Assembly: GCA_028287395.1 (NCBI GenBank)
Contig: JAQBPR010000126.1
Coordinates: 1 to 64,000 of the forward strand
Reading direction: 5' to 3'
DNA length: 64,000 nucleotides
Source of the DNA: Bacilli bacterium
GTDB taxonomy: Bacteria > Bacillota > Bacilli > Paenibacillales > NBRC-103111
The notes beneath the pieces were generated by a model. It was not told the origin of the DNA. It saw nothing but the letters and a program-made list of their open reading frames with translations, and ran no database searches. Shown piece after piece: positions 1 to 64,000 of the stretch. Made by a program: the position numbers and the translations under genes. The number at the start of each line of letters is the position of its first letter. Position 1 is the stretch's first letter.

Positions 1-51
1 TAACTTAAATTCTTCCGTATATTGTTGAAATTGCTGCCCCTTTGTTGCCAT
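1..51 (-). CDS. IS3-family transposase OrfA-like protein, N-terminal fragment (cut by window edge)
   Basis: Only 17 codons are visible, encoding MATKGQQFQQYTEEFKL. A ribosome binding site GGAGGGG lies 9-10 bases before the ATG at 51. The text resembles the first residues of IS3-type OrfA proteins, which begin with a short polar stretch followed by Y(S/T)EEFK and a helix-turn-helix. That domain would lie outside the window. The identification rests on memory of the family and on the IS-like end just upstream. Confidence 0.5.
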   Translation of the reverse strand, partial: MATKGQQFQQYTEEFKL

Positions 52-136
52 AGAAAATATCCCCTCCAAGTTCACTCGTTCCCTCATACTAACATAAGGG
101 TTTTTCTTGAGTGTCTACTTAAAGGGGATAATACCA
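1..136 (-). mobile_element. End of an IS3-family-like insertion sequence, cut by the window edge
   Basis: The minus strand, read from 136 downwards, starts with TGGTATTATCCCC and continues into TTTAAGTAGACA. This is the kind of end seen in IS150-group IS3 elements, with a CCCC-rich tip followed by AAGTAGACA. About 85 bases further in, a transposase-like reading frame starts at 51. The outer limit at 136 is inferred from this pattern and from the fact that the flanking small gene loses its reading frame at exactly this point. The rest of the element lies outside the window, so neither the other end nor a target duplication can be checked. Confidence 0.5.
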
Positions 137-215
137 CTTCGCTGATTAGATTCTTGGCTTTTAATTCTTTTAAAACATGTAAACTCAACATATAATCCAC
201 ACTGTTTTTAATCAT
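137..215 (-). pseudogene. Small SHOCT-like protein gene interrupted by the IS end
   Basis: An ATG at 215 with a GGGAAAGAG ribosome binding site opens a frame that reads MIKNSVDYMLSLHVLKELKA then KNLISE, 26 residues in all. After that the frame runs into the IS end at about 136 and stops at 84 in unrelated sequence. Short proteins of this form (a helical stretch followed by a K-x-LIS-E turn) resemble SHOCT domains and are often found beside recombinase genes. That resemblance is from memory and moderate. Its remaining part should lie on the far side of the IS. Confidence 0.4.
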
Positions 216-281
216 TTTTACTCTTTCCCTTCTATATAAGATGCAAAAAAATAGACTTATCCGAAGATAAGCCATAAATGT

Positions 282-482
282 TTATATTACACTCTTTAAG
301 CCGATTGATTTATCCATATACATTAGATGATTGCTACGGTCATAACATCGTAATGTGATTGTATACGGACTGCCCAAACATTTAATTGTACAGCTTGTAT
401 CATCTACAATCGTAAACGCATATTTCGTTGTTGGCGTAGTTCCAGGTATGACTTCAAAATCGAATGGTCTGCTTCCTATAAT
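282..482 (-). pseudogene. Start-less 66-codon frame, remnant of an extracellular-type protein
   Basis: Between the stop of the solute-binding protein gene and the IS-interrupted gene, the minus strand keeps one frame open for 66 codons. It is preceded directly by a TGA and has no usable start codon in its first 50 codons. The protein text is compositionally normal and beta-strand-like, for example PFDFEVIPGTTPTTKYAFTI and later LGSPYTITLRCYDRS. It looks like the C-terminal part of a secreted or Ig-like protein whose front was lost. I do not recognise a family. Short frames also arise by chance, so this is only a probable remnant. Confidence 0.35.
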
Positions 483-513
483 TCATGATCCATTTTCTAT
501 TCATTTGATTCGC

Positions 514-1866
514 CTATTTAATTTTTTCCTCTTCCACTATCTTAGAACGCACTATTGCTTCATCCAATAATACCTGCCCTTTCATCTGAGCGTCCTGAAG
601 AGCTTCTTCAACCGACTTCTTTGATTGCATAACCTCTTGCAATTTATCATTCAGTAGGTTTGAGAAGTTAATATGGAAGCTCGTCGGTATTTTCCCAGAG
701 TAAGATAAATAGTTTTCATCAAAATTCAATTTGGCGTACGTATCCAAGGAATGTCCGTCCAATTCAGTTTGATATCCCATTCTGGATAGTAATTGGAGAG
801 AACTTTTAGATTTTAATTTGGCCATCTCATCACTGTTGATATATTGTATAAACTCCCATGCTGCATGAATATTAGCAGATTTAGAGTTAATCGCATATAT
901 ATCTACTGGATTTAATGAACTGGATAAATCTGGGCTGGCTGGATTAACCGGCTCGGTGACCATGGACCAGTTGAAGGAATTAACTTTTGCATAGTTATTG
1001 ACATCATTGATAAAAGAAAAATCGTCCACATACAACATCGCTGCTTTTCCATTAAGAAAATCATTCTTTGTCCAAGCCTCATAGGTTGCTTCATTGGATT
1101 TTAATTCCTTAATGACTTTCTTTTGGAATAGCTGTACTACAGTATTAGCAATTTGTCTCGATGGCTCCGTGTTTATTTGAACTTTCATATTCTGATCATC
1201 TATATAGGCTATTTTTTCAGTTCCTTGAACTTTATTCATCAATGAGACTGGATTAGCATTCCAAGGGAGAAAAGAAATCCCATACTCCCGGTTGTTATCA
1301 TCTCCACCTTTATTAGTAAACCGTTGGGCTAATTCGAATACTTCCCGCCAGCTCATGTTATCCTTAGGATATTCAATCTTGTACTTATCGAATAAATCAG
1401 TATTATAGAATAAAGCAGCTGAGGAATAATGAGGTGCAAGACCGTACAATTGTCCTGCCCCTTTAGCTTTGAGCAAGCTCAAAATTCCAGGATGAATCGA
1501 TTTCAAGCTGTATTTCGATTCCACAATCAATGAATCTAAATCATATAAGGCACCCTGTTTAGCCAGCATCTCGTATTGGTCTTGTCTCAATCGAAGCACA
1601 TCTGGCTTCTCCCGATCCAACCATTCTTGAAACTTAGCTTCCCTATTATCATTCTCTCCAGAAATCTGACTCATATCCACTTGCTCAACCTCGATATCAG
1701 GATACTTCAGTTGAAACAAATCTCCGTATTCCGTACGGTATGAATCTTCTCCGAAAGCCATCACCTTGATATTACCTTTTACAGGTATATGCTTAACCTG
1801 AGAGCATCCTGCTAACATTACTATAATTATCACACAGACCATAATCGTTTTGTATAGTCGATTCAC
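514..1866 (-). CDS. Extracellular solute-binding lipoprotein (family 1, sugar-type) in the cysteine-peptide operon
   Basis: A 450-residue protein with a GTG start at 1866 behind AAAGGAG. Residues 5-20 are a hydrophobic signal ending in the lipobox LAGC (Cys21), so it should be a membrane-anchored lipoprotein. The remainder has the length and layout of family 1 solute-binding proteins, including the central segment LYGLAPHYSSAALFYNTDLF and a C-terminal WEFIQYI region. Such proteins normally feed sugar importers. Here the gene lies 28 bases after an exporter-type ABC gene and is the last of five genes. No importer permeases are present, so the usual role does not fit the context. It could instead bind the exported peptide, give immunity or sense a ligand; this is inference. 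Confidence 0.8.
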   Translation of the reverse strand: MNRLYKTIMVCVIIIVMLAGCSQVKHIPVKGNIKVMAFGEDSYRTEYGDLFQLKYPDIEVEQVDMSQISGENDNREAKFQEWLDREKPDVLRLRQDQYEMLAKQGALYDLDSLIVESKYSLKSIHPGILSLLKAKGAGQLYGLAPHYSSAALFYNTDLFDKYKIEYPKDNMSWREVFELAQRFTNKGGDDNNREYGISFLPWNANPVSLMNKVQGTEKIAYIDDQNMKVQINTEPSRQIANTVVQLFQKKVIKELKSNEATYEAWTKNDFLNGKAAMLYVDDFSFINDVNNYAKVNSFNWSMVTEPVNPASPDLSSSLNPVDIYAINSKSANIHAAWEFIQYINSDEMAKLKSKSSLQLLSRMGYQTELDGHSLDTYAKLNFDENYLSYSGKIPTSFHINFSNLLNDKLQEVMQSKKSVEEALQDAQMKGQVLLDEAIVRSKIVEEEKIK

Positions 1867-1894
1867 AAACGTTCTCCTTTACTTAAAAAAATGA

Positions 1895-3718
1895 CTACTG
1901 ATACCACTCTGCCTGAATACTAAACATTCGAGCATATTCTCCATTTGATTGCATTAATTGATCATGATTGCCCTGTTCAATTAATTCGCCATTCTTTAGT
2001 ACTAGAATTCGATCCGCTGCTCTGCAAACGCCTAATCGATGCGATATAAAAAATGTTGTTTTCCCTTGGGTCAATTGGGCAATGGTTTCGAACAGCACAG
2101 CTTCAGTCATGGGATCAAGAGAGGCAGTCGGTTCGTCTAAGACAATTACTTCAGAATCACTGAAAAAAGCTCGACTAATTGCTATTTTCTGCCATTGGCC
2201 AAAAGACAACTCCTGTCCTCCCATGAATGAATATCCCAATGTAGTGTCATATCCTTGCGGCAATTGATTAATAAATTGATCTACTCCAGATATCGCGGCA
2301 GCAGATTGCAGCCGTGCATTATCATCCATATAGTCTATTTTGCCAAAACCGATATTTTCTCGCAAAGTAAGCTGATATTGTACAAAATCTTGAAAGATAG
2401 CGGTCACATGCTTTCTCATATCTTTCAGATCAATGTTCGATAAAGAAACGCCATTGTATTCAATTATACCTTCGGTTAATGGATATAGACCTAGCAAGCA
2501 TTTAACGAGCGTGCTTTTTCCAGAGCCATTCTCACCGACAATAGCTATTTTCTCACCAGCTTTGACTTCGAATGAAATATTGTTCAAAACTGTTCTCCCC
2601 GTGTTGGGATAGATGAACATAGCATTTCTGACAGTTATCTCGCTAAGTATGTTAGCTGGAAAGGGCAGTTTGTCTGATTCTTCTAATTCTTCTGATTCTT
2701 CTTCTGATTCAAGAAAGATGAACAAATCTCTTGTGTATAAGGCTTGTTCATAAATGTTTGCTAAGTAGGATGCCAGCACTTTCAGATTACCTTGGACGGT
2801 TGTTATAATTTGTACAAGAGCGATGAAATAGGATAAGCTTAATTTGCCGATTGCAGCAAGATTTAGCAGTAATCCGCTAACCAATGTAACAATAAGAAGC
2901 GTAAATCCATTAATCCCTAGCTTCAAAATTGACATTTTTCTATCCAAAGCCAGTTGTTCAATACCATTTTGTTTATAATATACCTTCCATTGATTAACAA
3001 TATAATGTGACAGACTGAAAATTCGGACTTCCTTTGCCCACTCCCGATTCGTTAACAAGCTGAAGAAATAATTCGCTCTTCGACTTGCAGGTGTTTGTCT
3101 AACAAATTGGGAAAATTGAAAGTGAGTCTCCCTTATGTTTATAAATAAAGAAGGAACAACCAATAGAAGCAAGCCCACAGCTAATGCCCAATGAAACCTC
3201 ATTAAAACAACGAAAAATCCAATCAATGTAAATGTTGACTGTATGATTTGTAAAAAAGATTGAAAAAAAAGTAATCCACGCATCTCAAAACCGGTTGATA
3301 CCCTCTGCAAGAGATCATAAAAGTCATGCTTCTCAAAGTTCAGTAAAGTAAGGCGTGAACTTTTGGTCGAGATTTCATTTCCAAAATGAAGAGTTGCATG
3401 AAGTCTAAGATTCTTGGATACATGCGTATTCAGCAGTTCTAGTATGATACCCATTAATAAAAGGCCAAATTGAAAAAGCAATATTCGATATCCAATGATT
3501 AACTCGGGTAATCCTCTAGATGCAATCAATTGTACAGCATTCATCAGTTTGAAGGTAACAAAAATTTGAACAACTGGAATGAACGATAATGAGATTTCAC
3601 ATACCGTCAGCAAGATGAAAGATAAAGGAGATAATCGAAACATGATTCCAATCATCTTAAACATCATCTGAAAGGTTAAGCTTATTTTTTGTAAAGTTTT
3701 TCGAACTGACTCTGTCAT
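1895..3718 (-). CDS. Exporter-type ABC transporter, fused membrane and ATPase domains
   Basis: A 607-residue half-transporter. The start is placed at 3718 because GAGGTAATAGG lies just before that ATG and the upstream gene ends at 3729. Residues 1 to about 330 contain about six membrane segments of type I exporter form. The ATPase domain follows, with Walker A GENGSGKST near residue 400, signature LSFGQ near 504 and Walker B VIVLDEP near 525. There is no N-terminal C39 peptidase domain, so it would not remove a double-glycine leader. It follows the thioredoxin-like gene by 10 bases and most likely exports the operon's 44-residue peptide, acting as a homodimer. Substrate assignment is inference from context. 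Confidence 0.88.
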   Translation of the reverse strand: MTESVRKTLQKISLTFQMMFKMIGIMFRLSPLSFILLTVCEISLSFIPVVQIFVTFKLMNAVQLIASRGLPELIIGYRILLFQFGLLLMGIILELLNTHVSKNLRLHATLHFGNEISTKSSRLTLLNFEKHDFYDLLQRVSTGFEMRGLLFFQSFLQIIQSTFTLIGFFVVLMRFHWALAVGLLLLVVPSLFINIRETHFQFSQFVRQTPASRRANYFFSLLTNREWAKEVRIFSLSHYIVNQWKVYYKQNGIEQLALDRKMSILKLGINGFTLLIVTLVSGLLLNLAAIGKLSLSYFIALVQIITTVQGNLKVLASYLANIYEQALYTRDLFIFLESEEESEELEESDKLPFPANILSEITVRNAMFIYPNTGRTVLNNISFEVKAGEKIAIVGENGSGKSTLVKCLLGLYPLTEGIIEYNGVSLSNIDLKDMRKHVTAIFQDFVQYQLTLRENIGFGKIDYMDDNARLQSAAAISGVDQFINQLPQGYDTTLGYSFMGGQELSFGQWQKIAISRAFFSDSEVIVLDEPTASLDPMTEAVLFETIAQLTQGKTTFFISHRLGVCRAADRILVLKNGELIEQGNHDQLMQSNGEYARMFSIQAEWYQ

Positions 3719-3728
3719 CCTATTACCT

Positions 3729-4289
3729 CTACATTGCTTTTGCAAGCTCTCTATTTTCGTTTTGTAAATGCTGTGTTAATAACTTCAACTGCTCGTTACC
3801 ATACACAGAGCCCTTTGCAACGATAATTCCCTCTCCGTTTAAAGCATAACCGAATGGAAACAATCTAGTTTGATACATGGGTATTTCCTCGGTACTAAAA
3901 GGGAGGACAGGAAGGTTCAAGTCATATTTACTAATAATTTCTAAAAAGGCTTTTTCGTTATCGGCAAACAGCTTGATGAATATTGGGATATGGGGATTTT
4001 CTAAGCTATACTGCATGAGAGGAGAGTACAAATCCTGACATGCTGAGCAACCAGCTAATGAAAATATTACTATACTACCATTGGGTGATATTAATGAAGG
4101 TACTTCACCTGTTGTAGCTCTTCTTGAGTTTTGTGGAAAGGCAATATTTTTTGACATACCTTCATCACTATTTAATAAACCAATAGGCTTACGGATATTA
4201 GCCCTATTAATAAGCATAATGAATCCAATCGCTAAATAAATTATTCCTATCCATAGAATGAAGTATGAAACAAAGAATATGTTTGACAC
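3729..4289 (-). CDS. Membrane-anchored thioredoxin-fold protein (MauD/TlpA-like)
   Basis: A 186-residue protein starting at GTG 4289, with GGAGG overlapping the 3' end of the preceding gene. Residues 7-27 form one membrane anchor. The extracellular part contains the active site CSAC at Cys81-Cys84, preceded by VIFSLAG as in TlpA and MauD. A cis-proline-type region follows near residues 125-135 (LNLPVLPF). MauD with MauE is needed to mature the disulfide-rich small subunit of methylamine dehydrogenase. Here the same pair stands beside a six-cysteine peptide and no dehydrogenase, so the likely job is to form or correct disulfides in that peptide outside the membrane. The partner assignment is inferred. 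Confidence 0.78.
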   Translation of the reverse strand: MSNIFFVSYFILWIGIIYLAIGFIMLINRANIRKPIGLLNSDEGMSKNIAFPQNSRRATTGEVPSLISPNGSIVIFSLAGCSACQDLYSPLMQYSLENPHIPIFIKLFADNEKAFLEIISKYDLNLPVLPFSTEEIPMYQTRLFPFGYALNGEGIIVAKGSVYGNEQLKLLTQHLQNENRELAKAM

Positions 4290-4294
4290 TTTAA

Positions 4295-4828
4295 TTACCT
4301 CCGTGGACTAGCGACATTGGATTGACGAAAAAACACGTTTATATAATAAACAAGCATATAAATGCCAAGTATGCCTATCCAAGACAAGATGGCGAAAGTG
4401 ATCTCCATGGCGGATAACTCCATTAAATTGCTAGATTGATTACCAACAAGCAAATACACATCTGCTAATAATATAAGCATGATGTGAGAAACGGTACTCC
4501 ACCCTAGATCTTGTGGAATTAAATGACCAAAACAATTGCATTTGACTTTCTGCTTTTGAATCATTGCCAGAAAAACGGCAATGGCAAAGCAACAAAGTAA
4601 ACCTAGCACCAGCCATTCTCCAACTAACCTCGTACCCTCCCACAATAACGCAAAGGCTGCAAACAGTTCAATGAGCGGGATAAACCTAGCACCAAATCGA
4701 CTAAGATTTTTGTGAACACCCAGTGTAAGGAGAGTACTGCGCATTGTTGCAGGAGAATATATCTTCAAAAATCCGGAAATAACGAAGATAATGACCATTC
4801 CCAGCAACAGAAATTCAGAAATATTCAT
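4295..4828 (-). CDS. MauE/DoxX-like redox-associated integral membrane protein
   Basis: A 177-residue protein with four to five membrane segments (about residues 5-22, 48-64, 70-90, 110-127, 140-165). A CNCFG motif at Cys97-Cys99 lies just after the third segment, as in MauE-family proteins, which carry a C-x-CFG site and are thought to pass electrons to or from a thioredoxin-like partner. The start at 4828 follows AGGGGG. Only five bases separate it from the MauD-like gene, whose ribosome binding site it contains, so the two are probably translated together. It would play the part that BdbB-type quinone-linked proteins play in other disulfide peptide systems. The pair MauE plus MauD is well founded; the substrate is inferred. 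Confidence 0.78.
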   Translation of the reverse strand: MNISEFLLLGMVIIFVISGFLKIYSPATMRSTLLTLGVHKNLSRFGARFIPLIELFAAFALLWEGTRLVGEWLVLGLLCCFAIAVFLAMIQKQKVKCNCFGHLIPQDLGWSTVSHIMLILLADVYLLVGNQSSNLMELSAMEITFAILSWIGILGIYMLVYYINVFFRQSNVASPRR

Positions 4829-4863
4829 GATTTACCCCCTAATAAATATGCTTTCAATTAAAT

Positions 4864-4890
4864 ATCAAGCCTCCCGAAAGGAGGCTTGAT
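4864..4890 (-). terminator. Hairpin after the peptide gene, probable partial terminator
   Basis: Perfect 11-bp arms ATCAAGCCTCC and GGAGGCTTGAT enclose a five-base loop. On the minus strand they are followed by ATTTAATT, a poor T-run. The hairpin sits between the peptide gene (ends 4909) and the MauE-like gene (starts 4828). Such leaky hairpins allow high expression of a small structural gene with lower read-through into maturation and export genes. That effect is inferred. Confidence 0.6.
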
Positions 4891-4908
4891 AAAAGACATT
4901 CATTTCAA

Positions 4909-5043
4909 TTAACAGCAGCCTAAAGGCCAGTTCGATATAGTTGACCCATTTGCACAATGATAAGTTCCTACTTTTCCAATTGGATTGCCGCCCGAACAAT
5001 TATTGTATACACAGCTTGTTGCAACTAGAGTACAATCTGTCAT
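4909..5043 (-). CDS. Six-cysteine 44-residue peptide, candidate secreted disulfide-bonded peptide or bacteriocin
   Basis: A 44-codon gene with a strong GGGGGGGG-type ribosome binding site 6 bases before ATG 5043 and its own promoter. Cysteines are at positions 4, 11, 16, 30, 43 and 44 (spacing C-x6-C-x4-C-x13-C-x12-CC). The middle contains SGGNPIGKVGTYH and the end is NWPLGCC. There is no signal peptide and no double-glycine leader that would leave the cysteines in the core, so it may be leaderless. It is the first gene of an operon with MauE-like and MauD-like redox proteins and an ABC exporter, the setting expected for a disulfide-stabilised exported peptide. I recognise no family. Bacteriocin is the leading guess; a signalling peptide or metal-binding peptide is possible. 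Confidence 0.72.
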   Translation of the reverse strand: MTDCTLVATSCVYNNCSGGNPIGKVGTYHCANGSTISNWPLGCC

Positions 5044-5084
5044 AATAATCCCCCCCCTTCTCCCTTAATGCCCTACAGTTCCTA

Positions 5085-5112
5085 ATTATAGGTTATTATT
5101 ACCATTTGTACA
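5085..5112 (-). promoter_or_regulatory. Promoter of the cysteine-peptide operon
   Basis: On the minus strand a perfect -10 TATAAT (5085-5090) lies 16 bases downstream of TGTACA (5107-5112), which matches four of six bases of the -35 consensus. Transcription would begin near 5078, about 35 bases before the start codon. No other promoter of this quality is seen before the following four genes. Confidence 0.55.
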
Positions 5113-5188
5113 TGTATATTTTATCTATTAATGTGTGCAGTATTACGCATTTGGGAATATTAGGAATATTATTAAATTTAAAATATAT

Positions 5189-5263
5189 CGAAGATAATGG
5201 CCATTTCCAGCAGCAGAAGTTCAGAAAAATTCATGATTTAACCCATAATAAATATGCTTTCAA
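5189..5263. repeat. 75-bp degenerate copy of the mauE-like gene's 5' end (original at 4783-4857)
   Basis: Positions 5189-5263 and 4783-4857 align without gaps over 75 bases with seven differences. They lie in the same orientation. The original covers the first 15 codons of the MauE-like gene, its ribosome binding site and some upstream sequence. The copy therefore is a broken piece of a second mauE-like gene. It suggests that this locus once held two tandem copies of the module, or that recombination between them removed the sequence in between. Confidence 0.85.
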
Positions 5264-5520
5264 ATCAAGGTGTTGTAAAGATTTTTGTAAAAGGAACTCA
5301 ATTGGGATCAGTGCCAGGTTTGTATTATAATAATGTTGGTATAAGTTCAACTGCCTATCAAAATCTGGATTATGTAACTGATTCTACTGGTTTGGTAATT
5401 GGAAAAATTCATTATCGTGCTTTTGATTTAAGCAGCGTGGGGACTGGAACTTTAACAACAAAAGCTACTAACTATTATTCACCTTATAACGTACTTTCAG
5501 ATTCAATTTCCATTCATTAA
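5264..5520 (+). pseudogene. C-terminal part of a secreted protein, possibly DUF4879/YolA-like, 5' truncated
   Basis: An open frame runs from the edge of the mauE-like repeat to TAA at 5520. Its only ATG (5254) lies inside the repeat and has no ribosome binding site. The protein text is rich in Tyr, Ser, Thr and Gly and ends with YYSPYNVLSDSISIH. That ending resembles, from memory, the C-terminus of DUF4879/YolA-type secreted proteins of Bacilli. A terminator follows directly, as expected for a true gene end. The front was probably replaced by the duplicated mauE fragment. Confidence 0.45.
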
Positions 5521-5532
5521 TATTCAAAAAAA

Positions 5533-5568
5533 CAAAAAAAGAGTCATACCTTATTGGCTCTTTTTTGT
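5533..5568 (+). terminator. Rho-independent terminator after the truncated secreted-protein frame
   Basis: AAAAAAGAGTCA pairs with TGGCTCTTTTTT across an eight-base loop, ending in a T-run on the plus strand. It directly follows the stop at 5520 and precedes the next plus-strand gene. Confidence 0.6.
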
Positions 5569-5659
5569 TTCCAATCATCCTTATTATGATTTTTCTTAAT
5601 TTTTCATAAGTTGATGCCGATATTATAGACTATGTAATTAAAAGTAGAAAGGGGATTTT

Positions 5660-6313
5660 ATGTTACCAATACAATCATCAATATCAGCTTATGCAAAAGT
5701 TGATCCATTGGGGAGACGAAATACACCAGATAATCTAAAGCATGCATTTCAAGAAATTTTAACTAAGCGAGAAAGTGCTCCAAATACTTCAGATAAACAG
5801 TTTCTACGTTCTTTAAATTCGGAAGAAATGGATACAATTAAAGCATACAATCATCAATCATCACGTTCAATTAACATCGATAATTTATCCGATGAGGGTG
5901 CACATAATCTCATAGCTGCTCCTGGAGATCTGAAAGATTTAAATAATGATGGTTTGGTTACTGTTGGAGAAGCAAATATGGAAGTATTCCCTCCTCCAGG
6001 ACAACCAGATGGTGTATATGTGGCATGGCTGGCATTATCACCAGAGGCTCAAAAAAACATTAGACATGAAGCGGATCTTAAGTGGACGTTAGCAAATATG
6101 GGAATGTGGGATAAAGACCTAGGAATCAATAAAAATTACAATAAAAATTATCAAACTATATTTAATCAACCCGGTGTATCATTTAGTGGTTTTGTTGATC
6201 AATTAATGACACAACGCATTCAGCAAAATAATATCGCTGCTAGTGATAACTTCCAGAATATTATGGATGATTTGACTCATTTCAAGAATGAGCTAATTAA
6301 ACACAAACTATAG
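5660..6313 (+). CDS. Protein of unknown function with one EF-hand-type calcium loop
   Basis: A 217-residue protein with a good start: GAAAGGGG lies just before ATG 5660. There is no signal peptide or membrane segment. Residues 93-104 (DLNNDGLVTVGE) match the canonical 12-residue EF-hand loop, with acidic or amide residues at positions 1, 3, 5 and Glu at 12, as also seen in dockerins. The rest is polar and mostly helical, with a Pro-rich turn FPPPGQP after the loop. Base composition is AT-rich like the neighbouring island genes. It has its own terminator. I do not recognise the family; calcium binding is the only function the sequence suggests. Confidence 0.72.
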   Translation: MLPIQSSISAYAKVDPLGRRNTPDNLKHAFQEILTKRESAPNTSDKQFLRSLNSEEMDTIKAYNHQSSRSINIDNLSDEGAHNLIAAPGDLKDLNNDGLVTVGEANMEVFPPPGQPDGVYVAWLALSPEAQKNIRHEADLKWTLANMGMWDKDLGINKNYNKNYQTIFNQPGVSFSGFVDQLMTQRIQQNNIAASDNFQNIMDDLTHFKNELIKHKL

Positions 6314-6323
6314 ACTAATTATC

Positions 6324-6354
6324 AAAAGTGGGAGGAATATTCCTGCTTTTTTTT
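6324..6354 (+). terminator. Terminator of the EF-hand-loop gene
   Basis: A hairpin with the palindromic core AGGAATATTCCT, extended by AAAAG/CTTTT pairs, is followed by a run of eight T on the plus strand. It starts about ten bases after the stop at 6313. Confidence 0.6.
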
Positions 6355-6372
6355 ACCCAAAATTATTTTTTT

Positions 6373-6450
6373 TCAATCCTCCCGATATATCCTTACCACG
6401 CACTCCACATGTGTCGTATGATGGAACATATCTACCGGTATGTCTAATCT
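6373..6450 (-). pseudogene. 3' stump of an rlmCD/rumA-type 23S rRNA methyltransferase gene
   Basis: Directly after the YuiH-type gene's stop, in the same frame, 25 codons read RLDIPVDMFHHTTHVECVVR and then IYRED, ending at TGA 6373. The text VDMFxxTxHVE(C/T)V is the hallmark C-terminus of RlmCD/RumA-type 23S rRNA uracil-5 methyltransferases. Nothing of the remaining gene of about 430 codons precedes it. The stump most likely marks where sequence was deleted or inserted next to the accessory island. Confidence 0.6.
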
Positions 6451-6462
6451 TATTTCATTATT

Positions 6463-7032
6463 TCAATCCCAATCATACCTCTGCTCTTTCCAAGGATCGC
6501 CATACATATGATAACCATTCACTTCCCAAAAGCCCGGTTTATCCTTTGCCATGAATTCGACCCCGCGCAGCCACTTAGCGCTTTTCCAAAAATACAGATG
6601 CGGTACAACCATACGAACGGGATAACCGTGTTCTGGTGAGAGAAGCTCTCCGTTATGCTTCAATCCAAAAAAACTCGTCTCTGCAATAAAATCAGCAAGC
6701 GGCAAATTAGTTGACCAGCCTTCTTCTGCGTGAAGCATGACATGGGTGACATTTGGCAATAGCTTTACTTGCCCTAAAACCGCAGCAACTGAAACGCCTT
6801 CCCAAACATTATCCAGCTTTGACCATGTAGTCACACAATGGATATCGTTTTTATACTGCTGTCGCGGCAGCTGCATAAAATGCTTGTAACTTATGCTGAC
6901 TTCTTGCTCTACCAAACCAAATAGTTTTAAATCCCATTTACTCATATCTCGATAATAAGGAACGTCACCGTAATGCAATACGGGAAATCCCTCAGTCAGC
7001 TTTTGCCCTGGCGGAACGCGGTCGGTTGACAT
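6463..7032 (-). CDS. Molybdopterin-dependent oxidoreductase, YuiH-type (sulfite-oxidase fold)
   Basis: A 189-residue single-domain protein; ATG 7032 is chosen because GGTGAGGG lies nine bases before it. It matches the molybdopterin-binding core of the sulfite-oxidase family: the segment with the conserved cysteine reads DIHCVTTWSKLDNVW, followed by GWSTNLPLADF and later HGYPVRMVVPHLYFWKSAKW. This corresponds to B. subtilis YuiH and to the catalytic subunit MsrP without its signal peptide. No twin-arginine signal is visible, so it is probably cytoplasmic. Its substrate is unknown. No molybdopterin synthesis genes are nearby. Confidence 0.85.
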   Translation of the reverse strand: MSTDRVPPGQKLTEGFPVLHYGDVPYYRDMSKWDLKLFGLVEQEVSISYKHFMQLPRQQYKNDIHCVTTWSKLDNVWEGVSVAAVLGQVKLLPNVTHVMLHAEEGWSTNLPLADFIAETSFFGLKHNGELLSPEHGYPVRMVVPHLYFWKSAKWLRGVEFMAKDKPGFWEVNGYHMYGDPWKEQRYDWD

Positions 7033-7181
7033 TTTCAATTTCCCTCACCTTCTTAAATTGAACCTATATTATTCCCAGCGTATTTAATCAAAAAATCGTC
7101 GAAATGATCAAAGATCGTGTGATCAAAGCTGCTATTCGTACTAAAGTGGCCCGCCGAACACCAAGGGAGTATGAAACTTTA

Positions 7182-8117
7182 TCATCGGCGCAAACGGAGG
7201 ATTAATTGCTCCACCAACTCATGTGAAGGGAGCACTTGATCCGCACGAATCTGACATTGTTGACGGTTATCAAGCGACTTTAAAAAATGCTCCACAACAC
7301 CAACAAATCCACGGCGGTATAATACATCATCCCAGCTTCCAAAATGCTGAACTCGTTCTCCACTGTTTCTATCATAGAATATAGCGCTCTCCAGATTGAC
7401 GACTTCTACGGAACGTCCGCCGCCGTGGAGTTCAAGCTTTTCAAGATCCGATCCAGCATTGCGATCCATACTAAAAAATCCGCATGCCTCACCTAATCGC
7501 AAGCTGCCTGAGGCATGAAGCAGCTTATTCTGCTCATCAGATTTTTGTATATAAGCTTCCAGAGTTAGCTGATTATCCTCGTTTAACCAGACAAGTAAAT
7601 CCAGCATGTGAATCAGGTCATCATAAAGCGTATGCTTGGCGCTATGATTTTGCAGTCTTGTCCGATGCTTCTGTGCAACACAGCTATTGAAACCACCCAC
7701 CTCTTGCAACCAAGCTTTCGCTTCCACATAACGCGGCGCAAAACGACGATTAAAACCGACACATAGCAACTGGTTATGCTCTTCAGCCATTTTTGCCATT
7801 TCAAGCGATTCACTCATATGATACGAAAGCGGCTTATCGACATATACATCTACACCATGCCACAAGCATTGTTTAACGATATCTACGTGAGTTTCTGTTG
7901 GCGTATGTACGAAGACCGCTTGCGGTTCTTGTTTGAGCAAGCTAGTCAAATCCGTAAAACGATGGGCAATGCGATATTGATCGCCAATACGCTCTACAGT
8001 TGCCTCCGTTCTGCTCATTAGACCTACGATATCAACCTGTTCATGCTTTGCTAAAATCGGCAAATATACTTTTTGCGCAATATCTCCTAAACCGATGATT
8101 CCAATTCGTTTTTTCAC
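7182..8117 (-). CDS. Gfo/Idh/MocA-family NAD(P)-dependent oxidoreductase
   Basis: A 311-residue protein starting at GTG 8117 with AGGAG eight bases before. The N-terminal Rossmann domain has GIIGLGDIAQ (residues 5-14). The family's EKP-like catalytic motif appears as DKPLSYHMSES at about residues 93-103. The C-terminal alpha/beta domain contains the DDLIHMLDLL segment that normally holds the active-site histidine. These enzymes oxidise or reduce sugars, inositols or related compounds. The sequence does not show which substrate is used, and it stands alone on its strand. Confidence 0.85.
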   Translation of the reverse strand: MKKRIGIIGLGDIAQKVYLPILAKHEQVDIVGLMSRTEATVERIGDQYRIAHRFTDLTSLLKQEPQAVFVHTPTETHVDIVKQCLWHGVDVYVDKPLSYHMSESLEMAKMAEEHNQLLCVGFNRRFAPRYVEAKAWLQEVGGFNSCVAQKHRTRLQNHSAKHTLYDDLIHMLDLLVWLNEDNQLTLEAYIQKSDEQNKLLHASGSLRLGEACGFFSMDRNAGSDLEKLELHGGGRSVEVVNLESAIFYDRNSGERVQHFGSWDDVLYRRGFVGVVEHFLKSLDNRQQCQIRADQVLPSHELVEQLILRLRR

Positions 8118-8233
8118 AATCTAGACTCCTCTAAATTATAACTTATATAACTGACAATATTCGACAACTTCTAACTGCCATCCGTTTATGTTAGAATAGG
8201 ATTATAAACATCGTTGTGGGGGAACTAATTATT

Positions 8234-8794
8234 ATGAATAAGAAAAAAATTAAATTTTTATGCTTAGGTCTGTTATTTATTGCGTTTTGCATCGTTTTGG
8301 CTTTTCTCAGGGAATCCGCTTATTTGCTTTTCTTAGCCAGTATTGTTCCTTTATTCATTGTTCCTTTTATTCCGGATATTCGCACGAATCAACATATTAA
8401 ACCGTCAAAAGGCGACAATGGAATCCGAATTTATCAAGCGACAACAAACGGAAAACAAACGTCCGATCAAGTCGTCATAGAATTTAAACCGGGTAAAATC
8501 CAGTGGAACAAAAATTTGCTCCTCTTCTCACCTGTTCATATCGCCAAAACACTGCCTAAGCACATTATACCGGAAGTGGCTTCCCTATCGGTACTTAAAT
8601 ACGATTTGATGCTAAAAAACGGAAAAATCGGGATTCAGCTTAAGCATTTAATCGAACGTTCCACCAGCTTTTCCTTTACGTTGAATGAAGTTAATCGTTT
8701 GATCCTATCCATCGAGGACATTAAAAATCTCCATGCTGGTATGAACATGGCACTTGGGAATACAGCATCAAAAAGCAAACAATTGCAGGCCTAA
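8234..8794 (+). CDS. Membrane protein of unknown function with two N-terminal membrane segments
   Basis: A 186-residue protein. ATG 8234 is preferred, with GGGGGAA about ten bases before; a GTG at 8216 overlaps that site. Residues 5-25 and 30-48 are hydrophobic and separated by a short charged turn, giving a hairpin in the membrane. The remaining 130 residues are soluble and cytoplasmic by the positive-inside rule. I recognise no domain. The gene converges with pepA and overlaps its end by four bases. A promoter-like TAGAAT/TATAAA region precedes it at about 8190-8208. Confidence 0.7.
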   Translation: MNKKKIKFLCLGLLFIAFCIVLAFLRESAYLLFLASIVPLFIVPFIPDIRTNQHIKPSKGDNGIRIYQATTNGKQTSDQVVIEFKPGKIQWNKNLLLFSPVHIAKTLPKHIIPEVASLSVLKYDLMLKNGKIGIQLKHLIERSTSFSFTLNEVNRLILSIEDIKNLHAGMNMALGNTASKSKQLQA

Positions 8795-10299
8795 TCAGGG
8801 CTGCAAATCATCGTTAAAAGGGTGCGGACCATAGCTCCGGTTCCACCTTTGGGCTCTAATCCACGTTCATGCAAAAGCCACGCTGTTCCACCTGTATCGA
8901 GATGAATCCAAGGAGTTTCTTCAGCAAATGTGCCTATAAACAACCCACCCGTAATGGAACCTGCCCAGCGTTGTGAAGTCGCATTCTTAATATCAGCCAC
9001 TTGGCTTTTTAACATTTCTTTATATTCCGGGTAAGCCGGGAATTGCCAAATTTTCTCCCCACTAAGCTCGGAAGCGTACAATAGCTTACGCAGAAAAGCC
9101 TCATTGTTCGTCACTGCGCCAGTAGCTACATCACCTAGAGCAACAAGGACAGCACCGGTTAAAGTCGCAATATCTATGACTCGTACCGCACCCAACTGCT
9201 TAGCATACGTTACCCCATCCGCAAGAACGATTCTTCCTTCCGCATCCGTGTTGGTCACTTCAACCGTTCTACCGCTCAAAGTTGGAATCACATCGCCAGG
9301 CTTATACGCATTTGCCGAGGGCATATTCTCTGCCGCAGGAATAACGACGACTAAATTGATTTTAGGACGCAGCTTACCTACCGCTTGCATAACACCCAAT
9401 AAAACGGCTGCTCCGCCCATATCACTAATCATTTCTTCCATACCCTCAGCTTTTTTCAAGGAAATTCCGCCGGTATCGAAAGTAATCCCTTTGCCAACAA
9501 GTCCAAGAGCATCCTTCCATTCCTCTAAGCCTTGGTATTTCAAAACAATCATCCGAGGCGGATTTATACTGCCTTTACCGACATGATGCAAACCATACAT
9601 GCCCATTTCGACGATTTCTTGCTCATTATGTACGATACATTCAAAACCAAATTGTAAAGCAAGCTTTCTTGCTTCTTCCGCTAAAGACTCTGGTATAAGA
9701 AGGTTACTTGGCGTGTTGGTTAAATCTCGTGCATAATTGGTTGCTTTCGCGTATATGACTGCATGTTCTATCACTTGATTGAGATTTACCTCTGCTTGCT
9801 CTTTGGCCTGCTCCTGTTGTGTTTGAACGTCACGGTCATCCAAAAAAACAATTTCTTGCAGCAAGGAACTATATTTCACATCTCGTTGATAAGATTTTAT
9901 CCGATAACTGCCTAATAAAAAACCTTCTGTAAGGGCCGCAGCAATTTCTTGTTGTCCAACCACAAGCCGTACAGCTAGACGTGACAAATGCGTCTTTAGT
10001 GCTGCTTTAGCAACATCTGCTGCTGCCTCACGCCAGGCCTGCAGCGAAATAGGAGCATGACCTAGACCAACCAACAGCAAAAAAGGCGTTGGGAATAAGC
10101 CATGCGTTGGAATCACTTCCACTTCATGCAGAGCCCCCGTGAATTGTTTTTTTTGCTTCAATCGTTCTATCGTTTCTCCGAGCTTGGGTTCAAGCCAAGT
10201 CAACTGCGCTAATTCCTGTTGATGCAGGAATAAAACCCAGCCATCATACCCGCTGAGATCCGTTTGAGTCGTCGAAAATATAAGTTCCGTTTGTTTCAT
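8791..10299 (-). CDS. pepA: Leucyl aminopeptidase, M17 family
   Basis: A 502-residue cytosolic metallopeptidase that removes N-terminal residues from peptides and works as a hexamer. The C-terminal catalytic domain carries GKGITFDTGGISLKKAEGME (metal and lysine ligands), the signature NTDAEGRIVL and the DIATLTGA segment. The N-terminal domain is the usual M17 macro-like domain. ATG 10299 fits the family start, with GGTGG upstream. It forms no evident operon; the next gene upstream starts its own strong ribosome binding site 16 bases away and could be co-transcribed. Confidence 0.95.
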   Translation of the reverse strand: MKQTELIFSTTQTDLSGYDGWVLFLHQQELAQLTWLEPKLGETIERLKQKKQFTGALHEVEVIPTHGLFPTPFLLLVGLGHAPISLQAWREAAADVAKAALKTHLSRLAVRLVVGQQEIAAALTEGFLLGSYRIKSYQRDVKYSSLLQEIVFLDDRDVQTQQEQAKEQAEVNLNQVIEHAVIYAKATNYARDLTNTPSNLLIPESLAEEARKLALQFGFECIVHNEQEIVEMGMYGLHHVGKGSINPPRMIVLKYQGLEEWKDALGLVGKGITFDTGGISLKKAEGMEEMISDMGGAAVLLGVMQAVGKLRPKINLVVVIPAAENMPSANAYKPGDVIPTLSGRTVEVTNTDAEGRIVLADGVTYAKQLGAVRVIDIATLTGAVLVALGDVATGAVTNNEAFLRKLLYASELSGEKIWQFPAYPEYKEMLKSQVADIKNATSQRWAGSITGGLFIGTFAEETPWIHLDTGGTAWLLHERGLEPKGGTGAMVRTLLTMICSPD

Positions 10300-10315
10300 T
10301 TTACGCACACACCAC

Positions 10316-11332
10316 CTATGAAAAATAAGATACCGATTCTTGAATCACTTTTTGCATGGGAAGATGATAAGGACATTTTTGCTCACAAAGTGGAGTTACT
10401 TTACAAGGCTCATAATCCGCACAGGAGAATAGCTTATCCTTTTGCTTCTGATAAAATCCGTCGCCTTTAGGTAATAACCCAAATTTCTCGCGAATTTTAC
10501 TTGAGATCATGATGTCGGGTATCGTTATACCAATCGGACATTCACAATAATTGCATCGTCTACAATTATGACCGCCTAATTCAACAGCCAATTGCTCCAG
10601 CTCCTGACGCTCATAGTCGCTTACTTCCGCTTCAATCGCAGCAATATTTTGCTTCACTTCAGCCACACTGACCATACCGGAAATGACCACATGAACATCT
10701 TGACTATAAGGATAGCGAACCGCTTTTTCCACAGGCTGAATAAATCCGCCAGATAAAGGCTTCATAGCTACTTTACCCATATTAAGCTCAGTTAATGCCG
10801 GAATTAATTCATCCTTAGCAAAAGGCTGCGCCAAATTCAAATGAAACAACACTTGCTCAAACTTTCCATTCTGAATCCATTTCGCTAACAATTCCGGACG
10901 ATGACCTGTTATGCCGATATGGCGTACTTTACCCGCTTGCTTCGCTTCTAAAGCAGCAAGATAAGCCCCATCCTCTGCCATCGCCTGCTGAAATTCTTTG
11001 ACATAATTGACATAGTGAATTTGTAAAAGATCCACATGATCCGTTTTCATCCTCACCAGACTGCGATCAATCTCTTCTTTAGCCGCAGCATAGCTGCGTT
11101 GAGCAGTTTTAGTCGCTAAAAAATATTCATCTCTCCGATGAGAAATCGACAAGCCAATAATTTCTTCACTATTCCGATAAGCGGCAGCCGTATCTATGTA
11201 ATTGATTCCATGATCCAAAGCATAATTTAACGCGTCTCTAGCTTGTTCAAAAGGTACACCTGGCAAATTCATCGCCCCAAATCCTAACGATGAGACATTA
11301 AATCCTATATTACCAAACGTCTTATATCGCAT
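10316..11332 (-). CDS. Aldo/keto reductase with C-terminal iron-sulfur motifs
   Basis: A 338-residue protein. Residues 1 to about 250 are an aldo/keto reductase barrel with the active-site set YIDTAAAYRNSE (Asp, Tyr), the lysine in FLATKT and HVDLLQIHYV (His). The last 80 residues carry cysteine clusters CRRCNYCECPIG and a second set ending LCEQKCPYH, which resemble 4Fe-4S ferredoxin motifs. Such fusions are known as ferredoxin-domain aldo/keto reductases; their physiological substrates are not established. GAGGAG lies five bases before ATG 11332. It is 24 bases downstream of rsgI and may share its transcript. Confidence 0.88.
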   Translation of the reverse strand: MRYKTFGNIGFNVSSLGFGAMNLPGVPFEQARDALNYALDHGINYIDTAAAYRNSEEIIGLSISHRRDEYFLATKTAQRSYAAAKEEIDRSLVRMKTDHVDLLQIHYVNYVKEFQQAMAEDGAYLAALEAKQAGKVRHIGITGHRPELLAKWIQNGKFEQVLFHLNLAQPFAKDELIPALTELNMGKVAMKPLSGGFIQPVEKAVRYPYSQDVHVVISGMVSVAEVKQNIAAIEAEVSDYERQELEQLAVELGGHNCRRCNYCECPIGITIPDIMISSKIREKFGLLPKGDGFYQKQKDKLFSCADYEPCKVTPLCEQKCPYHLPMQKVIQESVSYFS

Positions 11333-11356
11333 ACATTCTCCTCTTCTTCATTGCTA

Positions 11357-12592
11357 TTAATCCGTGCCGCTGCGACCTTTATCTTTCGAATCATTCTTTT
11401 TCCCATTGTCCGCCTGCTTCCCATTGTCCGTTTGCTTCCCGTTGTCCTTCGGCTTCCCATTGTCCGTCGGCTTTGCGCTGATCGTTGGTTTGCTAGTTGG
11501 CTTGGCTGTTGGTTTGGCTGTTGGTTTGGCAGTCGACTTTCCTGTTGATATATCGTTCGATTTATCATTTGACTTATCATTCGATTTACCATTAGATTTT
11601 CCATTTGATTTCGTATCGGGTTTTGCAGTAGACTTTAAACCCGATTTAGTCGAAGATTGAGTTGAAGTTATTGCTTTTTTACTCGAATCATTTTTATTTT
11701 TCTTCATTTCGTCGTCTTTTTTCGATTGTATCTGCTGGGCTAACTTCCGATCTAAGCTGCCGTTCTTCTCGCCGTCCATCAAGGCAAGTATTTTATCCTT
11801 AGTCAAGTTTTCTGGGTGAACCAATTGATCTATTCCGCCACTCTCTTTGGCAATGGTGTGAACCGATTCTTTTTTAAAGTCGTCAATTGTAGCTTCGTTT
11901 CCATTGTCCTTGGCATTCAAGTAAACGGTATATTTCCCTGCTGAAAGTCCATTAGTCTTGGCTGCTTCACGTACTTCCTTAGGTGCAGCAAATGATGTAA
12001 TATCATATTGCTTCACTTGATCCGGATGCTTAGTCTCAATATGCTGGAATACAACATCCTTAAGCTTATTGCTTAACTCAACATCATTTACCTTAGCTGC
12101 AGCCTTATTATCTTCCACAGTACTGGAAATAACAATATCGCCTTCGCCTTTGCTTAAATATTGTGGTTCCGCTTGCTGCAAAATTTCCTCTGTCAGTTGA
12201 TCGACTGGTTTTCCGTCGAATTTTATATTTTTGATCAAGGCGATACCGTCATCATTTAAACCTTGGATTTCGCGGACGATTTTATTCTCATCGATACCCA
12301 TCTCAATGCTAGGATTAATATCAATAGATACATACGCAACTACTTGTTTGTTCAGCACCATACCCGAACCGGAAAATCCATTAAAAAGAAGAAGCAGTAC
12401 GATCGAAGCAGCCGCAATAGATGAGGTAAACATAATCATCGGTTTGCGAATTTTACGTACTGCCACAGTAAAAAGAATTTCTTCGCCCACCTGACATTTC
12501 CGCTGTTCCAGAGGAATTTTCCTAAAGCTGCCTTCTGGGGTCATCACGATAATGCTGGAATCATCCATCTCCATAACAATGCCTTTATTCAT
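11357..12592 (-). CDS. rsgI: RsgI-type membrane anti-sigma factor, partner of SigI
   Basis: A 411-residue protein. Residues 1-50 are the RsgI N-terminal domain (MEMDDSSIIVMTPEGSF), which holds SigI at the membrane. One membrane segment follows at about residues 53-71. The extracellular part has the conserved VVAYVSIDINPSIEMGIDE region of RsgI proteins. From about residue 295 it becomes a low-complexity tail of Lys, Ser, Asn and Thr-Pro repeats, in place of the carbohydrate-binding domains seen in clostridial RsgI. The start overlaps the end of sigI by eight bases, implying coupled translation. In Bacillus the pair responds to heat and cell-wall stress. Confidence 0.92.
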   Translation of the reverse strand: MNKGIVMEMDDSSIIVMTPEGSFRKIPLEQRKCQVGEEILFTVAVRKIRKPMIMFTSSIAAASIVLLLLFNGFSGSGMVLNKQVVAYVSIDINPSIEMGIDENKIVREIQGLNDDGIALIKNIKFDGKPVDQLTEEILQQAEPQYLSKGEGDIVISSTVEDNKAAAKVNDVELSNKLKDVVFQHIETKHPDQVKQYDITSFAAPKEVREAAKTNGLSAGKYTVYLNAKDNGNEATIDDFKKESVHTIAKESGGIDQLVHPENLTKDKILALMDGEKNGSLDRKLAQQIQSKKDDEMKKNKNDSSKKAITSTQSSTKSGLKSTAKPDTKSNGKSNGKSNDKSNDKSNDISTGKSTAKPTAKPTAKPTSKPTISAKPTDNGKPKDNGKQTDNGKQADNGKKNDSKDKGRSGTD

Positions 12593-13394
12593 ACCTGTCG
12601 CCTCTCCTTTCTACCGGGGGATTAGAACCATGCAAATATTCACGCAAATAAGGATAAGGGCCATTATGAATCAAAGCCACAGCAATAATAAATTTACGAT
12701 TGCGCTCCAACGTTTTACGAGAAACCTGCACTTCGTTCAATAATTCTTTAATCGGCAGTGTTCTTTTATTTAATAAAATTTTCATCATTGCCGAATTCTC
12801 AGATAACAATTTTCCGATCTGAAGCAACACCTCTCGTGAATCGGAATGCCTTGGAGATGCTTCTACAAGATCCATAAACTGAATATCGAATTCTGCCAAG
12901 CAACGATTTAAATCAATAATTTCACTTTTGCGCTCTTCCATTCCGCGCTGTTTTTCATATAGAGCCAATGCTTGCTGCGTTTCAATCGGATTCAAAACAT
13001 TCTCTTCGTCATCCTCAGTATCAAAAGCACTATACGGCACCTGGTTGCTATGCTTCTGCTCTTTGCGGACATAATCAATAAGCCGACGACGAATAACCGT
13101 TTCGGAAAAGCCGATAAATGTACTGCCTGCTGTCGAAGAAAATTGACTAATCGCTTCATTAAACGCTGACAAACCAATATTAAATTCATCATCGCGCGCA
13201 GGATCAATATACCTTTTGCAGAATCGACTAACTACTTTAGCGACATAAGGCTGGTAATCTGTAATAAATTGATTTCGCATGCGTAAATCGCCCTGTTGGA
13301 TACGTGCTACCCATTGTTCGGGGGTCTGCACTTTTAAATCTGCATCGTGAGAGCGGTCTTTTCCTAAAAACCGTTTAAATAGAACCAATAACAA
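12585..13394 (-). CDS. sigI: RNA polymerase sigma factor SigI
   Basis: A sigma-70-related factor of about 270 residues. It has the SigI-typical core RNQFITDYQPYVAKVVSRFC and DEFNIGLSAFNEAISQFSST (region 2), followed by RRRLIDYVRKEQKHSN and a C-terminal region with RNRKFIIAVALIHNGPYPYL. A TTG at 13394 lies five bases after GAGGTGG and is preferred; a GTG at 13403 would overlap that site. It directs transcription of heat- and cell-wall-related genes in Bacillus and is held by RsgI, whose gene follows with an eight-base overlap. Confidence 0.92.
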   Translation of the reverse strand: MLLVLFKRFLGKDRSHDADLKVQTPEQWVARIQQGDLRMRNQFITDYQPYVAKVVSRFCKRYIDPARDDEFNIGLSAFNEAISQFSSTAGSTFIGFSETVIRRRLIDYVRKEQKHSNQVPYSAFDTEDDEENVLNPIETQQALALYEKQRGMEERKSEIIDLNRCLAEFDIQFMDLVEASPRHSDSREVLLQIGKLLSENSAMMKILLNKRTLPIKELLNEVQVSRKTLERNRKFIIAVALIHNGPYPYLREYLHGSNPPVERRGDRYE

Positions 13395-13448
13395 AATTTC
13401 CACCTCACACTATAAGTTTCGCTGTTCCTCTAAGGATTAGGGGGGTAC

Positions 13449-13730
13449 TTATCGAGTTTCCACTTTCCCTTCTAACGTGAGAAACAAACGTTTAGTTGCA
13501 TTGTTGTTCAACTTTACGTTGCCTAGCTTAATTAGATTTTCCGCAAGCTCTAATAGCTCCCAATTCCAAAGCTCGTCCAAACCTTTTTCTAATAAAAAAG
13601 AAGCATACTCCGCTTCCGCAATGCCTTGATTATTCCACATCTTCACGCCATGATATTCAAAATCATACACATTGATCAGCTTGCAAGTGAATAACTCTGA
13701 AGTATCTTTATGCCTCAATACATAGGGCAT
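13449..13730 (-). CDS. Small protein of unknown function, upstream of sigI
   Basis: A 93-residue protein with a very good ribosome binding site, AAGGAGGGG, before ATG 13730. It is acidic to neutral, without membrane segments or cysteine motifs apart from one Cys. Segments include LRHKDTSELFTCKLINVYDF and a Trp-rich middle DELWNWELLELAENL. I do not recognise the family. It lies on the same strand as sigI-rsgI, 46 bases upstream of the sigI start, and could be part of that transcript. Confidence 0.65.
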   Translation of the reverse strand: MPYVLRHKDTSELFTCKLINVYDFEYHGVKMWNNQGIAEAEYASFLLEKGLDELWNWELLELAENLIKLGNVKLNNNATKRLFLTLEGKVETR

Positions 13731-13743
13731 CCTTCACCCCTCC

Positions 13744-13850
13744 TTAAAGTTTTACAGCCTCTCAGCTTTCGCTGATGCAAATGGGACAAGGCTTTGCTTG
13801 AGCCATCAAAACTGCTTCCCACCTATAATCGCAGGCGGGATTTTATTTCA
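13744..13850. other. Structured intergenic segment with two hairpins and a terminator-like end
   Basis: The 225-base gap between two minus-strand genes contains, read on the plus strand, CAGCTTTCGCTG (hairpin), GGCTTTGCTTGAGCC (hairpin) and TCCCACCT-ATAATCGC-AGGCGGGA followed by TTTTATTT, which looks like a plus-strand terminator. Read on the minus strand the same segment could form the leader of the gene at 13730. I could not match it to a riboswitch or to 6S RNA. Whether it is transcribed, and on which strand, is open. Confidence 0.35.
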
Positions 13851-13933
13851 GCCTATAAGCAATTCAAAGACGAGTCGCGTTTACCCCTTATATAAGCGTA
13901 TAATCGTGAAACTTATACATTCTTATATTTATA

Positions 13934-13962
13934 AAAAAACGCCTCCGAGGAGACGTTATTTG
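13934..13962 (-). terminator. Terminator of the CPVC zinc-ribbon-like gene
   Basis: On the minus strand AACGTCTCC pairs with GGAGGCGTT around a short loop (one G-T pair) and is followed by seven T. It overlaps the last codons of the gene ending at 13956. Confidence 0.65.
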
Positions 13963-14384
13963 GCACCGCCCGTTGCATTTTTCTGCCTCAGCTTATTTCT
14001 ACGCTGGCTTAGGATGTGCAGTCTTTTTTTCAACTGCTCTTCCCACTCCAAATCACTGGTTTGTTTGGAAAAAGTAAGTAAGTCCAGGGCCATATCAATT
14101 TGATTGCGCACCACTTCGAGCGGTTCCTCGCCTTCGTGATTGACACAGTTTTCGTAAAGCTCAGCGCTCGTTTTTGAATCTACATACTCGATAAAATCTA
14201 CTTCATAAGCACCGTCGCCATGAGCATACTCCGCTAAAATCTCATACTCATTCTGCGCCAAATGATGCACTTCAACACGATGACATACCGGACAAAATAA
14301 AATGGGTACATTGTGGATTTGTGTCCGAATGTATTTTAAGGTTCCTTTCGTGCCAATCATGCTTGCTCCGCAGCAAAAACTCAT
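13956..14384 (-). CDS. Protein of unknown function with a cysteine-pair (zinc-ribbon-like) N-terminus
   Basis: A 142-residue protein. The start is set at ATG 14384, eight bases after GGGGGG; an ATG six bases earlier would be too close to that site. The N-terminus MSFCCGASMIG and a later LFCPVCHRVEVHH give four cysteines plus histidines that could hold one zinc, similar to YgiT-type zinc fingers. The C-terminal half is helical and strongly basic at the end. No further domain is recognised. A terminator follows directly. Confidence 0.68.
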   Translation of the reverse strand: MSFCCGASMIGTKGTLKYIRTQIHNVPILFCPVCHRVEVHHLAQNEYEILAEYAHGDGAYEVDFIEYVDSKTSAELYENCVNHEGEEPLEVVRNQIDMALDLLTFSKQTSDLEWEEQLKKRLHILSQRRNKLRQKNATGGAK

Positions 14385-14586
14385 GGTCATCGCCCCCCAA
14401 AAGTTCATTCTTTAGACCGAACGAACATGAAAACTTCTCAACATGGATATTCGTTTTCAGCCTGTTATAAGGTATTCGCCTTAGACCTTGAAAATCCCTT
14501 TTTTGCGAAACAAAAATTTCGGATTTGACTCCTGCCAGTTTCAGGTTAAAATACAATAAGAGTTTGGATTGGGAAAGGTGAGGGAA

Positions 14587-14844
14587 ATGATCAAAAAACT
14601 GCCGCAAGAACAAAAATTAGCTCTAATCGCTCAGGTTCAGCAATATTTTCAAATGGAACGCGGTGAAGAAATTGGCGATTTGGCCGCGGAAAGCATGCTT
14701 GAATTTATGGTAAGCACCATAGGACCTCTTGTTTACAACGAAGCTTTGAAAGATGCTCGGTCCATAATCAATGAAAGAATACTTTCATTAGAAGACGAAT
14801 TATATACCTTAGAAAAGCCCTTGAAGCTATCGCCAAGATATTAG
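14587..14844 (+). CDS. DUF2164 family protein
   Basis: An 85-residue protein. ATG 14587 is chosen because GGTGAGGG lies directly before it. The text KLPQEQKLALIAQVQQYFQM and EEIGDLAAESMLEFM matches the DUF2164 family, small helical proteins of unknown function widespread in Bacilli and Proteobacteria. It stands alone, divergent from the preceding gene and convergent with the peroxiredoxin gene, with a bidirectional terminator between them. Confidence 0.82.
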   Translation: MIKKLPQEQKLALIAQVQQYFQMERGEEIGDLAAESMLEFMVSTIGPLVYNEALKDARSIINERILSLEDELYTLEKPLKLSPRY

Positions 14845-14885
14845 TTCTACGAATTTACTCAACACAGCCACATTTTTTGAACATG

Positions 14886-14934
14886 AAATATATTAAAACC
14901 CCTCTTGCTTGCCTCAGCAAACAAAAGGGGTTAC
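14886..14934. terminator. Bidirectional terminator between DUF2164 and peroxiredoxin genes
   Basis: AACCCCT and AGGGGTT pair across a region with an inner TTGCTTGCCTCAGCAA hairpin. T-runs or T-rich tails are present in both directions, fitting a shared terminator of two convergent genes. Confidence 0.65.
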
Positions 14935-14964
14935 ATTGCAATATTCGATTCGCTTATCCATCTA

Positions 14965-15504
14965 TTACAGGTTCTTGTCGCCTGGCTTCCAGTTCATTGC
15001 GCATAGTCCGCCAGATTGCAATGCTTGAAGTACACGGAGCGTTTCTTCAACACTGCGTCCGATATCATTGTGATTCACGACGGCATATTTCAGTTCGCCT
15101 TCTGGACTGATGATGAACAAACCGCGAAGCGCGATTCCTTCTTCTTCAATAAGAACACCATAGCTGCGAGCTACGCTTTGCGTCAAATCCGCGCCTAATG
15201 GGAAATTTAATTTACCCAAGCCACCGTCATTGATTGGTGTGTTCATCCATGCTTTGTGTGAATGTTTGCTGTCTGTGCTTACACCTAAAACTTCTGTATT
15301 TAACTTGCTGAATTCGCCTGCAGCAGAGCTTAATGCTGTAATTTCAGTCGGACAAACGAAAGTGAAATCGAGTGGATAGAAAAACAGCACCAACCACTTA
15401 CCTTTGTAATCAGACAATGAAGCTTTACCAAAATCTATTCCGTTTCCCAACGCTGTCTCCAACGTGAAATCAGGTGCTTGTTTACCAACTAAACGTTCTG
15501 CCAT
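14965..15504 (-). CDS. 2-Cys peroxiredoxin (AhpC/Prx1 type)
   Basis: A 179-residue thiol peroxidase that reduces hydrogen and organic peroxides in the cytosol. The peroxidatic cysteine is in DFTFVCPTEI (about residue 53) and the resolving cysteine in the C-terminal GGLCAMNWKPG, the arrangement of typical 2-Cys enzymes. ATG 15504 follows GAGGAGG at seven to eight bases. The gene is monocistronic: leuB ends about 100 bases upstream and a terminator follows. Two PerR-like boxes lie just upstream of its -35 element, consistent with peroxide control. No ahpF lies beside it. Confidence 0.94.
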   Translation of the reverse strand: MAERLVGKQAPDFTLETALGNGIDFGKASLSDYKGKWLVLFFYPLDFTFVCPTEITALSSAAGEFSKLNTEVLGVSTDSKHSHKAWMNTPINDGGLGKLNFPLGADLTQSVARSYGVLIEEEGIALRGLFIISPEGELKYAVVNHNDIGRSVEETLRVLQALQSGGLCAMNWKPGDKNL

Positions 15505-15536
15505 TTGCAAAAACCTCCTCTTATTTCTTAGATAAA

Positions 15537-15565
15537 ATCGTAACATTCGCCAAAATGAAAGTCAA
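15537..15565 (-). promoter_or_regulatory. Promoter of the peroxiredoxin gene
   Basis: On the minus strand TTGACT (15560-15565) and TACGAT (15537-15542) are separated by exactly 17 bases. Transcription would start about 25 bases upstream of the start codon. Confidence 0.6.
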
Positions 15566-15567
15566 GA

Positions 15568-15599
15568 TTATAATAATTATTTTTTAATAATTATTATAA
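15568..15599. promoter_or_regulatory. Two inverted PerR-box-like sites upstream of the peroxiredoxin promoter
   Basis: TTATAATAATTAT at 15568-15580 matches 13 positions of the PerR consensus TTATAATNATTATAA. A second copy in reverse orientation occupies 15586-15599. Together they form an AT-only palindrome directly upstream of the -35 element. Regulation by PerR is inferred from consensus and from the nature of the gene. Confidence 0.5.
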
Positions 15600-15608
15600 A
15601 TAAGAACT

Positions 15609-16688
15609 TTATTTGCGAATTGCTGTCACAATTAGATCTCCCATGGCTGTTGTTCCAATGGCTTTAGACTTATCTACGGCAATATCGCCTGTACGATGAC
15701 CAGCGTCTAATACTTCTTTAACAGCGCGTTCAATCGCTTCAGCTGCATCATGATAGCCAAAGGTCAAGCGGAACATTAGCGCAACCGAAAGGATCGTTGC
15801 AATCGGGTTAGAGATACCTTTTCCAGCAATATCCGGAGCAGAGCCATGTACCGGCTCATATAAGCCGAAGCTGCCTTCTCCTAATGAAGCGGATGAAAGC
15901 ATCCCAATGGAACCTGTTAACATGGCTGCTTCATCGCTAAGAATATCGCCAAACATATTTTCCGTTACGATGACGTCAAAGCTTGAAGGACGACGAAGCA
16001 ATTGCATTGCGCAGTTATCTACAAGAACATGCTCCAATTCAACATCCGGATATTCAGCGGAGAGACGAATCACCGTTTCACGCCATAGACGAGAGGTTTC
16101 AAGTACATTGGCTTTATCAACAGAAGCCAATTTTTTGCGGCGAGTTTGTGCAATTTCAAAAGCTTGACGTGCAATTCGCTCAATTTCCATGACATTGTAA
16201 GCGCAAGTATCGACAGCTTCTGTGCCGTTCTCCGTCTCACGACGAAACTTCTCGCCAAAATAAATACCACCCGTTAGCTCACGCACCACGATTAAATCCG
16301 TACCCTCTAATACTTCCGGCTTCAATGTGGAAGCATCCTTCAAGCAATCAAAAACCGTAGCTGGACGAATATTCGAAAAAAGGCCAAGCGCTTTACGAAT
16401 CCCCAGCAAGCCTGTCTCCGGACGAAGCTCCTTCGAGTTATTATCCCATTTAGGGCCGCCTACTGCACCAAGCAGCACGGCATCCGCCTTTTGGCAAATT
16501 TCCAAAGTTTCTTGCGGCAATGGAGTACCTTTTTGATCAATTGCTATACCCCCAAACAACCCATGCTCCAATTCAAAACGGTACCCGAATATTTCCTCCG
16601 TTTTTTTAAGGACTTTCTCCGCTTCGGCAATCACTTCAGGTCCGATTCCATCCCCTGCGATTACCGCAATTTTCTTTACATCCGCCAT
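15609..16688 (-). CDS. leuB: 3-isopropylmalate dehydrogenase
   Basis: A 359-residue NAD-dependent enzyme that oxidises and decarboxylates 3-isopropylmalate, the third step of leucine synthesis. Recognisable are [16 protein letters not shown] at the N-terminus, GAVGGPKWD, the substrate region [17 protein letters not shown], and [23 protein letters not shown] 16688 has AGGAG about ten bases before. It is separated from leuA by a plus-strand aminotransferase gene, and leuC and leuD do not follow, so the leucine genes are split in this genome. Confidence 0.95.
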
Positions 16689-16894
16689 TTGTGTTTCACT
16701 CCTAATCATTAGACTCATATTTATTCCATTGAACTATACTTGTTGTAACACATTTTGAGTCATTTTACAAAGATATAAAAGCTATGGACTTCATAGGCTG
16801 CGGCTATAAACATGCGTTTGAAAAATAGGTTGAAAGGCCGCCGCATTTGGCATAAAATATAGAGATAACTTACACATCGTTAGGAGCAAAACTC

Positions 16895-18091
16895 ATGGAT
16901 TATACGTTTTCCAGTTCAATGCAATCCTTTAAATCTAGTGCAGTGCGCGACATTTTAAAATTGACTCAGGGCAAATCGATCATTTCGTTTGCCGGCGGTC
17001 TACCCGCTGAAGAGTTGTTTCCCTTAGAGGCTATTCGCTCGTCCTTTGATCGCGTATTTACTGGCGGGAAAAATGCTCTCCAATATGGATTAACCGAAGG
17101 GTATACTCCATTGCGGGAAGCCATTGCTGAACGGCTGCGCAGCAAGAATATTCATGTCAGCAAAGACGAAATGCTGCTTACCACAGGCTCACAACAATCG
17201 ATAGACCTCTTATCACGCGTATATATTGATCCGGGCGATGTTGTACTGGTGCAGCAGCCCACTTATTTAGCGGCACTCCAAGTATTCCAATCGCGTAAAG
17301 CTCAAATTGTTTCCGTCTCTGGGGACGAGGAAGGAATGGATCTGGAAGATATAGAACGCCAAATCATGCAGCATCGACCTAAGCTAGTTTATATCAATCC
17401 TACTTTCTCTAATCCGACTGGTTACGTTTGGAGTTTAGAAAGACGGCTTGGCTTGCTACAGCTGTGCCATCAGCATAATGTGCTTATATTCGAGGACGAC
17501 CCTTATGGCGAGCTTCAATATGGCGGAAACGAACATTTCCCATCTATTTTTTCTTTAGATCAGCATCCGCACGGTTCTGCTGTCGTGTATTCGAGTACGT
17601 TCTCCAAAACCGTTGCACCTGCTGTTAGGACAGGCTGGATCATCGGTGATCCGAGCATCATCCAGAATATGACCCGCGCCAAGCAAGCTGCCGATCTTCA
17701 TTCAAGCTCTGTGGATCAACAAGCCCTTTATTATCTGCTTTGCGACTTTGATCTCAATGCGCATATTAGCACAATCCGTCTGGAATACGAACAGCGGATG
17801 AAACAGATGGTTGTTTATCTGAATGAATTAGGTCGGAGTGATATCCATTGGAGCGAGCCTAAAGGCGGGATGTTCATCTGGTTGGAGCTTCCTGAGGCAC
17901 TGTCTGCTGAAGAGCTGTTAAAGGCCGCTGTTCAAGAAGGTGTTGCTTTCGTTCCAGGTGCTAGTTTTTACGCAGATTCCGTGAAATCAAATACACTCCG
18001 TCTTAATTTTACACACTCAAATCAGGAACAAATGAAATTAGGGATGCAGCGCTTTAAGAATGCTTTACAACATTGTGAAGCTATGCTGTAG
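16895..18091 (+). CDS. PLP-dependent class I aminotransferase (2-aminoadipate/aromatic type)
   Basis: A 398-residue fold-type I aminotransferase. Typical features are ISFAGGLPAEELFP at the N-terminus, TTGSQQSIDLLSRV, the NPTFSNPTGYVW segment, the PLP-site DDPYGELQY, and the Schiff-base lysine in SSTFSKTVAPAVRTGWI. The text is closest to the LysN/AroNI-like group related to MocR C-terminal domains, which accept 2-aminoadipate, aromatic or branched-chain amino acids. Its place inside the leucine gene cluster makes branched-chain transamination plausible but unproven. It is transcribed against leuA and leuB with a shared terminator downstream. Confidence 0.9.
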   Translation: MDYTFSSSMQSFKSSAVRDILKLTQGKSIISFAGGLPAEELFPLEAIRSSFDRVFTGGKNALQYGLTEGYTPLREAIAERLRSKNIHVSKDEMLLTTGSQQSIDLLSRVYIDPGDVVLVQQPTYLAALQVFQSRKAQIVSVSGDEEGMDLEDIERQIMQHRPKLVYINPTFSNPTGYVWSLERRLGLLQLCHQHNVLIFEDDPYGELQYGGNEHFPSIFSLDQHPHGSAVVYSSTFSKTVAPAVRTGWIIGDPSIIQNMTRAKQAADLHSSSVDQQALYYLLCDFDLNAHISTIRLEYEQRMKQMVVYLNELGRSDIHWSEPKGGMFIWLELPEALSAEELLKAAVQEGVAFVPGASFYADSVKSNTLRLNFTHSNQEQMKLGMQRFKNALQHCEAML

Positions 18092-18111
18092 TCTGGATAT
18101 TTTTTCAAAAT

Positions 18112-18153
18112 AAAAAGCACGCTTTGCATAAATCTACGCAAAGCGTGCTTTTT
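18112..18153. terminator. Bidirectional terminator between the aminotransferase gene and leuA
   Basis: AAAAAGCACGCTTTGC pairs perfectly with GCAAAGCGTGCTTTTT across a ten-base loop. T-runs on both strands fit termination of both convergent genes. Confidence 0.85.
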
Positions 18154-18170
18154 ATTTTACATTAAATCCT

Positions 18171-19721
18171 TTAAATCAAAGTCATATTGCCGCGATTAGA
18201 CGGACCAGGTACTTTCCGTTTATCAATTAGACGATTGACTGCATCAATATAAGCTTTGGCACTCGCTTCCAAAATATCAGTACTTACGCCGCGACCTTGA
18301 GCAGTTATATCGTTCTGTTTGAGAACAACATGCACTTCACCAAGTGCGTCCTTGCCATGGGTTACCGACTTAATGGAGTAGTCTTCTAACTCGACTTCTT
18401 CCTTTGTCGCTTTATCAATCGCTTTATAAATCGCGTCAACTGAACCGTTGCCAAGCGCTACTTCGTCTAGAATCAAACCGTCCATCGTATGAATGCGTAC
18501 CGTAGCCGTAGGAACAGACTGATTGCCATAAGAGAGCTGCAGCGTATCTAGAGCAAATAGCTCTGGAGTAGCAATCAATTTCTCTTCGATCAAAGCGCGA
18601 ATATCCTCATCCGAAACTTCCTTTTTCTTATCGGCTAAATCTTTAAATTTTGCGAAAGCTGCATTGACCTGATCATCATTCAATTCATAGCCCATATCAA
18701 TCAGCTTCTCACGGAATGCATGACGACCCGAGTGTTTACCTAGCACAAGCTTGCTTTCTTTTAAACCAATCGTATCGGGAGACATAATCTCGTATGTCGT
18801 TTTTTCCTTCAGCATGCCATCTTGATGAATGCCGGATTCATGGGCAAACGCGTTCGCACCAACAATTGCTTTATTACCCGGAACGACCATTCCCGTAAGC
18901 TTACTGACCAAACGGCTTGTGCGATAAATTTCATTTAACACCAAATTCGTTTTCGCTTGGAAAAATTCCTGACGGGTTTCTAAAGCCATCGCCACTTCCT
19001 CTAAAGAGGTATTTCCCGCACGTTCACCAATCCCATTAATCGTACCTTCAATTTGATCTGCCCCGTTCAGGACAGCCGCTAGTGCATTAGCAGTAGCCAT
19101 CCCTAAATCATCATGACAGTGAGCGCTCAATTGAATTTTTTCAATGCCTGGCACATTTTCTCTTAGCACTTTAAAAATATTGCCAAATTCGCTTGGGTTC
19201 ATATACCCGACAGTGTCTGGAATATTAATCACCGTTGCGCCTGCACGAATGGCCATAGCCGTTATTTCGCAGAGAAAGTCCAGCTCTGTTCTGCCCGCAT
19301 CCTCAGGTGAAAATTCAATTTTGCTAAAATATTTCTTAGCGTATTTAATCGCTGCTTCTGCTGTTTCCAGCACTTGCTGCTTTTCCATCCGCAATTTATG
19401 CTTGCGATGAATCGGCGAGGTCGCTAAAAAAAGATGAATGCATGGATCCTGCGCACCGATCAAAGCTTCTCGCACGGCTTCAATATCCTGCTCACGCGAG
19501 CGAGCAAGCCCAATGACGCTGGCGTTCTTAATAATACGGGCCACCGCGTTCACAGCGGCAAGATCTCCCGGCGATGCAGCGGGAAAACCGGCTTCGATGC
19601 GGTCCACTGCCAGCTTTTCCAATTGCAAAGCGATCTCCACTTTTTCCTGCGTATTCAAGTTGACCCCAGGTGACTGCTCCCCATCTCGCAGCGTCGTATC
19701 AAAAATATAAATTTTTCGCAC
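18171..19721 (-). CDS. leuA: 2-isopropylmalate synthase
   Basis: A 516-residue enzyme that condenses acetyl-CoA with 2-oxoisovalerate, the first leucine-specific step. The HMGL-like barrel starts with FDTTLRDGEQSPGVNL (metal and substrate site) and contains LSAHCHDDLGMATANAL and the NGIGERAGNTSLEEV loop. The last about 120 residues form the leucine-binding regulatory domain. Translation starts at GTG 19721, seven bases after AGGAGG. A conserved hairpin repeat sits immediately before that site. It follows ilvC in the branched-chain operon. Confidence 0.96.
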   Translation of the reverse strand: MRKIYIFDTTLRDGEQSPGVNLNTQEKVEIALQLEKLAVDRIEAGFPAASPGDLAAVNAVARIIKNASVIGLARSREQDIEAVREALIGAQDPCIHLFLATSPIHRKHKLRMEKQQVLETAEAAIKYAKKYFSKIEFSPEDAGRTELDFLCEITAMAIRAGATVINIPDTVGYMNPSEFGNIFKVLRENVPGIEKIQLSAHCHDDLGMATANALAAVLNGADQIEGTINGIGERAGNTSLEEVAMALETRQEFFQAKTNLVLNEIYRTSRLVSKLTGMVVPGNKAIVGANAFAHESGIHQDGMLKEKTTYEIMSPDTIGLKESKLVLGKHSGRHAFREKLIDMGYELNDDQVNAAFAKFKDLADKKKEVSDEDIRALIEEKLIATPELFALDTLQLSYGNQSVPTATVRIHTMDGLILDEVALGNGSVDAIYKAIDKATKEEVELEDYSIKSVTHGKDALGEVHVVLKQNDITAQGRGVSTDILEASAKAYIDAVNRLIDKRKVPGPSNRGNMTLI

Positions 19722-19730
19722 ACTAACACC

Positions 19731-19769
19731 TCCTGAAAGTTTTGTGTAAGCAAAACCAGCTTAATGCTT
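19731..19769 (-). repeat. Hairpin repeat unit directly before the leuA ribosome binding site
   Basis: On the minus strand the unit reads TTAAGCTGGTTTTGCTTACA then CAAAACTTTC and runs straight into AGGAGG. GTTTTG and CAAAAC form the stem. The same unit occurs before rpmI (24253-24290) and twice before apbE (62950-63027), and in reverse inside the element at 62092-62222. Confidence 0.7.
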
Positions 19770-19770
19770 A

Positions 19771-19819
19771 AACAGGGAATATACCTACAGTTATTTAGCA
19801 CTGCGGCATATTCCCTGTT
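19771..19819 (-). other. Stem-loop in the ilvC-leuA spacer
   Basis: Perfect 12-bp arms AACAGGGAATAT and ATATTCCCTGTT enclose 25 bases. The T-stretch after the hairpin is only TTTAAG, so a processing or stabilising hairpin is more likely than a full terminator. Confidence 0.55.
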
Positions 19820-19842
19820 CATTAATTACATTCGAAACTACC

Positions 19843-20941
<1,099 letters not shown>

Positions 20942-20971
20942 CAAGAGTCATTAGATCCTCATATCATTTGT

Positions 20972-21466
20972 TTACTTGCTTACTGAACCGCGAATCATTG
21001 CGGTAACCCCTGTGCGAGATAGCTCACGAATGCCATAAGACTTCAATAGCTCTGTCATTGCATCAATTTTATCACTATCTCCGACAACTTGCACGACAAG
21101 CGTTGTGGGTCCGATATCAACCACAGCCGCACGGAACGTTTCGACAATGCCTAATATTTCCGGTCTAATGGCTGGTTCCGCACTTATCTTAATGAGCGCC
21201 AGCTCGCGCGCAACCATTGGATTGGCGCTAAGATCGATGACTTTGATGACGTCAACAATCTTGTACAATTGTTTGGAAACCTGCTCTAACGTTTTATCAT
21301 CGCCAGTCGTTACAATGACCATCCGAGATAAGCCAATTTCCTCAGATTCCCCAACTGTTATGCTCTCGATATTAAAGCCGCGTCGTCCGAATAATCCAGA
21401 AACACGCTGCAGTACGCCAGGCTGATTATTTACAAGAACAGAAATCGTATGTCGCTTCATTTTCAT
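20972..21466 (-). CDS. ilvN: Acetolactate synthase small (regulatory) subunit
   Basis: A 164-residue regulatory subunit that activates IlvB and gives feedback inhibition by valine. The N-terminal ACT domain is clear: HTISVLVNNQPGVLQRVSGL and RRGFNIESITVGESE. The C-terminal half is the usual second domain. Its ATG at 21466 overlaps the stop of ilvB in an ATGA, so it is translationally coupled to the catalytic subunit. Confidence 0.96.
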   Translation of the reverse strand: MKMKRHTISVLVNNQPGVLQRVSGLFGRRGFNIESITVGESEEIGLSRMVIVTTGDDKTLEQVSKQLYKIVDVIKVIDLSANPMVARELALIKISAEPAIRPEILGIVETFRAAVVDIGPTTLVVQVVGDSDKIDAMTELLKSYGIRELSRTGVTAMIRGSVSK

Positions 21467-23205
21467 TGTGAATCCCCCATTAGCATATCGCTGATCGTAT
21501 TCCCTTGCGTGACCATAGGATAAACATTTTCTTCCTTACGGACCACAAAATCGATCAACACGGGACCATCCGTATCCAACGCTTCCTGCCAAACACGACG
21601 TGCTTCTTCTTTATTGGTCGCTCTTAGTCCTTTTACTCCATAAGCTTCCGCCAATTTGACGAAATCCGGACTGCCGGCGAGATCAATGTGACTTTCCCGA
21701 TTATCGTAAAGAATTTCCTGCCATTGGCGTACCATGCCAAGCACTTGATTGTTAATGATAACAATTTTAACAGGGATCTTATTAATTGCGCAAATCGCCA
21801 GCTCTTGCGAGCACATTTGCATTCCACCATCGCCATTGATCGAGACAACCAGTCGTTCCGGATTGCCCATTTGCGCCCCAATTGCCGAAGGAAATCCAAA
21901 GCCCATCGTACCCAAGCCACCCGAGGTTACCCAAGAACGCGGACGAGTAAAGCGATAGTATTGCGCTACCCACATTTGATGCTGACCTACATCTGTAGTT
22001 ATAATCGCTTCGCCGTTCGTGGTTTCGTTAATAATTTCAATAACAAACTGCGGCTTCAATTCTGTATCTGAATCGATATATTTAAGTGGAAATTCTTTTT
22101 TCATTTGCTGAACTTTTGCAATCCAATCCGCTGATTTAGCCTGTTTTGCCAATGTATTGGCATATTCCAGCACAGCTTTAACATCGCCCACACAAGGAAT
22201 AGCCGTTTTCACGTTTTTGCCGATTTCAGCTGGGTCCACATCAATATGGACAATTTTCGCTTTTGGTGCAAATCCGTCCAGCTTCATCGTTACCCGATCA
22301 TCAAAACGGGCCCCAATGGAGATCAGCAAATCCGCATCTTGAATCGATTTATTTGCTGTATACGTTCCGTGCATTCCCGGCATTCCCATCCACAGCTCAT
22401 GAGAGCTAGGAAATCCGCTTAAGCCAAGCAATGTAGTAGTAATCGGAATCTGTGTTTTGTTTACGAACTCAATTAATTCATTCGAGGCATTCGCGTAAAC
22501 TACACCACCACCAGCCAGAATTACAGGACGTTCTGCTGCTTCAATCGCTTTGATGATTTTTTCCACTTGCTGTTTATTCGGATCCATCGTTGGATGATAA
22601 CCGCGAATATTTACTTTATCCACCGGCTTGAATATCGTTTTCTCACCGGAAATATCTTTGGGAATATCAATTAAGACCGGACCCTTACGTCCTGTATTGG
22701 CAATATGAAAAGCTTCATGGATGATGCGCGGTAAATCCTCGACATCACGCACAAGATAGCTATGCTTGGTAATGGGCATGGTAATACCGGTAATATCCGC
22801 TTCCTGAAATGCATCTGTTCCGATAAAAGTCGAAGCCACGTTCCCTGTAATAACTACTAGTGGAACAGAATCCATATAGGCAGTCGCAATTCCCGTGACC
22901 AAATTCGTTGCCCCAGGACCTGAAGTTGCAATACAAACACCGACTTTTCCTGTTGTTCTGGCATAACCATCCGCTGCATGAATCGCTCCTTGCTCATGAC
23001 GTGTCAGCAAGTGATGGAAATCCGGATTTCCGTGCATCGCATTATAGATGTGCAGTACGGCACCACCAGGGTAACCAAATACACAATCCACCCCTTCGAG
23101 AAGCAAGCAACGCAGTAATATATCAGACCCCGTAATGAAATCCGGTTGCACTAGCTTCGCTCTTAATTCTTCTTTTAACAATTTGGTCGGACTTTGAATA
23201 CTCAT
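21463..23205 (-). CDS. ilvB: Acetolactate synthase large (catalytic) subunit
   Basis: A 580-residue thiamine-diphosphate enzyme that makes acetolactate from pyruvate, the first common step of valine, leucine and isoleucine synthesis. The catalytic glutamate lies in LLTRHEQGAIHAADGYAR and the thiamine-binding motif is GDGGMQMCSQELAI with INNQVLGMV. A FAD-binding central domain is present. It is the first gene of the operon, 40 bases downstream of a T-box terminator that would block transcription when leucine is plentiful. Confidence 0.97.
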   Translation of the reverse strand: MSIQSPTKLLKEELRAKLVQPDFITGSDILLRCLLLEGVDCVFGYPGGAVLHIYNAMHGNPDFHHLLTRHEQGAIHAADGYARTTGKVGVCIATSGPGATNLVTGIATAYMDSVPLVVITGNVASTFIGTDAFQEADITGITMPITKHSYLVRDVEDLPRIIHEAFHIANTGRKGPVLIDIPKDISGEKTIFKPVDKVNIRGYHPTMDPNKQQVEKIIKAIEAAERPVILAGGGVVYANASNELIEFVNKTQIPITTTLLGLSGFPSSHELWMGMPGMHGTYTANKSIQDADLLISIGARFDDRVTMKLDGFAPKAKIVHIDVDPAEIGKNVKTAIPCVGDVKAVLEYANTLAKQAKSADWIAKVQQMKKEFPLKYIDSDTELKPQFVIEIINETTNGEAIITTDVGQHQMWVAQYYRFTRPRSWVTSGGLGTMGFGFPSAIGAQMGNPERLVVSINGDGGMQMCSQELAICAINKIPVKIVIINNQVLGMVRQWQEILYDNRESHIDLAGSPDFVKLAEAYGVKGLRATNKEEARRVWQEALDTDGPVLIDFVVRKEENVYPMVTQGNTISDMLMGDSQ

Positions 23206-23247
23206 CCTTAACCCTCCCCACTAAAATACAAATCAGCCCAACAAAAA

Positions 23248-23599
23248 GCAAAAAACCCTTTCATCCCAAACGCTAATAAAGCATTTGACGGGACGAAAGG
23301 GGTTAGTTCTTCCGTGGTACCACCCAAATTTGCTATGCATCTCACAATGCATAACCTTTGTGGGTATCATAACAAAGCAGTTACGACAAACAAACTGTTT
23401 ATCAGATACCGTAGGCACGATAACGTGTGCCGTTCCGATTTTCCCTAGTAACCAAGAGATGATACACGCTTGCTTTTCAGGAAAACAGCTCCGAGGTGAG
23501 CTCGTCAATAAGGGATTAAGGCATTGGTTCCAGCTAATCCTTTGCTCTCTGATACATAAGAGCCCTTATCACTTCGTCCTCTTCATAGCCGATTGCTTA
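23248..23599 (-). ncRNA. T-box leader of the ilv-leu operon, probable leucine specifier
   Basis: The minus-strand leader of about 350 bases contains the invariant T-box GGGTGGTACCACG (23313-23325), followed by a terminator whose arms are at 23290-23304 and 23254-23267 with a T-run. Stem I can be drawn with GATAAGGG pairing to CCCTTATT and GAGG to CCTC. The loop between them ends in CTC-A at 23497-23500, so the specifier is most likely CUC (Leu). Uncharged tRNA-Leu would favour the antiterminator and expression of ilvB onwards. The class is certain; the specifier assignment was drawn by hand. Confidence 0.9.
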
Positions 23600-23605
23600 G
23601 AATTT

Positions 23606-23634
23606 ATTATATGCATTTCCGTTTAAATAGTCAA
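23606..23634 (-). promoter_or_regulatory. Promoter of the ilv-leu T-box operon
   Basis: On the minus strand TTGACT (23629-23634) and a perfect TATAAT (23606-23611) are separated by 17 bases. Transcription would begin near 23599, at the start of the T-box leader. Confidence 0.8.
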
Positions 23635-23638
23635 TGAT

Positions 23639-23998
23639 CTAAACGTTTATTTTTTGTTTTGCAGCTACGGCCAAATCAGAGAATGCTTTTGAATCCGTTA
23701 CTGCAAGATCAGCAAGCATCTTACGGTTAACGTCCACACCCGCTAATTTCAAGCCGTACATGAATGTGCTGTAAGTCAAACCGTTAATCCGAGCTGCCGC
23801 GTTAATACGCGTAACCCATAATCTGCGGAAATCACGTTTTTTGCGACGACGGTCACGGTATGCGTAAAGCAGGGATTTCATTACTTGTTGGTTTGCGGTT
23901 CTAAACAATCTATGCTTTGATCCAAAATATCCTCTTGCCAGCTTCAATACTTTCTTATGACGACGACGGGTTACAAAACCGCCTTTTACTCTTGCCAT
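23639..23998 (-). CDS. rplT: 50S ribosomal protein L20
   Basis: A 119-residue basic protein of normal length. Hallmarks are [20 protein letters not shown] at the N-terminus and [21 protein letters not shown]20 is essential for early 50S assembly by binding 23S rRNA. In Bacilli it also represses its own operon by binding the leader upstream of infC, which is present here. It is the last gene of infC-rpmI-rplT and ends just five bases before the -35 of the ilv T-box promoter. Confidence 0.98.
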
Positions 23999-24034
23999 AG
24001 TGTTCTACCTCCTAATTTTTATCGAGCAATCCAA

Positions 24035-24235
24035 TTATTTCATGTAAACAAGCAAAGATTTAATACGTTTTACATCGCCGCTTGACATCACTGCGGATCT
24101 GCCTAAACGCGCTTTTTGTTTTGGTGACTTGCCTTCCAATTGGTGGCGAGCGCCTGACTTCATTCTGATAATTTTACCTGTACCCGTTTTTCTAAAGCGC
24201 TTTGCTGCGCCACGGTGTGTTTTCATTTTTGGCAT
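24035..24235 (-). CDS. rpmI: 50S ribosomal protein L35
   Basis: A 66-residue basic protein, [20 protein letters not shown] at the N-terminus, the standard L35 text. ATG 24235 follows AAGGAGG at about eight bases. It lies between infC and rplT in the conserved order. A tandem hairpin repeat separates it from infC and ends directly before its ribosome binding site. Confidence 0.97.
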
Positions 24236-24243
24236 GAGATGAT

Positions 24244-24310
24244 CCTCCTTAGAGTTTTGTGTAAGCAAAACTTGCTTCGTAAGCATTCGCTAGGTTTTCG
24301 TAAAAAACCT
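24244..24310 (-). repeat. Tandem hairpin repeat between infC and rpmI
   Basis: On the minus strand AGGTTTTTTACGAAAACCT (24292-24310) is followed by ATGCTTACGAAGCAAG and then AGTTTTGCTTACACAAAACT (24253-24272), which leads directly into the AAGGAGG of rpmI. The second unit is nearly identical to the one before leuA and is shared with the apbE leader. Confidence 0.75.
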
Positions 24311-24334
24311 TGCGTCGAAAGCATATACTTAATT

Positions 24335-24847
24335 TTACTGCTGTTTGGACTGCAATATCATGATCATGCTGCGACCTTCAAGCTTTGGATGACGCTCAAT
24401 CGTCGATAATTGCTCTACTTCAACCGCAACGCGATCCAGTACTTTTTTACCGATTTGAGAATGAGTAATTTCCCGTCCACGGAAACGAACAGAGCACTTT
24501 ACTTTATCTCCATCACCTAAAAATTTGACAACATTGCGAAGCTTCGTTTGAAAATCATGTTCTTCAATCGTTGCACTAAAGCGTACTTCTTTGATATCAA
24601 TGATTTTTTGATTTTTACGCGCTTCTTTATCCTTCTTCTGCAGCTCATACCGATACTTGCCGTAATCCATAATCCGACATACAGGCGGTTTAGCGGTAGG
24701 GGCTACATTGACCAAATCCAGATTAAGATCCGTTGCCATTTGCATGGCTTCGCGATAAAGCTTAATGCCTAATTGCTCGCCTTCTGCACCGATCAGTCGA
24801 ACTTCTTTGACTCGAATCTCGTCGTTCACTTGATGATCTTTACTAAT
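24335..24847 (-). CDS. infC: Translation initiation factor IF-3, probable AUU start
   Basis: A 170-residue protein that keeps the 30S subunit free and checks the start codon. Typical text: VNDEIRVKEVRLIGAEGEQL, VNVAPTAKPPVCRIMDYGKY and EHDFQTKLRNVVKFLGDGDK. The family N-terminus ISKDHQVNDE is encoded if translation starts at ATT 24847, nine bases after GGAGG. No ATG or well-placed GTG gives this start; GTG 24829 lacks a ribosome binding site. AUU starts are the known autoregulatory feature of infC. It heads the infC-rpmI-rplT operon behind an L20 leader. Confidence 0.94.
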   Translation of the reverse strand: MSKDHQVNDEIRVKEVRLIGAEGEQLGIKLYREAMQMATDLNLDLVNVAPTAKPPVCRIMDYGKYRYELQKKDKEARKNQKIIDIKEVRFSATIEEHDFQTKLRNVVKFLGDGDKVKCSVRFRGREITHSQIGKKVLDRVAVEVEQLSTIERHPKLEGRSMIMILQSKQQ

Positions 24848-24891
24848 AACCTGCCACCTCCATTAATAACGTTCACATGCCAAGCATCAAG

Positions 24892-24958
24892 GATAAACGG
24901 CTACGCCGTCTTTTCAAGACGGTAGCGTTTGTCCGGATTTATAAGATCAGTATAAGTG
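24892..24958. repeat. Dispersed palindromic repeat, copy 1 (simple hairpin form)
   Basis: GATAAACGGCTACGCCGTCT with TTTC loop and AAGACGGTAGCGTTTGTCC forms an imperfect hairpin, followed by a conserved tail ending GATCAGTATAAG. A second copy lies at 61991-62091, where the 39 bases from GACGGTAGCG to the tail differ at only three positions. It sits between the L20-leader terminator and infC. Confidence 0.75.
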
Positions 24959-24983
24959 GCTAAACCTTATATTTTCTTATAAA

Positions 24984-25123
24984 TAAAAAAAGATGCAGGC
25001 GCATTCGGCCCACATCTTCATCAATTTCATTCATAAGTATTGAACATACTATGATCATGAAACCAGCCAACGACAAGTCGGTCAGGTGAGAAGCGGGCGC
25101 TTCTGCTTGGTTGTAAACATATA
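24984..25123 (-). ncRNA. L20 leader with terminator upstream of infC
   Basis: The transcript starting near 25123 contains AGAAGCGCCCGCTTCTCACC and CTGACCGACTTGTCGTTGG, text typical of the L20 leader of Bacilli, and ends in a terminator (24984-25018) where AAGATG pairs with CATCTT before seven T. L20 binding to this leader represses the operon in B. subtilis. A further about 135 bases follow before infC. Confidence 0.85.
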
Positions 25124-25129
25124 CTGAAT

Positions 25130-25158
25130 AATATACATGATTGATGCTGCATTGTCAA
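25130..25158 (-). promoter_or_regulatory. Promoter of the infC-rpmI-rplT operon
   Basis: On the minus strand a perfect TTGACA (25153-25158) and TATATT (25130-25135) stand 17 bases apart. They lie just after the end of the glycosyltransferase gene. Confidence 0.82.
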
Positions 25159-25173
25159 TTGCAAATCAAAAGC

Positions 25174-26409
25174 TTAACTAGCTTGTTTACTGCGAACTTC
25201 TTCTAATCGGATGACACGCGTATGTACCGTGTGACTCCATTGTTTATTATTTTGCGTAAAGAAAGCGTGAATCGTAATCGGCCACCAAGATAAGAGGAAG
25301 ACAAAGAATGTCGGAATCTTAAAAAACATCTGCCATGGCGCTTTTTCAAGAATTAAAGCAAGCGGGAACTGAAGATAGGTTCCAACCGTAAGTAATGTAA
25401 ACAAGAGCGGCGCTTTATCAAATACCGATGTAAAATGTACATGACCTGGAAGCAATCTATCGCCCCATAAGAAGACTGTCAACAGCGAGCTGATCATCAA
25501 ATTATAAACGTTCATGGCGTAGATCGCCGTATCAATTTTTGCCCAATTCCCTTCCTTCAATCCACTCCAAAGCAAAGGCAAGGAATAACGTCTTGCTACT
25601 TCAAAATGACCTTGCATCCATCTTAAGCGTTGTCTTGCCGAAGCTTTATAAGTAAGCGGCTTTTCATCATAGACTTTGGCATCATAGTTGAAGGATGGAT
25701 AAATTCCTCTTTGCACGCAGCGCATCGTGAATTCAAGATCTTCCACTAAGCTTGTTGCGCCCCAGCCCATTTCTTTAAGCAGCAAAGTATCAAAGCACAT
25801 ACCCGTACCACCCAAAAAGTTAGCTAACTTTAAATTTGTCCGCGGATTTTGCCAAAGGCGATTGCAATACCAATAAGTTACGGCATAGGCCGAAGTAACC
25901 CATGAATCATGCGGGTTTTTCGTATCCAGATACGCTTGAATAACTCTTGATCCAGAGCATAAGTCATTGTTCATATGAATCAAATAATCCTGACTGACCA
26001 GATTATCAGCATCCACAATCACAATCGAATCGTAGGAACGTGGAAGCTTCCATAATTCTTTCAGCATCCATTCAATCGCAAAACCTTTCCCCTTAAGCGT
26101 AGCATGGTGTCGTTCATATGCGTAAACGCCATGTTGTCTGACTATATCAGCGGTTTTATCAGAGCAGTTATCACAGATTACCATTATATCGTACATCTCT
26201 TTTGGATAATTTAAGCTTTTCAAGTTTTCAATCAACGCTCCGACTACTTGTTCTTCGTTGTGCGCTGCAACTAAAATGGCAAATGTTTTTTGTGGCGCAT
26301 ATTGTATCTTTGCTTTCTTACGATACCAACCAAAAAAACTAAGAAATAACTGATACCCACCCACTAAAGCCAAAACAATTTGCATAACAAATAAAACACG
26401 ATCCAGCAT
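25174..26409 (-). CDS. Processive family 2 glycosyltransferase, membrane-bound
   Basis: A 411-residue protein with one N-terminal membrane segment, a GT2 catalytic domain and three to four C-terminal segments. Catalytic features: FAILVAAHNEEQVVGALIEN, the metal-binding VIVDADN, the acceptor-site GWGATSLVEDLEFTMR and the processive motif QRLRW. This is the layout of BcsA/IcaA/NodC-like enzymes that build beta-linked polysaccharides. The product is unknown. ATG 26409 follows AAGGGGG. The same frame stays open for 86 more codons up to 26667, but that stretch ends in text with no ribosome binding site and is treated as non-coding or separate. Confidence 0.88.
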   Translation of the reverse strand: MLDRVLFVMQIVLALVGGYQLFLSFFGWYRKKAKIQYAPQKTFAILVAAHNEEQVVGALIENLKSLNYPKEMYDIMVICDNCSDKTADIVRQHGVYAYERHHATLKGKGFAIEWMLKELWKLPRSYDSIVIVDADNLVSQDYLIHMNNDLCSGSRVIQAYLDTKNPHDSWVTSAYAVTYWYCNRLWQNPRTNLKLANFLGGTGMCFDTLLLKEMGWGATSLVEDLEFTMRCVQRGIYPSFNYDAKVYDEKPLTYKASARQRLRWMQGHFEVARRYSLPLLWSGLKEGNWAKIDTAIYAMNVYNLMISSLLTVFLWGDRLLPGHVHFTSVFDKAPLLFTLLTVGTYLQFPLALILEKAPWQMFFKIPTFFVFLLSWWPITIHAFFTQNNKQWSHTVHTRVIRLEEVRSKQAS

Positions 26410-26819
26410 CTCGTATGTCCCCCTTTTAAGGTTTACCTTTTTCTCTCTACAACATCTACCGTTACGATTTTCCGCTCTTTCCATGTTTTTGTCAAAAGCC
26501 CCTGATTGCGCATAGGAGTCATACCATTGGTAAATCGCGGGAAACCGTAAGAAATCACCTAACGTTCTCTTAATCCATCGCAAAAGGTCTTGTTTCCATC
26601 GTTTTTCATCTTTCCAGTCACAAAATTGTAACGTTTCTGTAACTTGATTGTAATCATTCTGTAACATTAGTATGTTTCAATAGGATTCCCAAAAAATATC
26701 TGTTGTTATACGACCGAAATAAAATAATTTTTTTCTTTACAAAACCTTCATAGATTTGTTAATTTTGCGATGACATGGAGACTTTATAATAGGACTATAA
26801 GTATGAGGAGGCGATCCAT
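26410..26819. other. 410-base divergent spacer between glycosyltransferase and PAP2 genes
   Basis: The plus-strand half (26760-26819) supplies the AGGAGG ribosome binding site and presumably the promoter of the PAP2 gene. The minus-strand half (26410-26667) is open in the glycosyltransferase frame and encodes WKQDLLRWIKRTLGDFLRF-type text, which could be a leftover or a separate small protein with an ATG at 26667. I see no good ribosome binding site for it. Confidence 0.4.
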
Positions 26820-27344
26820 TTGAGTCGAGTGATGAATTGGTTGCAGCAGCATGAAAATCAAGTGTTTCTTTGGGTAAATCAACGCAATCCGATCTCATTT
26901 ATTGATTTTATCTTACAGCGAATCACACATCTTGGGGGAGCTTCGATCACCATCGCAAGTATGCTTAGCCTCATTCTCTTTACGCATGATGCGTGGAGAA
27001 TCATGGCGATACAAGCTATCATTGCACTAGCTGTTAGTCATATACCTGTTGCTATCCTCAAGAAAAAGTACCCGCGTTTACGTCCGTATCTCGTGTTACC
27101 CGACACCAAAACATGCAAAAAGCCGCTGGTTGACCATTCTTTCCCATCCGGTCATACAACGGCTATTTTCTCCATCATTATTCCTTTTGTAATTAGCGCT
27201 CCATACATGACTTTTATCGTAGTACCGATTGCAATGACGGTAGCCTACTCCCGTGTATATTTAGGTTTACATTATCCCTCTGATTGTGTTGTAGGCGCTT
27301 TGCTGGGTGCTTCTGCGGCTCTTTTAGCTGCTGTAATTGTTTGA
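26820..27344 (+). CDS. PAP2-family membrane phosphatase
   Basis: A 174-residue protein that starts at TTG 26820, eight bases after GGAGG. It has five to six membrane segments and the three PAP2 motifs: KKKYPRLRPY, PSGHTT and SRVYLGLHYPSDCVVG. Such enzymes dephosphorylate undecaprenyl pyrophosphate, phosphatidic acid or phosphatidylglycerol phosphate on the outer face of the membrane; this form is BcrC/YodM-like. The last 73 bases overlap the 3' end of trmB on the opposite strand. Confidence 0.9.
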   Translation: MSRVMNWLQQHENQVFLWVNQRNPISFIDFILQRITHLGGASITIASMLSLILFTHDAWRIMAIQAIIALAVSHIPVAILKKKYPRLRPYLVLPDTKTCKKPLVDHSFPSGHTTAIFSIIIPFVISAPYMTFIVVPIAMTVAYSRVYLGLHYPSDCVVGALLGASAALLAAVIV

Positions 27345-28018
27345 TTCGGATGCTCTCCCAGAATAATTTCACAACGATAAATCGGCATCCCTTGCCCAGC
27401 AAATTTGGTTTCATATTCAGTCATGACTAAATCATGTCGTAATCCTTCGCTATGCAAATGAAGTGAAATGTTCCGCATACGAAGCCCAAGATCCGCAAAT
27501 GTATTTAAAGAAAATTCAAATAAGGACTGTGAATCCGTTTTTAAATGGATTTGACCTTGTTCATTAAGCAAATGAATGTATTGCTTTATAAATCCTTCAT
27601 GCGTAAGTCTTCTACGGGCATGTCTATTTTTAGGCCATGGATCACTAAAATTTAAATAAATTCGCGCAATTTCACTTTGAGCAAACGCTTCGAGTATATG
27701 TTCAATATTCAAAAGCGCTAAAGCAAGATTAGCTAAGCTTGCGGAAGCGTGATCTTCACGAGAGCGCCTGGCTTTAATGCTTGCTTTGCGCACCAATTCA
27801 TCGTACATGTCTATGCCAATAAAATTAATATCTGGATTTTGCAAACTGAGCTCACTAATAAATTGACCTTTTCCCATGCCTAACTCAACATGAATGGGGT
27901 GGTCGTTTTTAAAATAATTTTTGGCCCAGCTTCCTTTGTAGTCTTTGGGGTTAAGCACCACTAAATCCGGTTGCTGCTCTAAAGCTTCCCGAATGCCTTT
28001 TATTCCACGCAATCGCAT
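27272..28018 (-). CDS. trmB: tRNA (guanine-N7-)-methyltransferase
   Basis: A 248-residue SAM-dependent enzyme that methylates guanine 46 of tRNAs. Key features are VELGMGKGQFISELS (SAM motif), NFIGIDMYDELVRKA, and the signature YLNFSDPWPKNRHARRRLT, followed by the conserved FKTDSQ-like HLKTDSQSLFEF. ATG 28018 follows GGAGGAA. It is about 30 residues longer than B. subtilis TrmB; the extra polar C-terminal tail (about residue 220 on) is the part overlapping the PAP2 gene. Confidence 0.95.
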   Translation of the reverse strand: MRLRGIKGIREALEQQPDLVVLNPKDYKGSWAKNYFKNDHPIHVELGMGKGQFISELSLQNPDINFIGIDMYDELVRKASIKARRSREDHASASLANLALALLNIEHILEAFAQSEIARIYLNFSDPWPKNRHARRRLTHEGFIKQYIHLLNEQGQIHLKTDSQSLFEFSLNTFADLGLRMRNISLHLHSEGLRHDLVMTEYETKFAGQGMPIYRCEIILGEHPNQTITAAKRAAEAPSKAPTTQSEG

Positions 28019-28089
28019 TGCTGTTCCTCCACAATCGTTCGTTTTACAAAATGATAGACGATTCACATGGAAAAATCAAAAGAAACTGC

Positions 28090-28118
28090 AAAAACTCCCC
28101 GAATGGGGAGTCCTTCGC
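28090..28118 (-). terminator. Terminator of the WGxxGxxG protein gene
   Basis: ACTCCCC and GGGGAGT enclose a four-base loop, with TTTTTGC following on the minus strand. An outer ACTGC/GCAGT pair extends it. It lies about 10 bases after the stop at 28128. Confidence 0.75.
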
Positions 28119-28127
28119 AGTTCCAGG

Positions 28128-28610
28128 CTACAATTTATTACCTGAACGATGCTCTTCTCGGTTGCTGTTATTGTTTCTCATCCCGATTAAACCAAGAAGT
28201 CCCAACAATCCGAGCCAGCCCCAAGAGCCGTTATTTGTAGTGTCCGTTGCGGTTGTCCGATAGTTATAACCTCGCATTGTGCCATTTGTCCCATAGCTCG
28301 TGGAACTCGTACCGCTGTAGGTCGTCGGTGTTGGTGACGGGCTATAGGTAGATGTTGTCCCTGTCCCGTAAGCCGATGTCCCTGTTCCATAAGGTGATGT
28401 CGTAGGTATATTACCTAACACGTTCGAAGAACCGTACATCCCTGTTGTTCCCAAGCCATTTACATTGCCGCCAATCGTGCTTCCGCTACCTGTTTTATCC
28501 GTAGAAGAAGTGGTGCTTGTTCCACTGCCTGTCATTCCCGCTGCAAAGCTTTCCGTACCAAAAATCAATGAAAAAACGAGCATTGCCGTAATTACTGTAA
28601 GCTTCTTCAA
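28128..28610 (-). CDS. Secreted Ser/Thr/Gly-rich protein with C-terminal WGxxGxxG motif
   Basis: A 160-residue protein. TTG 28610 is chosen because GGAGG lies eight bases before and because it gives a clean signal peptide, KKLTVITAMLVFSLIFG, ending near SFAAG. The mature part is almost only Gly, Ser, Thr, Tyr and Pro. The C-terminus has WGWLGLLGLLGLIGMRNNN, a hydrophobic glycine-patterned stretch with W-G at its head, followed by charged residues. This matches WGxxGxxG-type proteins, where the tail acts like a sorting or membrane-retention signal. No function is known. It is monocistronic. Confidence 0.75.
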   Translation of the reverse strand: MKKLTVITAMLVFSLIFGTESFAAGMTGSGTSTTSSTDKTGSGSTIGGNVNGLGTTGMYGSSNVLGNIPTTSPYGTGTSAYGTGTTSTYSPSPTPTTYSGTSSTSYGTNGTMRGYNYRTTATDTTNNGSWGWLGLLGLLGLIGMRNNNSNREEHRSGNKL

Positions 28611-28759
28611 GTAAAGTTCCTCCTTCTGAGAGTAGGTGATATGGTGCAAATTTATTTTCCGCAAAATCATCGAAATTTACCCTAGTTTTTTATGGGAAGT
28701 GCATTTGCAGCGTTTTTCGGATAAAATAAAGAAATCATTTTCTACAGGGAGTTTTTTTA

Positions 28760-29740
28760 ATGGAACAACTTAAATCTTTACATTGGGCGGACAAACAATT
28801 TCATACATGGAATTATGAAATGAGAGAACAATTTAATGGCAAAGTATTTAAAGTGATGCTTGATGCCGGATTTACTTGTCCAAATCGAGATGGCTCTATC
28901 GCGTCAGGCGGATGTACTTTCTGCAGTGCACGCGGGTCTGGAGACTTTGCCGGTAGTCGTCGAGATGACTTAGTCACACAATTCAATAAAATCCGTGATC
29001 TACAGCATAAAAAATGGCCGGAAGCGCGTTATATTGGATATTTCCAAGCCTACACCAATACGTATGCTCCAGTTGAGGAGCTTCGCGAGTATTTTGAGCT
29101 TATACTAAGTCAGCCCGGTGTGGTTGGATTATCTATCGCAACACGTCCGGATTGCTTGCCAGATGATGTCGTCGAATATCTTGCTGAATTGAATAAACGC
29201 ACGTATCTTTGGGTTGAGATGGGCTTGCAAACGATACATGAAGAAACCTCCCAATTGATTAACCGCGCCCATGATACGCAATGCTTCCTGGACGGAGTCG
29301 CTAAATTGCGAAAGCATCAAATCCGTACTTGTGCGCATATCATTTATGGCTTGCCTGGAGAAACCCATGAAATGATGCTGGAAACAGGTAAGGCCGTCGC
29401 GAAAATGGATGTTCAAGGGATTAAAATTCATCTACTCCATTTGATGAAGAAAACACCTATGGTGAAGCAATATGAAGCAGGCCTTTTACAGTTTTTGGAG
29501 AGGGATGAATATGTGAAATTAGTTGTCGATACCTTAGAAATTCTTCCTCCGGAAATGATTGTGCATCGATTGACTGGAGATGCGCCTAGAGACTTATTAA
29601 TGGGTCCGATGTGGAGTCAGAAAAAGTGGGAAGTGCTGAATGCCTTCGATGATGAATTAAAAGCAAGATACAGCTGGCAAGGTAAGTATTGGCAGCCAAC
29701 TTTTACGGAGTTAATTGGGGAGAATACAGAATGTCTATAG
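28760..29740 (+). CDS. ytqA: Radical SAM protein YtqA/MnmL, tRNA wobble uridine modification
   Basis: A 326-residue TIGR01212-type radical SAM protein. The cluster motif is TCPNRDGSIASGGCTFCS, with three cysteines in the CX9-CX2-C-like spacing of this family. In B. subtilis YtqA (MnmL) and YtqB (MnmM) act in the route to mnm5s2U at the wobble position of tRNA; this link is from literature knowledge. The next gene, ytqB, starts inside its last codons with a ten-base overlap, supporting joint function. Confidence 0.9.
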   Translation: MEQLKSLHWADKQFHTWNYEMREQFNGKVFKVMLDAGFTCPNRDGSIASGGCTFCSARGSGDFAGSRRDDLVTQFNKIRDLQHKKWPEARYIGYFQAYTNTYAPVEELREYFELILSQPGVVGLSIATRPDCLPDDVVEYLAELNKRTYLWVEMGLQTIHEETSQLINRAHDTQCFLDGVAKLRKHQIRTCAHIIYGLPGETHEMMLETGKAVAKMDVQGIKIHLLHLMKKTPMVKQYEAGLLQFLERDEYVKLVVDTLEILPPEMIVHRLTGDAPRDLLMGPMWSQKKWEVLNAFDDELKARYSWQGKYWQPTFTELIGENTECL

Positions 29741-30306
29741 AATCAGTGCTGCTTTTTGCGCAGCGAAAAGTCGAAGCGTGTCTTAAATTGGGGGACATTG
29801 CCATAGACGCTACAGTTGGACAAGGCAAAGATACTTTGCTGCTTGCTCGACTCGTTGGCGAACAGGGTACTGTATATGGTTTTGATATTCAAAAAGAAGC
29901 CATTGCCATTGCTCAAAAAAAATTAAATGAAACGCTGGATTACAACGGCTCCATACGTTGGATTGAGCGTTCCCATGCATACATCAAAGAAGAATTACCT
30001 AGCGAATCACAAGGTCATGTAGGTGCGGTCATGTTTAATTTAGGTTATTTGCCCGGATTTGATCATATGCTAGTGACCAAACCAGCTTCTACAATAGCTG
30101 GCTTAGAAGCTGCAGTACAACTGCTTCGTCAAGGTGGAATCATCACAATTGTTGTATACACAGGTCATCAAGGAGCACATGAGGAAGCAGATGCCGTTCA
30201 ACAATGGGCAGCTAATCTGCCGCAGAAACAATTCGATGTCCTTTCTTATCATTTTATAAACCAAAAAAATCATCCGCCCTTTCTCATTATTGTCGAAAAG
30301 AAATAA
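29731..30306 (+). CDS. ytqB: SAM-dependent methyltransferase YtqB/MnmM
   Basis: A 191-residue class I methyltransferase. ATG 29731 follows GGGGAG and overlaps the end of ytqA by ten bases. Motif I is AIDATVGQGKDTLLLARLVG, followed by GFDIQKEAIAIAQKKL and the AVMFNLGYLPG catalytic region (N-L-G-Y). MnmM methylates nm5s2U to mnm5s2U in tRNA. The pair ytqA-ytqB is conserved in Bacilli. A shared terminator follows. Confidence 0.9.
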   Translation: MSIESVLLFAQRKVEACLKLGDIAIDATVGQGKDTLLLARLVGEQGTVYGFDIQKEAIAIAQKKLNETLDYNGSIRWIERSHAYIKEELPSESQGHVGAVMFNLGYLPGFDHMLVTKPASTIAGLEAAVQLLRQGGIITIVVYTGHQGAHEEADAVQQWAANLPQKQFDVLSYHFINQKNHPPFLIIVEKK

Positions 30307-30340
30307 AAAGCTCTCCTATAACAGAAGAGCTTCTTTGTTT
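30303..30340. terminator. Bidirectional terminator between ytqB and the B12-binding radical SAM gene
   Basis: AAGCTCT and AGAGCTT form a hairpin flanked by AAATAAAAAG on one side and TTCTTTGTTTT on the other. It overlaps the stop codon of the convergent gene at 30316. Confidence 0.55.
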
Positions 30341-32088
30341 TGCTGCAGTTGGGTATAGAATTGCGGTTTGAGTAAACCCATATCTAAATTGAAATATACG
30401 ATAAGCAAGGTATTGTGATGTAAATCAACTGTATTATCCAACAAATAACGATCCAGATTAAAGGGCAGTATCTCAATCACCACGTGTTTATGCAAATCTT
30501 TCTCTTTTAGTTCTAACGCGGCAAATGCTTTGGAAACTTCATAAGGTTGATTAGCTATTTGTTTCATGAAATGAGCTTCTTGCTTTTTATCCAGTGAGGC
30601 CGACCACCAAGCTTTACGCGGCTTGTATTTGTGGTTGAGAAAATAATCCAGCTTCATAAGTCCTTCAATAAGCTCCATATTCTTCGTTCCGCGATAGAGC
30701 AAAAATTGCTGCAAACGGGTAAATAAATCTTCTAATTGATGCCCGATTTTTTGCCAGCCGCATGCTTCCCAATAACTCCCGAATTCTTGAAAGAAATCAA
30801 AGGGCGAGCCAAATTCATTGGCTATCAAAAATCGCACCGTATGATCCAAGCGATGCGCATTCCAATATTTCTCCAAAACATCCTCAACCTGTTTAATGCG
30901 GACTAAATCAGAAAAAGGCAGAATGTCGTTGCCAAGAATTTCATAAGGCGCATGATCCATATAGATATACCCATATTTATCTGCGTCATTGCGCATTCCC
31001 GTTCCACGCAGCATTTTGAGAAAGCCCAGCTGTAATTCTTCCGGCCCCAATGCAAAAACATCATTGAATGTCTTGCGAAAAGAGTCGTAATTTTCCTCCG
31101 GCAATCCTGCGATCAGATCGAGATGCTGAGCTATTTTACCGCTGCTTTTAATTTTTTCTACGGTTCGGGAAAGCTTGGTAAAGTTCTGCCTTCTTTGCAC
31201 AAGCTCATTGGTTTGATCATTGGTGGATTGAACGCCAATTTCAAAACGGAATATATCTGGAGGCGCATGCTCTGAGAGAAAATCCAATACCTCCGGTCGC
31301 ATAATATCAGCCGTGATCTCAAATTGAAACACGCATCCCTGATGATTCGCAATTAAAAACTCAAAGATTTCCATCGCATATTCACGCTTGATATTGAAGG
31401 TTCGATCAACGAATTTAATTAATTTGGCACCAGAAGCGATTAAGTACAGTATATCCTGCTTCGTTCGCTCCATTTCAAAATATCGCACACCCACTTCAAT
31501 ACTCGATAAGCAAAATTGACAGCTAAACGGACAGCCGCGGCTCGTTTCAAAATAAACCACCCGATTCGCAAGCTGCGGCACATCCTCAGCAAATCGATAT
31601 GGCGTTGGAATATCGTTCAGATTTAATTTAGGACGTCCGGGATTAAGAATAATTTGCTCGCCTTTTCGATAAGCTAGACCATATACAAAATGATACTTCC
31701 GCGTTCCCGCTATTTCCAATAATAGATGATGGAATGTTTCTTCCCCTTCACCCATGACAATAAAGTCAACCTCCGGCACCCGCTTCATCCAATATTCCGT
31801 GTCGTAGGAAACTTCCGGACCTCCAAGCACTATGAGCAGCTCCGGCATAATTTTTTTGATCATCCGAATAATTTGAATCGTCTCTTCGATATTCCAAATG
31901 TAACAAGAAAATCCGAGCACCTGGGGCTTTCGTGAAAAAAGATCGGAAACCACATTCATCACGGGATCTTTAATCGTATATTCAGCGATATCCACCGCAA
32001 AATCTTTTTGACAAAACGCCTTTAAATAACGCAGAGCCAATGATGTGTGAATATATTTGGCGTTTAAAGTAGAACCAACAACTTTCAT
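30316..32088 (-). CDS. B12-binding-domain radical SAM protein with DUF4080
   Basis: A 590-residue protein with three parts. Residues 1-140 form a cobalamin-binding-type domain without the DxHxxG histidine being obvious; VLGFSCYIWNIEETIQIIRM and VLGGPEVSYDTEYWM are typical. Residues about 175-390 form the radical SAM core with SRGCPFSCQFCLSS (three Cys). Residues about 400-590 are DUF4080. Members of this class act on lipids, RNA or natural products, but this subgroup is unassigned. The gene is alone on its strand. Confidence 0.88.
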   Translation of the reverse strand: MKVVGSTLNAKYIHTSLALRYLKAFCQKDFAVDIAEYTIKDPVMNVVSDLFSRKPQVLGFSCYIWNIEETIQIIRMIKKIMPELLIVLGGPEVSYDTEYWMKRVPEVDFIVMGEGEETFHHLLLEIAGTRKYHFVYGLAYRKGEQIILNPGRPKLNLNDIPTPYRFAEDVPQLANRVVYFETSRGCPFSCQFCLSSIEVGVRYFEMERTKQDILYLIASGAKLIKFVDRTFNIKREYAMEIFEFLIANHQGCVFQFEITADIMRPEVLDFLSEHAPPDIFRFEIGVQSTNDQTNELVQRRQNFTKLSRTVEKIKSSGKIAQHLDLIAGLPEENYDSFRKTFNDVFALGPEELQLGFLKMLRGTGMRNDADKYGYIYMDHAPYEILGNDILPFSDLVRIKQVEDVLEKYWNAHRLDHTVRFLIANEFGSPFDFFQEFGSYWEACGWQKIGHQLEDLFTRLQQFLLYRGTKNMELIEGLMKLDYFLNHKYKPRKAWWSASLDKKQEAHFMKQIANQPYEVSKAFAALELKEKDLHKHVVIEILPFNLDRYLLDNTVDLHHNTLLIVYFNLDMGLLKPQFYTQLQQNKEALLL

Positions 32089-32172
32089 ACCTATACCTCT
32101 TTACTATATAGTTTGTCTTCCTATTCTACAATAAAGAGACATAAATAAAAACGTTCCCTTTTCAATAGATGA

Positions 32173-33270
32173 CTACTCCCACTTAAAGGTGAAACTCGAA
32201 ATGACAAAAGCGACAACCATCCAACTACCCAACAGCAAAGCCTGCGGCCAAAGCGTGGCAAGGCCTTCACCGACGTTCATGACCTGGCGCATCGATGTCG
32301 ATAGATGAGCAATCGGGAATAATTTGATAATAGTTTGTACCCAATTCGGCATATTATTGATCGGAAAGAATAGACCGCCGAGAAAGAGCATTGGAAATGA
32401 AATAATACCGGCAATGGGACCTGCGCTCTCTGGCGTCCTCGCTAAAGAAGCAATAATAAAGCCGATCGACATAAAGGTCAGCGTGCCCAACAGGACAAAC
32501 ATTAACAATAGCGCCCAGGAACCCCGGACTTGTGTGTGGAAAACAAGATTAGCCACCAATAGCACAATCGTGGCTTGTGAAGCATTAAGTATTAGACGAG
32601 CCGTAATTTGTGCTGCAATAAAAGAGTAAGCATGCAATGGAGTGCTCTGCAAACGGCGGAGAATCCCTCGTTCTCGCCAGGATGCGATTTGACCAGCAAC
32701 TCCATTCAAATTATTAGACATGATCATCATTGCAACAATACCTGGAACAAGAAAATCAATATATTGGAGATTGAGTGACTGAACGCCTTCCGATTGTACG
32801 GTAACGATCGGTTTATAATCCGTTTTTTCCTTGCTGATATTGTCTACTACAGCATTAAGCAAATATTCACCCGTCTGCTTCGTCGTCAAATTAGTCTCAT
32901 CATAATAAAGCTGAATATGGGCATTGGCTTCTTTAATTGGTTTAGTAAGCGCAGTTTCATAACCTTTAGGGATAACGACGATCAGCTCGTTTTCGCCGTG
33001 CTTTAAGTCTTTAAGCGCTTGATCGGTTTCTGTACCCGTGACAATTTTTGCTGATTTGGTTTCTTGGAGTTTTGCAACGAACGATTTTGAAGCCGCACTT
33101 TGATCTTGATCCACTAAAAAGATCTTCAACGAACTTGTACTGCCGCTGCCGAATAAACTGCCCAGCATCACCATAAATATAATGGGGAAAAATAAGGACC
33201 AGAAAAGCACCTGACGATTACGGGAAAATAGTCGCAACTGTGCTAAAGTTAATTGTAAGTAAGCCTTCAT
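32173..33270 (-). CDS. ABC-2 type transporter permease
   Basis: A 365-residue membrane protein. One segment lies at about residues 20-40, then a large extracellular loop (about 45-170), then five segments, the layout of ABC-2 (YhgE/DrrB-like) permeases. The text SWRERGILRRLQSTPLHAYSF between segments and FPMLFLGGLFFPINNMPNW are typical. It overlaps the upstream ATPase gene by four bases and forms with it an exporter for drugs, lipids or peptides. The substrate cannot be told. Confidence 0.92.
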   Translation of the reverse strand: MKAYLQLTLAQLRLFSRNRQVLFWSLFFPIIFMVMLGSLFGSGSTSSLKIFLVDQDQSAASKSFVAKLQETKSAKIVTGTETDQALKDLKHGENELIVVIPKGYETALTKPIKEANAHIQLYYDETNLTTKQTGEYLLNAVVDNISKEKTDYKPIVTVQSEGVQSLNLQYIDFLVPGIVAMMIMSNNLNGVAGQIASWRERGILRRLQSTPLHAYSFIAAQITARLILNASQATIVLLVANLVFHTQVRGSWALLLMFVLLGTLTFMSIGFIIASLARTPESAGPIAGIISFPMLFLGGLFFPINNMPNWVQTIIKLFPIAHLSTSMRQVMNVGEGLATLWPQALLLGSWMVVAFVISSFTFKWE

Positions 33271-34223
33271 TCTTCTCTCAAGCTCCTTCCGGTCATATGT
33301 ATAAACACATCTTCCAAGGTAGCCGTACGTGTTTGTAAATCTGCGAACCGGATGTGGTGCACAGCCGCTTGTTGAATTAAATCAAGCAATGAATTCTGCA
33401 AATTATCTGTGTACAAAACATAGACATCTTTACGCATTTCTGCTTGTTTAATATCTTGTACTTTGCGGAGAAGCTCCAGTACTCGTTCTCTTTCTGCTTC
33501 CGTCGCTTCTTCCTCAGCGGGTACTCTAAACTCTATTGCACTATCAGACTGCAAGCTAAGCACCAAATTACGCGGTGTATCCAGCGCAACCACTTCTCCC
33601 TGATCCATTAAACAAATTCGATCGCATAGAATGTGTGCTTCATCCATGTAATGTGTGGACAGCACGATGGTTTTACCTTGCTCTTTCAAGCGCAGGATAA
33701 TATCCCATAACGTACGCCGCGCTTGCGGATCTAAGCCAGTCGTTGGCTCATCCAAAAAAATAATTTGCGGATCATTGACCAAAGCTAAAGCGATGGCCAA
33801 CCGCTGCTTTTGTCCACCCGACAGATTCTTCACACGATCATTAAGCTTTTCTTTCAAAAGCACGTCTTCCAACAAGGGAGCAATCGGCACAGAATGTGCA
33901 TAGAAGCTTGCATACATCTTCGCGATTTCGTTAACCTTTAGTAAATCGAATAAGGATGTAGATTGGAGCTGCACTCCGATGACTTCCTTAATCTTTCTCA
34001 AATCCTTTCGCGTATCATAGCCCGCCACTTTGGCAGAGCCCTCATCGGGTATACGCAGCCCTTCAATCATTTCCATTGTTGTTGATTTCCCCGCCCCGTT
34101 CGGTCCCAACAACCCGAAAACTTCGCCTTTCAGCACTTCAAAGCTAATTCCGTTTACTGCTGTATGGGTACCGTATCGCTTCACAAGACCTTCCACTTCA
34201 ATGATTGCTTTGCTCGTTTCCAC
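33267..34223 (-). CDS. ABC transporter ATP-binding protein of an ABC-2 exporter
   Basis: A 318-residue ATPase with Walker A GPNGAGKSTTMEMI, signature LSGGQKQRLAIALAL, Walker B IIFLDEPTTGLDP and a switch histidine in LSTHYMDEA. The C-terminal about 90 residues form the extra domain common in DrrA/YadG-type drug exporters. It is followed with a four-base overlap by the permease. A solo copy of a non-coding repeat lies 50 bases upstream. Confidence 0.94.
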   Translation of the reverse strand: METSKAIIEVEGLVKRYGTHTAVNGISFEVLKGEVFGLLGPNGAGKSTTMEMIEGLRIPDEGSAKVAGYDTRKDLRKIKEVIGVQLQSTSLFDLLKVNEIAKMYASFYAHSVPIAPLLEDVLLKEKLNDRVKNLSGGQKQRLAIALALVNDPQIIFLDEPTTGLDPQARRTLWDIILRLKEQGKTIVLSTHYMDEAHILCDRICLMDQGEVVALDTPRNLVLSLQSDSAIEFRVPAEEEATEAERERVLELLRKVQDIKQAEMRKDVYVLYTDNLQNSLLDLIQQAAVHHIRFADLQTRTATLEDVFIHMTGRSLREE

Positions 34224-34273
34224 TCTGAATGCCTCCTTTAATTCTCAAGCATATAACATCATTTCTTCTTAAA

Positions 34274-34320
34274 AGAGTGTGCTCAAAAAGTATAGCTATG
34301 TTGCGTAATGACTGAGCTTT
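34274..34320 (+). repeat. Solo left end of the MITE-like repeat
   Basis: The 45 bases starting AGTGTGCTCAAAAAG differ at only four positions from the left end of the element at 47289. The rest of the element is missing. The segment continues into a GCTTACGAAGC motif at the end of the XRE gene. Confidence 0.7.
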
Positions 34321-34330
34321 AAGCTTATGC

Positions 34331-34540
34331 TTACGAAGCCACATACTCGATCAATTCCGATAATTTACATTTGAAAGTATTACAAAGTTTAAACAACGTT
34401 TCCAACTTAATTGATTCTATATTCGTTTCACGATATAACTTGTTAATTGAATTACGACTAATTCCAGACTTCACCATCAAATCAGAAATATCATCAATTC
34501 GATGATCTGCCATTAATCTTCTCAAATTACATTTCAGCAA
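34331..34540 (-). CDS. Small XRE-family (Cro/C1-type) DNA-binding protein
   Basis: A 69-residue protein that is little more than one helix-turn-helix domain: MADHRIDDISDLMVKSGISR is helix 1 to the turn, NSINKLYRET the recognition helix, and LFKLCNTFKCKLSELIEYV the closing helices. TTG 34540 follows GGGGGCG at six bases. It is divergent from a small AT-rich gene, and a perfect palindrome AACCTTATAAGGTT lies in the spacer. It probably represses that gene and perhaps itself. Confidence 0.85.
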   Translation of the reverse strand: MLKCNLRRLMADHRIDDISDLMVKSGISRNSINKLYRETNIESIKLETLFKLCNTFKCKLSELIEYVAS

Positions 34541-34627
34541 CTAATTCGCCCCCGATATTTATTAAATGCAAAATTTAAGGTTACAAAGAAAATACAGCTT
34601 TAAATTAACTTCATAAGGATATATAAT

Positions 34628-34641
34628 AACCTTATAAGGTT
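34628..34641. promoter_or_regulatory. Perfect 14-bp palindrome, candidate operator of the XRE protein
   Basis: AACCTTATAAGGTT is a perfect palindrome that directly follows a TATAAT (34622-34627) reading towards the plus-strand gene. Half-sites TAAGGTTA and ATAAGGAT occur nearby (34577 and 34613). The position just downstream of a -10 element suits a repressor site. Binding is inferred. Confidence 0.5.
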
Positions 34642-34667
34642 AATTATTAACTAGGAGATAAATTATC

Positions 34668-34976
34668 ATGACATCTATCCAACAATCCTTCCTCCAGTTT
34701 CTATGTGATCGAATGAATGAAACTGGAGGTGAGCTTATTACAATAAATTCATATTACAGAATTATATCAGATCAATGTAGTCATTACTTTAGACAACTCC
34801 AAGCAAATTTACCGGAACACCTCCAAATAGTCATGCTTAAATATGAAGAAACTTTAATTACTCTTCAAATAATTACTGAAAAGAATATGTATATTCAAGG
34901 ATTTAATGATGGAAAAGCATTAAATGAAATTTTGGTTAATTTGAACACTTTGTTTTTACAGTCTGTAGAATTGTGA
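34668..34976 (+). CDS. Protein of unknown function divergent from the XRE regulator
   Basis: A 102-residue AT-rich, helical, soluble protein starting at ATG 34668 after TAGGAGAT. It has no membrane segments and no motif that I recognise; two cysteines are spaced far apart. Text such as LPEHLQIVMLKYEETLITLQ and an FNDGKALNEI segment suggests an all-helical fold. Its divergent pairing with a tiny XRE protein and the palindrome between them resemble small mobile or phage-derived modules. Confidence 0.6.
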   Translation: MTSIQQSFLQFLCDRMNETGGELITINSYYRIISDQCSHYFRQLQANLPEHLQIVMLKYEETLITLQIITEKNMYIQGFNDGKALNEILVNLNTLFLQSVEL

Positions 34977-35350
34977 AGACTTGAATATTTTTCAATGTAC
35001 CAAAGTCTGTTAATTCGTATTTCTAGGCCAAACTTATCACCTAATTTGGGTGGAATAATATCCTGTAGCATTTATTATTATAACATTCATTTTGCTTAGG
35101 ATGCATTTATTTGCGACGTGCGTTATAGTATGAATGATGCTTAATGTTGTTTGGGATAAAGTGATAAGTGGAAAGTGGGAATAGCTATCGGAAAGTTTAT
35201 GTCCCGCCTTTGAAATAATAGGCTGACCTTGTAAATTCAAATGAGAGCATGTTATTTCAAGAAGCGGGTGGAGATAGCTGTTCCAGACTTGGAACGGCAT
35301 TAACTTTATCAAAGTTGATCGATCTTTACGAAAGGAAGAACTAAAACGAA
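34977..35350. other. 374-base spacer without a supported gene
   Basis: Frames here are short and lack ribosome binding sites. A 31-codon plus-strand frame at 35250-35345 is possible but unsupported. The region ends with GAAAGGAAGAAC, the ribosome binding site of the RluA gene. I see no terminator or repeat. Confidence 0.5.
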
Positions 35351-36226
35351 ATGAGCAAACAAACCCGATTTACGATAACCGAATCCAATGAATTAATGAA
35401 ATGGCTGCAAGCGCAATTTCCGGAAAAAGGACGCAATGCAATCAAAGCATTACTTTCCCATAGACAAGTTTCCGTTGGCGGACAAGTGATTACACAATTC
35501 AATCATCCTTTGCAGCAAGGGCAAGAGGTTGTGGTTGAATGGTCACGCATCGTTGAAGAAGAACCCGTGATCGGTTTAACGATTCTATACGAAGATGCCG
35601 AGCTTATTGTCATTGAGAAACAAGCGGGATTACTTTCCGTAGCAACAGACGATGAAAAAGAGCTGACCGCATATCGCCAGCTTACTGAGCATGTCCGCCG
35701 TAAGGATGCGAAGAACCGTATTTTCGTGGTGCATCGCTTGGACCGCGATACTTCAGGTGTGATGATGTTCGCGAAGAGTGAGCCGATTCAGCAAAAATTA
35801 CAAACCGAATGGCGAGAAACGGTTTCGGAGCGTGTTTACATTGCCATCGTCGAAGGAAAGATACGCAAAAGCGAGGGTACAATTACTTCGTGGTTAAAGG
35901 AAAGCAAAACGCTAAAGATGTATTCCAGCCGTACCCCAAACGACGGTCAAGAAGCGATTACGCATTACAAAACGCTCAAAACATCAGCCAACTGCTCTCT
36001 CTTGGAAATCCGTCTAGAAACAGGACGAAAAAATCAAATTCGTGTTCATATGCAGGATATCGGACATCCCATTATGGGCGATAAAAAATATGGAGCCGTC
36101 CGAAACACGCTCGGACGGCTTGGTCTTCATGCAAGTATATTGGCTTTTATACATCCTGTAACAGGGAAACAAATGCATTTTGAAAGCAAAACGCCTGAGA
36201 AATTCACGCGCTTATTTCAAAACTAA
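35351..36226 (+). CDS. RluA-family pseudouridine synthase
   Basis: A 291-residue enzyme. Residues 10-75 form an S4 RNA-binding domain (MKWLQAQFPEKGRNAIKALL). The catalytic domain carries the motif VVHRLDRDTSGVMMFAKSE with the active aspartate, then the conserved LETGRKNQIRVHMQDIGHPI and LHAS. It isomerises uridine to pseudouridine in 23S rRNA or tRNA; the sequence does not tell RluC, RluD or YhcT-like specificity. ATG 35351 follows GGAAG. It ends with a strong terminator. Confidence 0.93.
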   Translation: MSKQTRFTITESNELMKWLQAQFPEKGRNAIKALLSHRQVSVGGQVITQFNHPLQQGQEVVVEWSRIVEEEPVIGLTILYEDAELIVIEKQAGLLSVATDDEKELTAYRQLTEHVRRKDAKNRIFVVHRLDRDTSGVMMFAKSEPIQQKLQTEWRETVSERVYIAIVEGKIRKSEGTITSWLKESKTLKMYSSRTPNDGQEAITHYKTLKTSANCSLLEIRLETGRKNQIRVHMQDIGHPIMGDKKYGAVRNTLGRLGLHASILAFIHPVTGKQMHFESKTPEKFTRLFQN

Positions 36227-36233
36227 ATTCGCA

Positions 36234-36277
36234 CAACAAGCATCATGCCTAAAAAAAGGTGAGATGCTTGTTGTATT
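36234..36277 (+). terminator. Terminator of the RluA-family gene
   Basis: Perfect 11-bp arms CAACAAGCATC and GATGCTTGTTG are followed by TATTTG. It is 8 bases after the stop codon. Confidence 0.7.
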
Positions 36278-36315
36278 TGCGCTTGCGTAGTAGAGGAATC
36301 TTGAAGCAATTAAAT

Positions 36316-36546
36316 TTAAGTCGTTTTACGCAATCTGCCTAATTCCATGACAATCGCATCCATTTCACTCACGCTAAAATGAGGTTTACTCTTGACCAAA
36401 TCATATATATCCTTCAAATCCTCGTACAATGCCAAATCAAATTGTGCTGCTGACAGCGCCGCACCTGAAGCCATTCTCAGCTTAGTCTTGATCTGATCGA
36501 TAATATATTCCGCATTTTCCAAACTATTATCCGTTAAGTTCATCAT
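36316..36546 (-). CDS. yfkK: DUF1128 family protein (YfkK-like)
   Basis: A 76-residue protein. ATG 36546 is chosen because AAAGGGTG precedes it; the frame extends to a GTG at 36552 that overlaps the stop of yigZ. Text such as NLTDNSLENAEYIIDQIKTK and SVSEMDAIVMELGRLRK matches DUF1128, small conserved proteins of Bacilli with no known function. It is coupled to yigZ. Confidence 0.85.
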   Translation of the reverse strand: MMNLTDNSLENAEYIIDQIKTKLRMASGAALSAAQFDLALYEDLKDIYDLVKSKPHFSVSEMDAIVMELGRLRKTT

Positions 36547-36548
36547 TT

Positions 36549-37190
36549 TCACCCTTTCGCAATGGAATGTCCTTTATAAAGAGCCACTCCCAAATCAATG
36601 ATCGCTTGACCCTGCGTTAAATCCGTTATCCATGCTGTAAAAGCGTCTTTTTCCGTGTAAAGGGGTAGACAAGCTACAATGACCTTATCCGTAAATTGCG
36701 TCTCACCTAATAGTACTTGACGCTGACGCAATTCATTCTCAATTTTTCCAAGCCACGTATAATCGATGTGAACGTTTACTTCTTGATGTAATACTTGGTT
36801 GATGGGGATGGCCGCTTCAATGCCAGCCACCGCACCATCTGAATAGGCGCGGATCAAGCCGCCCGCTCCCAACATAATACCGCCGAAATAACGTGTTACG
36901 ACAACCGCGATATTCTTCAAGCCTTGATGCTTTATGACCTCTAGAATCGGTTTTCCCGCAGTACCGCTTGGCTCGCCATCATCAGACTGCTTCTGAATTT
37001 CGTCGCGTTCTCCGAGCATAAAGGCGGAACAATTGTGCGTCGCAGTACCATGCTCTTTCTTAATTCGTTCCACGAAGGCAATCGCTTCTTGTTCAGAAGC
37101 TACGGGAGCGGCATGACCGATAAAGCGCGATTTACGAATCACAAACTCAGCACGACCCGCCTGTTGAACCGTTGTATAACTTGATAACAT
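36549..37190 (-). CDS. yvyE: YigZ/IMPACT family protein
   Basis: A 213-residue protein with the N-terminal IMPACT/UPF0029 domain: EFVIRKSRFIGHAAPV, the signature DDGEPSGTAGKPILEVIKHQ and VVVTRYFGGIMLGAGGLIRA. The C-terminal domain is the ferredoxin-like DUF1949. In eukaryotes the homologue modulates Gcn2; bacterial members are linked to translation but the role is unresolved. It precedes yfkK with overlapping stop and start region, and follows pgi by 18 bases, so the three may be co-transcribed. Confidence 0.92.
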   Translation of the reverse strand: MLSSYTTVQQAGRAEFVIRKSRFIGHAAPVASEQEAIAFVERIKKEHGTATHNCSAFMLGERDEIQKQSDDGEPSGTAGKPILEVIKHQGLKNIAVVVTRYFGGIMLGAGGLIRAYSDGAVAGIEAAIPINQVLHQEVNVHIDYTWLGKIENELRQRQVLLGETQFTDKVIVACLPLYTEKDAFTAWITDLTQGQAIIDLGVALYKGHSIAKG

Positions 37191-37208
37191 AAAGATTCAT
37201 CCCCAAAG

Positions 37209-38564
37209 TTACTCCGACAATCTAGCTTCCAACTGTGCTTTCTCTTTCTCATAACCCGGTTTCCCAAGCAAAGCAAACATGTTCTTTTTATAGGCTTCAA
37301 CACCTGGCTGATCAAAAGGATTCACACCTAACAAGTAACCGCTGATGCCGCAAGCTTTTTCAAAGAAATAGACTAAAAATCCAAATGTATAAGGTGAAAT
37401 GTTCGGTATTGTCACGATTAGATTGGGAACTCCACCATCCAGATGCGCTAACATGGTGCCTTGGAAAGCTTTTTTATTAACGAAATCCATGGTTTTGCCG
37501 CTGAGGAAATTAATTCCGTCCAAGTTGTCCGCATCGGTGCCAATGACGATTTCTTCAGCCACCTCTTCAACTTGAATGACAGTTTCAAACAGATTCCGTG
37601 AGCCTTCTTGAACAAATTGTCCCATCGAGTGCAAATCCGTGGAAAAATCTACTGCAGCCGGGAAAATCCCTTTATTGTCTTTACCTTCGCTTTCGCCGTA
37701 AAGCTGCTTCCACCATTCGGAAACAAAATGAAGCGCAGGCTCATAGTTAACCAAAATTTCCGTTGCTTTCCCTTTGCGATACAAGGCATTCCGTACTGCT
37801 GCATATTGATAGCATTCATTTTCTTTTACATTCGGATTCGCATATTGACGGCTTGCGTCTGCAGCTCCGTTCATAATCGCTTCGATATCAATACCTGCTG
37901 TCGCAATCGGAAGTAAACCAACTGGTGTAAGCACAGAGTAACGCCCGCCTACATCATCTGGAATAATAAAGGATTCATATCCTTCTTCATTTGCCAGCTT
38001 CTTCAATGCGCCTTGCGCTTTATCGGTTGTTGCATAAATTCGTTTACGTGCGGCTTCTTTGCCATATTTTTTCTCCAAAAGCTCGCGGAAGATACGGAAA
38101 GCAATGGCAGGCTCCGTTGTTGTCCCTGATTTGGAGATGACGTTTACCGAAATATCCTTACCTTCAATCATCTGTAATAGATGAGTCACGTAGGTTGAAC
38201 TGATGTTATTTCCGACAAAATAAATTTCTGGCGTAGTCCGCTTACCTTTAGGCAGCAAATTGTAAAAAGAATGGGAAAGCATTTCAAGTGCTGCACGCGC
38301 ACCTAGATACGAACCGCCAATCCCAATTACAATCAATACATCGGAATCGGATTGAATTTGTTTGGCTGCTTTTTGAATCCGCGTGAATTCAGCTTTATCG
38401 TAAGCCGTGGGTAGATCAATCCAGCCTAAATATTCGGAACCCGTCCCTGTTTTTTGGTGCAATTGCTCGTGTGCAAGACGAATCGGCTCGGCAAAATACT
38501 CAATCTCATGCTGATGTACAAATGATAGTGCCTTACTGTAATCAAATTTCAGTTTGTTTGTCAT
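37209..38564 (-). CDS. pgi: Glucose-6-phosphate isomerase
   Basis: A 451-residue enzyme of the Firmicute length class that interconverts glucose-6-phosphate and fructose-6-phosphate in glycolysis. The sugar isomerase domains show [37 protein letters not shown], the signature [16 protein letters not shown] and the C-terminal [17 protein letters not shown] with the catalytic lysine. It heads a possible pgi-yigZ-yfkK unit. Confidence 0.97.
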
Positions 38565-38695
38565 CTGTGCTCCTCCAACTTTACCTATATTTTCTCTTTT
38601 ATAACCTTAGAATACTGACTAAAAGCAGGAAAAGCAAGCTAAGCCATTCACAGCTTATTTATTAAATGGTAAAATGATAAACAGAGGTGAATATG

Positions 38696-39976
38696 ATGAA
38701 ATCTGTTGGATTTATTGGACTTGGCACGATGGGAGCACCTATGGCAGCAAATCTGTTGAAAAAGGGGTATCCGTTAACCGTGTATAATCGCACTGCTGAA
38801 AAAGCGAATTCGCTTGGCGAGCTTGGTGCGGAGATTGTTTCCAGCCCATCAAGAGTAGCTAGAGTAGTCGATGTTTTATTTACAAACGTTAGTGATGATC
38901 AAGCCTTATTTGATGTTTTTTTTGGGGCAGACGGAATTTTGGAGGGTATCCATCCAGGACTCACAGTCATTGACTGCAGTACGGTTTCACCGGATACAAG
39001 TCGTAAGCTCGAACAAGAATTAGGTGTCCATTACGCAGATTTCCTCGATGCTCCTGTTACAGGCAGCAAGCCAGCCGCCGAAAGCGGCAGTTTAGTATTC
39101 ATGGTCGGCGGAAATTACGAAGTATTTACAGAGCAAGCTGAATTATTTGCCACTTTGGGAAGTAAAGCGCTTTATATGGGTCCTTCAGGCGCAGGTTCTC
39201 AGTCTAAGCTAGCGCATAATACCATTGTTGCGATTAATGCCGCAGCATTAGCAGAAGGACTGGCGATTGCAACAAAATCAGGAATAGATCCGGCACAGTT
39301 TCTAGAAATTGTGCAAAACGGAGGAGCTAATAGCCGACAAGCGGAATTAAAAGGAACAAAAATCATCGACCGCGACTTCAGCAATCAATTTTCACTTGCA
39401 TTAATGCTGAAGGATTTACTTTTAGCAACAAAGCTTACGCAGTCCTTCCAATTGCCTACTCCATTGCTTAGTGCAGCGACCAGTCTCTATCAAATTGGTT
39501 TAAGCAAAGGTTTGGGCGATCAGGATCTGTCTTCGGTCATTCAATGTTATGAAGATTGGATGAACGAACAAGTGAAGAGAAAGCCGCTGCAGCCTGACTT
39601 TGGCGCATCGTCGATTTCGGAGAGCAACCGCAGGCGGAATAGCCGCGTGCCAATGAATATTCAGCTTCAGCTTTCTGTTTACCAGTGGGAGCAAGAAGGT
39701 TCTTTTTCTGGTCAAAATATTACTGGAGTGCTCTATGACTTATCTGAGAGCGGATTGCAAATCGCATCCAGCTTCCCGCTTGCCAAGGACATGTTTATCG
39801 TCATCCATTTCCCGCAAGAAGCAGAGCTGCCTCCGATTACCGGAAAAATCATCCGAATTGAACCAAAAACGGATGAATTCCGTTACGGTTGTATGCTATC
39901 TGGACTTCCGCCTTATGTACGCATCAAGCTTGAGCAATATATTGAGGATCAGCAATATGCCAGCGAGCTATTGTAA
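38696..39976 (+). CDS. Beta-hydroxyacid dehydrogenase fused to a C-terminal PilZ domain
   Basis: A 426-residue two-domain protein. Residues 1-290 are a complete 3-hydroxyisobutyrate dehydrogenase-type enzyme: GFIGLGTMGAPMAANLLKKG (NAD(P) site), DAPVTGSKPAAESG (substrate loop) and catalytic Lys171 in SQSKLAHN. A linker of about 20 residues leads to a PilZ domain (about 311-420) with both c-di-GMP contacts intact: RRNSR (Arg313 and Arg317) and DLSESG (348-353). ATG 38696 fits AGAGGTG at six bases. PilZ domains normally sit on signalling or secretion proteins, so the enzyme may be controlled by c-di-GMP; this is inference. The gene is monocistronic. Confidence 0.9.
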   Translation: MKSVGFIGLGTMGAPMAANLLKKGYPLTVYNRTAEKANSLGELGAEIVSSPSRVARVVDVLFTNVSDDQALFDVFFGADGILEGIHPGLTVIDCSTVSPDTSRKLEQELGVHYADFLDAPVTGSKPAAESGSLVFMVGGNYEVFTEQAELFATLGSKALYMGPSGAGSQSKLAHNTIVAINAAALAEGLAIATKSGIDPAQFLEIVQNGGANSRQAELKGTKIIDRDFSNQFSLALMLKDLLLATKLTQSFQLPTPLLSAATSLYQIGLSKGLGDQDLSSVIQCYEDWMNEQVKRKPLQPDFGASSISESNRRRNSRVPMNIQLQLSVYQWEQEGSFSGQNITGVLYDLSESGLQIASSFPLAKDMFIVIHFPQEAELPPITGKIIRIEPKTDEFRYGCMLSGLPPYVRIKLEQYIEDQQYASELL

Positions 39977-40034
39977 TCATCTGGAGACTGTTCGAAGAAA
40001 ATAAAGTTTTAGACTGAATCTCGTGAACATCAAA

Positions 40035-40075
40035 GTGACAGTCCAGAACGCGAAGTTCTAGACTGTCACGTTTAT
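40035..40075 (+). terminator. Terminator after the dehydrogenase-PilZ gene
   Basis: GTGACAGTCCAGAAC pairs with GTTCTAGACTGTCAC (one mismatch) around a five-base loop and is followed by GTTTATT. It lies about 60 bases after the stop at 39976. Confidence 0.65.
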
Positions 40076-40190
40076 TGAACTCCCTCGTTTATGTTTAATT
40101 CTGACATGATTCGTCATTTCGCTATCGATTCCCTTTAGTTGATTAGTTCCAACTTAATTCCCAAAAATAAGAGCCCCCTTGCTGGAGCTT

Positions 40191-41852
40191 TTAATTATTC
40201 ACTGCATGAACTGCATCAGTTAACAGTAAATTTAACTCTTCCATTCGACTAAGCGCTTGCTCTGAAGTCCAGCTAAAGTGTTTCGCCATATAAGCAACTA
40301 CGGAGTCCTTCCACTCTTTCACAAAATTAATATCGAAAAAGAGTGCTCCAGTACGACGAATAAAGAAGTCTACAGGCAATACCGTCATTTCCTGATCGAT
40401 CGAATAAAGAAGAGATGCCAGCAATGAAACAGGCAGCCCACTAGCCCCCGCATCAGAAAAATGCTTCTCCATTAACAAGTAAACTTGATCTATATTAGAT
40501 CCGTATCTGCGTACAAGCTGTTCCGCTTCTTTTTCTGAAAGTCCCAGCTTTCGCCCCGCCGAGACGCGATCTCTAATAAAATTCGCGTAATGAGTTGCTC
40601 CGCCTACATCTCCACCGGAAATAGGCATCTGCTTTGTCATACATTTGGATATTGGCGCATGTCCCCCAGCGCTCAATTTATCTGCGACAAGATTGACCAC
40701 GGTTTCAGCCATTTTACGATAACCCGTTAGCTTTCCGCCCGCAATTGAAATCAGTCCGGATTTGGAAACAAATATTTCATCTTTACGAGATATTTCTGAT
40801 GGATTCTTCCCTTCTTGATGAATTAAAGGGCGCAGTCCCGTCCAACTTGACTCTACATCTGCATCTTTTAGCTTCAAGCTAGGAAACATATCGTTGGCAG
40901 CATGGAGTATATAAGACATGTCTTCTTTCGTAAAACGCGGATTCAACATATCCCCTTGATAGTTCGTATCGGTCGTCCCTACATAGGTTTTGTTGTCTCG
41001 CGGAATCGCAAACACCATGCGCCCGTCAGGTGTATCGAAGTAGACAGATTGCTGCAACGGAAACCTTTCCTGACTGAAAACCAAATGAACACCTTTCGAT
41101 AGGTGCAGCGTTTTACCTTGCTTCGAATGATCTTTTTCACGCAATGTGTCTACCCAGGGGCCAGCCGCATTAATGATGCTTCGTGCACGGATCCTATAAG
41201 TCATTCCGCTTAGCTGATCGATCACTTCGGCGCTAACCAGCTGCTCTTTCTCGTATATAAACTGTTCCACCTTTGCATAGTTCACAGCTAACGTTCCATG
41301 CTTAACAGCTTCTTTCAATACTTCGATTGTCAATCTGGCGTCATCCGTGCGATATTCTACATAGTAGCCTCCGCCTTTTAAGCCCTGCTGTTTTAGCAAC
41401 GGCTCTTTACCCAGTGTTTCCTGGATACTCAGCATTCTGCGCCGTTCGCTCTTCTTCACACCTGCTAAGAAATCATATATCCGCAGCCCGATAGCAGTCG
41501 AAATTTTGCCGAACGTGCCGCCTTCGTAAAGAGGAAGCAGCATCCATTCTGGCGTTGTCACATGCGGTCCATTTTCATACACAATCGCGCGCTCTTTCCC
41601 TACTTCAGCGACTACCTTGACCTCCAATTGCTTCAAGTAACGTAGTCCGCCATGTACGAGCTTAGTTGAGCGACTGGAAGTGCCTCCTGCAAAATCCTGC
41701 ATCTCTACAAGCGCTGTTTGCAAGCCGCGTGATTGTGCATCCAAAGCGATGCCCGCTCCCGTAATACCTCCACCGATCACTAATACATCATACACCTGCT
41801 CTGTCATTTTACTTAGATATTCGGCTCTTTTGTTCGCTGAAAATGTCCCCAC
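40191..41852 (-). CDS. glpD: Aerobic glycerol-3-phosphate dehydrogenase
   Basis: A 553-residue FAD enzyme at the inner membrane face that oxidises glycerol-3-phosphate to dihydroxyacetone phosphate and passes electrons to quinone. The FAD site is VLVIGGGITGAGIALDAQSR; GGTSSRSTKLVHGGLRYLKQ is the second family signature, and GGKLTGYRKMAE lies in the C-terminal part. It is about 100 bases downstream of a leader with a GlpP-type terminator, so it should be expressed only when GlpP and glycerol-3-phosphate allow read-through. Confidence 0.97.
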   Translation of the reverse strand: MGTFSANKRAEYLSKMTEQVYDVLVIGGGITGAGIALDAQSRGLQTALVEMQDFAGGTSSRSTKLVHGGLRYLKQLEVKVVAEVGKERAIVYENGPHVTTPEWMLLPLYEGGTFGKISTAIGLRIYDFLAGVKKSERRRMLSIQETLGKEPLLKQQGLKGGGYYVEYRTDDARLTIEVLKEAVKHGTLAVNYAKVEQFIYEKEQLVSAEVIDQLSGMTYRIRARSIINAAGPWVDTLREKDHSKQGKTLHLSKGVHLVFSQERFPLQQSVYFDTPDGRMVFAIPRDNKTYVGTTDTNYQGDMLNPRFTKEDMSYILHAANDMFPSLKLKDADVESSWTGLRPLIHQEGKNPSEISRKDEIFVSKSGLISIAGGKLTGYRKMAETVVNLVADKLSAGGHAPISKCMTKQMPISGGDVGGATHYANFIRDRVSAGRKLGLSEKEAEQLVRRYGSNIDQVYLLMEKHFSDAGASGLPVSLLASLLYSIDQEMTVLPVDFFIRRTGALFFDINFVKEWKDSVVAYMAKHFSWTSEQALSRMEELNLLLTDAVHAVNN

Positions 41853-41873
41853 TTCTTTTTCCCTCCATGAAAA

Positions 41874-41938
41874 AAAACCACAAACGTGCTTACTACGTTA
41901 TTCACGCAGCAGCAGTTGTGGTTTTCTCCCGTTCTCCA
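41874..41938 (-). promoter_or_regulatory. GlpP-type antitermination leader of glpD
   Basis: The minus-strand leader starts with the motif TGGAGAACGGGAGA (41925-41938). A terminator follows directly: AAAACCACAA (41917-41926 region) pairs with TTTGTGGTTTT (41874-41884), ending in a T-run just before the glpD ribosome binding site. A TATACT -10 lies near 41959. The identical 14-base motif begins the leader of the hydrolase-glpP-glpK operon, marking it as the probable GlpP site. Confidence 0.72.
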
Positions 41939-41980
41939 ACCGATTTTATTAACTTGTTTATAGTATAACATACTGCCGTA

Positions 41981-44051
<2,071 letters not shown>

Positions 44052-44136
44052 AGGTTCAGCTCTTTTCCGTTCAATATGGTATCCCTCCAAAATTTGAGAA
44101 GGGGGAAAGACAAGTCCCCCAAACTCGTTTATTCCA

Positions 44137-46050
44137 TTAAGCGTTGATGCTTTGTTCTCTACTTTGAGCAACTGTTCTCTTAACGAAAAGTCCAGCTACT
44201 ACCAATATAACACTAACTATTACAAAGACAATCGACCACGTATTAGACACGGGCCCCCCAGCATATTGCGTCGCTTGACCTGCAACGATGTACCATGTAA
44301 TTAAAAGCGTATTCACGAAAGCGCCTGAATAAATTTTACCTGTTTTACGGAAGAAATAAGTGGAAATCAAGGAAACGACAATGTTGACCGGGACGAATTG
44401 AAATGCAACAATCCCAAGCAACGCTTGCGATGGCCAGTATAACTGTTCGTTAACAAACAGCGGAATATACTGAATAAGGATGAGCACTATAATGCCAAGC
44501 GAATTGATGGACGCGTTAGCAAGAAACCACTTCCAGGCCGTCTTTGCTTCCGAATTGCTTTCTTTCAAACGAAGCTGACCGTGAAGAATAACTCCATTGA
44601 CCAAGAAATAAATTAAGAATGGCACCATATATTTCAACATTATAACCACTTGCGCCCAGCCCATCACTTTCAAAGCAAGAATCCAAATTCGAAAATCAAG
44701 ATGGAATACTGAATCCGCCATGACGGTCAGCAAGTAAACGATTCCAACGCTATAAATCGCAAGCAGAGCAGATTTCCCAACGATTTTCAGATCAATCAAG
44801 TAGCCTGTTTTGGCAAAAGAAATACCGTAATGATTCAGGGTGGCCCCTGTTTTCTTGTTGGAAATAAAATGCCAGAGAGTGAACAGTACGACTCCAATCA
44901 AAGCATTCAGTACGACCCATACAACAAAGCCATTCGTCAGCGATTGCGGCCAGAAGCTGCCTGGCACAAACCATGTACTTCCCCATGCTTGAAATTTGAA
45001 GAACGTCACTGTCGGAATTGCTGCCGCAATCAGAGCACTTATGATCCATGAGCCTTTAGAACGAATGCCTTTATTGTCAGGCATCGGCTCTGCAATTGTA
45101 CGGAAAAAATTCGTTTTCAGTAAATTTCCAGCAACAGAAATCAAAAGCATAAATGCCCCAATTAAAGCCGCAAAAGTTGCATATTCTTTCATTCGCCACG
45201 TCTGATTCGCAAAATTGTCAGGCTTAGGGGCTGGCATAGCATTTTGCAGGAATTCAATGGCATTGCCTACCGCTTCTTTTGACCAATGATCACCGGGGTG
45301 GATGACAGCTGGTTGATACAGCATACGTGCAGATTTATTCTCATAAGAACCGTATAATTTATTCAGTACGACCGCTTCTTTGGTACCAAAAGCATTTTTC
45401 AATTTATCCGTATTGACAATTTGTGAAGCTTTTGGAATTTCCCACATTAACGGAGCAAATTCATCATACTTGCTATACACGATCGCATAGTTAAATGGGG
45501 TATTGGCTAAAACCTTTGGAGTTCCGTACGTTTCTGGAGATGAACCTTCTTGGATAACCGTGTTGACCCATTCCGGTTTCGCCCCTGCTGCAGCTAAAAT
45601 GGACCAACCACCCATTGAATGGCCTTCCAAGGCAATTTTCGTATTATCGACGAAACCTAGATTCCTTAAATAGCTAAGTCCAGATAATGTACCGCGTGTC
45701 GTTGGATCGTAAGGGACTTGCTCCGAGTAACCATGACCCTCCATATCCATCGACAACACGACATAGCCACGACGAGCAAATTCGATATCGAATGCATCCT
45801 GTACTTCACGGGAATTAATATACCCATGAGCCGTTAGAACCGCTGGCAACTTCTTCTTCGGATCAAAATTAGCAGGCTGATACAATAAACCACTCAATTG
45901 ATTTCCATAATCCCCAACAAAACGCACATCTGAAATTTTAACGTTCCCGTGATCCGTTTGCACACCAGAAGCAATAAGACAGCTGATAAGAATGATAATC
46001 AAAGAAAGCAAGATGGACATTGGTTTTGAAAAAAACGTTTTATTAGGCAT
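44137..46050 (-). CDS. Polytopic membrane alpha/beta hydrolase, first gene of the glpP-glpK operon
   Basis: A 637-residue protein. An N-terminal membrane anchor (about residues 11-29) is followed by an extracellular alpha/beta hydrolase domain with nucleophile Ser145 in LEGHSMGG and an AHGYINS oxyanion region near residue 75. From about residue 300 to the end there are eight or nine membrane segments. The closest known form is the group of membrane-embedded acyl esterases or peptidases of unknown substrate. The leader with a GlpP-type motif and terminator lies upstream and glpP and glpK lie downstream, so release of glycerol from lipids or glycerol esters outside the cell is a fair inference. 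Confidence 0.85.
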   Translation of the reverse strand: MPNKTFFSKPMSILLSLIIILISCLIASGVQTDHGNVKISDVRFVGDYGNQLSGLLYQPANFDPKKKLPAVLTAHGYINSREVQDAFDIEFARRGYVVLSMDMEGHGYSEQVPYDPTTRGTLSGLSYLRNLGFVDNTKIALEGHSMGGWSILAAAGAKPEWVNTVIQEGSSPETYGTPKVLANTPFNYAIVYSKYDEFAPLMWEIPKASQIVNTDKLKNAFGTKEAVVLNKLYGSYENKSARMLYQPAVIHPGDHWSKEAVGNAIEFLQNAMPAPKPDNFANQTWRMKEYATFAALIGAFMLLISVAGNLLKTNFFRTIAEPMPDNKGIRSKGSWIISALIAAAIPTVTFFKFQAWGSTWFVPGSFWPQSLTNGFVVWVVLNALIGVVLFTLWHFISNKKTGATLNHYGISFAKTGYLIDLKIVGKSALLAIYSVGIVYLLTVMADSVFHLDFRIWILALKVMGWAQVVIMLKYMVPFLIYFLVNGVILHGQLRLKESNSEAKTAWKWFLANASINSLGIIVLILIQYIPLFVNEQLYWPSQALLGIVAFQFVPVNIVVSLISTYFFRKTGKIYSGAFVNTLLITWYIVAGQATQYAGGPVSNTWSIVFVIVSVILVVAGLFVKRTVAQSREQSINA

Positions 46051-46155
46051 GATATGACCCCCACTACATTATTATGAATCCGCTTACAAAATATTTTTGC
46101 TAGCTATTTCATTTCGGTGATCGATCCCCCTCCAGGACCAATTCCCCCAAAAGAA

Positions 46156-46218
46156 CAAAAAAACACATAAATTGCTCTATCCGCGGATAAGCAACCTATG
46201 TGAGTCTCCCGTTCTCCA
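46156..46218 (-). promoter_or_regulatory. GlpP-type antitermination leader of the hydrolase-glpP-glpK operon
   Basis: The minus-strand leader shows TGGAGAACGGGAGA (46205-46218), identical to the glpD leader. A terminator follows at once: CACATA with inner TTGCTTATCC pairs with GGATAGAGCAA and TATGTG, then seven T (46156-46202). Upstream, TATACAAT near 46247 resembles the -10 of the glpD leader, and both share AAGTTAATAAA between promoter and motif. Confidence 0.75.
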
Positions 46219-46310
46219 TCACAAATTTATTAACTTGAATGTATTGTATAGCCACAAGTACATTCTTGTCAATTGTTTTAATTTATAAACTATATATCAG
46301 GCATAATCAA

Positions 46311-46374
46311 AAGAAAAGCCGAGTTAAAATCTGGGGTGTGGTACCAATGGACATACCTGGTTTTTAGCTCGGCT
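46311..46374 (-). terminator. Terminator of the sugar-phosphate isomerase-like gene
   Basis: AGCCGAGCTAAAAA and TTTTAACTCGGCT pair across a 31-base apex with GGTACC at its centre, followed by TTTCTTTT on the minus strand. It starts 9 bases after the stop at 46383. Confidence 0.6.
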
Positions 46375-46382
46375 CGACTGTG

Positions 46383-47267
46383 TTAATTAGCCAATTTCCA
46401 AGCCTCCTCAAACAACCCTTTGATTAAAAGCGCCTGCTGCCATCGATCAGAAATTTCATGAAGCGACTTCCCGTATCCGTCAGTCGTTATCGCATAGTGA
46501 GGAGGGCCAAGCTCCGGCAAGACTGGTAAGATATCGCCCGGTCCAGCCTGTTTTAACCAATAGCCCATTCCTTTCATCCATATTTTTGTGTATGCCTTGA
46601 CAATGGGGTGTTCTGCATCCGGACCGATGCTGACCTGAACTTGCTCACCATTCGAAATTCTTCCGTGAATGCTGGAGGTTCGTCGAAGCAAGCGGTCAAA
46701 AAGCGCATCCGCTTGATCGAAATCGTTTACCATTTCGCCAGCCACTGCATAATGTGAAAAATCAATCGTTAAACGAAGGTCCGGAATTGCTGCCACATAG
46801 TCCACTGTCCGGTGTAGATCCTGTGTCACTCTACCTCGATGCGTTTCCACAAAATAGGGTATTTTTTGTTCAGCTGCGGCATCCACCAATTCACGAATAA
46901 GCGCTTCTGCAGCATCCCCAATGACAAAGCTGTCCATAATTTGCGAATTGACATAATTCACACCAAAATCGCTAGCCTGCTTCAAAAGTGGAACTAAATC
47001 CTCTCGCCGAGATGGAAAAACAGATATGCCAAAGCTAAATTTATATTCGTCGAGCAGTCTTCGCCAAAGCTTTGCCTCTTCGGGTTCAGGCAGTCCACCT
47101 AAAATACCCGTAAATCCAGCTTCGGCAATTTTCGCAAACTTTTCTTCCATTGTCCATTCTCTTCCGCCCTCACCAATGCCGATCATCCCCCACCAGGATT
47201 GTTGAATTTCAAGTCTAGGCGAATTGTTCGTGCCATCGTTCAATATATGATTCTCTTCTCGATTCAT
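46383..47267 (-). CDS. Sugar-phosphate isomerase/epimerase-like TIM-barrel protein
   Basis: A 294-residue protein of the xylose isomerase-like (AP endonuclease 2) superfamily. Recognisable pieces are the start of the barrel SWWGMIGIGEGGREWTMEEK, the metal-site VETHRGRVTQDLHRTVDYV and LTIDFSHYAVAGEM. Enzymes of this group isomerise or epimerise sugars and inositols; the substrate is not visible. It lies on the same strand as the PhyH-like gene, with a 166-base palindromic element between them. Confidence 0.85.
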   Translation of the reverse strand: MNREENHILNDGTNNSPRLEIQQSWWGMIGIGEGGREWTMEEKFAKIAEAGFTGILGGLPEPEEAKLWRRLLDEYKFSFGISVFPSRREDLVPLLKQASDFGVNYVNSQIMDSFVIGDAAEALIRELVDAAAEQKIPYFVETHRGRVTQDLHRTVDYVAAIPDLRLTIDFSHYAVAGEMVNDFDQADALFDRLLRRTSSIHGRISNGEQVQVSIGPDAEHPIVKAYTKIWMKGMGYWLKQAGPGDILPVLPELGPPHYAITTDGYGKSLHEISDRWQQALLIKGLFEEAWKLAN

Positions 47268-47287
47268 TCTTATAAGCCTCCTATTTA

Positions 47288-47458
47288 AAGTGTGTTCAAA
47301 AAGAATAGCTATGTTGCGTAATGAATGTGCTTTCCAGCCTCAGTTGAAAATGAGTTTCTTGAATTGACCAAGGTGGAAACTCATTTTCAAAGTCGGCACG
47401 TAAACTTTACAAGCACACCCATTACTCCCCGTCGCCACTTCTTGAACACACTCTATAA
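47288..47458. repeat. MITE-like non-coding element, complete copy
   Basis: Terminal arms AGTGTGTTCAAAAAG (47289-47303) and CTTCTTGAACACACT (right end near 47452) are inverted with one mismatch. An inner pair GAAAATGAGTTTC / GAAACTCATTTTC (13 bp, perfect) lies near 47346-47388. No reading frame is present. A related element is at 62092-62222, and a solo left end at 34274. Both full copies continue into CTATAAGT at the right end. Confidence 0.72.
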
Positions 47459-47464
47459 GTAAAA

Positions 47465-48229
47465 TTAGAGTAACGAAATTTTATTCATAAGGTCTTTTCG
47501 CTCGATTTGTGAATCATGCCGAATATAGTGACAAACATAGGAACGTCTCCAGCGGTTCGAACGGTTGCGAGTTGAAGAGTGAATTAACAAGCTGTGAAAA
47601 ATCAAAATATCGCCCTTTTGAAGAATGACTGGAATTTCTTGTTTCAAATCGATTCCTTCGGTTTCATCTGTCCATGCTTCGTGTTCTTCCGGATTTTTCA
47701 CTTTTCCATGCGGAAGTAAACCTAATTTATGAGAGCCCGGTATGACATAGAGGCAGCCATTATCGACATCGGTATATTCCATGGCCACCCAAGCTGCGAT
47801 AAGCGAATTTGGATTGTTGCGGATATAGTAATAATCCTGATGGGCAGCTTGACCCTGTGTTCCCGGATCTTTATAAAAATACATGCTCTGCGCACCGACA
47901 GCTTCGTCTCCTAAAATCTGTGCAAGTGCACCGCGAACGATGGGCAGCTTCATCATTTGCAACGAAAAGCCATCATGTAAATGAGGATTGAACAAACGAA
48001 CCGAAAAACGATCTTTATCGGTTATTTCACCCGCTTCCGCTCCTTTACTAGGCATAGCCCACAGCGGCATCGGATCGCTTGAGCGAATCGTGTGAATATG
48101 CGCGTTGTACGCATCAATCAAATCGTCGCTGCAGCCCCCTTGAATCACGATATATCCGTTTTTTTCATATTGCTGCAATTGTTCTTCCGTGAGTGGAGCG
48201 GTTCTTTCAGTTTGTTCTTGAATAGACAT
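47465..48229 (-). CDS. Phytanoyl-CoA dioxygenase (PhyH) family protein
   Basis: A 254-residue Fe(II)/2-oxoglutarate-type oxygenase. The metal triad is seen as HQDYYYI (His, Asp) and the later His in FHSLLIHSSTRNRSNRWRRS, with the arginine for 2-oxoglutarate just behind. AWVAMEYTDVDNGCLYVIPG between them is typical of PhyH proteins. Bacterial members hydroxylate small molecules such as ectoine, natural products or phosphonates; the substrate is unknown. It may belong with the downstream isomerase-like gene. Confidence 0.88.
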   Translation of the reverse strand: MSIQEQTERTAPLTEEQLQQYEKNGYIVIQGGCSDDLIDAYNAHIHTIRSSDPMPLWAMPSKGAEAGEITDKDRFSVRLFNPHLHDGFSLQMMKLPIVRGALAQILGDEAVGAQSMYFYKDPGTQGQAAHQDYYYIRNNPNSLIAAWVAMEYTDVDNGCLYVIPGSHKLGLLPHGKVKNPEEHEAWTDETEGIDLKQEIPVILQKGDILIFHSLLIHSSTRNRSNRWRRSYVCHYIRHDSQIERKDLMNKISLL

Positions 48230-48338
48230 TTTGCTGCCTCCCTAAGTTTTTATTTCTTAGCTTAAGTTTAAAGGCGGTTCGTCCATTTGAAAATGCACAG
48301 TATAGACCCATTCGTATCTATAATTGATATCGCATACT

Positions 48339-48374
48339 AAAAGGCAAGTACCCATTATGCGGTACTTGCCTTTT
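48339..48374 (-). terminator. Terminator after ppnP
   Basis: AAAAGGCAAGTACC and GGTACTTGCCTTTT pair perfectly over 14 bases around an eight-base loop. It lies four bases past the ppnP stop on the minus strand. Confidence 0.85.
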
Positions 48375-48378
48375 CATG

Positions 48379-48696
48379 CTATTCTGTGAGGTAGGAGCAA
48401 CAGTAATCGGTTACCGTAATGACTTCTAATTTAAACGTTGCATTCGCAGGAACGGTAAATACCCCGATTCCGTTTATTTCCATCCACTCCGCTTTTCCCG
48501 GCAGCAGCACTTTTAATTGCCCTGCCAGAATCTCCATGACTTCCTTTAACTCTGTACCAAACTCATATTGTCCTGGCAGCATAATACCTAATGTTTTTTT
48601 CGTACCGTCTGGAAACAAAACCGTGCGGCTTGTAACCTTTCCATCAAAATAAACATTTGCTTGTCTAATTACGGTAACTTGTTCATATTGTGACAT
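48379..48696 (-). CDS. ppnP: Pyrimidine/purine nucleoside phosphorylase (PpnP/DUF1255)
   Basis: A 105-residue cupin-fold enzyme that splits nucleosides with phosphate. ATG 48696 follows GGGGAA. Typical text is ANVYFDGKVTSRTVLFPDGT, LGIMLPGQYEFGTELKEVME and FTVPANATFKLEV. It lies directly after tkt (stop at 48718), so the two are probably co-transcribed; both enzymes join ribose and pentose phosphate metabolism. Confidence 0.93.
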   Translation of the reverse strand: MSQYEQVTVIRQANVYFDGKVTSRTVLFPDGTKKTLGIMLPGQYEFGTELKEVMEILAGQLKVLLPGKAEWMEINGIGVFTVPANATFKLEVITVTDYCCSYLTE

Positions 48697-48717
48697 TCGA
48701 GAAATTCCCCTTTGCAT

Positions 48718-50736
48718 TTAATTTAATAAAGCTTTTACTTTAGCAACTACATTATCAACCGTAAAACCGTATTCCTTGATCAATGTAGGTGCTGGAGCGG
48801 ATGCGCCGTAACGATCAATCGCCAAGACATCTCCATGATCGCCAACATAACGATCCCATCCAAATGAAACAGCCATCTCTATGCCTAAACGCGCCTTCAC
48901 TTCCGGTAAAATAACCGAATCTTTATACGATTTAGGCTGCTTTTCGAACAATTCCCAGCTAGGCATGCTGATTACACGTACTTGTATGCCTTCTTCAGCC
49001 AGTTTCTTCTGTGCGTCAATAGCCAAGCCTACCTCTGAACCACTTGCCAAAAGCTGTGCTTGCGGTTTACCGTTTGCCGCGTCTGAAAGCACATAAGCGC
49101 CGCGAGCTATATTAAGCTTCGCTAATTCAGCCGTACCTTCTAAATTGTTTAAGTTTTGTCTAGTTAAGATCAATGCAACGGGTCCATTTTGCTGCTCTAC
49201 TGCATAACGCCATGCTTGGCTCGTTTCATTCGCATCTGCTGGACGAATCACAGTCATGTCCGGAATGACACGAAGCGCAGCAAGCTGTTCAATCGGTTCA
49301 TGCGTTGGACCATCTTCGCCGACACCAATCGAGTCATGTGTAAATACATAGATTACGGGCAGCTTCATAATGGACGCTAAACGAATCGCTGGACGCATGT
49401 AATCGGAGAAAACGAAAAATGTCGACACATAAGGTCTCACACCGCCATGCAGCATTAATCCATTGCCGGCAGCACCCATCGCAAATTCACGAACACCGAA
49501 GTATACGTTACGACCTGAGTAATTCTCGGAGGTAAGTCGGGTCGAAACTTTAATATTTGTTTTAGTGGACGTCTCTAAATCAGCCGAGCCACCCATTAGC
49601 ATAGGGAAGTTTTTAGCTATCCCATTCAGCGCATTTTCGGAAGCAATCCGTGATGCAAGGGCTTTGTCCGCAGGCGAATAAACGGGAACATCCGCATCCC
49701 AGCCTTGAGGTAATTCTCCATTGATCGCTTGTTCAAACTGCTTGCCTAATTCCGGATAAGCTTTTTTATACTTCACAAACAGATCATTCCATGCTTGCTC
49801 CTTGGCATCGCCTTTTATTTTCAATTGGGCAAAATGCGCCGTTACGTCTTCGGGAATATAGAAATCCGGCGATTCCGGCCAACCATAATATTGCTTAGTC
49901 AGCTTTGTTTCTTCAGGACCTAGCGGTGAACCATGTGAGCCATGCTCGCCACCTTTACCGCCCTTGTTGGGACTTCCGTAGCCAATCGTAGTCTTCACTT
50001 CAATCAAGGAAGGGCGTGGATCAGCTTGTGCTGCTGCAATGGCGGCATGAATTTCTTTAAGATCATTTCCGTTTTCTACTTTTTGTACATGCCATTGATA
50101 GCCTGAAAATCGCTGTTGTACATTTTCCGAGAAGGACATGCTTAAATCGCCGTCTAAGGAAATATTATTCGAATCATAAAGCACGACTAATTTGCCTAAT
50201 TGCAAATGACCTGCAAGTGAAGCCGCTTCCCCAGAGATACCTTCCATAATGTCGCCATCTCCGCAGATCACATAAGTGAAATGATTCATAATGTTATAAT
50301 TGGCTTGGTTGTATACAGCGGCCAAATGCTCTTCAGCGAGCGCCATGCCGACAGCCATACCAATGCCTTGGCCTAATGGACCTGTTGTCGCATCTACCCC
50401 AGCAGTATGCCCGAACTCAGGATGTCCTGGTGTCTTGCTGCCCCATTGGCGGAAGTTTTTCAACTCTTCCAAGGATAGATCATACCCGCTTAAATGCAAT
50501 AAACTATAGAGCAGCATCGATCCATGACCCGCTGAAAGCACAAAACGATCGCGATTGATCCATTTCGGATTGGAAGGACTGTGATTCATAAATTGTGTCC
50601 AAAGCTCATAAGCCATTGGCGCACTGCCCATCGGCATACCTGGATGACCTGCTTTAGCCTTATCGATTGCATCAATCGATAAGGTACGAATGGTGTTAAT
50701 CGATAATTGTTCAATAGTTTGGTTAATAACTGCCAT
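48718..50736 (-). CDS. tkt: Transketolase
   Basis: A 672-residue thiamine-diphosphate enzyme moving two-carbon units between sugar phosphates in the pentose phosphate pathway. Hallmarks: [40 protein letters not shown] with [11 protein letters not shown] (cofactor site) and [27 protein letters not shown] lies nine bases before ATG 50736. It precedes ppnP. Confidence 0.97.
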
Positions 50737-50820
50737 AAACGAAAACTCCTCCTAATAGTAGATCTTCTTTTCTTTTTTTTATAACGATTTTTTTATTTTA
50801 CCATGAGCTTACTTGCATTG

Positions 50821-51693
50821 CTAATTAAAAACTACTGTTTTATTATGATGTACCAGAATGCGATCCTCTGCATGCCAGGAAACAGCGCGAGCTAGAACAA
50901 TTCGCTCAATATGCCGGCCAATTCGTTTTAAATCATCCACATTATCGCGATGACTGACACGCTGCACATCTTGATCAATAATAGGTCCGCCGTCTAGTTC
51001 ATCCGTTACATAGTGAGCTGTAGCTCCAATAATTTTCACTCCCCGATCATAAGCTTGCGCATAAGGTTTAGCGCCAACAAATGCAGGTAAGAAGGAATGA
51101 TGAATGTTAATGATCTGGTTCGCATATTGTTTAATAAAATTGGGCGAAATGATCTGCATATATCGCGCAAGTATAATAACATCAGCTTGCTGTGAAATCA
51201 ATGCCAAATGCCTTTCTTCCGCCTCTTGTTTGGTTTCTGCAGTAACGGGCACATGGTGGAATGGAATGCCAAACGATTCGACAAGAGGCTGCATATCCGT
51301 ATGATTGCTGATCACCATGGCAATTTCCGCATTCAAATCACCTGCTTGCCACTGCCATAAAAGCTCGCGTAAGCAGTGATCCTCCTTGGATACAAATACG
51401 GCCAATCGCTTCATATGCCTAGCCTGTGAAACAGTCCATGCCATTTGAAACTTTTGCGCAACCACTTCAGCAAAATCAAGCTTTAATGTGTCCAAACGAC
51501 GAGCCAATTCATTCATATCAAATTCGATACGGATAAAAAACATGCCGCCCTCCGGATCCATCGTATATTGATCCGATTGCACAATATTTGCACCATGCTC
51601 ATGTAGAAATCTGGATACCGCCGCTACAATTCCCGGTTGATCCGGGCAAGAAATTAGCATGCGTGCCCGATCCTGCCATTCACTTCGATTCAT
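50821..51693 (-). CDS. purU: Formyltetrahydrofolate deformylase
   Basis: A 290-residue enzyme that hydrolyses 10-formyl-THF to formate and THF, balancing one-carbon units. An N-terminal ACT domain (ISCPDQPGIVAAVSRFLHEH) is followed by the formyl transferase domain with the asparagine and histidine in NIHHSFLPAFVGAKPY and the GATAHYVTDELDGGPIIDQD signature. ATG 51693 is preferred over a TTG too close to GGGGAG. It follows nfo by 16 bases. Confidence 0.95.
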   Translation of the reverse strand: MNRSEWQDRARMLISCPDQPGIVAAVSRFLHEHGANIVQSDQYTMDPEGGMFFIRIEFDMNELARRLDTLKLDFAEVVAQKFQMAWTVSQARHMKRLAVFVSKEDHCLRELLWQWQAGDLNAEIAMVISNHTDMQPLVESFGIPFHHVPVTAETKQEAEERHLALISQQADVIILARYMQIISPNFIKQYANQIINIHHSFLPAFVGAKPYAQAYDRGVKIIGATAHYVTDELDGGPIIDQDVQRVSHRDNVDDLKRIGRHIERIVLARAVSWHAEDRILVHHNKTVVFN

Positions 51694-51709
51694 GATTCGC
51701 AACGCTCCC

Positions 51710-52831
51710 CTAGATATATACTTCTTTACCCGCCAACCATGCGGTCAACCGTTGATTAATCTGCTCTTCGCTTAAATCAGCAAATAATTTTTCAGCTTCG
51801 ATCAAATCATACAAGCGTTCCATCGGCTCGCGTTTATCCGCTTTCTTAGCCTGATCATCATTCTTGAGCATCTCCCACGTGTTGACGACAAAATCACGAT
51901 GATGGATCGATTGCTTGGCGAAGAAGTAATCCAGACGTTCCACATGATCCAGAAACTCGATGCCAAAACGCGCTTTTGTATCGCCGCGAAGCAAAGCAAT
52001 TTCCGCTTCATACATCGGTCGTTGGGTTTTATCGTTCTTCCCGATCCAGGGTGTTTCCAAAATCATCGGCACATGTCGTAATTTTTCATGCTGAACAATA
52101 TGCTGCATGGCTTTAAAGCCGATCATTCCTGCTCCTACGGGCGCATGACGATCCTTGCCGGCTCCACGCAAATTTTTACTATCATTTAAATGGAGAACGG
52201 CCAATCGATTTAAACCGACAACGCGGTCGAAATGCGCCAACACACCATCAAAATCATTGACGATATCGTATCCGGCATCGTGAATGTGACAGGTATCCAT
52301 ACAAACCGTCAAGCGACTATTGTCATCCACTTTCTCGATAATCGCAGCTAATTCTTCAAAGCTGCGACCAAGCTCACTCCCTTTGCCTGCCATCGTTTCC
52401 AGGGCTATATTCACATTCGTATCCTTGACTCCGCGCAAAACTTCATTTAAGCCCTCTGCAATCCGCTTTATTCCATATTCAGCATCCTTGTCCGTAAACG
52501 CGCCAGGGTGCAATACAATATTACGCACGCCAATATAATCCGTACGTCGCATTTCTTCTTGGAGAAAACGGACAGCCAATTCAAAAGTATCTTCTTTATA
52601 GGAGCCTAAGTTAATAATATAAGGCGCATGTACGACAATTTCATCCATACCATGCTTAGCCATAACTTCCTTGCCTTCGCTAATATACTGTTCTTCAATC
52701 GGCTTTCTCCGCGTATTTTGCGGCGCTCCCGTGTAAATCATAAACGTGCCTGAGCCATAAGTAACGGCTTCATTTGCTGCATTCAGCAGGCCTTTATCCG
52801 AAAATGAAACATGCGAACCTATTTTCAACAT
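51710..52831 (-). CDS. nfo: Endonuclease IV (deoxyribonuclease IV) with extended C-terminus
   Basis: A 373-residue protein. Residues 1-285 match endonuclease IV, which cuts abasic sites in DNA repair: [54 protein letters not shown] and the metal site [13 protein letters not shown] with ILETPW. The family length is about 280-300, so about 75 residues are extra. The tail is helical and charged and ends [12 protein letters not shown]. It could be a family variant in Paenibacillaceae or a domain of its own. purU follows closely. Confidence 0.93.
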
Positions 52832-52929
52832 TTAATGAACCCCTTCCACTCCATTTATAATCTTATTTTACTCACAAACTCGAAATAAATCTAGGAATAC
52901 GGTATAATTTCAACATGAGGTGAACAAGG

Positions 52930-53361
52930 ATGCATAATTTTTTTATGTGGTTTCTCGTATTTTGGGCGTTTGTACTGCTAATCTTTATGTCCATAGGCGG
53001 TTATTTTATGTTTCGTAAGTTTATGAAGGTATTACCGATGGCGGACGGAAAGTCAAAACTTGATTGGCAGAATCATTATGTTGATTCATCACGGCATCTA
53101 TGGACGGATGATTCAAAACAATTTTTAGAAATTCTTGTTAGTCCTGTGCCAGGGCCCTTTCGTGATATTGCCCGCCATTCGATCGCCGCTCGAATTGGTC
53201 AAGTTGCCTTAGAAGGCGGAGCAAGCGAAGTAACACGCGAGCATTGCATAGAAGGGTATATTCTCGCTACACCGCAGCGTGATTACCCAAGCTTAGTGAC
53301 GTTTCTCGATCAGCATCAAATTGACTACAGGGCATACAACCATTTGCTTCAGGCAAAATAA
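52930..53361 (+). CDS. yneK: DUF2621 family membrane protein (YneK-like)
   Basis: A 143-residue protein with one N-terminal membrane segment (about 4-28) and a soluble domain. The text LDWQNHYVDSSRHLWTDDSK and ARHSIAARIGQVALEGGASE matches DUF2621, found in endospore formers. Function is unknown. ATG 52930 follows GAGGTGAACAAGG. A shared terminator follows. Confidence 0.86.
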   Translation: MHNFFMWFLVFWAFVLLIFMSIGGYFMFRKFMKVLPMADGKSKLDWQNHYVDSSRHLWTDDSKQFLEILVSPVPGPFRDIARHSIAARIGQVALEGGASEVTREHCIEGYILATPQRDYPSLVTFLDQHQIDYRAYNHLLQAK

Positions 53362-53380
53362 TAGTACATCTCAACAAAAA

Positions 53381-53422
53381 AGAGAGCTAAAGGACGATGC
53401 GGCAGATGTCCTTTAGCTCTCT
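53381..53422. terminator. Bidirectional terminator between yneK and the GGDEF-EAL gene
   Basis: AGAGAGCTAAAGGAC pairs perfectly with GTCCTTTAGCTCTCT around a 12-base loop, with AAAAAA on the left side giving a T-run for the minus strand. Confidence 0.8.
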
Positions 53423-53424
53423 CT

Positions 53425-55803
53425 CTACACTAACGTTTTTTGTTGTACAAATGCTAACCATTCGCTTTCAGGCACTGGTTTACTAATATAATAGCCTTGT
53501 ACGCGATCACAACCCATTGTTTTAAGCCTATCCCATTGAGCCTTTTCCTCTACACCTTCGGCAATCACCTTTTGATGTAAACCATGCGCCATAGCAATAA
53601 TCGCATGAATGATTTCCGCATCGTCCTCTTCCATTACGATCCCCTGTACAAAAGATCGGTCAATTTTGATCGCATCAAATTTCAAATATTTTAATAAAGA
53701 AAAGGAAGAGTAACCTGTGCCAAAATCATCAATCGAAAGCCGTACATTCATTTCTACAATTTCCTGACAAATCTCCATACTATATTCCTGGTTTTCCATC
53801 GCGGTGCTTTCCGTGATTTCCAAACATAGGAGTTTGGGATCTAATTCCGTTTGCAATAAAATTTGTTTAAGCTCTGCTACAAATTGATTATCGATAAATT
53901 GACATAGTGAAATATTAACGGAAACAACCATTTCAGGCAACCCGGAATCGATCCATTTCTTCATATCTTCGCATGCTTTTTGTAAAACCCAGCGACCGAT
54001 CGGTATGATCAAGCCGGATTCTTCGGCAATTTGAATAAATTCCGCCGGATATACAAGGCCCTTCTCAGGGTTCTGCCAACGAATAAGTGCCTCAACCCCA
54101 ATAATATGACCGCTCTCCATATCCATTTGCGGCTGATAATACAAAATAAATTCTTCTTGTTCTAATGCTTTTCGCATACGCGCTTCCATGGCGAAACGAT
54201 CCAAATCGGGATGCTTTAAATGATGTATATAAATTTGATAACGATCTCTACCATTATTCTTCGCAAAGTACATGGCAATATCAGCATATTTCAACAAAGT
54301 ATCCGGGTTATTCCCAAACTGCGGTGAAGGGCAAATGCCTAAGCTTGCCGAAATATAATAAGGTATATTTTCATATACAAAAGGATTTCTTAAACCATGC
54401 AAAAATTTTTCTGCAAGCTGATGAATTTGTTCATCGTTTACAATACCATTCATAAACATGGCAAATTCATCTCCGCCCAATCTCGCGATCTGCATTTCAT
54501 CAGGCGCTATTTCAACTAACTGATTTGCTACATGCTTCAACAACAAGTCTCCCACATGATGCCCTTTAGTATCATTAATGATTTTAAAACGATCCAGGTC
54601 CAATAACATCACAACAACTTGAAGCTGATCTTCATTGGATTGAGCTAAAGCGGTTGATAATTGTTGTTGAAACATCAGGCGGTTGGATAAACCGGTCAAA
54701 GGATCATGATAGGCTAAAAAAGCAATTCTTTGCTCGGCTAATCTGCTTTCCGTGATGTCTCTTAGGATAATATACTGATATTGCTTTCCCTCGATAGCTA
54801 TTAACTCGCCTTCTGCTTGAACTAGTCGTTGTTCCAATGAGTTTTGAATAATCGTGTATTCAGTGAATGAGAATTTACGGCCGAGAATAACGCTTTCAAA
54901 TTGCTTTAAAAAAGAACTTCGATCCGTCTGCACAAGAAAGGAAGGAAAGCTGCGTTTTAGGATGTCGCTCAGGCTTATATCAAATAATTGCATTGCAGAC
55001 GAATTTGCGTCATGTATTTTTGCCTTTTCATCCAACAAAACAATAGCGAGCGGGGAGAGCTCATATAGAATTTGATACTTTCGTTCCGTCGGAGGTAAAA
55101 AGGAATATCTCGTCATAGAAAACCGGACGAAGATAGCAAAAATAATGATCGCAAACGAGCTTATGTCGGGTAAGTTAAATTGATCGCCAAATATATGCCT
55201 CGGAAAAAACATACCTGCCACCGCACAGCTGCCTGCAACAATAAGCGCCCACAAAATTAAATGAACCTGCTTTTTTTGCAGATCCAGGTTAGGATTTTGG
55301 GAAACGAATCGCAATCCAGCGAATAATAGATAAATGCTGAATAGAATAATATAAAGCGTAAAGACAAGTGTAATGATGAATAAGCCAAAGCTTGGATTTC
55401 CATTTTTCCAAGGGCCATCCATTGTATAAGTCATTGAAATCCAAGGTGATCGACAAAGGATCAATACAATGGGGAATGTTGGTGTATAACACAAAGCAGC
55501 TACTTGTAAACGTGATAAATGATCAAACCGTGAAGTCAGCCTTAAATTGAAATGAAGGACTAACCCCATCAGCAAAAAAGCTGGGATATATACTAAATAA
55601 ATAGACAAAATCACATAATATTGAGCAGGAAAAATATTGGCTAGAAACGAACCCATAATTAAAGCCATCATAACAAGGAGTAATAAGGCAGTTATTTTAT
55701 TTAAAGTATGGGTTTTATTGCGAAAATAAATTTCTAAGGCCATATAAAACAATATACCCACGGGCAATAAATAAAGTAAAATGGATAGCATAAATAATGT
55801 CAT
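53425..55803 (-). CDS. Membrane-bound GGDEF-EAL c-di-GMP enzyme
   Basis: A 792-residue protein. Residues 1-230 form about seven membrane segments, similar to the 7TM sensor region of some histidine kinases. A PAS domain follows (about 240-345), then GGDEF with the intact motif ARLGGDEFAMF, then EAL with EALIRW, ENQE-containing ESTAMEN, IDDFGTGYSS and KIDRSF, also intact. It can in principle both make and break c-di-GMP. A receptor candidate for this messenger, the PilZ fusion, lies at 38696. The gene is alone on its strand, and terminator and promoter regions isolate it. Confidence 0.94.
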   Translation of the reverse strand: MTLFMLSILLYLLPVGILFYMALEIYFRNKTHTLNKITALLLLVMMALIMGSFLANIFPAQYYVILSIYLVYIPAFLLMGLVLHFNLRLTSRFDHLSRLQVAALCYTPTFPIVLILCRSPWISMTYTMDGPWKNGNPSFGLFIITLVFTLYIILFSIYLLFAGLRFVSQNPNLDLQKKQVHLILWALIVAGSCAVAGMFFPRHIFGDQFNLPDISSFAIIIFAIFVRFSMTRYSFLPPTERKYQILYELSPLAIVLLDEKAKIHDANSSAMQLFDISLSDILKRSFPSFLVQTDRSSFLKQFESVILGRKFSFTEYTIIQNSLEQRLVQAEGELIAIEGKQYQYIILRDITESRLAEQRIAFLAYHDPLTGLSNRLMFQQQLSTALAQSNEDQLQVVVMLLDLDRFKIINDTKGHHVGDLLLKHVANQLVEIAPDEMQIARLGGDEFAMFMNGIVNDEQIHQLAEKFLHGLRNPFVYENIPYYISASLGICPSPQFGNNPDTLLKYADIAMYFAKNNGRDRYQIYIHHLKHPDLDRFAMEARMRKALEQEEFILYYQPQMDMESGHIIGVEALIRWQNPEKGLVYPAEFIQIAEESGLIIPIGRWVLQKACEDMKKWIDSGLPEMVVSVNISLCQFIDNQFVAELKQILLQTELDPKLLCLEITESTAMENQEYSMEICQEIVEMNVRLSIDDFGTGYSSFSLLKYLKFDAIKIDRSFVQGIVMEEDDAEIIHAIIAMAHGLHQKVIAEGVEEKAQWDRLKTMGCDRVQGYYISKPVPESEWLAFVQQKTLV

Positions 55804-55964
55804 GAAAAGTCCCCCTAGGAAGGTTAAATGTCATACGTTGAGTTTGGAGACGAGACCTGTTTCTAGTATTATGTAATTCGACAACTTTACGAAAACTCCT
55901 ACTAAAGCACTAATTATTTTTTATTTTTGTACTTCTATCACTGCAATACCGGAGGTTAACCCTA

Positions 55965-56765
55965 ATGTTTTCAAATCAAAACCTGCTTTCAAGTGAAGTA
56001 TTGTCCTCTGGATATTCCTTTCATAGTAAAAAATATCATTATAATCAAAAAGAAGGGTTGCCCTATTATTTAATTCGTTTACAGACAGAAGGAACCAGCT
56101 CTGCGTTAGTAGAAGGAACGATGATTCCTATTGCCCCCGGCGATCTTCTGCTCTATCAGCCTGGAGATCCCTACGAGCTGCTTATAGAAGATTCCAAATC
56201 AAGTGGAGACTACTATATATTTTGCCAAGGAAATTGGGTGGACGCATGGTGGGAAAACGCTGATAAACCAAAAAAAGTAAAGATTCCGCTTCACGAAGGA
56301 ATGCTTACTATATGGCGGCAGTTAAACATAGAATTACTTAAACACAGCCAAAAAAATAAAGAGATGCTGGATTATTATCTCCGCATCCTTTGTTTACAAA
56401 TTGATCGACATATTATGGAACAAACGTCCCATTCACCAGGTGCCAATTCATATCTTTCTTATCGAATGAAGTATTATATCGAGGAAAACGCGATGACTCC
56501 GATTACGTTAGAACAAGTAGCACAGCACGTTGGCTTAAGCGTATCCCGAGCGGTTCATCTGTTCAAAGCTGTCTTTGATCGAAGCATTATGCAGCATGCT
56601 ATAGAGGTACGCCTTACCATAGCCAAAGAACGTATTCTCTATAGCTCATTTACGCTAGAGCAAATCGCTGAAAGCTGTGGGTATGCAAGTTATTCTTATT
56701 TTCACCGCATGTTCCGCATGCATTTTGGCATCTCTCCGAAGGATTTCAGGGCAAAATTTTCTTAA
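55965..56765 (+). CDS. AraC-family transcriptional regulator
   Basis: A 266-residue protein. The N-terminal cupin-like part (about 1-140) would bind a small ligand: VEGTMIPIAPGDLLLYQPGD. The C-terminal about 100 residues carry two helix-turn-helix motifs: TLEQVAQHVGLSVSRAVHLF and TLEQIAESCGYASYSYFHRM with the FRMHFGISPKDFR end. ATG 55965 follows CGGAGG. It converges with a sugar isomerase-like gene, overlapping by four bases, and may control it, as is common for such pairs. Confidence 0.9.
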   Translation: MFSNQNLLSSEVLSSGYSFHSKKYHYNQKEGLPYYLIRLQTEGTSSALVEGTMIPIAPGDLLLYQPGDPYELLIEDSKSSGDYYIFCQGNWVDAWWENADKPKKVKIPLHEGMLTIWRQLNIELLKHSQKNKEMLDYYLRILCLQIDRHIMEQTSHSPGANSYLSYRMKYYIEENAMTPITLEQVAQHVGLSVSRAVHLFKAVFDRSIMQHAIEVRLTIAKERILYSSFTLEQIAESCGYASYSYFHRMFRMHFGISPKDFRAKFS

Positions 56766-57529
56766 GAATTGTAATTTTTCCGCACCCATTGCAAGCTTTC
56801 TGTAATACTTTCTATCGGCGGATTCTCGCATTTATCTTGCTCTACAATCAGCCATTCTACTTGAGCGGCAGCAGATGCTGCAATAATGGCTTTCAAATCA
56901 ACCACACCTTGGCCAAGCTCCACGGTCAAAGCACCTCCATCTTGTTGGGGACGCATATCCTTTAAATGCAGTAATGGTAGCCTTTGTGCATACTTAACAA
57001 TATAATCCGCAGGTACGGCTCCTGCATGATGAACCCAGCATGCATCTAATTCCAACTGTAGCGTTTCTGCTGGAACAGCCGCCATCATCGCATCTAAAAC
57101 AGGCGCATCCTTCACTTTTTGCAAAAGCTCAAATTCGTGGTTGTGATAGCCAAAGCCAATCCCGCGTTCGAAGCATCTCCGACCAATCGGCTGCAATTGC
57201 GCAAAAATATCAAGCCATTGCGCTTCATCCTTACGCATTTCCACCTCCACATAAGGGCAAATAATATAGCGACTGCCAATAGCCAAATTGAAATCTATTT
57301 CTTCATCCAAATGGGTAGTTAATCTTTCCAAACTAACATGGCTTGCGATCGCCTTTAAATTTAATTGTTGCAGCAAATCAGCAAGCTGATCCGCATTCAA
57401 TCCGCCATAACCTGCAAACTCGACACCTTCATAACCAATTTCCGCAACCTTCTTTAACGTCCCGGTAAAATCTTTTTCCGCTTCTTCGCGGAGAGTATAC
57501 ATTTGCAAACCAATGCCCATTTTACCCAT
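56762..57529 (-). CDS. Sugar-phosphate isomerase/epimerase-like protein
   Basis: A 255-residue TIM-barrel protein of the xylose isomerase-like group. Text includes GIGLQMYTLREEAEKDFTGT, YHNHEFELL (metal-ligand region), LQLELDACWVHHAGAVPADY and HLKDMRPQQDG (metal His). ATG 57529 is preferred because GAGG precedes it, though the spacing of 12 is long. It overlaps the AraC gene's end. The second gene of this fold in the window is at 46383; they are only distantly similar. Confidence 0.88.
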   Translation of the reverse strand: MGKMGIGLQMYTLREEAEKDFTGTLKKVAEIGYEGVEFAGYGGLNADQLADLLQQLNLKAIASHVSLERLTTHLDEEIDFNLAIGSRYIICPYVEVEMRKDEAQWLDIFAQLQPIGRRCFERGIGFGYHNHEFELLQKVKDAPVLDAMMAAVPAETLQLELDACWVHHAGAVPADYIVKYAQRLPLLHLKDMRPQQDGGALTVELGQGVVDLKAIIAASAAAQVEWLIVEQDKCENPPIESITESLQWVRKNYNS

Positions 57530-57689
57530 AATTAAAATATGCCTCATTTCTGTAGATTCTAATTCTTTTATATCACAGAACCCCTATAGATTCCAATGCA
57601 CAATGTGATCGAAAACATGAACAATTTGGCTTTCTCTTAAATTCTGTTTTTTTGATTATTTTGAAAAAGTTATGACCAAAAAAAGTCAT

Positions 57690-57718
57690 TTGTATTTCCC
57701 CAAAAAAGATGCTACAAT
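57690..57718 (+). promoter_or_regulatory. Promoter of the tRNA-Lys gene
   Basis: TTGTAT (57690-57695) and TACAAT (57713-57718) are 17 bases apart, and the tRNA begins 15 bases further on. Confidence 0.6.
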
Positions 57719-57732
57719 ACTTTTTGTGTCTT

Positions 57733-57805
57733 GGGTTCTTAGCTCAGTTGGTAGAGCAGTTGACTCTTAATCATCTGGTCGAGGGTTCGAATCCCTCAGA
57801 ACCCA
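57733..57805 (+). tRNA. tRNA-Lys (anticodon CTT)
   Basis: A 73-base cloverleaf: acceptor GGGTTCT/AGAACCC, D-arm GCTC-AGTTGGTA-GAGC, anticodon loop CTCTTAA with anticodon CTT, and T-arm GAGGG-TTCGAAT-CCCTC. The anticodon stem GTTGA/TCATC has one T-T mismatch. The CCA end is not encoded. It reads AAG codons. It has its own promoter and a terminator at about 57843-57880 and stands alone. Confidence 0.95.
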
Positions 57806-57842
57806 TTCTCTTTATAAAATTTGTATATTTGAGAAACAAATG

Positions 57843-57880
57843 AAAGCAGCTCGGCACATTGCGCCGAAGCTGCTTTGTTA
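57843..57880 (+). terminator. Terminator downstream of tRNA-Lys
   Basis: AAAGCAGCTCGGC pairs with GCCGAAGCTGCTTT (one A bulge) around a seven-base loop and is followed by GTTATTATTTT. It precedes the Dabb gene. Confidence 0.7.
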
Positions 57881-57907
57881 TTATTTTACTATTGGGAGGT
57901 AGAAATC

Positions 57908-58231
57908 ATGGCAGAGCAAAAGATTAGACATATGGTTATTTTCACTTTGAAATATAACCCCGATGCCGCAGAAAGCTTGCAATTTTTAAGAGACGGACAA
58001 ACCATTCTCAGTTCCATTCCAGGTGTAGAGCTTTTCTCAGCCTTTCGCCAAATCAGTCCCAAAAATGATTATGATTTTGGTTTTTCGATGGATTTTGCCG
58101 ATCAAGCTGCTTATGATTCGTATAATGTCCACCCTTTACATGTTGATTTCGTTACGAATCGTTGGCAGAAGGAAGTCGTTCGCTTTCTTGAAATTGATTT
58201 TCAAGCCATTAAAAAGTCTTTATCACCCTAA
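57908..58231 (+). CDS. Dabb (stress-responsive A/B barrel) family protein
   Basis: A 107-residue protein. ATG 57908 follows GGGAGG. The dimeric alpha/beta-barrel text is RHMVIFTLKYNPDAAESLQF, FSAFRQISPKNDYDFGFSMD and YNVHPLHVDFVTNRW. Such proteins are small, often induced by stress, and have no settled enzymatic role. The gene overlaps the convergent DCC gene by nine bases. Confidence 0.87.
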   Translation: MAEQKIRHMVIFTLKYNPDAAESLQFLRDGQTILSSIPGVELFSAFRQISPKNDYDFGFSMDFADQAAYDSYNVHPLHVDFVTNRWQKEVVRFLEIDFQAIKKSLSP

Positions 58232-58636
58232 AAACCGACTTTTTATATCTGGCGACGGCATCATACAGTGATCCTTTTTGCCAAACCATTTGTAGCGATT
58301 TCTCGCAATCCATTGATAGATCGGATCTCTAATCGCCTTAGGTATGACCACAAAACTATAAAGAATCGGCCAAAAACCGCTTAATTTACGGGTCACTTGC
58401 AGCACTGCATCCGATTTCGTATATAATCGTTCATCTCGGATCAAGATAATAGTACTGATTTGATCCTTGGAAAAATGATATGGTTCCAATAACCGTTGAC
58501 CCACTTCAGATTGGTTGGCAGCAAACCGAAAGCGTTTCTGAGGATCACGCGGGATAATAAATTGTACTGCGCGTTCACACAAATTGCATTCTCCATCAAA
58601 TATTATAATCGCGTAAATCGCTTGCTCTGTTTTCAT
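58223..58636 (-). CDS. DCC-family (DUF393) thiol-disulfide oxidoreductase-like protein
   Basis: A 137-residue protein. ATG 58636 follows GGAGGGAG. The family mark DGxCxxC is present as IIFDGECNLCERAVQFI near residue 12-18. Later text QVTRKLSGFWPILYSFVVIP and IYQWIARNRYKWFG is also typical (YuxK-like). These are thioredoxin-fold proteins of unknown substrate. It is divergent from the DUF2071 gene. Confidence 0.87.
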   Translation of the reverse strand: MKTEQAIYAIIIFDGECNLCERAVQFIIPRDPQKRFRFAANQSEVGQRLLEPYHFSKDQISTIILIRDERLYTKSDAVLQVTRKLSGFWPILYSFVVIPKAIRDPIYQWIARNRYKWFGKKDHCMMPSPDIKSRFLG

Positions 58637-58685
58637 TATTCGTTCTCCCTCCTTTAAAAAGTCATGCAAATTTGGAGTGGTATGT

Positions 58686-59429
58686 GTGAATGTATTAAAC
58701 CATACGAATCATCGTCCTTATCCCATTCCAACAAGTCCTTGGGTAATGACGCAAACCTGGAATCATCTCTTGTTTGCTCACTGGCCTGTACCAGTTTCCT
58801 TGATTCGTGAGCTTATTCCAATAAACCTTACAATCGATACATTCAATGGTTATGCATGGATAGGGATTGTCCCTTTTGAAATGAGCCTCATTCGCATGCG
58901 CTGGCTTCCACCTATCCCTTTTACCACGCACTTCCCAGAAATCAATGTACGAACTTATGTGATTGCCGAAAATAAACCCGGCGTTTATTTCTTTAGCTTA
59001 GATGCGACTAACTCATTGGCCGTTGCCGCCGCACGGGCGTTTTTTTCGCTGCCTTATTACAAAGCGCAAATGCAAGTCACCACGGATAAAGAGAAGGTTT
59101 TCTATAAAAGCAAGCGAACGCATAAAAACATAACTCAAGCCCAATTCACAGCGGATTACCGCCCTGTTTCGGACATCTTTCATGCACATAAAGCGACCCT
59201 TGATTATTGGCTTACGGAAAGATATTGTCTTTACACGCATAAAAACTCCGATTTGTATCGCGGGGACATCCACCATTTACCATGGCCGCTGCAAAAAGCG
59301 GAAAGCGAAATTTCGTTAAATACGATGTTCCCTCTACTGCATTCTACCATAACGGAAACAAAGCCCCTATTGCATTATGCACATCAGCTTAAAGTATTAA
59401 TATGGCCGCTGGTCAAGGTGAATGAATAA
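58686..59429 (+). CDS. DUF2071 family protein (YqjF-like)
   Basis: A 247-residue protein. GTG 58686 is selected because GGAGTGG lies five bases before; an earlier GTG at 58677 lies inside that site. The text MTQTWNHLLFAHWPVPVSLI, WIGIVPFEMSLIRMRWLPPI and FPEINVRTYV is typical of YqjF/DUF2071 proteins, which resemble acetoacetate decarboxylase in fold. Function is unknown. The next gene converges after a 14-base spacer. Confidence 0.88.
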   Translation: MNVLNHTNHRPYPIPTSPWVMTQTWNHLLFAHWPVPVSLIRELIPINLTIDTFNGYAWIGIVPFEMSLIRMRWLPPIPFTTHFPEINVRTYVIAENKPGVYFFSLDATNSLAVAAARAFFSLPYYKAQMQVTTDKEKVFYKSKRTHKNITQAQFTADYRPVSDIFHAHKATLDYWLTERYCLYTHKNSDLYRGDIHHLPWPLQKAESEISLNTMFPLLHSTITETKPLLHYAHQLKVLIWPLVKVNE

Positions 59430-59443
59430 CAAGCCTTTCACAA

Positions 59444-60835
59444 TCAACGGAGATTAAATTCCCACGGACCCCGGACGAGCGTATGCGCTTCTTTGACGTA
59501 GAATGTATATTCCTTGGCATTGTGTTCTACATCAAGATCCATATATTCTAATGCCTTTGTAGTTTCGTTTGATTTCTCACCGGCGCCTCCGCTTTTTTTG
59601 AGAATTGCGAAGTCCGGCCAAAAGCTTAGTAATGACTCTCGACTTGCAGCATCATAATGCAAATCAAAATAAATGCGAATAAAATCGGAATCTCTCTTGT
59701 TCGGATCATCCGGATTCCTTTCAACTCGAATTAAATCCACAGGAAAGCCTAGAATAGTGATTTGCTTGTTAAGCATCATAACGCCATTGGATGGAATCGG
59801 CAGGGTGATTTGATCGTCTTGCTCCGATTGTCTAACTACCCCTAAAGCAGGAAGCGTCAATTTGTAGTCACCTTGTTTGTTTTCACCTTGATGAAAATAA
59901 AATTCATTTGGATTAGGGAACGTTAAATCCTGTTCAAAAGGGATCTCTTTATGATCATTTGCGCTTAACTTTGCCTGAGCCAAATTGTATATAGGCGAAA
60001 TACCGAATGATTCGATTCTCATATTTGCCGGAAGCTGCGGTATAATCGTGACCTTCGTTTTATCCCCATCCGCTGGAGCTGTAACTGCTGTAAGACTAAT
60101 CCCCTGATGTGTTTGCGTAACGCCTAAATCCTGAACCCGATCTACAGTTTTTGCTGATGCCAATTGGAATGGAACGGATGGCGCAATGTCGCCATAGGCG
60201 AGTACCATCTGATCTGTTGCTTGAATCGCACCCTCGATGTAATAGCTGCCCGTCCATTCTCCTGATGATGCTGACTCGATGCTATTACTCAGAACATAGC
60301 TTTTTCCTGCCTCATTCCTTAAAGTAATGGTTTCTAGCCATGCAATATTTTTTCCGGTTAAGCTTACATACGATTGCTTATCTCCAATTGAAACACCTCT
60401 AATTTCCAGCTGTCCGCTCCCGATTTTTTGCACAACAGGCATCGGCATAACGAAAAGTATGGTCTGACCTTCTGTTTCTTGTACCGATGCAAATCCCGGA
60501 ATATATTGAAACACTTTGCGAATTTGCGCTCTAATTTCAGGTGAACCCATAGCAAAAGAAGCTAATAATACCAAGGCTAGCAAAGAAGCAACAAGCAGTC
60601 TGCTCCATTTCTTTTTCAAGGAGACAATTCGCAATAAAGCGCGTTCTGGATGGATATCATCATTAGGAACAAGACCTAGTTTGGCAAAGGTATTGATTTT
60701 CATTCTTCTTATGTCTTCATCATCCATGATGATTTCTTCAGCATGTTCAACTGAATTTAAAACCTTTATTTCTTGACGTAAATCCAATTGGTCAATCAAC
60801 TTAAACATTTCCTTTTCTAAATTATCGTTCATCAT
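59444..60835 (-). CDS. Membrane anti-sigma factor, DUF4179-like, partner of the upstream ECF sigma factor
   Basis: A 463-residue protein. A cytoplasmic N-terminal part of about 90 residues is followed by a single membrane segment (RLLVASLLALVLLASFAM) and a large extracellular region of beta type. This is the layout of ECF-linked anti-sigma factors with a DUF4179-type domain. Start and stop of the two genes overlap by four bases, so they are translationally coupled. The stimulus is unknown. Confidence 0.82.
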   Translation of the reverse strand: MMNDNLEKEMFKLIDQLDLRQEIKVLNSVEHAEEIIMDDEDIRRMKINTFAKLGLVPNDDIHPERALLRIVSLKKKWSRLLVASLLALVLLASFAMGSPEIRAQIRKVFQYIPGFASVQETEGQTILFVMPMPVVQKIGSGQLEIRGVSIGDKQSYVSLTGKNIAWLETITLRNEAGKSYVLSNSIESASSGEWTGSYYIEGAIQATDQMVLAYGDIAPSVPFQLASAKTVDRVQDLGVTQTHQGISLTAVTAPADGDKTKVTIIPQLPANMRIESFGISPIYNLAQAKLSANDHKEIPFEQDLTFPNPNEFYFHQGENKQGDYKLTLPALGVVRQSEQDDQITLPIPSNGVMMLNKQITILGFPVDLIRVERNPDDPNKRDSDFIRIYFDLHYDAASRESLLSFWPDFAILKKSGGAGEKSNETTKALEYMDLDVEHNAKEYTFYVKEAHTLVRGPWEFNLR

Positions 60836-61392
60836 AATTCCTCCTGGACGTCAGGATTTAATTTTTCTTTCAGACCATTTCTTGACCGCCTGAGCCGATT
60901 TTCGACCGCTTTGTAAGATAACCCCATACTCTGCGCAATCGCTTCTAATGACTCGTAAAAAAAATACCTTTTATAAAAGATGCTGCGATCTATAGGTTCA
61001 AAGGACTCGATCATGCGGACTATTTCATTCGCTTCCTCTTTAAGCAGGAAGGTCTGTTCCATTTCATAATGATCTATCGGCTCTACTTTCAACTCTTCGA
61101 ACATTGGCTTTCGCAGCATTTTTCGACGATGATCCAATGCTTTATATTTCGCTAAAATAAGCAGCCATGTTTTAAAACCCCCTTTATTCTCGTCATATTC
61201 ATTGATTTTAGTCCAGGCAGCAATAAAAACATCGCTCACACATTCTTCAATATCTTCCTTGCTATAAAATTCATGAAGCATTCGATATACAAGACCGAAT
61301 ACACTTTTCCCATATTTATCCATAATGAAGCCTAATGCCTCCGGATGATGAATTTTTAATAAAGCAATCACATTATCCTCTGAAATCTCCAT
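60832..61392 (-). CDS. ECF-type RNA polymerase sigma factor
   Basis: A 186-residue SigW-like sigma factor. Region 2 reads YGKSVFGLVYRMLHEFYSKE and VSDVFIAAWTKINEYDENKG; region 4 reads FYESLEAIAQSMGLSYKAVE with RLRRSRNGLKEKL. ATG 61392 follows GGTGGGA. It controls, presumably, its own operon and unknown targets, and is restrained by the membrane protein encoded just downstream. Confidence 0.93.
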   Translation of the reverse strand: MEISEDNVIALLKIHHPEALGFIMDKYGKSVFGLVYRMLHEFYSKEDIEECVSDVFIAAWTKINEYDENKGGFKTWLLILAKYKALDHRRKMLRKPMFEELKVEPIDHYEMEQTFLLKEEANEIVRMIESFEPIDRSIFYKRYFFYESLEAIAQSMGLSYKAVENRLRRSRNGLKEKLNPDVQEEL

Positions 61393-61504
61393 TTTCCCAC
61401 CTCGAGTGAATCACTTTAAATATGTCTCTACACCATACTACGTCATCATCTATGAAAAGCCCTCAAGGAGCAACCTTATTTTTCCAAGGATAACCGACTT
61501 ACAC

Positions 61505-61540
61505 AAAAAAATACCATGCCCTTAAAATAGGTCATGGCAG
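61505..61540 (-). terminator. Terminator of the gene at 61546
   Basis: CCATGACC and GGGCATGG pair around TATTTTAA, then TATTTTTTT on the minus strand. Confidence 0.6.
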
Positions 61541-61545
61541 CTAAA

Positions 61546-61815
61546 CTAAATGTTAAATTCATATTTATTTCTTACATAGGCAGTCTTTCGATTCTCTTGA
61601 TCAAGCATGGCTTGAACGGAAAAAGAACCTATGAATCTATATACCCCTTCAAAATCTTTGGCATGCAACTCTACTTCACCGGTAGACGCTTGAACATTCA
61701 TCGCAATACCGTCCGGCAAATCTATTAAACTACTCCCTTTTTGGAACCACTTCGGAACACGCAGCCAATTCGTAGTTGCCGTTTCGATCAAATAACTTTC
61801 CAACTTCAAAACCAT
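61546..61815 (-). CDS. Small protein of unknown function
   Basis: An 89-residue protein with AAGGGGATGA before ATG 61815 and its own terminator. It is soluble, with text such as YLIETATTNWLRVPKWFQKG and VQASTGEVELHAKDFEGVYR, probably a small beta-sheet fold. No cysteines and no membrane segment. I recognise no family. Confidence 0.65.
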   Translation of the reverse strand: MVLKLESYLIETATTNWLRVPKWFQKGSSLIDLPDGIAMNVQASTGEVELHAKDFEGVYRFIGSFSVQAMLDQENRKTAYVRNKYEFNI

Positions 61816-61990
61816 TCATCCCCTTATACATTAAGTTAAAGATCAAAAAACAGCGCTTTTCAGCATATGCAAAAAAAAATAAAATTATGATGGCTCTCTG
61901 TTTTTTTATAAATAAAATTTTTTTCAGTAAAATTTTATCTTATTTTAATTTTTGTAGATTAAGATAAAGTTAGACTATATAAAAGCCAAA
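61816..61990. other. AT-rich spacer without a gene
   Basis: The 175 bases are very rich in A and T. They may hold promoters for the gene at 61815, but no clear -35/-10 pair stands out. Together with the repeats at 61991-62222 they make a 476-base non-coding stretch before the FMN-binding gene. Confidence 0.5.
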
Positions 61991-62091
61991 GATAAACGGC
62001 TATGACGTCTTACACTGCTAACGCGCAACCAATATTGTTGCGCGTTAGCAGTAGGACGGTAGCGTTTGTCCAGAATTATATGATCAGTATA
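61991..62091. repeat. Dispersed palindromic repeat, copy 2 with a nested perfect palindrome
   Basis: The outer arms (AAACGGCTATGACGTC and GGACGGTAGCGTTTGTCC) and the tail to GATCAGTATAAG match copy 1 at 24892-24958. At the tip, where copy 1 has a short TTTC loop, this copy has ACTGCTAACGCGCAAC (62014-62029), a seven-base loop and GTTGCGCGTTAGCAGT (62037-62052), a perfect 16-bp inverted repeat. It borders the MITE-like element directly. Confidence 0.8.
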
Positions 62092-62222
62092 AGAGTGTGT
62101 TTAATAAGTGGTGGAGAGCATATGAGGGAATGTGACCGGAGAGTTGAAAGTTTTGCTTTAGCAAAACTGGCTTCGTAAGCATATGCCTCATATGCCGCAG
62201 CCCTACTTATTAAACACACTCT
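62092..62222. repeat. MITE-like element with 18-bp perfect terminal inverted repeats
   Basis: AGAGTGTGTTTAATAAGT (62092-62109) and ACTTATTAAACACACTCT (62205-62222) are perfect inverted repeats bounding 131 bases. No reading frame is inside. The interior carries, in reverse, the GCTTACGAAGC plus AGTTTTGC hairpin unit. The ends resemble those of the element at 47288-47458. TA-rich flanks occur on both sides but a target duplication is not certain. Confidence 0.8.
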
Positions 62223-62291
62223 ATAAGTGAAAAAACTTATACTTAAAATTTGAGAAAAACTATCGTTCAACTTATACAGGAGGTACCTATT

Positions 62292-62951
62292 ATGATGGCT
62301 AGAATAGGAAATAAGCTTATCGCGATTTGCTCAGCTGCTATAGGAATCATTTATACCGCAGGGTATGTTGTAACCGAGGCATCTGGAACCGCCTCCGTTC
62401 GGAATGAAACAGCCATTACTCAACCGCAGCAAAATGATTCTGTTTTAACTCCGCCATCACCAAGTCCAACAATCACAACAGAGCCTTCTCAAAATACACC
62501 CTTACCTTCGATGCAGCCTGATTCTAATGTAACTACTGTACCAAAAGCAACAACAAATACGGCTGTTCCAACGCCAATTTCTAAGGCTACCCCTTTACCT
62601 ATTATTAAAAGCACACCTAAAAAAGTCGTTCCTACTCCTACGCCGACTCCGACTCCGACTCCGACTCCAATTGTGCAAAATCAGAAATATCACGATGGCA
62701 CTTTTACAGGTTCGGGAACAAATCGTTTTGGTACGGTTGAAGTAGCTGTGATGATTAAAAAAGGCAAAATTGCAGCTGTAGATATTACTAGCAGTAGAAC
62801 TCGTTACCCGCAAAGATATATCAATCCCTTGCCGCAAGAAGTGCTTGATGCCCAAGATGATAATATCGATACGATTAGCGGCGCTACAAGAAGCTCTGAA
62901 GACTTTATCGAAGCTGTTCACCAAGCGTTAATGCAATCTGAACAATCTTGA
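62292..62951 (+). CDS. Extracellular FMN-binding domain protein (flavinylation substrate)
   Basis: A 219-residue protein. ATG 62292 follows AGGAGG. Residues 6-26 form a signal anchor. A Pro/Thr/Ser-rich linker (about 30-135), with Pro-Thr repeats, leads to a C-terminal FMN-binding domain starting YHDGTFTGSGTNRFGTVEVA. The flavinylation motif SGAT at residues 196-199 in DTISGATRSS is intact, so FMN can be attached covalently to the threonine. The enzyme for this, ApbE, is encoded next. The pair fits an extracellular electron transfer or reductase module. Confidence 0.9.
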   Translation: MMARIGNKLIAICSAAIGIIYTAGYVVTEASGTASVRNETAITQPQQNDSVLTPPSPSPTITTEPSQNTPLPSMQPDSNVTTVPKATTNTAVPTPISKATPLPIIKSTPKKVVPTPTPTPTPTPTPIVQNQKYHDGTFTGSGTNRFGTVEVAVMIKKGKIAAVDITSSRTRYPQRYINPLPQEVLDAQDDNIDTISGATRSSEDFIEAVHQALMQSEQS

Positions 62952-63027
62952 CGCTTACGGAGCAAGTTTTCTCACGAAAACTTAGTAGACGCTTACGAAG
63001 CAAGTTTTGCAAAGAACGCAAAACTTT
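62950..63027 (+). repeat. Tandem hairpin repeat before the apbE ribosome binding site
   Basis: Two units start with GACGCTTACG(G/A)AGCAAGTTTT. The first (62950-62984) closes with GAAAACTTA and the second (62988-63027) with GCAAAACTTTT, directly before AGGAGG at 63029. The second is nearly identical to the units before rpmI and leuA. Confidence 0.8.
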
Positions 63028-63045
63028 TAGGAGGTTTGCAGTGAT

Positions 63046-63987
63046 ATGAAGCCACAAACTACAAAAAAGGTATGGATGCATGCCGCGCTTCATATGGATA
63101 CTATCGTTCAGATGAAAGTCATTTCATCCCAAGCTGCAGATCAAATTGAGCTTAGTATTGCTCGCGCATTTGCGGCTTTTCGTTTTGTAGAAGATACCTG
63201 CAGTCGATTTATTCCACAAAGTGAGGTTAGACGTTTGTCGTCCACCGTCGGACTCCCTGTTCAAGTTAGTCCCATTTTATTTGAAACCATTCGCTTCGCA
63301 TGGGAAATCGCGCATCTCACAGCTGGGGTATTTGACCCGACCATCGGTCATATTTTAGAAAAGCACGGTTTTGTCCGTAATTACCTAACCGGAGAAGAAA
63401 TTGCCGTAAACCCTACTCTATCCGAGTCTGTCAGTTATCAAGATATTGTACTGGATGAAGAACAAAAAACGATTTTACTTAACAAGCCGCTTGTACTTGA
63501 TTTAGGTGCAGTAGCTAAAGGGCTAGCCATTGATTTGGCAAAGAAAGAATTGAACGATTTTGAAGGGTTCATGATTGATGCTGGCGGGGATATTTATGTT
63601 GGCGGTTTAAATGAACGCGATGAACTCTGGAATATCGGAATCCGTCACCCCTTACAAAAAGACAGCGTTATTTGTACACTTCAGCTCTCGGATGCAGCTA
63701 TATGCACATCAGGTCGTTATGAACGATTGAGTCCAAAAATAGGACATGGACATCACCTGATTGATCCGCGAACAGGCATATCGTCTGATGAAATCTGCAG
63801 TTTCACTGTCGTTGCGCCTTTTGCGATGATGGCTGACGCGTTTTCCACGGCGGCTTTTATTCTCGGTCATGAGAAAGGACTCGCTCAATTAGAAAGTGTG
63901 GGAATAGACGGTTTATGCGTATCCTCAAATTTAGCTCTTTATATGACGAATGAAATGAAGGGGTATCTGAATGACAACCAATATTAG
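63046..63987 (+). CDS. apbE: FAD:protein FMN transferase
   Basis: A 313-residue ApbE-family enzyme that moves FMN from FAD onto a threonine of target proteins. Hallmarks: GVFDPTIGHIL, LVLDLGAVAKGLAIDLA, FMIDAGGDIYVGG and the metal-site FSTAAFILG. No lipobox or signal is visible, in contrast to many secreted ApbE proteins, so it may work in the cytoplasm or be exported otherwise. AGGAGG lies 11 bases before ATG 63046. It follows its probable substrate gene and overlaps the next gene. Confidence 0.94.
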   Translation: MKPQTTKKVWMHAALHMDTIVQMKVISSQAADQIELSIARAFAAFRFVEDTCSRFIPQSEVRRLSSTVGLPVQVSPILFETIRFAWEIAHLTAGVFDPTIGHILEKHGFVRNYLTGEEIAVNPTLSESVSYQDIVLDEEQKTILLNKPLVLDLGAVAKGLAIDLAKKELNDFEGFMIDAGGDIYVGGLNERDELWNIGIRHPLQKDSVICTLQLSDAAICTSGRYERLSPKIGHGHHLIDPRTGISSDEICSFTVVAPFAMMADAFSTAAFILGHEKGLAQLESVGIDGLCVSSNLALYMTNEMKGYLNDNQY

Positions 63988-64000
63988 ACAGAAAACCGAG
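63971..64000 (+). CDS. Start of a third gene of the flavinylation module (cut by window edge)
   Basis: ATG 63971 lies seven bases after AAGGGG and overlaps the end of apbE by 17 bases. Ten codons are visible (MTTNIRQKTE). In related loci a membrane protein of the ferredoxin or NosR/RnfD type follows; the visible text is too short to tell. Confidence 0.5.
   Translation, partial: MTTNIRQKTE

Follow-up and report, generated by a model that had tools for sequence, protein, structure and literature searches.

What is a 44-residue peptide with six cysteines doing at the head of a gene set that also encodes two putative redox proteins, an exporter and a lipoprotein? We examined this question in a 64,000-nucleotide stretch of Paenibacillales DNA (hereafter the window). 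The peptide and its neighbours represent a kind of gene set that is widespread among Paenibacillus-like bacteria but had not been recognised as a family; such sets appear to oxidise and export small disulfide-bonded peptides. In the reading that we consider probable, the genes of this locus produce a leaderless peptide, form its disulfides and export it, and the product is most likely a bacteriocin functionally akin to laterosporulin.

The locus and its peptide

All five genes put forward in a preliminary description of this DNA were found on the minus strand between positions 514 and 5043, in the order peptide, MauE, thioredoxin-like protein, peptidase-less ABC exporter and solute-binding lipoprotein (Table 1). 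MauE scored 80.1 bits against its Pfam model (cut-off 27). The TlpA/MauD-like protein reached 21.9 bits against the MauD equivalog TIGR02661, below the cut-off of 188.6, and its AlphaFold2 model (pLDDT 91.9) matched the ResA/StoA/DsbE thioredoxin fold in Foldseek (E 1e-8). The exporter has no C39 peptidase domain, and its ATG at 3718 is a more likely start than the upstream TTG at 3745; an anti-phage role was rejected, as PADLOC matches were confined to its generic ATPase. What had been called simply a lipoprotein proved to be a solute-binding protein (SBP).

Table 1. Features of the peptide locus in the window.
Feature	Position	Strand	Basis or remark
Truncated second copy of mauE 5' end	5185..5268	-	88% identical to 4779-4862, 84 nt
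Promoter-like site TGTACA-16-TATAAT	5085..5112	-	10/12 matches; weak, such sites at chance level in region
G-rich ribosome-binding site of peptide gene	5050..5063	-	sequence
Leaderless six-Cys peptide, 44 aa	4909..5043	-	C-x6-C-x4-C-x13-C-x12-CC
13-bp hairpin in peptide gene/mauE gap	4863..4891	-	terminator/attenuator-like
MauE-type membrane redox protein	4295..4828	-	CNCFG; PF07291 E 2.4e-22; profile A1
Membrane-anchored TlpA/MauD-like thioredoxin-like protein	3729..4289	-	CSAC, cis-Pro FPFGY
ABC exporter (permease-ATPase) without peptidase domain	1895..3718	-	domains; tree: exporter of this peptide family
Solute-binding lipoprotein	514..1866	-	SBP_bac_1, LAGC lipobox; may serve in immunity or capture

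Of the expression signals claimed earlier, the promoter is plausible, being one of the six best among 24 promoter-like matches (read from 5112 to 5085), but shuffles gave 21.6 such matches, which is chance level and provides no evidence for it. The strong ribosome-binding site is indeed present 6-7 nt upstream of the peptide ATG (AAGGGGGGGG), albeit as a G-rich run and not as a textbook AAGGAGG. The hairpin downstream of the peptide gene had gone unremarked.

The peptide, MTDCTLVATSCVYNNCSGGNPIGKVGTYHCANGSTISNWPLGCC, has its first Cys at residue 4, leaving no room for a leader. It matched no database family, and PF17861 and NF033806 remained unmatched at E values up to 1. As the sole query against 149 related genomes it returned chance-level matches only and no close sequence relative, and the peptide profile found nothing in a sequence search of the PDB. 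AlphaFold2 produced a three-strand model with a pLDDT of 84.5, the other four models scoring 49-67. When the model was compared with 350,542 chains in Foldseek, laterosporulins occupied ranks 1 and 2 at values that are not significant (E 1.1-1.3, TM 0.34), and they were not among the listed VIA-align matches; nudix-fragment matches with Z below 4 were read as common beta arrangements. The fold searches with the model thus yielded no significant fold. Since Met-Thr starts normally lose their Met, the secreted mass is likely to be that of the remaining 43 residues less 6 Da, and not that of 44 residues less 6 Da as first proposed; the calculated mass with three disulfides is about 4377 Da without Met and 4508 Da with it.

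Recurrence of the module and its link to laterosporulin

Because the search with the peptide alone stayed at chance level, related loci were reached via MauE. A profile of this protein (A1) identified 51 MauE-TlpA-ABC loci besides the window, in Paenibacillales and other Bacilli; in a pattern scan a 5-row MauE alignment was used and gave 10 loci, an 8-row alignment being too diverse. Most loci carry, beside or between the module genes, a leaderless frame of 29-76 residues with 4-10 Cys and a ribosome-binding site. Cys-rich small frames with such a site numbered 55 in the 110 kb lying no more than 800 bp from module genes versus 12 in the 492 kb farther off, a twenty-fold enrichment, and shuffling the gaps gave an expectation of 0.42 against the 55 observed. 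Under strict criteria such a frame was present in 42 of the 51 loci; most of the other nine yielded one once the criteria were relaxed, or encode a precursor with a leader. The first Cys falls by residue 12 in 53 of 56 peptides (median residue 4), as expected of leaderless products, and a strong hairpin lies 3' of 37 of the 56 genes. The Cys layout of the window peptide recurs in 27 peptides from related loci. Across 16 pairs the pN/pS ratio was 0.28 and every cysteine was kept in all 16. The small frame is therefore conserved among related loci, the point on which the preliminary description had staked its proposal; it is a real kind of gene, with MauE, a MauD/TlpA-like protein and a peptidase-less exporter as its recurrent partners. 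One could suppose that these frames arose by chance and that the operons have some other real substrate, a notion to which the window frame, taken alone without family match or close relative, might lend itself. It is already contradicted by the enrichment, the shuffles, the pN/pS ratio and the conserved cysteines, as well as by strong ribosome sites, tandem copies and the presence of laterosporulin in the same slot.

Gene order varies among these loci. In Paenibacillus eucommiae (L036/L046) it is that of the window, with the same SBP, and P. psychroresistens (L037/L049) shares this gene set, its peptide gene lying between the TlpA and ABC genes. A Bacillus licheniformis plasmid encodes MauE-TlpA-peptide-ABC with the same Cys layout, the peptide being annotated merely as hypothetical. 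One locus (L144) holds a tandem array of six paralogous peptide copies.

A true laterosporulin (the sequence of PDB 4OZK) was found at locus L165, followed by TlpA-like, ABC, TlpA-like and MauE genes, the last with a Pfam E value of 7e-22. The laterosporulin locus carries the same module, unrecognised before, and the gene set therefore has a characterised relative, contrary to the earlier impression that no described bacteriocin class was known to have it; our literature search found no paper tying laterosporulin to MauE. In the exporter tree the module exporters, including that of laterosporulin, formed one clade with 100/100 support, apart from 14 further exporters encoded in the window's genome. 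Laterosporulin and laterosporulin10/3 are class IId leaderless defensin-like peptides of Brevibacillus (PF17861, NF033806; PDB 4OZK, 6LWY, 6LWZ), and laterosporulin is an experimentally shown bacteriocin from which Met alone is removed (PMC3293901). Like the window peptide, it is leaderless, has six Cys and is encoded by a single small gene; its Met trimming and three disulfides would be expected of the window peptide as well. The two loci share a peptidase-less exporter, a thioredoxin-like protein and MauE. They differ in gene order and in that laterosporulin has two TlpA-like proteins without a membrane anchor, where the window has one, anchored, and no SBP lies inside its module. The peptides themselves have no detectable sequence similarity (profile comparison with the six-Cys set, probability 0.1%). 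A laterosporulin homologue at L159 has a different Cys spacing, C-x3-C-x16-C-x14-C-x7-C-x7-C, and matches the laterosporulin family model, which the window peptide does not.

Proposed maturation, export and function

In the route that we favour, a short and strongly translated transcript would supply the peptide in excess, while the hairpin may let part of transcription through into the machinery genes. Its Met would be trimmed and, with no leader to cut, the peptide itself would be the product. Judging from their families, the CSAC thioredoxin-like protein would oxidise or shuffle the six cysteines into three disulfides, and the CNCFG of MauE would re-oxidise that protein. The exporter, a member of the peptide-dedicated clade, would carry the peptide out. 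At the weakest step, the SBP lipoprotein would most likely provide immunity by keeping the peptide off the producer membrane, or else capture the peptide. SBP relatives lie inside or adjoining the module on the same strand in 10 loci including the window, overlapping the exporter gene in three; the protein is missing from most loci and thus cannot be a general immunity protein, and a search for a self-immunity gene common to all loci found none.

We know of no biochemical work establishing the chemistry of MauE. A statement in PMC7794033, citing earlier work, credits it with disulfide formation in methylamine dehydrogenase. Charge patterns do not support action of the redox pair outside the cell and point instead to the cytosolic face. 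Among membrane-anchored TlpA-like proteins, 44 of 45 have more Lys and Arg after the membrane segment than before it (means 3.0 and 0.16), and at laterosporulin-type loci the TlpA-like proteins lack a membrane segment altogether. In a control with thioredoxin-like proteins of the window's own genome that have a membrane segment, one was clearly N-in and two were ambiguous, and the cytosolic reading consequently stays moderate. With this uncertainty, the charge patterns would have the redox domains face the cytosol, which is awkward for classical extracytoplasmic oxidation. One tentative arrangement is that the TlpA domain and the CxC loop of MauE are cytosolic and oxidise the peptide inside the cell: the peptide would wait at the exporter while disulfides form, electrons would pass into the membrane and the exporter would move a folded, cystine-locked peptide. 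If true, peptides of the whole superfamily, laterosporulin included, would mature by this general route. The same positive-inside pattern and unanchored proteins could also mean that the pair holds the peptide reduced in the cytosol until export, its disulfides then arising outside, either unaided or with the help of a general oxidase. We think this improbable, given the oxidative role credited to MauE, the redundancy of a dedicated reductant in a cytosol that is already reducing, and the mixed outcome of the charge control.

The favoured reading as a bacteriocin must also be set against the possibility that the same machinery serves a secreted peptide that acts as a signal or binds metals or surfaces, with the SBP lipoprotein as its receptor. 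The position of SBP genes by the exporter in 10 loci would fit capture, and many of the peptides are near neutral (median pI 7.4, median net charge +1), unlike typical cationic bacteriocins. This alternative nevertheless seems unlikely: laterosporulin, the only characterised peptide beside the module, is antibacterial (PMC3293901), sequence diversity around fixed cysteines together with tandem arrays (L144) is typical of antagonistic peptides, and most loci lack the lipoprotein.

Known systems and implications for laterosporulin

Methylamine dehydrogenase maturation likewise pairs a MauE family protein with a MauD/TlpA-like thioredoxin protein, and MauE is thought there to form disulfides in the Cys-rich subunit. 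The window differs in that its TlpA-like protein falls far below the MauD cut-off, the locus has no such dehydrogenase genes, and the presumed substrate is a free 44-residue peptide with a dedicated ABC exporter. The light-chain model PF02975 had no match in the window's own genome, the control genomes being likewise unmatched; a light chain suspected at L096 was discarded because Pfam did not match. In sublancin-type glycocins a thiol oxidoreductase pair, BdbA/BdbB, accompanies the gene of a Cys-rich bacteriocin. Sublancin, however, is made with a leader and has a glycosyltransferase and an exporter that contains a peptidase, whereas the window peptide has no leader and its exporter no C39 domain.

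A role of MauE/MauD with Cys-rich RiPP candidates had been suggested before. In the decRiPPter study, MauE (in one case also MauD) was noted by predicted Streptomyces precursors with at least 8 Cys (PMC7794033), and the idea there, as here, is peptide modification. Those candidates are predictions in three Streptomyces families, with no exporter clade, leaderless family or laterosporulin link. Actifensins, which are bacteriocins of Actinomyces, resemble the window peptide in having six Cys, which form three disulfides, and in lying beside ABC genes; unlike it, they have a 32-residue leader, a defensin-type fold and a subtilisin-like protease, and their description mentions neither MauE nor thioredoxin (PMC6989792).

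Laterosporulin, so far an isolated bacteriocin family, becomes a single branch within a much broader group of leaderless peptides with probable disulfides, which share a recognisable putative maturation and export module. The module provides a search handle for peptides missed by annotation: MauE, TlpA and a peptidase-less ABC exporter, followed by a search for a Cys-rich frame preceded by a ribosome site. It also offers a testable angle on the failed heterologous expression of laterosporulin clusters, which was attempted on a 4-kb fragment and on EcoRI fragments measuring 6738-6750 bp (PMC6510442). Genome G266 (L163) carries its laterosporulin gene on an EcoRI fragment of 6873 bp, which is cut inside the second TlpA gene and leaves mauE outside; if the published constructs share these boundaries, exactly this module would be missing from them.

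Small cysteine-rich frames beside MauE, TlpA and exporter genes

The gene order set out in the preliminary description was confirmed, and a hairpin was found in addition: on the minus strand the six-Cys frame is followed by this hairpin, mauE, a tlpA/mauD-like gene, an ABC exporter gene and the gene of a solute-binding lipoprotein (SBP). The window forms one end of an 83-kb contig in a draft genome of 4.56 Mb, from the same genus as Paenibacillus psychroresistens ML311-T8. The thioredoxin-like protein gave a weak match by sequence; its CxxC and PFxY cis-proline motif are invariant across relatives, and an AlphaFold2 model (pLDDT 91.9) matches the structures of ResA, StoA and DsbE. The 5' end of mauE recurs, truncated, on the upstream side of the peptide gene at a distance of 406 bp from the first copy; the peptide gene is therefore flanked by direct repeats, which are the trace of a past tandem duplication.

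Features of the peptide locus in the window
Feature	Position	Strand	Remarks
Plus-strand frame	5660-6313	plus	217 aa; upstream of peptide gene; no Pfam match
Plus-strand frame	5254-5520	plus	88 aa; upstream of peptide gene; no Pfam match
Truncated mauE copy	5185-5268		88% over 84 nt
Six-Cys frame	4909-5043	minus	44 aa
Hairpin	4863-4891	minus	between peptide gene and mauE
mauE	4295-4828	minus	Pfam score well above cut-off
tlpA/mauD-like gene	3729-4289	minus
ABC exporter gene	1895-3718	minus	without peptidase domain (Pfam)
Solute-binding lipoprotein gene	514-1866	minus	SBP_bac_1 (Pfam)

With the window peptide as the sole query no convincing relative was found; relatives of the locus were reached by searching via MauE instead. 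Among eleven 15-kb relative loci, those with MauE, TlpA and ABC genes carry short frames that are rich in Cys and have an almost perfect AAGGAGGT site. The P. eucommiae frame, MAIDCRITATHCHEICNYSTGQKLRITTLYCEDGNYYSNSTCDC, lies in a gene order identical to that of the window, SBP included, and the P. psychroresistens frame, MIQTASSCNCYSYPCVWYGDRNGHIEICDGNSYCTCP, at a MauE-TlpA-ABC locus. MauE was present at an E value of 1e-10 or better in 42 of the 395 genomes sampled from Paenibacillales and in 18 of the 399 from Bacilli, and wider searches yielded 51 non-redundant MauE, TlpA and ABC loci outside the window, of which the first are not independent, since the profile was built from them, while the remainder are.

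Conservation of the small frame in these loci was borne out. Using strict criteria (25-80 aa, an ATG start, a ribosome site, at least four Cys and at least 8% Cys), we counted 55 frames in 110 kb of unoccupied sequence up to 800 bp from the module, versus 12 in 492 kb lying farther off in these loci; because the latter count takes in coding DNA, shuffled gaps are the fairer control, and these gave a mean expectation of 0.42. At least one strict frame occurs in 42 of the 51 loci, and most of the others also yield peptides under looser inspection. Over 16 peptide gene pairs pN/pS was 0.28, with all cysteines kept.

Twenty-eight peptides, including that of the window, can be aligned by the cysteine pattern C-x(1-7)-C-x(3-5)-C-x(9-17)-C-x(5-19)-C-x(0-1)-C; Cys counts of 4, 8 or 10 occur in other subfamilies. 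The first Cys falls at or before residue 12 in 53 of 56 peptides, which leaves no space for a leader. A strong hairpin follows the peptide gene within 75 nt in 37 of 56 cases. Genes may be arrayed (six tandem copies in locus L144, three in L126, two in several loci), and in arrays the hairpin is mostly absent from inner copies and present after the last. This would fit an attenuator or terminator giving peptide in excess of the machinery. The L144 array (5400-6383), made up of paralogous six-Cys genes, lies between tlpA and the ABC exporter gene; only its last copy is followed by a strong hairpin. An eight-Cys subfamily of 66-76 aa with a central NRF motif (L133, L135, L136, L148, L149, L129) is mostly divergent in orientation relative to MauE-TlpA. 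The same gene set is found on Bacillus licheniformis plasmid NZ_CP021671.1 (L197, 5905-9052), where a six-Cys peptide annotated as "hypothetical" (...DCWYIYCSTNTCGAGRQATIEYCNGPDRVPYKQHCGCGYFA) lies between TlpA and ABC; the latter two frames are split, perhaps by sequencing errors or decay.

Kinship with laterosporulin loci

The preliminary description had proposed a gene set without a described relative. The direction was right, and the module for leaderless peptides is apparently undescribed so far, but a known relative exists: three genomes with laterosporulin or close relatives (L163-L165, the last encoding the 4OZK sequence) carry the same module. Their operon, preceded by a LuxR-type regulator, reads laterosporulin, TlpA-like, ABC, TlpA-like, MauE (PF07291, E 7e-22) and a small anchored protein. 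The L159 peptide is a further laterosporulin homologue (PDB 6LWY, E 5e-9; 4OZK, E 5e-8), above the cut-offs for NF033806 and PF17861. A tree of 68 exporters has long branches for two outgroup members and L155; in it the 54 from peptide loci, laterosporulin's included, are set apart at 100/100 support from 14 others encoded in the window's genome, and the window exporter is sister to those of L033 and L125-L127. The window locus is one of a new, broad set allied to laterosporulin-type loci, not an isolated case.

The two loci are of the same kind, whereas the peptides differ in family: the window peptide left the laterosporulin family model unmatched and showed no sequence homology to laterosporulin. 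AlphaFold2 gave it three strands (best pLDDT 84.5, in a spread over five models that starts at 49.5), and Foldseek ranked two laterosporulin structures 1 and 2 of 350,542 chains, non-significantly. The window peptide very likely works like laterosporulin.

The published laterosporulin region comprises a regulator, a hypothetical protein, an ABC transporter and a dehydrogenase (PMC3293901), and our literature search found no paper naming MauE together with laterosporulin. Heterologous expression of a 4-kb fragment and 6.7-kb EcoRI fragments failed (PMC6510442). The equivalent EcoRI fragment of L163 (3011-9884, 6873 bp) ends within the second tlpA and excludes mauE; EcoRI sites in L164 and L165 differ. 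Judging from the L163 boundaries, from which the published ends may differ, the loss of mauE and of part of the second tlpA is a possible reason for the failure.

Redox relay, lipoprotein and other natural products

In the mechanism we consider probable, peptide would be produced in excess, its cysteines oxidised by the thioredoxin-like protein, itself re-oxidised by MauE, and the peptide exported by the dedicated ABC protein; with Met trimming as sole processing, the end product would be a disulfide-locked bacteriocin-like peptide. Of 45 membrane-anchored TlpA proteins, 44 have more Lys and Arg after the membrane helix than before (mean 3.0 vs 0.16), and the CxC-bearing MauE loop is likewise K/R-rich; laterosporulin-type TlpA proteins are without any helix. 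Under the positive-inside rule this pattern would place the chemistry on the cytosolic face. Since a topology control in the window's own genome was mixed, we consider a cytosolic relay rather unlikely.

In 10 loci, the window counted, the gene of an SBP related to that of the window lies inside the module or at most 600 bp away, in the same orientation; it overlaps the exporter gene end in L037, L143 and L145. The SBP is therefore a member of these operons, but most loci are without it. Immunity by sequestration is our guess at its role, with a receptor or scavenger as the rival reading.

MauE, once with MauD, was reported by decRiPPter adjoining predicted precursors with at least eight Cys in three Streptomyces families (PMC7794033). 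Locus L098 combines a MauE-TlpA pair and a related exporter with a lasso peptide set, checked by domain (Asn_synthase cyclase, PqqD, and Transglut_core3, a transglutaminase-like protease); L151, L152 and L156 hold the lasso genes too, again together with MauE-TlpA-ABC. Their Cys-rich precursors (e.g., ...DCGWGTEGW... plus several further Cys) suggest disulfide-bearing lasso peptides. Without a related exporter, MauE-TlpA is also found with a class I lanthipeptide set (L035, 7345-13222; Lant_dehydr N and C), whose precursor has a leader and seven Cys, and with very large, putative multimodular NRPS-like genes (L041-L043). From this co-occurrence MauE-TlpA appears to serve as a general accessory for natural products that bear disulfides, leaderless peptides being the majority in Bacilli.

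The product of L096 4206-4448, encoded near MauE-TlpA in a Bacilli genome, has a Cys-rich end (...GATCCDCTPTTN...CGCF) resembling an amine dehydrogenase light chain, but it gave no match in Pfam.
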